Shown here piece by piece: positions 1 through 24,383 of a stretch of 24,383 bases of DNA. This DNA is from a virus: positions 1-24,383 of IMG/VR virus record IMGVR_UViG_3300033146_001659; one strand, given 5' to 3'. Under the pieces are notes generated by a model, which was given only the letters and a program-made list of their open reading frames with translations, was not told the DNA's origin and made no database searches. Position 1 is the first letter of the stretch. Every line of letters begins with the position of its first letter. The translations under genes were made by a program, and so were the position numbers.

Positions 1-183
1 TGTAGGATCCCCGCCGGAGATATTAACAGCCTCCGGCGGGTACATTGCTATCTTGTTAGCAATTGCAAGTATATCTTTACTATCGGTAATCGGATCGGTG
101 GCACAGCCAGCCGAACCACAATAGTCACAATTGTTATTACACTTAGTTGTAATTTCCCAAATTATTTCTTTTAAGTCTAACAT
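1..183 (-). CDS. Radical SAM enzyme, N-terminal part (runs off window)
   Basis: The first 61 residues are present; the rest lies beyond the left edge. Residues 15-22 carry the radical SAM cluster motif C-x3-C-x2-C (KCNNNCDYC), which binds a 4Fe-4S cluster that cleaves S-adenosylmethionine. The motif ISGGDPT near residue 58 fits the family's GGE/GGD SAM-binding strand. A second CGSAGC stretch follows directly. The ATG at 183 overlaps the TGA of the upstream nucleotidyltransferase by one base (TGATG) and has AAGGAG eight bases ahead, so the two are probably translationally coupled. The substrate cannot be told from this fragment; small phage radical SAM proteins include QueE-like and anaerobic NrdG-like enzymes. 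Confidence 0.8.
   Translation of the reverse strand, partial: MLDLKEIIWEITTKCNNNCDYCGSAGCATDPITDSKDILAIANKIAMYPPEAVNISGGDPT
10..40. repeat. GC-rich inverted repeat inside the radical SAM gene
   Basis: CCCGCCGGAG (10-19) and CTCCGGCGGG (31-40) are perfect 10-base reverse complements separated by 11 bases. It is far richer in G+C than its surroundings. It lies in coding sequence (around PPEAVNISGGD), so it may be incidental. Confidence 0.6.
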
Positions 184-1157
184 CAAAAATTCTCCTTGCT
201 TAAATGTTTAAATGTGTTAGTTTTAATAAACTCGTTAACTGCTGTACGATCAACATGTTGCGGCAAATTAGATTTTACTGAGAGATGTTCGATATCATCC
301 AACATCACTTCAACCTTGTTGATTACAAATTCAAAATCAAATTCACCTTGTTTAATTTGCCTAAGTAGCACAGCATCTTGTAAAGGAAACGTTAGGTCAC
401 TAGTTTGAAAAATTTCTTTAATCTGGCAACCTGCTCTTAAAGCGTGTGACATAGCCTTCCAATCGACTCCTTCGTTGTTCTTAGCAGCAATCGCTCTGTG
501 TCCGTATGCATCATAAAACTTCTCTACCATTTCCAACGAGTAACCAATCTTGTTAGTTGCTTGCATCATTTTCCCACAAAAGTTAAACATTTGCAGTTTT
601 GGCGCAACGCCCTCATTAGGTACGTGTTTCATATTATCGTCAATTGGCAATTCTTTCCACACTGCTTGCATTCTAGCGTCAGGATCGAATTGTTTCAAAA
701 AGTTAATCATGCACTCAGCTGAATTAAGCCTGCTACCTTTTAGTCCATACTTTGCAGCCTGCTTTCTGGCGTATCCGACAAATGCTCTCATGTCGGTGGT
801 GTAGAACATACGGCGCATGGCAAAGATATCTTCCCACAGTTCGGTAGTCTGGATAATATTGTCCATGTTAGCATGTAGCATATCGATAGCAATCATCTCA
901 CCCTTGCAAGCCAGTTCCATAAAATAATGGAATGAGTATAGCTCGCAGTCGATATCATCAGCACCGTTCTTCTCACTCCCTGGATTAGAATCGAAGTTAA
1001 TAGTTTTAGGAATCTTACCTAGCAGGATCTGTTCCGCAGTAGGCATAAAGATACCTTTGTAATCGGTGTCGCTTTCCGGAGTATCGGTTCCGTAAAGATG
1101 CGACCCAAATTTCGTCAGCATAATTACGTTGTGTTCTTTTAATAGTTCTTCAATCAT
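183..1157 (-). CDS. Predicted nucleotidyltransferase (pol-beta superfamily, YcgL/COG3541-like)
   Basis: The 324-residue protein carries the superfamily signature near its N-terminus: FGSHLYGT (G18-S19) followed by SDTDYKG (D30, D32), i.e. GS-x10-D-x-D, the nucleotide- and metal-binding residues. The rest looks helical, as in predicted nucleotidyltransferases of large T4-like phages. The acceptor substrate is unknown; related enzymes modify RNA ends, antibiotics or proteins. The ATG at 1157 overlaps the preceding gene by four bases (ATGA) and has AAGGAAG upstream. It sits in the same leftward unit as an HD-polynucleotide kinase and a metallophosphoesterase, so a role in nucleic-acid end repair or modification is plausible but inferred. 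Confidence 0.75.
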   Translation of the reverse strand: MIEELLKEHNVIMLTKFGSHLYGTDTPESDTDYKGIFMPTAEQILLGKIPKTINFDSNPGSEKNGADDIDCELYSFHYFMELACKGEMIAIDMLHANMDNIIQTTELWEDIFAMRRMFYTTDMRAFVGYARKQAAKYGLKGSRLNSAECMINFLKQFDPDARMQAVWKELPIDDNMKHVPNEGVAPKLQMFNFCGKMMQATNKIGYSLEMVEKFYDAYGHRAIAAKNNEGVDWKAMSHALRAGCQIKEIFQTSDLTFPLQDAVLLRQIKQGEFDFEFVINKVEVMLDDIEHLSVKSNLPQHVDRTAVNEFIKTNTFKHLSKENF

Positions 1158-1372
1158 TGTTCTACTTCCTTACTCAGCGGTGGCGGAACTTGTATCATTT
1201 TTGACTGATACCGCTCCCCTGCTAAAATTTGTTTATGTACCATTGAATTGATTGAATAAAAATGATCCAATTTACTAATCTGACAGCGTGGGCACGGATA
1301 ATTGTGAGCTGCTGACAGATACGTTATATGCTCTAGTTTATAATTACAAGTTGGACAATATTTAGAATTCAT
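1154..1372 (-). CDS. Small zinc-ribbon-like protein
   Basis: A 72-residue protein with two CxxC pairs (CPTC near residue 6, CPRC near residue 27), the spacing expected of a zinc ribbon. The remainder is polar and ends in a Pro-rich segment (QVPPPLSKE). The ATG lies just after the TAA of the metallophosphoesterase and has AAAGGA upstream. It overlaps the nucleotidyltransferase by four bases, so the two are probably co-translated. I do not recognise a named family; nucleic-acid binding is a guess from the Cys pairs. Confidence 0.65.
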   Translation of the reverse strand: MNSKYCPTCNYKLEHITYLSAAHNYPCPRCQISKLDHFYSINSMVHKQILAGERYQSKMIQVPPPLSKEVEQ

Positions 1373-1374
1373 TT

Positions 1375-1866
1375 TTATCCTTTCACACGCTGTACAATCT
1401 CATCAATGTGCATAGGAGTATAATTTATAGCCTCAACCGACACATTAAAGTACGGGCCTTCTGGACTTGGGTTCTGATGAATATGACCGTGACAATTCAC
1501 CAGCAACGGAGTATCACTATCTGGCGGTCCTCTGCGTAGTGAACTAGGATGCAACGGCACATGACTAAACATCAATCCATATTCCGGAAACATTCTCCAC
1601 ATTTGTATTTTCTGAAAAAAGTTCCCTTTAGCCAAGAATTTGATATCGTCGTGATTACCAACAATCAATCGTTTGCTACCGTGTAGGCGATTAAAGAATG
1701 CGGAAAATTTTTCTTTATCTCCAAAGAACACATCGCCGAGATGATATACTCTATCACCTGGTTTAACAACACTGTTCCATCGTTCCAAAATGTATTCGTT
1801 CATCTGCGTTATATTGTCAAACCCTGGGCGTATTGATTCACCAGTATTCGAGTCAGTAAATTTCAA
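1375..1866 (-). CDS. Calcineurin-like metallophosphoesterase with disrupted 5' end
   Basis: The frame carries most metal-binding motifs of calcineurin-like phosphoesterases: HLGDVFFGD, VGNHDD, FSHVPLH and NCHGHIH. The first motif (SDTHFFH, giving the N-terminal Asp and His ligands) is not joined to it. In the same frame FFHENILKF can be read upstream of the given TTG start (1866), but that frame is closed by a TAA at 1908-1910. The missing start occurs twice in other places or frames: at 2858-2914, beyond the HNH gene, and at 1889-1939, ending in TGA. The TTG at 1866 has no good ribosome site. Either the gene is broken, or it is expressed by frameshifting or an unusual start. The fold assignment is strong; activity is doubtful. 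Confidence 0.7.
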   Translation of the reverse strand: MKFTDSNTGESIRPGFDNITQMNEYILERWNSVVKPGDRVYHLGDVFFGDKEKFSAFFNRLHGSKRLIVGNHDDIKFLAKGNFFQKIQMWRMFPEYGLMFSHVPLHPSSLRRGPPDSDTPLLVNCHGHIHQNPSPEGPYFNVSVEAINYTPMHIDEIVQRVKG

Positions 1867-1873
1867 GATGTTC

Positions 1874-1914
1874 TCGTGAAAAAAGTGGTCAATGTGTGTC
1901 AGAAATTACCCAAA
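1874..1914. repeat. Direct repeat copy 1 flanking the HNH gene
   Basis: This copy shares TCGTGAAAAAAGTG (1874-1887) and ATTACCCAAA (1905-1914) with the copy at 2871-2904, about 997 bases away. On the minus strand both encode WVISDTH, the first motif of the metallophosphoesterase. This copy has seven extra bases between the two shared blocks. Confidence 0.85.
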
Positions 1915-1939
1915 TGTTTCTACGGATATTCTGACACAC
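1889..1939 (-). pseudogene. Second, truncated copy of the phosphoesterase N-terminus
   Basis: A GTG at 1939, six bases after AGGAGG (inside the end of the HNH gene), opens a 16-codon frame: MCQNIRRNIWVISDTH, then TGA. The last seven residues are the first metal-binding motif of the phosphoesterase downstream. Compared with the copy at 2858-2914 there are seven extra bases after the motif, which put it out of frame with the rest of the gene. An ATG at 1941 (TAATG with the HNH stop) uses the phosphoesterase frame but meets TAA after 11 codons. Confidence 0.6.
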
Positions 1940-1942
1940 ATT
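1891..1942. repeat. 14-base perfect inverted repeat over a translation start
   Basis: AATGTGTGTCAGAA (1891-1904) and TTCTGACACACATT (1929-1942) are exact reverse complements with a 24-base spacer. In the leftward mRNA the 5' arm covers the ATG/GTG just after AGGAGG at the end of the HNH gene, so folding would hide the start codon of the downstream frame. No T-run follows, so it is not a standard terminator. Confidence 0.8.
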
Positions 1943-2840
1943 AAACCTCCTTTCTGAACCATTGTTTACCATGTTGGTAATCCTTTATTAGTTGTAGGCA
2001 GATTTCATGTTCTACCCAATTAGTATACATTGTGTGTTGAATATTATGAAATAATTTATTTAATGTAATCGAGTCTGAATGTATAGTTGCAGACGTGTTT
2101 TTTCTAACATTGTCTGCGTGTAATATTATGTTGCAATTTTCCGGGTGTCGCATAATTTCAGGAAACACGTTTGCTTCAAATCCGCTTCGCCTTGAAAATG
2201 CATGATCTCGGACAACACCTTTGGTATTGTTAAATGCATTAAATACCCCGTGTTCGATTAATAATTTATTTGATTGTCCTTGCATTATATCGAACATCGG
2301 AGCAATCCAGTTGCTATCTTTAAAATATATAGCATAATCTGATTTGCTGCTGGTCGGAATCCAGTATCCTAATTCTTCCATTTTAAGTCTAAATTTTTGT
2401 TTATATTCGTCTGTAAATTTTGCTTTACTTTTTTTACTTATTGTTGCTAGGGTCTCTGCCGAATGTCCATTTACACCAACACCGTATGAATCAGGGCTGC
2501 GATGATCATGCATAGCAGAAATTCTTTCTTTAGAGAATGTTTTTCCTCTGTTAGCAGAGCCTGCTCGTTTGCGGTAGTTATCGTTTACTTTAGATTTTAT
2601 CAAACATGATTGGGCCACTTTTTGCGAATGGGACCAGGTATTGCCAAAATTTGGATTATTTTCTCCTTGTTGCGTTATAGATAAATATTTCCCCTTGCAT
2701 TCGGCTGAACATGTTTTTTTATTTTTAGTAGGAACTCCGCATATTACACAAGGCGAAAATTTACATGTGCTACTACAAAATTTTTTTTGTTTGTAATTTG
2801 TTTCAAATTCTGCCCCACATACGATACACACTTTTTTCAT
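1941..2840 (-). CDS. HNH-type homing endonuclease with two N-terminal zinc fingers
   Basis: The 299-residue protein starts with two Cys4 fingers (C5-x2-C8...C22-x3-C26 and C31-x2-C34...C44-x3-C48). A NUMOD-like linker follows (GENNPNFGNTW near 59-69; more Gly/Ser/His-rich repeats to about 130). The C-terminal domain has RDHAFSRRSGFE (D212, H213) and RHPENCNI (H232, N235) with a later HADNVRKN, the H-N-H arrangement of phage beta-beta-alpha-metal nucleases. The start has AAAAAGGA upstream and a GATAAATA late-promoter-like motif. The gene sits between two copies of the phosphoesterase 5' end, as expected for a mobile endonuclease gene inserted in a coding sequence. Confidence 0.85.
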   Translation of the reverse strand: MKKVCIVCGAEFETNYKQKKFCSSTCKFSPCVICGVPTKNKKTCSAECKGKYLSITQQGENNPNFGNTWSHSQKVAQSCLIKSKVNDNYRKRAGSANRGKTFSKERISAMHDHRSPDSYGVGVNGHSAETLATISKKSKAKFTDEYKQKFRLKMEELGYWIPTSSKSDYAIYFKDSNWIAPMFDIMQGQSNKLLIEHGVFNAFNNTKGVVRDHAFSRRSGFEANVFPEIMRHPENCNIILHADNVRKNTSATIHSDSITLNKLFHNIQHTMYTNWVEHEICLQLIKDYQHGKQWFRKEV

Positions 2841-2857
2841 ATTGCGTCCTTTTTATT

Positions 2858-2866
2858 TTATTTATC
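2858..2866 (-). promoter_or_regulatory. Late-promoter-like motif for the HNH gene
   Basis: On the minus strand GATAAATAA lies 18-26 bases before the HNH start codon. It resembles the T4 late promoter TATAAATA and the GATAAATAC motifs on the plus strand of this window. It also supplies the last codons and stop of the interrupted phosphoesterase fragment. Confidence 0.5.
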
Positions 2867-2870
2867 TCGA

Positions 2871-2904
2871 TCGTGAAAAAAGTGTGTATCTGATATTACC
2901 CAAA
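2871..2904. repeat. Direct repeat copy 2 flanking the HNH gene
   Basis: Shares TCGTGAAAAAAGTG (2871-2884) and ATTACCCAAA (2895-2904) with the copy at 1874-1914. On the minus strand it encodes VISDTHFFH in one open frame. Confidence 0.85.
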
Positions 2905-2918
2905 GATTTTTCATGTTG

Positions 2919-3155
2919 TTACATATCTTTCCAGGAAATAATTTTTGATAGTTCTGACGTCATGCCGCCGAGCTCAACAAACCGTGCATTAATTCTATGC
3001 ATCAGCATAGCTTGGAAATTGCACATTTCGTTAAAATTGTCTTTGCCTAAGAAGTTCACGCCAGGTGATGGCAAATATCGATACCACCGAGCAATTTGTA
3101 TTCTATCAGCAGTTTCGATTTCATCCGATGTTGGATATTTCATATTAAGGTTCAT
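2919..3155 (-). CDS. Conserved small phage protein, function unknown
   Basis: A 78-residue soluble protein. The segment YPTSDEIETADRIQIARWYR, followed by LPSPG, resembles a short protein I associate with large marine and T4-like phages, but I know no function for it. The start (MNLNMKYP) has GGAG seven bases upstream and overlaps the previous stop by four bases (ATGA). The second Met (MKYPTS) is a possible alternative start. No transmembrane segment, Cys cluster or nuclease motif is visible. Confidence 0.7.
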   Translation of the reverse strand: MNLNMKYPTSDEIETADRIQIARWYRYLPSPGVNFLGKDNFNEMCNFQAMLMHRINARFVELGGMTSELSKIISWKDM

Positions 3156-3328
3156 TTTTGTACTCCGTATTTCGCAATTGCAGCATCGGCAATTTCTTTA
3201 TACAAATCTCGCTGTTCGACAAGAGTTTCAATATATGCCTGTTGTTCAGCAATGATTTTATCTTTGGCACTTTTAGTATCTGCCAATCTTGCCATTTTCT
3301 TCAATAAGTATGCACAATACTCGCTCAT
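3152..3328 (-). CDS. Small coiled-coil-like protein, unknown
   Basis: A 58-residue protein beginning MSEYCAYLLKKMARLAD. I chose the ATG at 3328 because GGAGG lies seven bases upstream; the frame is open for 34 more codons with no ribosome site and would overlap the membrane-protein gene. The sequence is mostly charged helix (KDKIIAEQQAYIETLVEQR), compatible with a short coiled coil. No family recognised. It overlaps the next gene by four bases. Confidence 0.65.
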   Translation of the reverse strand: MSEYCAYLLKKMARLADTKSAKDKIIAEQQAYIETLVEQRDLYKEIADAAIAKYGVQK

Positions 3329-3341
3329 AATGTTTCCTCCG

Positions 3342-3533
3342 TTATTTGCGGGTGTTCCATATATCCGTAATGCCGGAAAAATATGGAGTAAAGTCTTCTT
3401 TGAATTTGTCATATACTGCAAATGGCGCAATTAGTATACACCATCCGCACACTAATCCAAAGAATATAAACGTCAAGCAAAATACATGCAGTGTTGGATA
3501 TTGTTTCATCCAGTCAATGAACCTATCAAACAT
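3342..3533 (-). CDS. Small single-span membrane protein
   Basis: A 63-residue protein with a hydrophobic stretch at about residues 17-41 (LHVFCLTFIFFGLVCGWC then ILIAPFAV), long enough for one transmembrane helix. A basic/amphipathic N-terminus (MFDRFIDWMKQY) comes first and an acidic tail after. The ATG at 3533 has AAGGAG eight bases upstream; the longer frame to 3599 lies inside the kinase gene and has no such site. It overlaps the end of the HD-kinase gene by eight bases, so translation is probably coupled. Function unknown. Confidence 0.65.
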   Translation of the reverse strand: MFDRFIDWMKQYPTLHVFCLTFIFFGLVCGWCILIAPFAVYDKFKEDFTPYFSGITDIWNTRK

Positions 3534-4632
3534 TTTTCTCTCCTTTGGAGTAATCGAACAAGTAATTAACTTCGCCTTCATTACTAAATGGCATATCAAA
3601 CAACTTCATCATGTTATTGAATACGAAGTCCGGAATAATCTTCCCTGTTCGATTATCGTTCCGCTTGCAAATAATTTCCCAGTCTGTCAAAAACACAGTT
3701 ACTTTAATATTAAAACCTGCTTGTTTTGCTCTGTTAATAAATTTCATTCTACCTTTGTGAGTAAGATTAGTTCTATTAACAAAGAATGATTCGCCTTCTT
3801 TAATGTATTGTTCGAATGTTTCTGCAAATTCCTTATCGACCATTTTCTGATCCACATTGCGGAAAGCAACTGAGTATGAGTCGCCGTTTGCGTATTTCAT
3901 CAAAATATCATCACGTGACACGCTCTTAGCTTTGAACCATTCGTTCTCTAAGTAAGTGTCTTTGCCTGAGCAAGGTAGTCCAACTAACACATTCATAAAT
4001 GGAGCACCGTTTTTAGGTTGTTCTTTTTTGGAACGTTGAATGTTAAATTTGATTGTGTTAATTTTTTCGTAGTTGACATTGTCAGCACAGTCTGAAATAT
4101 TGCCTAAGTAATCAGCATTTCGTAATATAGCAACATCTTCTAGCAACCAATAATCGCCGACAAATTTCGCCGACAATTTTTCGATAGCTTTATTGCCAGC
4201 TTTTTTATCAACACTAAACAACACTTGATGATAATTAATCAACTTCAAAATATAAATTTTATCTTCGTATGTAAGAGTGTTGTCTAATTCAAAAATCATC
4301 TTATGTGCAATGATAGTACCAGCCCCGTCGTGTCCATTAAAATTAACTCTGCCATCTTCCTGCACCACTCGCGACATAGGCTTACCGACATCGTGCAGTA
4401 ATGCAGCAATAAACATTCTTTTGAAATGTGTATCGATTTCCCAATTGCCTTCATATTCTGCGTAAATTTGGGAGACAACCATCATAGTGTGAGTCCACAC
4501 ATCACCTTCCAAGTGCCATTTGGATTTGAAACCTGGGCCACTATGGTCGCTATTTTTCATAGCATTTACAGCGTCTGGGTAAAGTGTCTTAAATTTGTCG
4601 ATTACATTATAACCGTATTCTTGGATATTCAC
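3526..4632 (-). CDS. HD-Pnk: HD-domain phosphoesterase fused to polynucleotide 5'-kinase
   Basis: The 368-residue protein has two domains. Residues 40-175 form an HD phosphohydrolase domain (H48, LLHDVGKP with H80-D81, NGHDGAG with H101, and a later D). Residues 212-368 form a P-loop kinase (GLPCSGKDT 218-226, SRDD 239-242, an Arg-rich lid RNDNRTGK). This order matches bacterial HD-Pnk end-healing enzymes such as that of Runella, in which the HD domain removes 2',3'-cyclic or 3' phosphates and the kinase phosphorylates 5'-OH ends. I choose the GTG at 4632: AGGAG lies eight bases upstream, whereas the ATG at 4641 overlaps that site and upstream starts precede the predicted transcript. No ligase is adjacent; a ligase-like protein lies at 11108. 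Confidence 0.85.
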   Translation of the reverse strand: MNIQEYGYNVIDKFKTLYPDAVNAMKNSDHSGPGFKSKWHLEGDVWTHTMMVVSQIYAEYEGNWEIDTHFKRMFIAALLHDVGKPMSRVVQEDGRVNFNGHDGAGTIIAHKMIFELDNTLTYEDKIYILKLINYHQVLFSVDKKAGNKAIEKLSAKFVGDYWLLEDVAILRNADYLGNISDCADNVNYEKINTIKFNIQRSKKEQPKNGAPFMNVLVGLPCSGKDTYLENEWFKAKSVSRDDILMKYANGDSYSVAFRNVDQKMVDKEFAETFEQYIKEGESFFVNRTNLTHKGRMKFINRAKQAGFNIKVTVFLTDWEIICKRNDNRTGKIIPDFVFNNMMKLFDMPFSNEGEVNYLFDYSKGEKNV

Positions 4633-4663
4633 TGATATCATCTCCTGTATTAAGTTTAACAGC

Positions 4664-4692
4664 AGTATAACACCATGATTAAGGAAAGTCAA
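4664..4692 (-). promoter_or_regulatory. Sigma70-type promoter of the leftward operon
   Basis: On the minus strand TTGACT (4692-4687), a 17-base spacer and TATACT (4669-4664) lie just upstream of the HD-Pnk gene. It is back to back with the rightward promoter at 4706. Confidence 0.8.
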
Positions 4693-4705
4693 CTAAAAAA
4701 AATGC

Positions 4706-4734
4706 TTGATTTTTTATTTCTAATAGTGTATAAT
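4706..4734 (+). promoter_or_regulatory. Sigma70-type promoter, rightward
   Basis: TTGATT (4706-4711), a 17-base spacer and TATAAT (4729-4734). It would start transcription about 65 bases before the 90-residue gene at 4805. Confidence 0.75.
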
Positions 4735-4772
4735 GCATTTCTATTCTGTAAAAAAGTTATGGCTCCATTTTG

Positions 4773-4783
4773 GTTAAATATAC
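4773..4783 (+). promoter_or_regulatory. Possible late promoter
   Basis: GTTAAATATAC lies 21 bases before the ATG at 4805. It contains TAAATA, as do the late-promoter-like motifs elsewhere in the window, but is a weaker match than those at 12738 or 20600. Confidence 0.35.
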
Positions 4784-4804
4784 TATAAGCGAAAGAAGCA
4801 TTTT

Positions 4805-5077
4805 ATGAAATCAAAAACACGTTCAATATTGCAAGAATTAAATGAAATTGCGGAGATTAGGAATACTGATCAATTGTTTGAAAGCAGAGCAACGAACATA
4901 ATCAATTCTGCTATCAATCTCATCGAAAGTATACACAACGTATATAATGATGAAGTGGCATTAGATTTAGAACGCAGATTTATTAATTCAATCAAAGGCC
5001 AAGATTCTGCAAAGTTTGTGCGTGGGATTCGTAAGATTGCCGAATCAAAAAAACAAAAGACGGATAAAAAATTATGA
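4805..5077 (+). CDS. Helical protein, unknown, first gene of the internal-protein-like run
   Basis: A 90-residue protein predicted to be helical and charged (QELNEIAEIRN..., ESIHNVYNDEVALDLERRF), with a Lys-rich tail (ESKKQKTDKKL). No family recognised. AGAAG is upstream of the ATG and the gene follows a sigma70-type and a possible late promoter. It overlaps the next gene by four bases (ATGA), so it is probably co-translated with the nucleotidyltransferase. It could be a small partner of that enzyme; this is context only. Confidence 0.7.
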   Translation: MKSKTRSILQELNEIAEIRNTDQLFESRATNIINSAINLIESIHNVYNDEVALDLERRFINSIKGQDSAKFVRGIRKIAESKKQKTDKKL

Positions 5078-5907
5078 GCGGCAACATCTTCAAAACTGCC
5101 GAAGGTCCGTTAACGGATCGTATTAGCACAAAAGACGTTGAATCAACAGTAGCCTTTATTGAAAAAATCACAGGGTTGGATTTTACTGCTGAAAAGGGTG
5201 AAGATAGTAAACCTGTTAAGTGGCTAGGCACAACAGGGCGCAAAGAAAACGCAGATGGCACATTTGAATTGAACAGCTCCGGCGATTTGGATTTAAGTGT
5301 TGATTCGAATGAAACCAGTAAAGAGGAATTAACTGCGCAGTTAATTAAATGGTGTACTGAGCAAGGCATCGATCAAGATAAAATGATGAATAAGGGCCGT
5401 AAAAAGACAGACGGTTGGATCAAAGATGCCGGAGATCAAATCCACTTCAGAACCCCTATTAATGGCAATCCAGATGCTGGGTATGTCCAAACAGATTTCA
5501 TGTTTTCAGCCACACCAGATTTCCAACGTGGATCAATGATCGGTGGCTCGGAAAAATATCGTGGAGAGCATAGACATATATTGTTATCGAGCATAGCAAG
5601 AGCACGTGGCATGAAATACAGCCCCAAGTTTGGGTTAGTGGATCCAGACACAAATGACGTAGTAAGCAACGACTGGAATGTAATTGCTAAACATTTGTTA
5701 GGGCAAACAGCAACAATCAACGATATCAAGTCCGTAGAAAAAATCACTGATTATATAATGAAGTTACCAAACTATGAAGAGCTAATTGCTGCCGCCAGAG
5801 AAACACTTGGCAAGTATGGTGTTGAGCTTCCTACCGTCGAAGGCATTGAAACGTTCGGCGAAGGCTCCACTGATTGGTTCCGCAGTGTTATGGATAGGAT
5901 TAAGTAA
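5074..5907 (+). CDS. Nucleotidyltransferase-fold protein (pol-beta type)
   Basis: A 277-residue protein with SSGDLDLSVD (D71, D73) and QTDFMF (D141): the two metal-binding Asp residues and the third catalytic Asp of pol-beta-like nucleotidyltransferases. The usual GS helix is replaced by LGTTGRK around 51-57. A second protein with the same layout lies at 6938. Such domains transfer a nucleotide to RNA, protein or small molecules; the substrate is unknown. It overlaps its neighbours at both ends (ATGA upstream; TAATG downstream). It lacks the MR-type N-terminal peptide of nearby genes. Assignment rests on motif order and spacing; activity is inferred. Confidence 0.7.
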   Translation: MSGNIFKTAEGPLTDRISTKDVESTVAFIEKITGLDFTAEKGEDSKPVKWLGTTGRKENADGTFELNSSGDLDLSVDSNETSKEELTAQLIKWCTEQGIDQDKMMNKGRKKTDGWIKDAGDQIHFRTPINGNPDAGYVQTDFMFSATPDFQRGSMIGGSEKYRGEHRHILLSSIARARGMKYSPKFGLVDPDTNDVVSNDWNVIAKHLLGQTATINDIKSVEKITDYIMKLPNYEELIAAARETLGKYGVELPTVEGIETFGEGSTDWFRSVMDRIK

Positions 5908-6371
5908 TGAGAGCAAGTGAATTTATAACAGAGCTACTTGATTCTAGTGGGAAATGGTCTCGTACATCTACGTCCGCTGCTGAGTTAAAATATGCCTGGA
6001 CTATTGATGGACTGCACTACACACTAGATGCAGAGCGAGATCCAAATGAAATTACTACGTGGTTTGTTGAGTTCAAGGGAATTGATCAAACCACAAATGA
6101 GCCAACTATTGAGTTAACTGATACCGGAAATGCACTACAGGTGTTTGCTACAATAATCGATATTATAATAAATGACGTTATACCTACTGTTGACCCTGCG
6201 GTTGTCCAATTCGGTGCAGCGACCAGAGAAAACGGACAGTCGACAGGTCGAGCTAGTTTGTATTATCGATTAATTTACAAATATATGCCGTCGAATTACA
6301 CATTAGAAGTACAAAGTGTTATAGGTCATGTAATATATCAGATTATAAAGAAACAGGAAGCAGAAAAGTAA
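5907..6371 (+). CDS. Probable head-packaged protein with capsid-targeting-like peptide
   Basis: A 154-residue protein opening MRASEFITE-L. This matches the capsid-targeting peptide of T4 internal proteins (EFIAE-A in IPIII) and contains the [IL]-x-E signal cut by the T4-type prohead protease, here after E9. The body (12-154) has alternating hydrophobic and polar segments and a conserved-looking GRASLYYRLIYKY near residues 113-125. I do not recognise a catalytic family. The start overlaps the previous stop by one base (TAATG). Packaging is an inference from the peptide; the body function is unknown. Confidence 0.75.
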   Translation: MRASEFITELLDSSGKWSRTSTSAAELKYAWTIDGLHYTLDAERDPNEITTWFVEFKGIDQTTNEPTIELTDTGNALQVFATIIDIIINDVIPTVDPAVVQFGAATRENGQSTGRASLYYRLIYKYMPSNYTLEVQSVIGHVIYQIIKKQEAEK

Positions 6372-6938
6372 ATGAGAGCAAATGAATTATATAATACTCG
6401 CTCGATGCTATATGTCAATCCGTTAACTACGGAATCTGATGTTATTGCTTATATGAAGCGTCGGGATGTAGTATTGCGCGAGTATGTTGATATCGAACAC
6501 GAATATACTCGCAATTGGCGTCGCTCGTCATTGTCGGCAATTTTGTTGACTGAGTCATTAGCTAGTGCTCAAAATACATTTCTTACAAAATTTATGAGTT
6601 TTGATGAGTACAACAAACTAAAAATTAAAATAGGAATGCAGGTATCGATATTAAATGCAGAAATAAGTGGTGATAGATTTGATATCTGGGGATTTGTTGA
6701 GCCAAAAATAATAACTGATATTATATATACAGATGATGCAACTATATCTCAATTTGAGTTTAATAATGATCCTGGTGATAGATGGCCCCGGGTTGAAAAC
6801 GCTCAGTATAACGGTAAATTCATATCCCACAGTATATTTTTTGGTAATACAATACGAGCTAGTCGTGCATTAACAACATTATTATTATCAAAACCAGAAG
6901 GAATCGAAATTAAAACTCATTTAATGGATAAGACATAA
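6372..6938 (+). CDS. Unknown protein with degenerate capsid-targeting-like start
   Basis: A 188-residue protein starting MRANELYNTR. The first five residues match the peptide shared by neighbours (MRA-x-E), but the [IL]-x-E cleavage signal is lost at positions 7-9. A related ILLTE occurs near residues 57-61, so a longer propeptide is possible. The rest is mixed alpha/beta with Tyr/Asp-rich stretches and no recognised motif. It begins immediately after the preceding stop and shares its last base with the ATG of the next gene (TAATG). Confidence 0.65.
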   Translation: MRANELYNTRSMLYVNPLTTESDVIAYMKRRDVVLREYVDIEHEYTRNWRRSSLSAILLTESLASAQNTFLTKFMSFDEYNKLKIKIGMQVSILNAEISGDRFDIWGFVEPKIITDIIYTDDATISQFEFNNDPGDRWPRVENAQYNGKFISHSIFFGNTIRASRALTTLLLSKPEGIEIKTHLMDKT

Positions 6939-7948
6939 TGGGCGGGTGGGATTCTACAGCAACACAAGGAACTGTAATTCATCCAAGTACCGTTAAAGTT
7001 GCGATGAACGTAATGCAACGGTATATTGATGGGGTTAATCAATTTGCAGCAAGCAAAGATATCCCACCAATGAAGATAGGAGCCTCGACAGGAAGTTCTG
7101 CGTGGCATGATGAAGACGAAGAAGAAAAAATCTACGGAGACATCGACTTACAAGTTATTGTACCCGAGATAGAAGAACTTGCAAATGCAACCAAGTCCGG
7201 CATCCAGTCATATTGGAACAAATTAACAGACGAGTTTGTTGCTACAGTTAAGCCAGACTTTGTGCATGATGATTCATCGCCAGGTCATCCTATCATTAGC
7301 ATAGGTAATGATGAATGGGTACAAATTGATTTAATGTATCACACTGAAAAGATGTCAGGCTGGGGTAGATATCGTGTAACACCTGAACGTGGATTAAAAG
7401 GGTTATTACATGGTAACTTGTTTTCAGTATTAGGCGACACATTAAAGATGAGCATACAGCACAATGGAGTACAGTTAAAAGTACGAGACAATGCTCGAGT
7501 GTTATATAGTATGCGTAAAAATACAGAGCTCAAAACAGTAACTACAGACATTAATAATTTCATCAAAGACATATTTGATTATGAGTATAAAATTATTGTA
7601 GGGGACGATCCAAGCGAAGCATATTTGGACCAGGAATTAAAGCGTAACCCGGGTATTGACACAAATGATATCAAAGCACATACATTAGTCAATGGTATCA
7701 AAGGGTTAGCAAGGAGTTTTGACTTAAATGATATGTATGGTAAAGGTAGCCTGTCTGACTATTCTAATAGTTCTGAATATTTAAGTGCGTTCTGGACACG
7801 TTACGAAGCAAAAGCAATGAAAGACATCAATTCAGGCAAGCGTGACAAAGCAGCAACAGCCAATGCGAAAGTCAGGGCCGATGCCGATGTTGAAAAAATA
7901 CAAACAGGCCTAGACATGGTCAAAGGATTATTTTACAATGGAAACTAA
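6938..7948 (+). CDS. Second nucleotidyltransferase-fold protein
   Basis: A 336-residue protein with KIGASTGSS (about 46-53), YGDIDLQV (D68, D70) and VQIDLMYH (D131), the GS...D-x-D...D pattern of pol-beta-type nucleotidyltransferases. An acidic insert (WHDEDEEEK) lies between the GS element and the Asp pair. The middle carries helical segments rich in Lys and Asp, and the C-terminus a long Ala/Lys-rich helix. The layout parallels the protein at 5074, so the two may be ancient duplicates or partners. No MR-type peptide is present. The start overlaps the previous stop by one base. The substrate cannot be inferred. Confidence 0.75.
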   Translation: MGGWDSTATQGTVIHPSTVKVAMNVMQRYIDGVNQFAASKDIPPMKIGASTGSSAWHDEDEEEKIYGDIDLQVIVPEIEELANATKSGIQSYWNKLTDEFVATVKPDFVHDDSSPGHPIISIGNDEWVQIDLMYHTEKMSGWGRYRVTPERGLKGLLHGNLFSVLGDTLKMSIQHNGVQLKVRDNARVLYSMRKNTELKTVTTDINNFIKDIFDYEYKIIVGDDPSEAYLDQELKRNPGIDTNDIKAHTLVNGIKGLARSFDLNDMYGKGSLSDYSNSSEYLSAFWTRYEAKAMKDINSGKRDKAATANAKVRADADVEKIQTGLDMVKGLFYNGN

Positions 7949-8180
7949 CGAATTAAATGATGTATTAAAAAATGCAGGATTGCAGAATGAAGAGGAAGAA
8001 TCAGCAGCAGAAGACTTTGATGTGTTGATATGGTTCATGGGTTACATGGGAGGATATTTGCATGCAGATATGCCCGGTTATATAAATGCGATTAAGCGAT
8101 TTATTAAGGAAAACGGGCACCGGATGCCGCCCGATGCACTTAGACAATTTAACCTATATATAAACATGCAGAATAAGTAA
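7938..8180 (+). CDS. Small acidic protein, unknown
   Basis: An 80-residue acidic protein overlapping the end of the nucleotidyltransferase by 11 bases. The N-terminal third is Glu-rich (NEEEESAAEDFD). The middle has an aromatic, Gly-rich stretch (VLIWFMGYMGGYLHAD) too short and polar for a confident membrane segment. The ATG lies in another frame within the upstream gene, which suggests coupled expression. It could act as a partner or inhibitor of the upstream enzyme; nothing in the sequence proves that. Confidence 0.6.
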   Translation: METNELNDVLKNAGLQNEEEESAAEDFDVLIWFMGYMGGYLHADMPGYINAIKRFIKENGHRMPPDALRQFNLYINMQNK

Positions 8181-8186
8181 AATTAA

Positions 8187-8879
8187 ATGCGAATTAATGA
8201 AATATTAACAGAGGGTAAAAATCATCCTGTAATAGTAGTTGACGTACAGCCAGAATATAGTGGCATGAATGACGGTGATGAGGATTCGACGTTTGTTGAA
8301 ATCATCGAGTTTGTGCATAATCAAACCGGCCCTGTGCTTATGCTATTAAACGCAGAGGAAACTGGTATAACTGGTGATACTATAGATGGCGTAAGGCAAT
8401 ACTGGGAAGACACCATTCGTGGAGATGATGGCGAAGAGGATGCCTGGGACGATGAAGAAGATGATTATGCTTATAATGAGCCCGAAGAATTAATTGATTG
8501 GGATCGCTTCACAATACACGACAAAGGTTATGGATATCTCAGATCCTGGTATGATTCGGGAGTACCTGAGCCAGTTATAATCAAAGTAATACGTGAAATG
8601 TACCAGCAAAAAGTGCATAACAGCCGTGAATTATTTGATGGAGATGAATCCGAAACGTATGAAGCAGATATGATACAGCTCATGGGCGAAGAATGGGTTA
8701 GCTATGCAACAGGCGGCGACAACATATCAGTAGGTTGGGCATCTATTTCGATGTTACGCAAATTCAATGGTGCATATATAGTAGGTGGCGGTCGCGACGA
8801 ATGTTTACGTGAAGTTGAGTTACTAATGAATGCCTTCAACATCCGTTACCGTCGTATAGACAGTTTGGTGTACGGTTAA
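8187..8879 (+). CDS. Isochorismatase-like cysteine hydrolase with capsid-targeting-like peptide
   Basis: A 230-residue protein opening MRINEILTE-G, with the [IL]-x-E prohead-protease signal at residues 7-9 followed by Gly, as T4 gp21 prefers. The body starts PVIVVDVQPEY (D19), matching the first strand and catalytic Asp of isochorismatase/nicotinamidase hydrolases. It ends with VGGGRDECLREVELL (C206), matching the family's nucleophile loop. The region between is unusual: an acidic insert (GDDGEEDAWDDEEDD) sits at about 74-90, and the catalytic Lys is not obvious. Members hydrolyse nicotinamide or related amides. The next gene looks like an ADP-ribosyltransferase, which would release nicotinamide, so a shared role is conceivable but unproven. 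Confidence 0.7.
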   Translation: MRINEILTEGKNHPVIVVDVQPEYSGMNDGDEDSTFVEIIEFVHNQTGPVLMLLNAEETGITGDTIDGVRQYWEDTIRGDDGEEDAWDDEEDDYAYNEPEELIDWDRFTIHDKGYGYLRSWYDSGVPEPVIIKVIREMYQQKVHNSRELFDGDESETYEADMIQLMGEEWVSYATGGDNISVGWASISMLRKFNGAYIVGGGRDECLREVELLMNAFNIRYRRIDSLVYG

Positions 8880-9778
8880 TGAGAATACAGGAAATATTAA
8901 ACGAGGATGCGTCCTTCAATACGTTTCTTGATAAATTCAAGCAACAACATGCCAAGTCAATTGCTACAGGGTGCAATAGGAATTATTGCGAAGTGCCAAC
9001 AACAGATTTAGTTGCGTTCGGCAAGGAACACGGATATCAAATTGATAAAGTATATGGTAATTTTGTTGTAGGCGAACCGGAGTTTGCGTTCGAAGACTTT
9101 ACAATATTAGAAAAACAGAATATGAAGTTTAGTTTTTTAGATCCAAATAGTAAAGAAGATAGGATCAAGTTTGCAACAAAGCACAAGTTGATAGACGAGT
9201 TAAAAAAAGTACCGCATTATTGGAACGAGTATAACGGGCAAATTATAGATTTAACAGGACATGCACAGTTTGTGGAAACAGGATTAGCAACTGACTTAAA
9301 TACTAATAGGTACAAAAAAGACATCACCGAGCGACAGGTTTATCGAGGATTAAGTAAACCACATGATACTTCACATGCTGGGCATATTACATGGTATACA
9401 GATGATGAAGCACAAGCAAAACAATACACAGATGGCACCGACGATGGTGTTGTGCTAGTACATGATATACCAGATGCAGTAGTTGAACGTTCATTCGACC
9501 ATGGCTTTAGAACAGAACATACCGAAGTCAAAGCTGATGATTTTGCCGATAGAGTTAAACAAGGAATTATTAGTGCATTCAACAAAGGGTGGATAAGTAA
9601 AGATGCTGCAATGGATTTAGTAGATGAATTATTAGACCTCGAATTATCGAACACATATAAGAAGGTATTTATGTGGTGGCATGATGATGCAACGTTCACT
9701 AATATTTTGAAAAAAGCAGGATATAAAGCTATTCATAACGTAGAGAATGGCATTGATACATATGGGATTATTACATGA
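8879..9778 (+). CDS. Tagged two-domain protein: papain-like region plus ADP-ribosyltransferase-like region
   Basis: A 299-residue protein opening MRIQEILNE-D with the shared peptide and [IL]-x-E site. Residues 30-135 resemble a papain/transglutaminase-like fold: C32/C37 near the start, then HYWNEYNGQIIDLTG (H113, D124). Residues 150-220 resemble an ADP-ribosyltransferase: VYRGL (R156), ITWYTDDEAQAKQY (170-183, in the STS-strand place) and Glu residues at 213 and 216. T4 packs and injects its Alt ADP-ribosyltransferase using a similar peptide, so a host-modifying injected effector is a reasonable reading. Both domain calls rest on short motifs. The start shares a base with the previous stop (TAATG). 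Confidence 0.6.
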   Translation: MRIQEILNEDASFNTFLDKFKQQHAKSIATGCNRNYCEVPTTDLVAFGKEHGYQIDKVYGNFVVGEPEFAFEDFTILEKQNMKFSFLDPNSKEDRIKFATKHKLIDELKKVPHYWNEYNGQIIDLTGHAQFVETGLATDLNTNRYKKDITERQVYRGLSKPHDTSHAGHITWYTDDEAQAKQYTDGTDDGVVLVHDIPDAVVERSFDHGFRTEHTEVKADDFADRVKQGIISAFNKGWISKDAAMDLVDELLDLELSNTYKKVFMWWHDDATFTNILKKAGYKAIHNVENGIDTYGIIT

Positions 9779-10062
9779 GAGCAGAAGAATTTATAACTGA
9801 ACATAGAATGGTGTGGAAGCGTAACCCTCGTACCGGAAAAGTGTCAATCAAGTGGAGATGCGAATCTGGGCCACGCAAGGGTCGTACTGTTCCTGCTGTT
9901 AAAGATTGCAGTGGAGCACCGAACCCTGCCGCCTCACAACGTATGAAAAAAACAAGACAACGTACAAAAGTCCGGGCTGCTAGGAGATCCAGTAAGACAA
10001 AAAGGGTCAACCCTGGCAGTAAATTAGCAACTATGTTAAATAAGGCATCAAAGAAACGATGA
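9775..10062 (+). CDS. Very basic tagged protein, probable DNA-binding head protein
   Basis: A 95-residue protein opening MRAEEFITE-H, the closest match here to the T4 internal-protein peptide EFIAE. The rest is extremely Arg/Lys-rich (RNPRTGKVSIKWRCESG, RKGRT, RTKVRAARRSSKTKR) with two Cys. After cleavage at E9 it would be a small polycation suited to binding packaged DNA, like the T4 internal proteins. I recall similar WKRNP-x-TGK...RCESGPRKGR proteins from other large marine T4-like phages. It overlaps both neighbours by four bases (ATGA). Confidence 0.8.
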   Translation: MRAEEFITEHRMVWKRNPRTGKVSIKWRCESGPRKGRTVPAVKDCSGAPNPAASQRMKKTRQRTKVRAARRSSKTKRVNPGSKLATMLNKASKKR

Positions 10063-11111
10063 TACCACATAAATTTAGTTTATCAGATCGTGAAGAATTA
10101 ACACTATTACAGCAAGAAATTAATAACAGGTCATTTAAAGTTACTGACGTTGCATTACTTAATAAAGTGTTGAGTTTATTAAGAAAATCAAACATTAGCA
10201 ATATTTCTAGGATGGCATTTAATAAAGATTCTGATGGGGCAAAATTTGTTAATCGCCTGTCGGAAATAATAATTGGGTTACCGGTTCCGCTAAATGAAAA
10301 AGTAGAATTTCTACGCAATTACGGCCGTACAAATTATATTGATGCTCTAAAATTATTTGATGGCACCGGCGAAATCAGATCTATGAAAGATTGGTGGACT
10401 GGGTCAGGCATGGCAACAATTATGTTTAAAATGATGATAGATGATCCTGAATTAGTTGGCAAACGAGCAGGTGATGCTGGCCCCGGCGAAGTAGCAATAG
10501 CGGTGTTTCATCGAGATATCGAAGTAGGCACCAATGCAGCCAATGGCTATGATTTACGATATAAATCAGACGAAATTGAAGTCAAAACAAAAGCATCTGA
10601 AATAAGTTCGTCGGGTGGCGGTCGTTGGACATCATATAATGCAGAACCGTTATTAACATATGCAAATTCTAGTAATAGTTTATTAGACCCGGCATTAATA
10701 CCAAAAAAGGTAAATATTAGCTCCACTGGACGAAAAGTTATAGGGTTAGCTGCGGTATTATCTGACCCTCAATATCTTAAAGACCCAGATACCCTGTTAA
10801 CAGTAGCACAGCAAAAATATATAGTGCATCAAGTTTTGAAGATGTCATACCCAGGAGCACCTGATACCGTAATCGAAAAGGCAGTATCGGCATATCCACA
10901 TATTAATGCCACTACTATTGCACCAGCAGCGTTTGAGAGTTATAAAGCTAAACAAAAATTTAAATCAATGTTATTCATGAAAGTAGCCAAAGGAACAGTA
11001 CAAACTATGCATTTTACGGATCTTAATACAGTCATTGATAAATTAAAATTAGGTACATTATATGTTTGCGGCGAGCAACGGGGAATGAGTTTACAGGTAA
11101 CAATACGATGA
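10059..11111 (+). CDS. PD-(D/E)XK-like protein, putative nuclease
   Basis: A 350-residue protein. Residues 141-180 read GPGEVAIAVF (E144), GYDLRYKS (D165) and EIEVKTKAS (E174-V-K176), the E...D...E-x-K series of restriction-like nucleases, followed by a Gly-rich SSSGGGRW loop. The N-terminal third is helical; the C-terminal half has no motif I recognise. It has no MR-type peptide although it lies between two tagged genes with four-base overlaps. It may be a head-associated DNA-processing enzyme or unrelated to packaging. The fold call needs profile or structure comparison. Confidence 0.55.
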   Translation: MIPHKFSLSDREELTLLQQEINNRSFKVTDVALLNKVLSLLRKSNISNISRMAFNKDSDGAKFVNRLSEIIIGLPVPLNEKVEFLRNYGRTNYIDALKLFDGTGEIRSMKDWWTGSGMATIMFKMMIDDPELVGKRAGDAGPGEVAIAVFHRDIEVGTNAANGYDLRYKSDEIEVKTKASEISSSGGGRWTSYNAEPLLTYANSSNSLLDPALIPKKVNISSTGRKVIGLAAVLSDPQYLKDPDTLLTVAQQKYIVHQVLKMSYPGAPDTVIEKAVSAYPHINATTIAPAAFESYKAKQKFKSMLFMKVAKGTVQTMHFTDLNTVIDKLKLGTLYVCGEQRGMSLQVTIR

Positions 11112-12232
11112 GAATTAGTGAAATTTTAACAGAAGCAGCAAAGCCTAAAGTAGGACGCAGTTTACAACATGCTGAAGATTTAGTTATTGTAGATGGGTCG
11201 ACTGGAGCAATGCGGGCATTGGAACACCTCGAACAATTAGCAACATCAGTTGATGATGTAACTATTAAGTTTGACGGCAGTCCTGCTGCATACTTTGGAC
11301 GCAACGAAGCTGGCCATTTTGTATTAACTGACAAGTCGGGCTTTATGGCAAAAGGCTATGACGGCAAAGTAACTGCTCCTGAATCATTAAAGGATATGCT
11401 ATTAAGTAGAGGCAAAGTTGCACCTGATGATAGTAGAAAGCAATTTGCTGGAGCAATGGCAAGTTTATGGGATAAGTTCGAATCGATAGTTGACCCGTCA
11501 TTCAGGGGATATTTATTTGGCGATTTGTTGTATTTTGACACGCCACCTAAGAACAAACATAATGAATTTGAATTCACGCCAAACACAGTTACATATGAAA
11601 TACCAGCAGATACCGATTTAGGAAAACGTATTGCTAACTCGAGTGCAGGTATTGTTGTTCATCATCATATCGATTATGCAGGCACCGAAACGCCAATCAA
11701 AGGGCCAACTAAAGGCATCAAACTAAATAACGGTGTATTAGTAGTCGGTCCAACAACGATAGCCGAAACGCCAGACATTGATTTAGATGGTGTAAACGAT
11801 GCCAAAAAATATGTACAACAACACGCATCAGCAATTGATACGTTGTTAGACGATGCCAAGCTCGCCGCCAACAAAATGAGTGATTTCAAAGCTATATTAT
11901 ATAAGTTTGTTAACCAGCAAGTCAAGACACACGACTTAACGGACCTCAACAATAAATTTGAAAAATGGTTAGAGAGTTCAAAGGTATCGAACAACAAGCA
12001 GACAAAAATATTAGAATACCGTGCAACACAATCGCAAGGTTTTGTAGCAATTTTTGCCACATTAGAAAAGATAATGAAACTCAAGGATCAAGTGATAGAG
12101 AATATGGATTTAGCTAGTCCAATAAAGTCCAGTATAAATGGTGAACGAGGGGGCGAAGGGTATGTCAAAGGTGATATCAAGTTAGTTCCACGAAGTAAGT
12201 TCACCGCAGCAAACATAGCCAAGCATTCTTAA
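11108..12232 (+). CDS. Polynucleotide ligase-like protein with capsid-targeting-like peptide
   Basis: A 374-residue protein. The ATG at 11108 is chosen because it overlaps the previous stop (ATGA) and yields MRISEILTE-A, the shared peptide with an ideal T4-type cleavage site; the longer frame from 11066 only adds residues inside the upstream gene. The body carries covalent nucleotidyltransferase (ligase) motifs: IKFDGSPA (K54-x-D56-G57, motif I), YLFGDLLYFD (motif III-like), GIVVHHH, and near the C-terminus GEGYVK with IKLVPR (motifs IV/V-like). These enzymes form a lysyl-AMP and seal RNA or DNA ends. I think it belongs to an uncharacterised phage family (possibly DUF6267). Head packaging is inferred from the peptide. 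Confidence 0.7.
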   Translation: MRISEILTEAAKPKVGRSLQHAEDLVIVDGSTGAMRALEHLEQLATSVDDVTIKFDGSPAAYFGRNEAGHFVLTDKSGFMAKGYDGKVTAPESLKDMLLSRGKVAPDDSRKQFAGAMASLWDKFESIVDPSFRGYLFGDLLYFDTPPKNKHNEFEFTPNTVTYEIPADTDLGKRIANSSAGIVVHHHIDYAGTETPIKGPTKGIKLNNGVLVVGPTTIAETPDIDLDGVNDAKKYVQQHASAIDTLLDDAKLAANKMSDFKAILYKFVNQQVKTHDLTDLNNKFEKWLESSKVSNNKQTKILEYRATQSQGFVAIFATLEKIMKLKDQVIENMDLASPIKSSINGERGGEGYVKGDIKLVPRSKFTAANIAKHS

Positions 12233-12255
12233 TCGTTGAGTTTTTCGACAGAATG

Positions 12256-12264
12256 ACTAAATAC
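12256..12264 (+). promoter_or_regulatory. Late-promoter-like motif
   Basis: ACTAAATAC lies 54 bases before the ATG at 12319, in an 86-base gap. It shares TAAATAC with the motifs at 12738, 16241 and 20600 and resembles the T4 late promoter TATAAATA. Confidence 0.5.
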
Positions 12265-12318
12265 ATGTACAGTTCACAGCTTCTGAGCGAAGCGATATTC
12301 AAATAGAGGAGAAATATT

Positions 12319-12672
12319 ATGGCTGAACAAGAAAAAGTAAATCCGATTTTCACAAACGAAGCACGTCACTTTAACGGTAAAAGCGTTACCGGTGTTACTA
12401 TCGACCTAGGTGGAGATATGTCCGCAGAACTTGGTCCTAATGATGCAATTCAAACTGCAATTCAAAAGGCTACTTTAGTTGCTACACCGATTTTGATGAG
12501 CGCAGTAGACTTGCCAAATGGTGTTTTTGATATGTATTTTGAAGGTGATTTCCAAAGCATGGGCGAGTTTGGTCCTGCTAGTGATCTTACATTTGCAGAG
12601 TACCTTGCACTTGAAACAGGTGCAGCAGTTACATTCCAAGACCCAGCTAAGTATGGTTTAGTAGCTGAGTAA
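12319..12672 (+). CDS. Small probable structural protein
   Basis: A 117-residue acidic protein without signal peptide or membrane segment. It is rich in Gly, Asp and small residues (TGVTIDLGGDMSAELG) and looks like a compact beta-rich fold. It has a very strong ribosome site (GAGGAGAAATATT before ATG), its own late-promoter-like motif upstream and a strong terminator downstream, so it is probably an abundant late product such as a virion decoration protein. I do not recognise the family. The monocistronic layout contrasts with the overlapping genes upstream. Confidence 0.65.
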   Translation: MAEQEKVNPIFTNEARHFNGKSVTGVTIDLGGDMSAELGPNDAIQTAIQKATLVATPILMSAVDLPNGVFDMYFEGDFQSMGEFGPASDLTFAEYLALETGAAVTFQDPAKYGLVAE

Positions 12673-12695
12673 TCATCTAGTAACATATACATGAT

Positions 12696-12726
12696 AAAGA
12701 AAGGGCGTTTTGCGCCCTTTCTTTTT
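12696..12726 (+). terminator. Strong rho-independent terminator
   Basis: A 12-base perfect stem AAAGAAAGGGCG (12696-12707) / CGCCCTTTCTTT (12713-12724) with a five-base loop runs into a T-stretch. It ends the transcript of the 117-residue gene. Confidence 0.92.
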
Positions 12727-12737
12727 GGCCAAAATAC

Positions 12738-12746
12738 GATAAATAC
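12738..12746 (+). promoter_or_regulatory. Late promoter of the envelope-module operon
   Basis: GATAAATAC lies 26 bases before the ATG at 12773 and directly after a terminator, so the five genes that follow need a promoter here. Confidence 0.65.
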
Positions 12747-12772
12747 TTCAGCAACGGAGCTAGGGCAATTTA

Positions 12773-13819
12773 ATGAAATTAACAATTATTATACTATTAT
12801 GTGTTTTGATGTGTGGCATGCCCTCCTTCGCTTCTCGATATGAAATCCCTAAAAACCAAACAACGTTAGTAGTAGTGTCGAATAAATGCTATGAATATGC
12901 AAAATTATCTCAAATTGATTCAGCTATACATACAGCAATTTCAAGCCAGCCTGATAAAAATTTTAGAATTAAGAAGTTTTATTTGAATTGTCATAATGAT
13001 TGTAGTGAAGCCGAATTAACCAGTCGATTCGATTTAATATGGAAAAAAATATTAAAAATTAATCCAGACTATTTAATAGTAACTGATAATATGTTCTGGG
13101 ATGAGTTTAAATGGGAATTTAGTCAGTTTGCTAAAGACCCTAATAAACGGATCGGAGTATTTAATGTGTATAATAATTCCGAAATCCGGGATGATATTGA
13201 TTGGTTACGCACTCTTAACATAAAGAACATTGTCGTTTCGACATACACAATGAACATTTTTCCTGTTCTTAATTATTTTACAAAAAACGCAGCCGATTAT
13301 AATAATTTTATTATATTACGAGATTCGTGTGCGTATAATTTACAACTTGCAGTAGAAATAAGAAAGCAAATAAAACAGAATAGTGTAACAAATAATGTAT
13401 CTATTATTGAAGTGTATTCGAAACACGACTTAAAACGATTAATAGTAGAATTTCAAGGTATAGGCCAACAATCGGTTATTATTCCGATAATGGACAATTT
13501 AAGCAATAATGATGGTGGGTATATTAGCGTATATGATATTTTTACGATAATCAAACAGCACAATAAAAGACATATTGAGTTGTCGTTGACATATGATGCA
13601 TCACGTTATTTCGGAATATCATATACCTATAATTTAGGACATGACATCGCCGAGTCAGATAACAATATAAAATATTTTTTAACAGAGTTTCCTGCAACAG
13701 CAATCACATTGTTACAAGAAGATACTTATTTAGTTGTGAATAGACAAGAATTGCGTAGGATTTTTAATGGTGAGAAATTATTACGTATAACCAATGACCA
13801 TGTTGACAAGTTTAGGTGA
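12773..13819 (+). CDS. Secreted periplasmic-binding-like protein
   Basis: A 348-residue protein with a signal peptide: a Lys, a hydrophobic core and a cleavage site SFA-S at about residue 20. The mature part has repeated beta-strand/helix units (TTLVVVSN, PDYLIVTDN, RIGVFNVY, NIVVSTYT, FIILRDS, QSVIIPIMDN) of a type 1 periplasmic-binding fold, close in style to the ABC_sub_bind family, with FPATAITLL near the end. No ABC permease or ATPase is nearby, so transport is unlikely. Its partners are probably the two membrane proteins encoded next, for which it may act as a periplasmic sensor. Such a gene in a phage late operon is unusual. Fold inferred from sequence pattern. Confidence 0.65.
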   Translation: MKLTIIILLCVLMCGMPSFASRYEIPKNQTTLVVVSNKCYEYAKLSQIDSAIHTAISSQPDKNFRIKKFYLNCHNDCSEAELTSRFDLIWKKILKINPDYLIVTDNMFWDEFKWEFSQFAKDPNKRIGVFNVYNNSEIRDDIDWLRTLNIKNIVVSTYTMNIFPVLNYFTKNAADYNNFIILRDSCAYNLQLAVEIRKQIKQNSVTNNVSIIEVYSKHDLKRLIVEFQGIGQQSVIIPIMDNLSNNDGGYISVYDIFTIIKQHNKRHIELSLTYDASRYFGISYTYNLGHDIAESDNNIKYFLTEFPATAITLLQEDTYLVVNRQELRRIFNGEKLLRITNDHVDKFR

Positions 13820-13824
13820 AATAA

Positions 13825-14196
13825 ATGATAAACGGTTTTTATAAAATTATAAATGCATGTTACGAGGTTCTTGCTCCATACACAGAGTATTCGTTAGACG
13901 AAAATGAAAATATTGTAAAGACTGAAAAAAATACCGCGTTAGGAACAACCAACTTTGTATATTTTCTTGTTACAATATCTTTGATTTTTTTAGGTGGATT
14001 AATTACTAATGTTGTGTTTACTGGTATGCAGCACGAACACGGAGAAAAAGTATTTCTAAATAAATACAGTATACAACAAATATGCATTGACAATTCAACA
14101 TGGAATGAATGTTACGGGTTTCCGAAAGAAACTACGAGTAGATTATTTTTAGATGTAAATAATCCAATTAAGACGCTGTATATTAAAGAGGATTAA
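13825..14196 (+). CDS. Bitopic membrane protein with Cys-containing C-terminal domain
   Basis: A 123-residue protein with one transmembrane helix at about 44-65 (FVYFLVTISLIFLGGLITNV), an N-terminal segment of about 43 residues and a 57-residue C-terminal part containing C87 and C96, which could form a disulphide outside. The charge pattern weakly favours N-in/C-out. The layout recalls T-type holins and small signalling subunits, but I see no recognisable similarity. It follows the periplasmic-binding-like gene by five bases, with AGGTGA before the ATG. Confidence 0.65.
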   Translation: MINGFYKIINACYEVLAPYTEYSLDENENIVKTEKNTALGTTNFVYFLVTISLIFLGGLITNVVFTGMQHEHGEKVFLNKYSIQQICIDNSTWNECYGFPKETTSRLFLDVNNPIKTLYIKED

Positions 14197-14199
14197 TAC

Positions 14200-14868
14200 A
14201 TGGAAATGCCGTCATTTTTATTAAATATTTCATCGTCAGCGTACTTTGCATTAGGTGCATCAATGGTACTTATCACATGTATTATTATCGTTGTTATTCC
14301 GATTATGCATAGGATGCGTAAATTAGATGAAATTGTTATGGAAAAATTAGCACTCTTGCCAACGTCCCGGACATATGGCACGTTGTTAAATCAATTAGTA
14401 GACCACTCAATAGCACACGAGGCAATATTAGATCAATACAGTCAAATAACTGAGTTATTATCTAAATTACAAAATGAACTCGAAAAACTAAGTAATACAG
14501 ATGTGGTAGAAGAGTTTGCTAAAGCGTGTGATGTAAAAATTCATACATTTGTTGAAACTATTGCCGAATTAGATCAACGTATTGCAGATTTTGCAATTCA
14601 TATTCAGGATAACGATCAACAAAGTGGCGTACAATTAGAGAACCTTGTTGCAGCACGTATTGACACAACAGATTTTATAATTAAATTTGTTGAACAATTA
14701 ACAGTCAATGGCGTAATAACTGATGTTAGTATTGTACCATTACAAGAAATAAAACAAAATTTACAAAAGGGGCTTGATAGCGTTCGTAAGTCAGGCAATT
14801 ATACAGTATTTCAGTCAAACCGTAAATCAGGGCGTATCAATAGATTTACAGATGTTGACAAGTATTAA
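14200..14868 (+). CDS. Membrane-anchored coiled-coil protein
   Basis: A 222-residue protein with one N-terminal membrane helix at 14-35, followed by basic MHRMRK, so the long C-terminal part is probably cytoplasmic (N-out/C-in). Residues 60-180 are heptad-like helix (ILDQYSQITELLSKLQNEL, HTFVETIAELDQRIADF), as in chemoreceptor-like or signalling coiled coils, but no methyl-accepting or kinase motif is present. A spanin or holin is a less likely alternative. GAGG precedes the start. Together with the two preceding genes it could link periplasm and cytoplasm. Confidence 0.65.
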   Translation: MEMPSFLLNISSSAYFALGASMVLITCIIIVVIPIMHRMRKLDEIVMEKLALLPTSRTYGTLLNQLVDHSIAHEAILDQYSQITELLSKLQNELEKLSNTDVVEEFAKACDVKIHTFVETIAELDQRIADFAIHIQDNDQQSGVQLENLVAARIDTTDFIIKFVEQLTVNGVITDVSIVPLQEIKQNLQKGLDSVRKSGNYTVFQSNRKSGRINRFTDVDKY

Positions 14869-14886
14869 TTATAAGGGCATTATAAA

Positions 14887-15801
14887 ATGAAAACCTTTCC
14901 GATAGATTTAATGACATTAACACAACACATACATACACAATATGAAAAGGTGTTAAGTAATAAGTCATTTGCAAAGCGCATGTGTTATTGCAGGAAACAA
15001 ATATTTGAACGATTTACTTATTCGGTTGAAAAATTAATAATTAAACTAGGCGCTCGGACGTTAAAATATACTGAAGATTTTGATCTAAATCTTAGTTCCG
15101 ATATCGGTCCGTTGTATGATTGGTTTACAGCTGAAGTGTACGACAATTTATATAATGATCCCAACGTATCAAATAAAATGATATTAACGTTTCAGTTAAT
15201 GCAACGCTATCAGGATAAAAAATTCTTCGACATCATTCAAATAAAATATGAAAATATTTTAATAGGATTAAAAACAGATAACATCCAAGAAGTCGAACTT
15301 GAGCTTAACGAGTTATTTGAAGAGATTCGAGCGTGGTTTGAATTGTTTTTATATATGATTTTATCAACGCAATTTAATTGCCAGTCGTTAAGTGACAAAT
15401 TTTTAGCAGATTATAGGATCATTCCAGATTTCGGAACCTGTGAAACTAACCCCTGTGATTGGTGTATACATTATAATGATCATACTACTTGTGATGTTCA
15501 CGAAGGCGTGTTAGAAACAGGAGAAACAATAAATATCATTATGGTAAACGATTTTATCGATGACATGACATGGATGGATACGTTAATTCATATAGTGTCA
15601 AATTACCATGTTGATCCATCAGTAATCACATTCAATTTAGATTATAGAATGTATGACCAGTTAGTACCTTGTAAATTATCGCATATTCATTATGATAACA
15701 TTTTGCAAGCAGAACAAACATTTGTAGATTTACATATAAAAAATCATGAGGGAATAAATTTTAACGGGTACCATGATAAGATAAAACATTTACTCGATTG
15801 A
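14887..15801 (+). CDS. Unknown protein with a Cys4 cluster
   Basis: A 304-residue protein without signal peptide or membrane segment. The first 180 residues are helical. At 185-202 it has C-x4-C-x2-C-x8-C (TCETNPCDWC...TTC) with nearby His residues, a plausible zinc or iron-sulphur site. The C-terminal part alternates strands and helices and is rich in Asp and His. No catalytic motif is recognised. AAGGGC precedes the start. As fourth gene of the late operon it may be the cytosolic effector or regulator of the membrane proteins; this is inferred from position only. Confidence 0.6.
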   Translation: MKTFPIDLMTLTQHIHTQYEKVLSNKSFAKRMCYCRKQIFERFTYSVEKLIIKLGARTLKYTEDFDLNLSSDIGPLYDWFTAEVYDNLYNDPNVSNKMILTFQLMQRYQDKKFFDIIQIKYENILIGLKTDNIQEVELELNELFEEIRAWFELFLYMILSTQFNCQSLSDKFLADYRIIPDFGTCETNPCDWCIHYNDHTTCDVHEGVLETGETINIIMVNDFIDDMTWMDTLIHIVSNYHVDPSVITFNLDYRMYDQLVPCKLSHIHYDNILQAEQTFVDLHIKNHEGINFNGYHDKIKHLLD

Positions 15802-15813
15802 CAGGTGATGATA

Positions 15814-16242
15814 ATGAGTGCTACATTAGTTAAGAAATTAAATTCTATTATTGATAAAACATTGACTGATAGAATTATGCCAATTAAAACAAAGCACGGT
15901 ATATTAGTCGGCGATGTTGAAATTGTATGTGATGGATCATTAAAACACATAAAACAAAATAAAAAAATAGTATATAAAGGCATTTTTTTAAACATCACAG
16001 CAATAACAATCGCAAACATGTTAGCAACACGTAAACAAATTAAAACAATCGAACCTATATATGCCGCTGATCAAACATATGGTAGATTTTATATTGATAG
16101 TCAAATGTTACGGATTCGATATAATCAATCATTAGAAGATGATCGTCCGTTTAATACTGATGTATTGTGGGCAAAGTACACCGAACGTGTGTATAAAGTT
16201 AAATTTGCAAAACAAAAAGTAGAACACTTGGTTAAGTTTTGA
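15814..16242 (+). CDS. Small basic protein, last gene of the envelope module
   Basis: A 142-residue basic protein (MSATLVKKLNSII...). I choose the ATG at 15814, with ACAGG eight bases upstream; GTG at 15805 and ATG at 15808 are in frame but sit on that ribosome site. It has a beta-rich centre (ILVGDVEIVCDGSLKHI) and no membrane segment. I recognise no family. It ends just where the next late-promoter motif begins, marking the end of the five-gene unit. Confidence 0.6.
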   Translation: MSATLVKKLNSIIDKTLTDRIMPIKTKHGILVGDVEIVCDGSLKHIKQNKKIVYKGIFLNITAITIANMLATRKQIKTIEPIYAADQTYGRFYIDSQMLRIRYNQSLEDDRPFNTDVLWAKYTERVYKVKFAKQKVEHLVKF

Positions 16243-16251
16243 ATAAATACT
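16241..16251 (+). promoter_or_regulatory. Late promoter for the head core-like gene
   Basis: GAATAAATACT overlaps the end of the previous gene and lies 32 bases before the ATG at 16284. It is close to the T4 late consensus TATAAATA. Confidence 0.6.
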
Positions 16252-16283
16252 TTATATTACAAATAAACTATATGGATTAAATA

Positions 16284-17084
16284 ATGAATACTAAAGAGCT
16301 ATTTAAGCACAATCGCAGCAGTAAACGAATCACCGAAGGCATTCAGAAGACCTTTGGCAAAAAATTAAATCTTGAAAGTTTTAACTTAGAAGAATTACAA
16401 GATGCACGTAACAGGCTCAGAACCCATGTGAGTCAAATCCGATCAAAATCAGGGTTTAACGAAAACCTTGAAAATGATACATTCCACCAGGCACAATGGA
16501 TCCTTGATGCTATCAATGCTGAAATTAGTGAGCGTGAGGAATTTATTGTAGATGATATTGTCGAAACTACAGAAGGAAAACAAATGAGTAAAATTAACGA
16601 AGGTGAAATTCAACAGGCCAGTGCTATTGTAACTGCAAAGACAATGGTAGACAGAGTAAGTCGTTGGATTGATGAATTGTCCGGCATGGAAAACGACACG
16701 CTATTACAATTAGGCGATAGTATCCGTGATGAGATGGGCCAAGAAGCAGCAAAGCAATTTATCAGTTCTGTTTCTCCTACTATTCAGCAAGCACTTGACA
16801 CATTAAAAACCACACGTGAAGAATTATCATCGGGTGTTAGAATATTAACAGGTGAAGAACAAGCAATTGATATGTTAGGGTCGGAAGAGCCGGGCATGGA
16901 TATGGGCATGGATGCAGAATTTGGCGATGACGAAATTGCTCCTGTAGAGCCAGATGTAATGGTTGAACCAGCAGATGAGTTTGGTGCTGCTGACGCTGCC
17001 GTAGGTGGTGTTGAAACTGCCGGACGTATGCGTCGTGAAAGCATCAACAGAAGCTCTAACTTAATGAAAATTTTAGCAGGATGA
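16284..17084 (+). CDS. Head core/scaffold-like structural protein
   Basis: A 266-residue protein, helical and charged in the first 200 residues (LEELQDARNRLRTHVSQIRS, AQWILDAINAEISERE). An acidic, Met/Asp/Glu-rich low-complexity stretch follows (GMDMGMDAEFGDDE to about 245), then a basic end (AGRMRRESINRSS). Helical bodies with acidic tails are typical of T4-type prohead core proteins, and I recall similar N-terminal sequences from marine T4-like phages annotated as core or virion proteins. It has its own late promoter and overlaps the next tagged gene by four bases. The exact T4 counterpart is uncertain. Confidence 0.6.
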   Translation: MNTKELFKHNRSSKRITEGIQKTFGKKLNLESFNLEELQDARNRLRTHVSQIRSKSGFNENLENDTFHQAQWILDAINAEISEREEFIVDDIVETTEGKQMSKINEGEIQQASAIVTAKTMVDRVSRWIDELSGMENDTLLQLGDSIRDEMGQEAAKQFISSVSPTIQQALDTLKTTREELSSGVRILTGEEQAIDMLGSEEPGMDMGMDAEFGDDEIAPVEPDVMVEPADEFGAADAAVGGVETAGRMRRESINRSSNLMKILAG

Positions 17085-17353
17085 GACTCTCCGATTTAGA
17101 TACTGATGAAGTGATCAGTGAAGCTATCCCGGGTGCCATTGCTCCTCCCGGAACACCGGTGCCCGGCGCTGTACCAGGAGCTGCACCTACTACTCCCCCG
17201 CAGCCAGGACAACCCGGGCAACAAGTTGATCCGGCAGTGGCTGCATTAGCTGTTAAACAACAGCAAGATCAAAAGAAGCAAATTCAAGATCAAATACGGG
17301 CAACAGAAAAACAATTACAAGAACTCAGAAAGCAATTGGCACAGATAAGATGA
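17081..17353 (+). CDS. Pro-rich/coiled-coil protein with a prohead-cleavage-like start
   Basis: A 90-residue protein starting MRLSDLDTDEVISE-A. The start resembles the MR-type peptide of the upstream cassette, with an I-S-E/A cleavage site shifted to residues 12-15. Residues 15-50 are Pro/Gly/Ala-rich (IPGAIAPPGTPVPGAVPG) and 55-90 form a Gln/Lys-rich coiled coil (QQDQKKQIQDQIRATEKQL). It overlaps both neighbours by four bases, between the core-like protein and another MR-start gene. Probably a head-associated linker or internal protein; function not recognised. Confidence 0.65.
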   Translation: MRLSDLDTDEVISEAIPGAIAPPGTPVPGAVPGAAPTTPPQPGQPGQQVDPAVAALAVKQQQDQKKQIQDQIRATEKQLQELRKQLAQIR

Positions 17354-18384
17354 GAATTTGTGAAGTAAGTCAAGATGTAGGTATCGATAAGTTTGTAGTT
17401 GCGTTACGTAATCACATAGGTCGTGCTGCTAGTCAAAAAGTTCCGTCAAAGTTAAACTGGGAAGCCATCGGACAAATGTCTCGAGCAAATGGGTTTGAAT
17501 TTGCTGCTGATTATGAAACATTCAAATCAATGTATGATACATATCCAATCATTCAAGGGTTAGTTAAAAACTTCAACAGTCAAGGCATTGTGTTAAATGT
17601 TCCCGGCGTATCGGACCGTAATCAGCAGCAAGCATCTCCGAAAAAAGATTCTCAAGCAGAGGTTGACAAAATCGCAGCAAGCAACGCTGAAGCCAATTTA
17701 GGTGATAGTGTAAACAATGCTAATCCTGTACTTGCTGAAAGCAGTAATATTCCGCAAAAAGGCTCCCAAATTAAATTACAGTGGAGTCAAGAAGGTAATG
17801 ACACCGGAGTAGTTACGGGTGTCGGTGCTGATTATATCAAAGTTAAGTTAGCCAATGATAAGTCCCCACACCCAGATACATGTGTAATTTACTTTGATGA
17901 ATTTGCAAAATACAAAGTAACACCATTTGAACCAAACCAAAAAGTTTCTGAGATCAGTGCCGACTTAAAACAACGGTATAAAGAAAAATCCGCAAAAGTA
18001 ATCAAAGACACCAAGCCGTTCACTAAAAAAGGTGAGTACAAAGATATTGCTAAGAAGTTAGTAAGTCGTAGACAGGCAGGACTAGACAAAGTAAGTAACG
18101 ATCCAATAGATGAAACCTATTTTGGGAGAGAAATTTATTTTATTAGATTTACTAGTAAGCCAGCTACATCAATTAATAACATCATGCGTAATATGAAAAA
18201 GAAATTAGTTTCATTTGAAGTTGTAGATGCCCGTGCTGCTACAGGTGGCGAATTTGGTAACAATGAAAATGAACAAGCATTTTCAGTTGATCAGGCCGAC
18301 GGAGCAAAAATAGATAAGTGGATTAACAAAACAAATTATGTTGAACTACTTGACAACTTCGACAATAACAAACATATATTATAA
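17350..18384 (+). CDS. Unknown, probably virion-associated protein
   Basis: A 344-residue protein starting MRICEVSQD, a divergent version of the MR-x-x-E start without a clean [IL]-x-E. Residues 10-85 are helical. About 90-135 is a Gln/Ser/Asn-rich linker with LAESSN. A small beta domain (KGSQIKLQWSQEGNDTGVV, YIKVKLAND) follows and then a basic C-terminal domain. No enzyme motif is seen. It overlaps the previous gene by four bases and closes the structural block; a new promoter follows. Virion association is inferred from context. Confidence 0.6.
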   Translation: MRICEVSQDVGIDKFVVALRNHIGRAASQKVPSKLNWEAIGQMSRANGFEFAADYETFKSMYDTYPIIQGLVKNFNSQGIVLNVPGVSDRNQQQASPKKDSQAEVDKIAASNAEANLGDSVNNANPVLAESSNIPQKGSQIKLQWSQEGNDTGVVTGVGADYIKVKLANDKSPHPDTCVIYFDEFAKYKVTPFEPNQKVSEISADLKQRYKEKSAKVIKDTKPFTKKGEYKDIAKKLVSRRQAGLDKVSNDPIDETYFGREIYFIRFTSKPATSINNIMRNMKKKLVSFEVVDARAATGGEFGNNENEQAFSVDQADGAKIDKWINKTNYVELLDNFDNNKHIL

Positions 18385-18393
18385 AAATAACAG

Positions 18394-18422
18394 TTGACAC
18401 ATACTTATTTTTAGTGTAGCAT
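18394..18422 (+). promoter_or_regulatory. Sigma70-type promoter placing +1 on an ATG
   Basis: TTGACA (18394-18399), a 17-base spacer and TAGCAT (18417-18422). Only six bases separate the -10 element from the ATG at 18429, so the transcript should begin at or next to the A of the ATG. Confidence 0.75.
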
Positions 18423-18428
18423 TGCAGT

Positions 18429-18827
18429 ATGCAAACACTAATTAATCCAGCTACATTAATAATGTCTCTAAGAGGTCTGTCCGTTTGGGATGTGACTATC
18501 CGTAACAATTATTACAATGGCCGATATCCTACTTATTCTGGACGATGTTATCCTGTTATTGCAACCTCCGCAGAAGAAGCAACTGAAGTTGTATTACATC
18601 ATGCCGATGCTATATTGAAAGATTTGAAAAGCAAACGATTTCGTAATGGTAGACTAATATTACCTACCAAAACGGCTGTCCCTATAACTAAGACCCATGT
18701 AGTAACCCGCGGAAAGAGTACAAATACAAGTAAACTAAGTACGCATAATTTCATTTCGCTTTTTTCCCTGGACGGAGTCTGCATAGTTAAATTAAATAAT
18801 GGTAATATCATCGATGTTCAAAAATAA
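18429..18827 (+). CDS. Conserved phage protein of unknown function, predicted leaderless
   Basis: A 132-residue protein (MQTLINPATLIMSLRGLSVWDVT...) with RNNYYNGRYPTYSGRCYP followed by SAEEATEVVLHHADAI. This pattern reminds me of a small protein seen in other large phages, with no known function. No ribosome site precedes the ATG at 18429, and the promoter puts transcription start on it. The alternative ATG at 18462 (MSLRGL) also lacks a ribosome site but would have a leader of about 33 bases, so the start is not settled. Confidence 0.65.
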   Translation: MQTLINPATLIMSLRGLSVWDVTIRNNYYNGRYPTYSGRCYPVIATSAEEATEVVLHHADAILKDLKSKRFRNGRLILPTKTAVPITKTHVVTRGKSTNTSKLSTHNFISLFSLDGVCIVKLNNGNIIDVQK

Positions 18828-18830
18828 AGG

Positions 18831-18859
18831 TTGACATAACTTCACTAGGAGTATATAAT
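18831..18859 (+). promoter_or_regulatory. Consensus sigma70 promoter placing +1 on an ATG
   Basis: TTGACA (18831-18836), a 17-base spacer and TATAAT (18854-18859), a perfect match to both boxes. As at 18394, exactly six bases separate it from the ATG at 18866. Confidence 0.9.
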
Positions 18860-18865
18860 TACACT

Positions 18866-19045
18866 ATGCAAACAATACACCACATTATGAATCAGTCAGA
18901 ATCAAAAAAATACAAACAGCTTCGTCGCCAAGAACAGATATATCTTCGAAGATATAAAGCAACTCGAAGTGACATCAAAAAGACAATGCTATTAAAAATG
19001 ATAGATCAAATTAGTACGGATATTTGGTCCCTTAATTCAGAATGA
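18866..19045 (+). CDS. Small basic helical protein, predicted leaderless
   Basis: A 59-residue protein starting MQTIHHIMNQSESKKYKQLR and ending DIWSLNSE, with many Lys/Arg and no membrane segment; a helical nucleic-acid-binding role is possible but not shown. It is supported as a gene by the perfect promoter right before it, and by tight packing, its stop lying four bases before the next ATG. Its first nine bases (ATGCAAACA) equal those of the genes at 18429 and 19050. No ribosome site precedes it. An internal Met (MNQSES) at codon 8 is an alternative start, also without a ribosome site. Confidence 0.55.
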   Translation: MQTIHHIMNQSESKKYKQLRRQEQIYLRRYKATRSDIKKTMLLKMIDQISTDIWSLNSE

Positions 19046-19049
19046 ATTT

Positions 19050-19766
19050 ATGCAAACATTCACTCCACCTGCGTTCAACGAACGTTTCGACTATCGCGGC
19101 TGTAAACAGATAAATGACAAAGTAACTCGCAAGCGTGTATACCTCACGCCCGACGGTGAAAAACTTCCCTCTGTAACAACCATCCTAAGTGCAACAAAAG
19201 ACATGACCCATTTAAATGAATGGAAAAAGCGTGTCGGACATGCCAATGCACAACGTATCGCATCTGAAGCAGCCGGTGTTGGTACAGCAATGCATAACAA
19301 CCTCGAACGATTTATGGCAGGGCTTGAGCGCATGCCTGGAAAAAATCCTGTACACGTCAAAGCCAACGCAATGGCTGATCAAATCATCTTACACGGATTA
19401 ACTGATGTTGATGAAGTATGGGCAATTGAGCAGAGCTTGTATTTTCCCGGATTATACAGTGGAACAACAGACCTTGTATGTGTATACAAAGGCAACCCCT
19501 GCATTGCAGATTTTAAGCAAACAAACCGCCCTAAAAAGCCAGAGTGGGTAGAGGATTATTACCTTCAGCTGATGGCATATACGTTAGCACATAATGAAGT
19601 GTATGGTACTGATATCCGTGAAGGGCATATTTTTATGTGTTCACGTGGTGATGATAGCTTAATGGTTGGTGGCGAGCAATATCAACAATTTGATTTGAAA
19701 GCTGATGATTTCAACAAATATGAAGATATGTGGTTAACCAAAGTTGAGGAATATTATGCCCCTTGA
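19050..19766 (+). CDS. RecB/MGME1-like PD-(D/E)XK exonuclease
   Basis: A 238-residue protein with the motif series of RecB-type single-strand exonucleases: GVGTAMHNNLE (H82), WAIEQSL (E127), YSGTTDLV (D141), IADFKQT (D154-x-K156) and YYLQLMAY (Q173, Y177). H, E, D, D-x-K and Q-x3-Y in this order define the Cas4/MGME1-like group, which cuts DNA ends in recombination or genome maintenance. T4-like marine phages commonly carry one. Length is normal for the group. The ATG has no ribosome site and shares ATGCAAACA with the two previous genes, so it is probably translated from the upstream transcript. Confidence 0.85.
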   Translation: MQTFTPPAFNERFDYRGCKQINDKVTRKRVYLTPDGEKLPSVTTILSATKDMTHLNEWKKRVGHANAQRIASEAAGVGTAMHNNLERFMAGLERMPGKNPVHVKANAMADQIILHGLTDVDEVWAIEQSLYFPGLYSGTTDLVCVYKGNPCIADFKQTNRPKKPEWVEDYYLQLMAYTLAHNEVYGTDIREGHIFMCSRGDDSLMVGGEQYQQFDLKADDFNKYEDMWLTKVEEYYAP

Positions 19767-19974
19767 AGAAGGTTGGCTACAGCGTCAAATTGACAGAGCA
19801 TCAAAAGATGTCGATTTGTGGCCTATTGTGCAGCAAGAGTTTATGAGCGGTACTGAATTCACGCCATCAGAACGATATAAAAAAACTAAGATCCGGATAG
19901 AGCGACTCAAAGAAGAAATAGTCAAAGAGCAAGAGATATTAGATGCATTACTTTTAGAAACAATAAACAGATAA
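19756..19974 (+). CDS. Small coiled-coil protein, unknown
   Basis: A 72-residue protein (MPLEEGWLQRQIDRAS...) overlapping the exonuclease by 11 bases. I choose the ATG at 19756, with GAGGA upstream, over an in-frame TTG at 19744 that overlaps that site. The second half is a charged helix (RYKKTKIRIERLKEEIVKEQ) suitable for a coiled coil. The N-terminal QRQIDRAS...DLWP stretch has no family I can name. The overlap suggests co-production with the exonuclease. Confidence 0.65.
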   Translation: MPLEEGWLQRQIDRASKDVDLWPIVQQEFMSGTEFTPSERYKKTKIRIERLKEEIVKEQEILDALLLETINR

Positions 19975-19989
19975 TAGTTTGGAGATAAT

Positions 19990-20580
19990 ATGCATAATAC
20001 ACGGTTACATTTAGATTGGTATATTAGGCGATCAGCAACAAATAAACGTATCAAGGATTTTTTTGTTGGTAAAATTCTAGCACATTGTCCGGAATGCGGA
20101 ATGACAGCACAGGAATTGTATTTTTTAAATTATGAAGATTTATGCGAACTAGCAATAGCATGTGTAAACACATCCTTAACTATTACATCAGTTGCTGGTC
20201 AAGATTATGATGATACATCGGACGCAAAAGTAGCAGTTAGCCAATGTAGAAATAATAACAAAAAATCAGGGAATTGGACCAATAGTATTAAGATCTCTGG
20301 TACAAAAAATAAAATCGGTCCGTTACGAATAGTAGCATATAATCAAATATTAGATGACTTTTATTTTTTCTATATTCCGTATTATGAATTTCACCATCAT
20401 AATCAAGTTGAAATTGTAATTGAGCGAGTAAGTAGCAAATTTTTCCCCCCTAGCTTTTCGGGTATTCCTGATATTTCTACTAAATGGTGGAGATGGAAAG
20501 AAGATACGTTTGAAAAAATGTGTCTCAAAGACCCGCAAAAAGATACAGAGATATTTGATTCATTATGCCATGCAGTATAA
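19990..20580 (+). CDS. Unknown protein
   Basis: A 196-residue protein with strong ribosome site GGAG before the ATG. It has CPECG (near 33-37), a single Cys pair that may be half of a metal site, and a beta-rich centre (GPLRIVAYNQ, DDFYFFYIPYYEF) followed by aromatic/basic segments (TKWWRWKEDTFEKM). The FYFFYIPY stretch is reminiscent of small phage nucleases, but I see no catalytic set and assign no function. A late promoter for the tail fibre follows its stop. Confidence 0.6.
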   Translation: MHNTRLHLDWYIRRSATNKRIKDFFVGKILAHCPECGMTAQELYFLNYEDLCELAIACVNTSLTITSVAGQDYDDTSDAKVAVSQCRNNNKKSGNWTNSIKISGTKNKIGPLRIVAYNQILDDFYFFYIPYYEFHHHNQVEIVIERVSSKFFPPSFSGIPDISTKWWRWKEDTFEKMCLKDPQKDTEIFDSLCHAV

Positions 20581-20599
20581 TAGCAAACGAATCTGGTTT

Positions 20600-20609
20600 G
20601 ATAAATACT
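20600..20609 (+). promoter_or_regulatory. Late promoter of the tail fibre gene
   Basis: GATAAATACT lies 28 bases before the ATG at 20638. It shares GATAAATAC with the promoter at 12738. Confidence 0.65.
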
Positions 20610-20637
20610 AGAGTAATTAAATCAGAGGAGTAATAAT

Positions 20638-22245
20638 ATGGCGGTTGTGCAAATTAGTCGAATACAGTTGAGAAGAGGCCAAAAGAATTCAGTAAGCGGA
20701 ATTCCTCAATTAAGTTCCGCCGAAATGGCATGGGCAGTTGATGCTCAGGAATTATATATCGGAAATGGTTCTGTAGCCGAAGGTGCTCCGTATGTAGGCA
20801 ACACAAGATTATTAACAGAGCATGAAAATATATTAGCCCTTATTTCAAGTTATCAGTATGCTGCTGACGATTTGGCAATGGCTCAATATACTGTTGATCG
20901 TTCGATTCAAAGTAAATTAGATGAACATGTAAGCATTGCGGATTTTGGTGGTTATCCTGATACTGAAAATATTGCGGAAATATTTAATAATGCGTTAACA
21001 CATTTATATTCGGGTACATTAGATTCAAAATATAAAAAAGTTTTAACAATACCAAATGGTACATACACATTTGAAGCCGATTTACATATTCCGAGTGATG
21101 TTATCTTGCGTGGCGAAACACCGTTCGGAGTTGTATTTGATATTGGTGAGCATAATATCAAATTTACTTCATCTGATGGGTTAGCGTTTGAAAATATTAA
21201 TAGTGAAAATTATCCTCAACATGTAAATATATCTAATATCATCATTAACCGCACAACAGGACAATTAATATTATCCGGACTTAAACATAGTACATTTAAT
21301 GACGTGATGATACAAGGCGGATACACGTTAGACACTGTATTATCTAATCCGTTCGACGAAGTAGCAGCATTAGGTTGGGAAAACATAGGGGCATCTATAA
21401 ACACAACAGATATCATATTTAATAGATGTTTATTTGTTGGGAACAGTATAAGTATTAGAGTTATAAATTCAGTCAACAATGATTCTACCATACGATTTAA
21501 TGATTGTGAATTTGTTGATAATTATTTCGGAACACTAGTAGATGGAATACCAAGCCAAGGAACATTTTGGACATATAAGAATTGTACCTTTGAAAAGATA
21601 TACCGTCAAGCATTCAAATCAACAGCAGGAAAAGGTACAGTAATTCGCAATTCGACATTTATCAAAGTAGGAAATGGAGCAGGACTTTCAATGTATCCTG
21701 TATACCCAATGGTCGAATTTGGCGAACGTGCTGGAAACATAGTAGTAGACTGTTATGGTGATCGAATGCAACATGCAAACGTTCAACCAACATCAAGCAT
21801 ATATGCAATACCTGAAGTTCGCAATAGTGACACGGTGTCATTTCTAGACAAACTAGTTGCAACTTTTAACTTAACAGATACACTTATTCCGTTTGCAGTG
21901 TTGTCGGCTAGTGAAAACATATATACGATAAATTATGTTGTTAGGTTAGGAGAATTATATAGAAAAGGGCAATTGACAATTGCCATTGGTAATACTGTCA
22001 ACCCAGGAAACGAAGATATATCAATATTTGATAATTTTACGTGTTCGCCTAATCTTTCACTTACTCCAGCCGGAATTGTCATATCAAACCTCCAGTTGTC
22101 GATAAGTATTCATGATAACAATTCAGACGGAATAAATGATACAATTGCACTATTATATCGGAATGATATAGAACATATAATAAATGAAATTAGCACATCT
22201 GGAATAACTGGCGATATATCATTTGATATATCATATGGAAATTAA
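20638..22245 (+). CDS. Tail fibre/tailspike with N-terminal attachment domain and beta-helix
   Basis: A 535-residue protein. Residues 1-60 (ISRIQLRRGQ, LSSAEMAWAVDAQELYIGNG, EGAPYVGNT) form the RRG...ELYIGNG domain common at the start of phage tail fibres and baseplate-bound proteins. Residues 95-400 are pectate-lyase-like beta-helix repeats: short strands with N-x-T/F patterns (IIINRTTGQLILSG, IIFNRCLFVGN, IRFNDCEFVDN, WTYKNCTFEKI, TVIRNSTFIKV). The C-terminal 130 residues are a beta-rich tip, likely for receptor contact. DFGGYPD near 100-106 resembles the DFGA motif that begins such helices. It is preceded by a late promoter and GAGGAG. Whether it cleaves polysaccharide is not visible. Confidence 0.85.
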   Translation: MAVVQISRIQLRRGQKNSVSGIPQLSSAEMAWAVDAQELYIGNGSVAEGAPYVGNTRLLTEHENILALISSYQYAADDLAMAQYTVDRSIQSKLDEHVSIADFGGYPDTENIAEIFNNALTHLYSGTLDSKYKKVLTIPNGTYTFEADLHIPSDVILRGETPFGVVFDIGEHNIKFTSSDGLAFENINSENYPQHVNISNIIINRTTGQLILSGLKHSTFNDVMIQGGYTLDTVLSNPFDEVAALGWENIGASINTTDIIFNRCLFVGNSISIRVINSVNNDSTIRFNDCEFVDNYFGTLVDGIPSQGTFWTYKNCTFEKIYRQAFKSTAGKGTVIRNSTFIKVGNGAGLSMYPVYPMVEFGERAGNIVVDCYGDRMQHANVQPTSSIYAIPEVRNSDTVSFLDKLVATFNLTDTLIPFAVLSASENIYTINYVVRLGELYRKGQLTIAIGNTVNPGNEDISIFDNFTCSPNLSLTPAGIVISNLQLSISIHDNNSDGINDTIALLYRNDIEHIINEISTSGITGDISFDISYGN

Positions 22246-22246
22246 T

Positions 22247-22414
22247 ATGTTTAAAGTACAATTCAAAGGTAAATCACCAACAGAATCGTGGTCCGGCGTT
22301 GGCTCATATGGTTCTGAAGGGCAAGCAATTTCGGCTGCTATTACAAAAAAAAATGCAGGAGCATTAATGGTAAGAGTGACCAATAAACATGGCGGCATTG
22401 TATATGTCGGATAA
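22247..22414 (+). CDS. Small phage protein, unknown
   Basis: A 55-residue basic, Gly-rich protein starting MFKVQFKGKSPTESWSGVGS. The ATG at 22247 follows the tail fibre stop by one base, with GGAA seven bases upstream; earlier in-frame starts lie inside the fibre gene and have no ribosome site. ISAAITKKNAGALMVRVTN suggests a helix then a strand, a compact fold. No family recognised. Confidence 0.6.
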   Translation: MFKVQFKGKSPTESWSGVGSYGSEGQAISAAITKKNAGALMVRVTNKHGGIVYVG

Positions 22415-22428
22415 CACACAGGAGTAGT

Positions 22429-22716
22429 ATGTTAGTAGAATCACAGTTAACAAAAGATGACGTAGTAAGTATTAAATTATCATCAGGAGAAGAACTCGTT
22501 ACCCGTTATGAAACTTGCAATGATAACGTATATCGGGTAAAACACCCGATGTTATTAATTGCACGACAAGAAGGGTTAGGACTTGCTCCTTTCATGTTTT
22601 CAGTAGTACCAGACGCAACGTTTGAATTAAATGTGCGCAATGTATTATGCATAATGAAAACAGAATCAGAATTAGCAAAACAGTACAGATCACAAACGTC
22701 TGGATTAATACTCTAA
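22429..22716 (+). CDS. Sm-like (LSm/Hfq-fold) small protein
   Basis: A 95-residue protein. The first half reads DVVSIKLSSGEELVTRYETC then VYRVKHPMLL: a strand, a Gly turn and bent strands as in the Sm1 motif of LSm proteins. This resembles Sm-like proteins of T4-like marine phages. The second half (FMFSVVPDATFELNVRNVLC) would complete the barrel, ending in a polar tail. Such proteins may form RNA-binding rings; partner RNAs are unknown. AGGAGT precedes the start. Assignment from pattern only. Confidence 0.6.
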   Translation: MLVESQLTKDDVVSIKLSSGEELVTRYETCNDNVYRVKHPMLLIARQEGLGLAPFMFSVVPDATFELNVRNVLCIMKTESELAKQYRSQTSGLIL

Positions 22717-22730
22717 TATCGGAGAAAAAC

Positions 22731-23036
22731 ATGAGATGTGAACAAGGTGATATCGCGAAAATAATCTTAGCAATTAACCCGAATAATATCGGAAAAACAG
22801 TCCTTGTAGAGGACTATATCGGACATTTCAAAAAAGGCGAAGAATTTGATTTTCGCGGAATAACATGTATGGCAGTATCAACTGATCATTATTGGTGGAT
22901 ACAAGCAGAACATGGATTAACAAACGCATACGGCGATACACCAAAAGCGTATATTGCTGATACTTGGCTTAAACCAATTAGGCCAAAGAACACTGTAGAC
23001 ACTACAGAAACAGAACTTGAGTTAGAAACTCATTGA
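22731..23036 (+). CDS. Small acidic-tailed protein, unknown
   Basis: A 101-residue protein starting [21 protein letters not shown] take the ATG at 22731, with GGAG seven bases upstream; the longer frame from 22647 overlaps the previous gene. The pattern GDIAKII...[11 protein letters not shown]...TWLKPI suggests a small beta-barrel, as in short phage proteins with an SH3-like fold, ending in an acidic tail (ETELELETH). The MR-x-E start is not followed by an [IL]-x-E site and is probably unrelated to the head-targeting peptide. Confidence 0.65.
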
Positions 23037-23055
23037 TAAAGGTAAAGAAAAGAAC

Positions 23056-23262
23056 ATGGAAACAGGAACAGTAAAATGGTTTAACGATGCAAAAGGATTT
23101 GGTTTTATAACACCAGAACAAGGCGGAGACGATGTCTTTGCTCATTTTTCACAGATTCAATCAGAAGGATTCAAAAGTTTACAAGAAGGACAAAAAGTAG
23201 TTTTTGAAGTATCACAAGGCTTAAAAGGAATGCAAGCAACAAATATTCAATTAGCTTTATAA
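23056..23262 (+). CDS. CspA-family cold-shock protein
   Basis: A 68-residue full-length cold-shock domain. It has [16 protein letters not shown] with RNP1 (KGFGFI, 13-18) and RNP2 (VFAHF, 27-31), and ends in the usual QATNIQL. These proteins bind single-stranded RNA or DNA and melt RNA structure. Bacteria commonly have several; some phages carry one. Here it lies between small phage genes, so it probably assists phage mRNA. The ribosome site is weak (AAAGAAAAG). Length and motifs are entirely typical. Confidence 0.95.
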
Positions 23263-23272
23263 GGAGGCCTAA

Positions 23273-23944
23273 ATGAAACGATTTGTTATAGTGGGACTGT
23301 TAATAGGACTTATGGTATTATCCGGATGTTCGAACGCAGCAAAAACAGCAAGCCAGCAAGCGAATTATAATAGCTATCTTGCTCAGGTTGATTCAGCAAA
23401 TGCAGCAAAAGCCGCAAACAACTTAGTTGACATTGAATTTGCATATGGTCAAGATGGTACGATGTTAGGCATTAAGAAATTAAATGTCAGTCAACCATAT
23501 GAGCCGATTGTGCCGAGAATGTACGCCCAACAGTATCATCCAGCGTGGAGTATTTTTGGAAAAGTTGCAACAGCAGCAATCAACGTATCGCCAGCAATCT
23601 TAACACCGTTGGCATATGGAAAAGCGTTTACGGGTGTATTGGAGGCAACAACAGGTGCAGTCACAACATATAACGACAGTTATAATACTGCTGGTAATGA
23701 TTATGCTGGTAATGATATGGCAAATGCCGTTGCCGGAGACACAATTACATCAGGCGATACGATCACATCAGGAGATACCTCCGGGAATGATCTATATAGT
23801 GCCGGGAATGATTTGAGCACCACATCAAGTGCTGATGCTGATAGTTCAATTACTGCTGGTAATGATTATGCTGGTAATGATTACTATCCGGATTCGTCAA
23901 CGGATACATCAGATAACAGTACAACAACAGCAGCAATACCTTAA
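23273..23944 (+). CDS. Lipoprotein with Ala-Gly-Asn-Asp repeats
   Basis: A 223-residue protein with a lipoprotein signal: MKRF, a hydrophobic stretch and lipobox LSGC (16-19), so C19 would be lipidated. Residues 20-135 are Ala-rich and include a hydrophobic YHPAWSIFGKV segment. Residues 138-223 are low-complexity repeats (AGNDYAGND twice, TITSGD twice, SAGND), rich in Asp, Ser and Thr, ending in Thr/Ala. It has a strong ribosome site (AAGGAGG). It could be an outer-membrane exclusion or lysis (o-spanin-like) lipoprotein, but it is longer than typical o-spanins and not nested with an i-spanin. Function unknown. Confidence 0.75.
   Translation: MKRFVIVGLLIGLMVLSGCSNAAKTASQQANYNSYLAQVDSANAAKAANNLVDIEFAYGQDGTMLGIKKLNVSQPYEPIVPRMYAQQYHPAWSIFGKVATAAINVSPAILTPLAYGKAFTGVLEATTGAVTTYNDSYNTAGNDYAGNDMANAVAGDTITSGDTITSGDTSGNDLYSAGNDLSTTSSADADSSITAGNDYAGNDYYPDSSTDTSDNSTTTAAIP
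23686..23716. repeat. 31-base direct repeat, copy 1
   Basis: Starts TACTGCTGGTAATGATTATG and is identical over 31 bases to 23851-23881. It is in the same frame and encodes TAGNDYAGND in the lipoprotein. Confidence 0.9.
23851..23881. repeat. 31-base direct repeat, copy 2
   Basis: Identical to 23686-23716, 165 bases apart (a multiple of three), so recombination between copies would delete or add 55 residues without a frameshift. Confidence 0.9.
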
Positions 23945-23952
23945 CATTAATT

Positions 23953-23985
23953 CCGCACAGTAACAGTTTGAATGTTACTGTGCGG
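23953..23985 (+). other. 13-base perfect hairpin between the lipoprotein and tmRNA genes
   Basis: CCGCACAGTAACA (23953-23965) pairs with TGTTACTGTGCGG (23973-23985) around a seven-base loop. No T-run follows, so it may be a processing or stabilising hairpin at the 5' side of the tmRNA precursor, or a terminator of the lipoprotein transcript without a U-tail. Confidence 0.7.
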
Positions 23986-23989
23986 GAAT

Positions 23990-24256
23990 CAAGTTATCAT
24001 TGTATGATGTGATATAAAATTAATTTTGGACCGGGGTTCGATTCCCCGAATCTCCACCAGGAGTGCATCGCAATAGTTGTGCATTGCTGATGGGGATTAT
24101 CGGTTTCGACAGGGTTAAGAGTAATTGATACTGACAATGCGACAGGGCGATGGTTGTCGTTAAAATGCGCAATGTAATAAATGCAAACTACGGTTTCGCA
24201 CTCTCTGCGTAAGTAGAGCGAGGCAGTTATGCCTTGTCATCCAAAATAACAATAAG
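23990..24256 (+). ncRNA. ssrA: Circularly permuted tmRNA (acceptor part before coding part)
   Basis: The tRNA-like 3' part comes first: T-arm CGGGG-TTCGATT-CCCCG (24032-24048), acceptor strand AATCTCC, then A-CCA (24056-24059). A 32-base intervening segment follows, then the 5' part GGGGATTATCGGTTTCGACAGG from 24092. GGGGATT (24092-24098) pairs with AATCTCC (24049-24055) over seven pairs with one G-U. 24112-24126 pairs with 24018-24032 as helix P2, with some wobbles and mismatches. A GCGACA/TGTCGT pseudoknot-like stem precedes the tag reading frame; CTCT/AGAG and GGCA/TGCC hairpins follow it. tmRNA with SmpB frees ribosomes stalled on broken mRNAs and tags the product. Outer ends are approximate. 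This two-piece format is known from alphaproteobacteria and cyanobacteria. Confidence 0.92.
24183..24212 (+). other. tmRNA tag reading frame: ANYGFALSA, stop
   Basis: GCA AAC TAC GGT TTC GCA CTC TCT GCG TAA. The resume codon GCA follows TAAAT, and the first residues (A-N) match common bacterial tags. With the Ala carried by tmRNA the tag would be AANYGFALSA. It ends LSA rather than the usual LAA recognised by ClpXP. Confidence 0.85.
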
Positions 24257-24285
24257 AGCTCATATTTAGGTATGGGCTTTTTTTT
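24257..24285 (+). terminator. Rho-independent terminator of the tmRNA gene
   Basis: AGCTCATA (24257-24264) pairs with TATGGGCT (24271-24278; one G-U) around a six-base loop and runs into eight T residues. Confidence 0.9.
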
Positions 24286-24297
24286 GGAATAAAATGG

Positions 24298-24326
24298 TTG
24301 ACATTGCTTAGGTATGATGCTATACT
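24298..24326 (+). promoter_or_regulatory. Sigma70-type promoter for the last gene
   Basis: TTGACA (24298-24303), a 17-base spacer and TATACT (24321-24326). It leaves a leader of about 24 bases before the ATG at 24357. Confidence 0.85.
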
Positions 24327-24356
24327 AAGTTAACAAATAAAGAAAAGGTGTTGAAA

Positions 24357-24383
24357 ATGATTCATAAAAGCAGATACGGAACA
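24357..24383 (+). CDS. Start of a gene running off the window
   Basis: Only nine codons are present (MIHKSRYGT). Support comes from the sigma70 promoter just upstream and AAAAGG about eight bases before the ATG. Nothing can be said about function. Confidence 0.5.

Follow-up and report, generated by a model that had tools for sequence, protein, structure and literature searches.

Identification and anatomy of the permuted tmRNA gene

The tmRNA is an RNA that rescues stuck ribosomes and adds a tag to the incomplete proteins they carry. Near the end of a virus record from IMG/VR (24,383 bases, analyzed as a whole and referred to herein as the window), a first-pass annotation had proposed a phage-encoded, circularly permuted gene for this RNA, which raises the questions of whether such a gene is really there, whether it is likely to work and whether it belongs to the phage or was taken from a host. 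The first of these can be answered plainly, as positions 23998-24281 are a permuted tmRNA gene. In the Rfam scan, RF01850 (beta_tmRNA) matched 23955-24281 with 107.6 bits (E 3.3e-32; curated gathering cut-off 84 bits) and RF04321 (tmRNA_permuted) matched 23998-24212 with 103.4 bits (cut-off 47 bits), both models being covered from end to end. Independently, ARAGORN called a permuted tmRNA* at 23967-24303 with the tag ANYGFALSA, and the precursor (23990-24285) folded with -102.7 kcal/mol vs -73.1 +/- 5.0 in shuffles (z = -5.95).

The arrangement of the parts is that of a two-piece molecule (Table 1). The tRNA-like 3' part, with its T-arm and CCA, lies upstream and is followed by 32 nt and then by the 5' part, which begins with GGGGATT; all seven acceptor pairs (7/7) form in GGGGATT/AATCTCC. 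In these points, the first-pass description of a phage-encoded gene, permuted and two-piece by design, agreed with ARAGORN, Rfam, the origin of the record and the base-pair check. For the P2 helix that it had also described, the agreement was partial: the helix is present in the covariance-model alignment, but the duplex alone exceeded shuffled strands in stability only modestly and not significantly (-13.3 vs -9.3 +/- 2.6 kcal/mol, 8% of the shuffles being as good), so that P2 is a predicted helix supported by the covariance model and not by its own energy. A second ARAGORN call, a one-piece tmRNA at 23771-24059 with the tag VQQQQQYLNINSAQ, was rejected because it overlapped the upstream coding sequence, reused the same T-arm and had no covariance-model support. 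The Rfam scan detected no riboswitch family anywhere in the window.

Table 1. Features of the permuted tmRNA gene and of the genes around it (positions in the window)
Feature	Position	Strand	Evidence or remark
Acceptor piece (P2 3' strand, T-arm, acceptor 3' strand, discriminator A, CCA)	23998-24059	+	RF04321 and RF01850 alignments, base-pair check; 5' end is an alignment boundary, putative
T-stem CGGGG/CCCCG, loop TTCGATT	24032-24048	+	
Acceptor 3' strand AATCTCC	24049-24055	+	
ACCA (discriminator A, then encoded CCA at 24057-24059)	24056-24059	+	
Intervening segment, 32 nt, between CCA and 5' GGGG	24060-24091	+	
Coding piece (GGGGATT, D-loop region, P2 5' strand, resume region, tag, 3' helix)	24092-24250	+	RF01850 match to 24281; 3' end approximate
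Acceptor 5' strand GGGGATT	24092-24098	+	
D-loop region GGTTTCGACA (listed as GGTTTCGAC in the coding piece)	after the acceptor 5' strand		
Tag frame GCA AAC TAC GGT TTC GCA CTC TCT GCG TAA (ANYGFALSA*)	24184-24213	+	ARAGORN, sequence
Terminator-like hairpin, then T run	24255-24281	+	Fold; RF01850 3' hairpin aligned to 24281
PD-(D/E)XK exonuclease gene, marker for finding kin	19050-19766	+	phrog_298, E 6.6e-50
Fibre-like protein, weak Mtd_N (major tropism determinant) match	20638-22245	+	PF18454, E 3.7e-5, below cut-off
95-aa protein, unknown function	22429-22716	+	phrog_527; third in the conserved order
RNA-repair-like cluster (RlaP-type nucleotidyltransferase, phosphoesterase, HD plus polynucleotide-kinase protein)	183-4692	-	

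The acceptor stem keeps the discriminator A and the G3-U pair (G3-U70), which is what alanyl-tRNA synthetase reads as alanine identity. This pair was present also in relatives whose retrieval relied on the covariance model rather than on a pattern requiring G3-U70. Compared with the commonest acceptor stem of related genes, GGGGGTG/CACCTCC, the stem in the window is changed on both sides at pair 5 (G-C to A-T) and at pair 7 (G-C to T-A), differences that are best described as compensatory changes. The spacing from acceptor to D-loop is one base below the model. The intervening segment, whose length in related genes ranges from 5 to 120 nt, is predicted to fold as a hairpin that stacks on the acceptor stem, and to be cut out later.

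By consensus scan, no strong promoter proper to the tmRNA was found upstream, and the same kind of scan missed the terminator-like hairpin. Just upstream of the gene, at 23949-23988, is a near-perfect inverted repeat of ~17 bp (ATTCCGCACAGTAACA...TGTTACTGTGCGGGAAT) with no T run on the + strand, and the ORF directly 5' of the tmRNA (23273-23944) carries repeated AGND motifs, such as TAGNDYAGND. Just 3' of the tmRNA terminator and ahead of the next gene, a near-consensus promoter was observed at 24298-24326 (TTGACA-17-TATACT, with TG before the second hexamer).

A conserved position in a group of phages

Besides the genes listed in Table 1, the window includes virion proteins (PHROGs and Pfam scans). 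The exonuclease gene retrieved 422 related stretches from IMG/VR, the best being 81% identical. Among 36 related records, 34 of them reached via the exonuclease and two via the protein at 11066-12232, half (18) had a tmRNA_permuted match above cut-off; absence in the remaining ones says little, since many are short fragments. Gene order was compared in those fetched loci in which ARAGORN calls a permuted tmRNA and a related exonuclease (45% identity or more) is also present. In 23/23 of these loci, the tmRNA lies downstream of the exonuclease and on the same strand, and in 22 of them the block runs from the exonuclease through the fibre-like gene and the 95-aa gene to the permuted tmRNA, counts that include near-identical pairs and loci of the same record, the independent cases being fewer. 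The distance between exonuclease and tmRNA is 4.2 kb in the window and 7.6 to 13.6 kb in the 23 loci of its kin. The permuted tmRNA is, in these relatives, a fixed member of a gene block, which shows it to be a stable gene with conserved synteny in one phage group rather than a chance pick-up.

The tmRNAs of related phages vary in their details. In the record of a near relative (229,675 bp), the tmRNA (L212, 1501-1710) has the acceptor stem GTGGGAG/CTCCTAC and ends in ACTA where ACCA would stand, so that the CCA apparently is not encoded. Six others (L210, L214, L217, L218, L219 and L221) have an altered D-loop region (ATCGATT for TTCGACA) or T-loop, and that of L217 also shows T-arm-like hairpins inside the intervening segment.

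An unusual tag ending

The tag frame of the window gene is open, begins with Ala and has its own stop. Among the matches listed in the first viral set, the tag of the window included, 49 of the 54 distinct permuted tags end in AA, the usual ending being LAA; LSA is found only in the window (1/54 among these matches), and another of the 54 listed ends in VGG and may be a miscall. In related phages, the tags run from 8 to 31 residues, with the place of the gene fixed. Those of L204, L205, L210, L190, L012 and L055 are 26 to 31 residues long and share the core FTGN(T/S)V.

Since the final residues LAA are the main contact of ClpX in E. coli, the LSA ending may change the rate at which ClpXP removes tagged proteins, perhaps toward weaker degradation; it could mean either decay or a changed role. 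A tentative reading, which we regard as rather doubtful, is that, in this lineage of large phages, the phage's own tmRNA gene has stayed in place while its tag was repeatedly rewritten, so that tagged proteins would be handled unlike those tagged by the host. If so, they might, for example, be spared or routed to another protease. The varied tags at one fixed locus are in any case a ready series in which to test what a phage gains from a tmRNA of its own.

Type and ancestry

Of the three subtype models, RF01850 (beta) was the only one reported for the window. An Rfam scan of 17 permuted tmRNAs from related phages gave 10 that pass the beta model, two that pass the alpha model weakly and five that pass the general permuted model only. 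The earlier suggestion that the gene may point to the host lineage is partly supported, the best model for the window being betaproteobacterial and its kin being split (n = 17). Judged by model type only, Betaproteobacteria are a reasonable guess for the host lineage.

In a tree of 117 permuted genes, the window gene fell in a viral-only set (12 rows, 100/98) on a long branch of 0.56 changes per column, its highest identity to another row being 63%. When long branches were removed, it belonged to no supported (starred) set, and in an AU test its grouping with 24 sampled bacterial genes was not rejected (p 0.093), two results with which descent from a particular host would be compatible. As an exact pattern, the acceptor variant of the window was absent from 84,980 species genomes, and neither this variant nor the tag DNA had another exact copy in IMG/VR or the species genomes, diverged copies being possible.

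Bacterial genomes were also fetched for permuted tmRNAs with a short segment. A strong one-piece tmRNA (185-226 bits) was present too in 7/8 of them, namely three of Stenotrophomonas and one each of Roseateles, Herbaspirillum, Variovorax and Gallionellaceae (G037-G042 and G044; loci L246, L256, L265, L245, L247, L258 and L243), and the eighth, a Rhodocyclaceae genome (G043), had the permuted form only. In the Gallionellaceae MAG (L273, G044:C56, 1247-2230), a one-piece gene (ANDEKYALAA) is followed after 283 bp by a permuted gene (ANDENFAMAA), and the 3' end of the one-piece gene is repeated (CCCCGCCTCCACCAA) between both genes, resembling the attachment site of an integrated element.

Proposed function and alternatives

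We conclude, with a probability of about 0.85, that the window carries a complete and probably working permuted ssrA of beta type, which belongs to the regular gene complement of a group of large phages, themselves distant relatives of the Mimasvirus/RaK2 jumbo phages. Starting from the anatomy, type, kinship and gene order observed here, and from the absence of SmpB in the searched records, we infer how the RNA would be processed, charged and used, and the anatomy fits the standard tmRNA route. A single precursor would be transcribed, and the 32-nt segment would be removed by host tRNA-processing enzymes, with RNase P acting at G24092 and a 3' tRNA nuclease near A24059. The two pieces, held together by the acceptor stem and P2, would be charged by the host alanyl-tRNA synthetase via the G3-U pair. 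A search of 13 records (the window and 12 related ones, possibly incomplete) gave no SmpB gene, with control genomes positive, and thus host SmpB is presumably used. With it, the tmRNA would enter stalled ribosomes, add Ala plus ANYGFALSA and bring about release. The likeliest benefit would be a continued supply of free ribosomes in the infected cell, where mRNAs are being cut by phage nucleases and by host defences. The long branch, the LSA tag end, the energetically weak P2 and the lack of a strong promoter in the upstream scan count against a working gene.

Some of these same features would suit a different role, that of a decoy, in which the phage RNA would occupy SmpB or stalled ribosomes, tag inefficiently and so block trans-translation by the host. 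There is a precedent in mycobacteriophage DS6A, whose tag-less, tRNA-like RNA is reported to inhibit the endogenous tmRNA (PMC11915505, PMC4131195), and both the unusual tag end and the long branch would be in line with it. In the window, however, the tag frame, the resume region and the charging features are intact, and the relatives keep a tag frame for which a decoy would have no need. Such a role is possible, and in our judgment unlikely, as it leaves the intact tag unexplained. Decay, by which the gene would still be recognizable with its processing and use lost, could likewise account for the long branch and the low similarity to all other genes, and also for the acceptor-to-D-loop spacing of one base under the model. 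The compensatory acceptor pairs argue against it, as do the T-arm, the CCA, the tag frame and the 3' hairpin, all of them intact, and we consider it quite improbable.

The remaining alternatives concern origin. A host ssrA might have been captured recently, for instance when a prophage integrated in it was excised imprecisely, and have no function for the phage; integration at ssrA is common, the gene is of betaproteobacterial type, and the AU test does not reject its grouping with the bacterial genes. Nevertheless, the shared position and strand downstream of the exonuclease in all related loci with both genes, the viral-only grouping in the first tree and the failure of the exact acceptor pattern to match any species genome all speak against a recent event, as does the result that no integrase match was found among the window proteins scanned (PHROGs, Pfam), and we consider capture very improbable. 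The first-pass annotation had also raised an independent permutation in phages. For this there is only the phage location and the divergence of the gene, whereas the break point, the domain order and the model, matched from end to end, are those of known permuted genes, with which the sequence also groups. With a usual break point and a betaproteobacterial type, the idea is unsupported, and we hold it to be scarcely credible.

Comparison with known systems

Two-piece phage tmRNAs are already known (PMC9004378) and are common in IMG/VR, and the gene in the window is therefore no first. They make up 53 of the 133 unique phage tmRNA structures in the Melnitz paper (PMC9004378), and a database from 2025 lists 79 unique tmRNA sequences from phages, all forms taken together (PMC11915505). 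In IMG/VR, one degenerate pattern retrieved at least 119 stretches and, among the matches listed, ARAGORN called 118/119 permuted. What makes the window gene of interest is its conserved position and its odd LSA tag.

Among isolates, the closest by exonuclease are the Mimasvirus/RaK2-like jumbo phages (GAP32, CBB, Munch and XbC2; ~350 kb), with 43-45% identity. The search of six isolates of this kind or related to it, including the four just named, gave no permuted tmRNA and no one-piece tmRNA above cut-off. A structural gene in the window, itself a 24-kb fragment, is similar to one of Vibrio phage 2.275.O. The tmRNA of Stenotrophomonas phage DLP6 (KU682439.2), at L002 3974-4195 (102838-103059 of the record, where it has no annotation), is likewise phage-borne and permuted, and passes both the permuted and the beta models, but it has the tag ANDDSFAPMAIAA, starts a tRNA cluster and aligns with just 26% of the query, at 75% identity. 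Melnitz and other aquatic phages (PMC9004378) share with the window a phage-encoded, permuted tmRNA that is proposed to serve the phage in infection; that of Melnitz, however, is of alphaproteobacterial type and has a glutamine riboswitch, whereas the window gene is of beta type, with no riboswitch family found.

The gene in the window also resembles the betaproteobacterial permuted tmRNA (RF01850, merged RF04321), which has the same part order, the same break point between CCA and the 5' GGGG, a 7-pair acceptor with G3-U70, a T-arm, P2 (predicted in the window by the covariance model), a resume region, a tag and a 3' hairpin. Unlike it, the gene in the window is encoded by a phage, has the stem GGGGATT/AATCTCC and specifies a 9-residue tag that ends in LSA.
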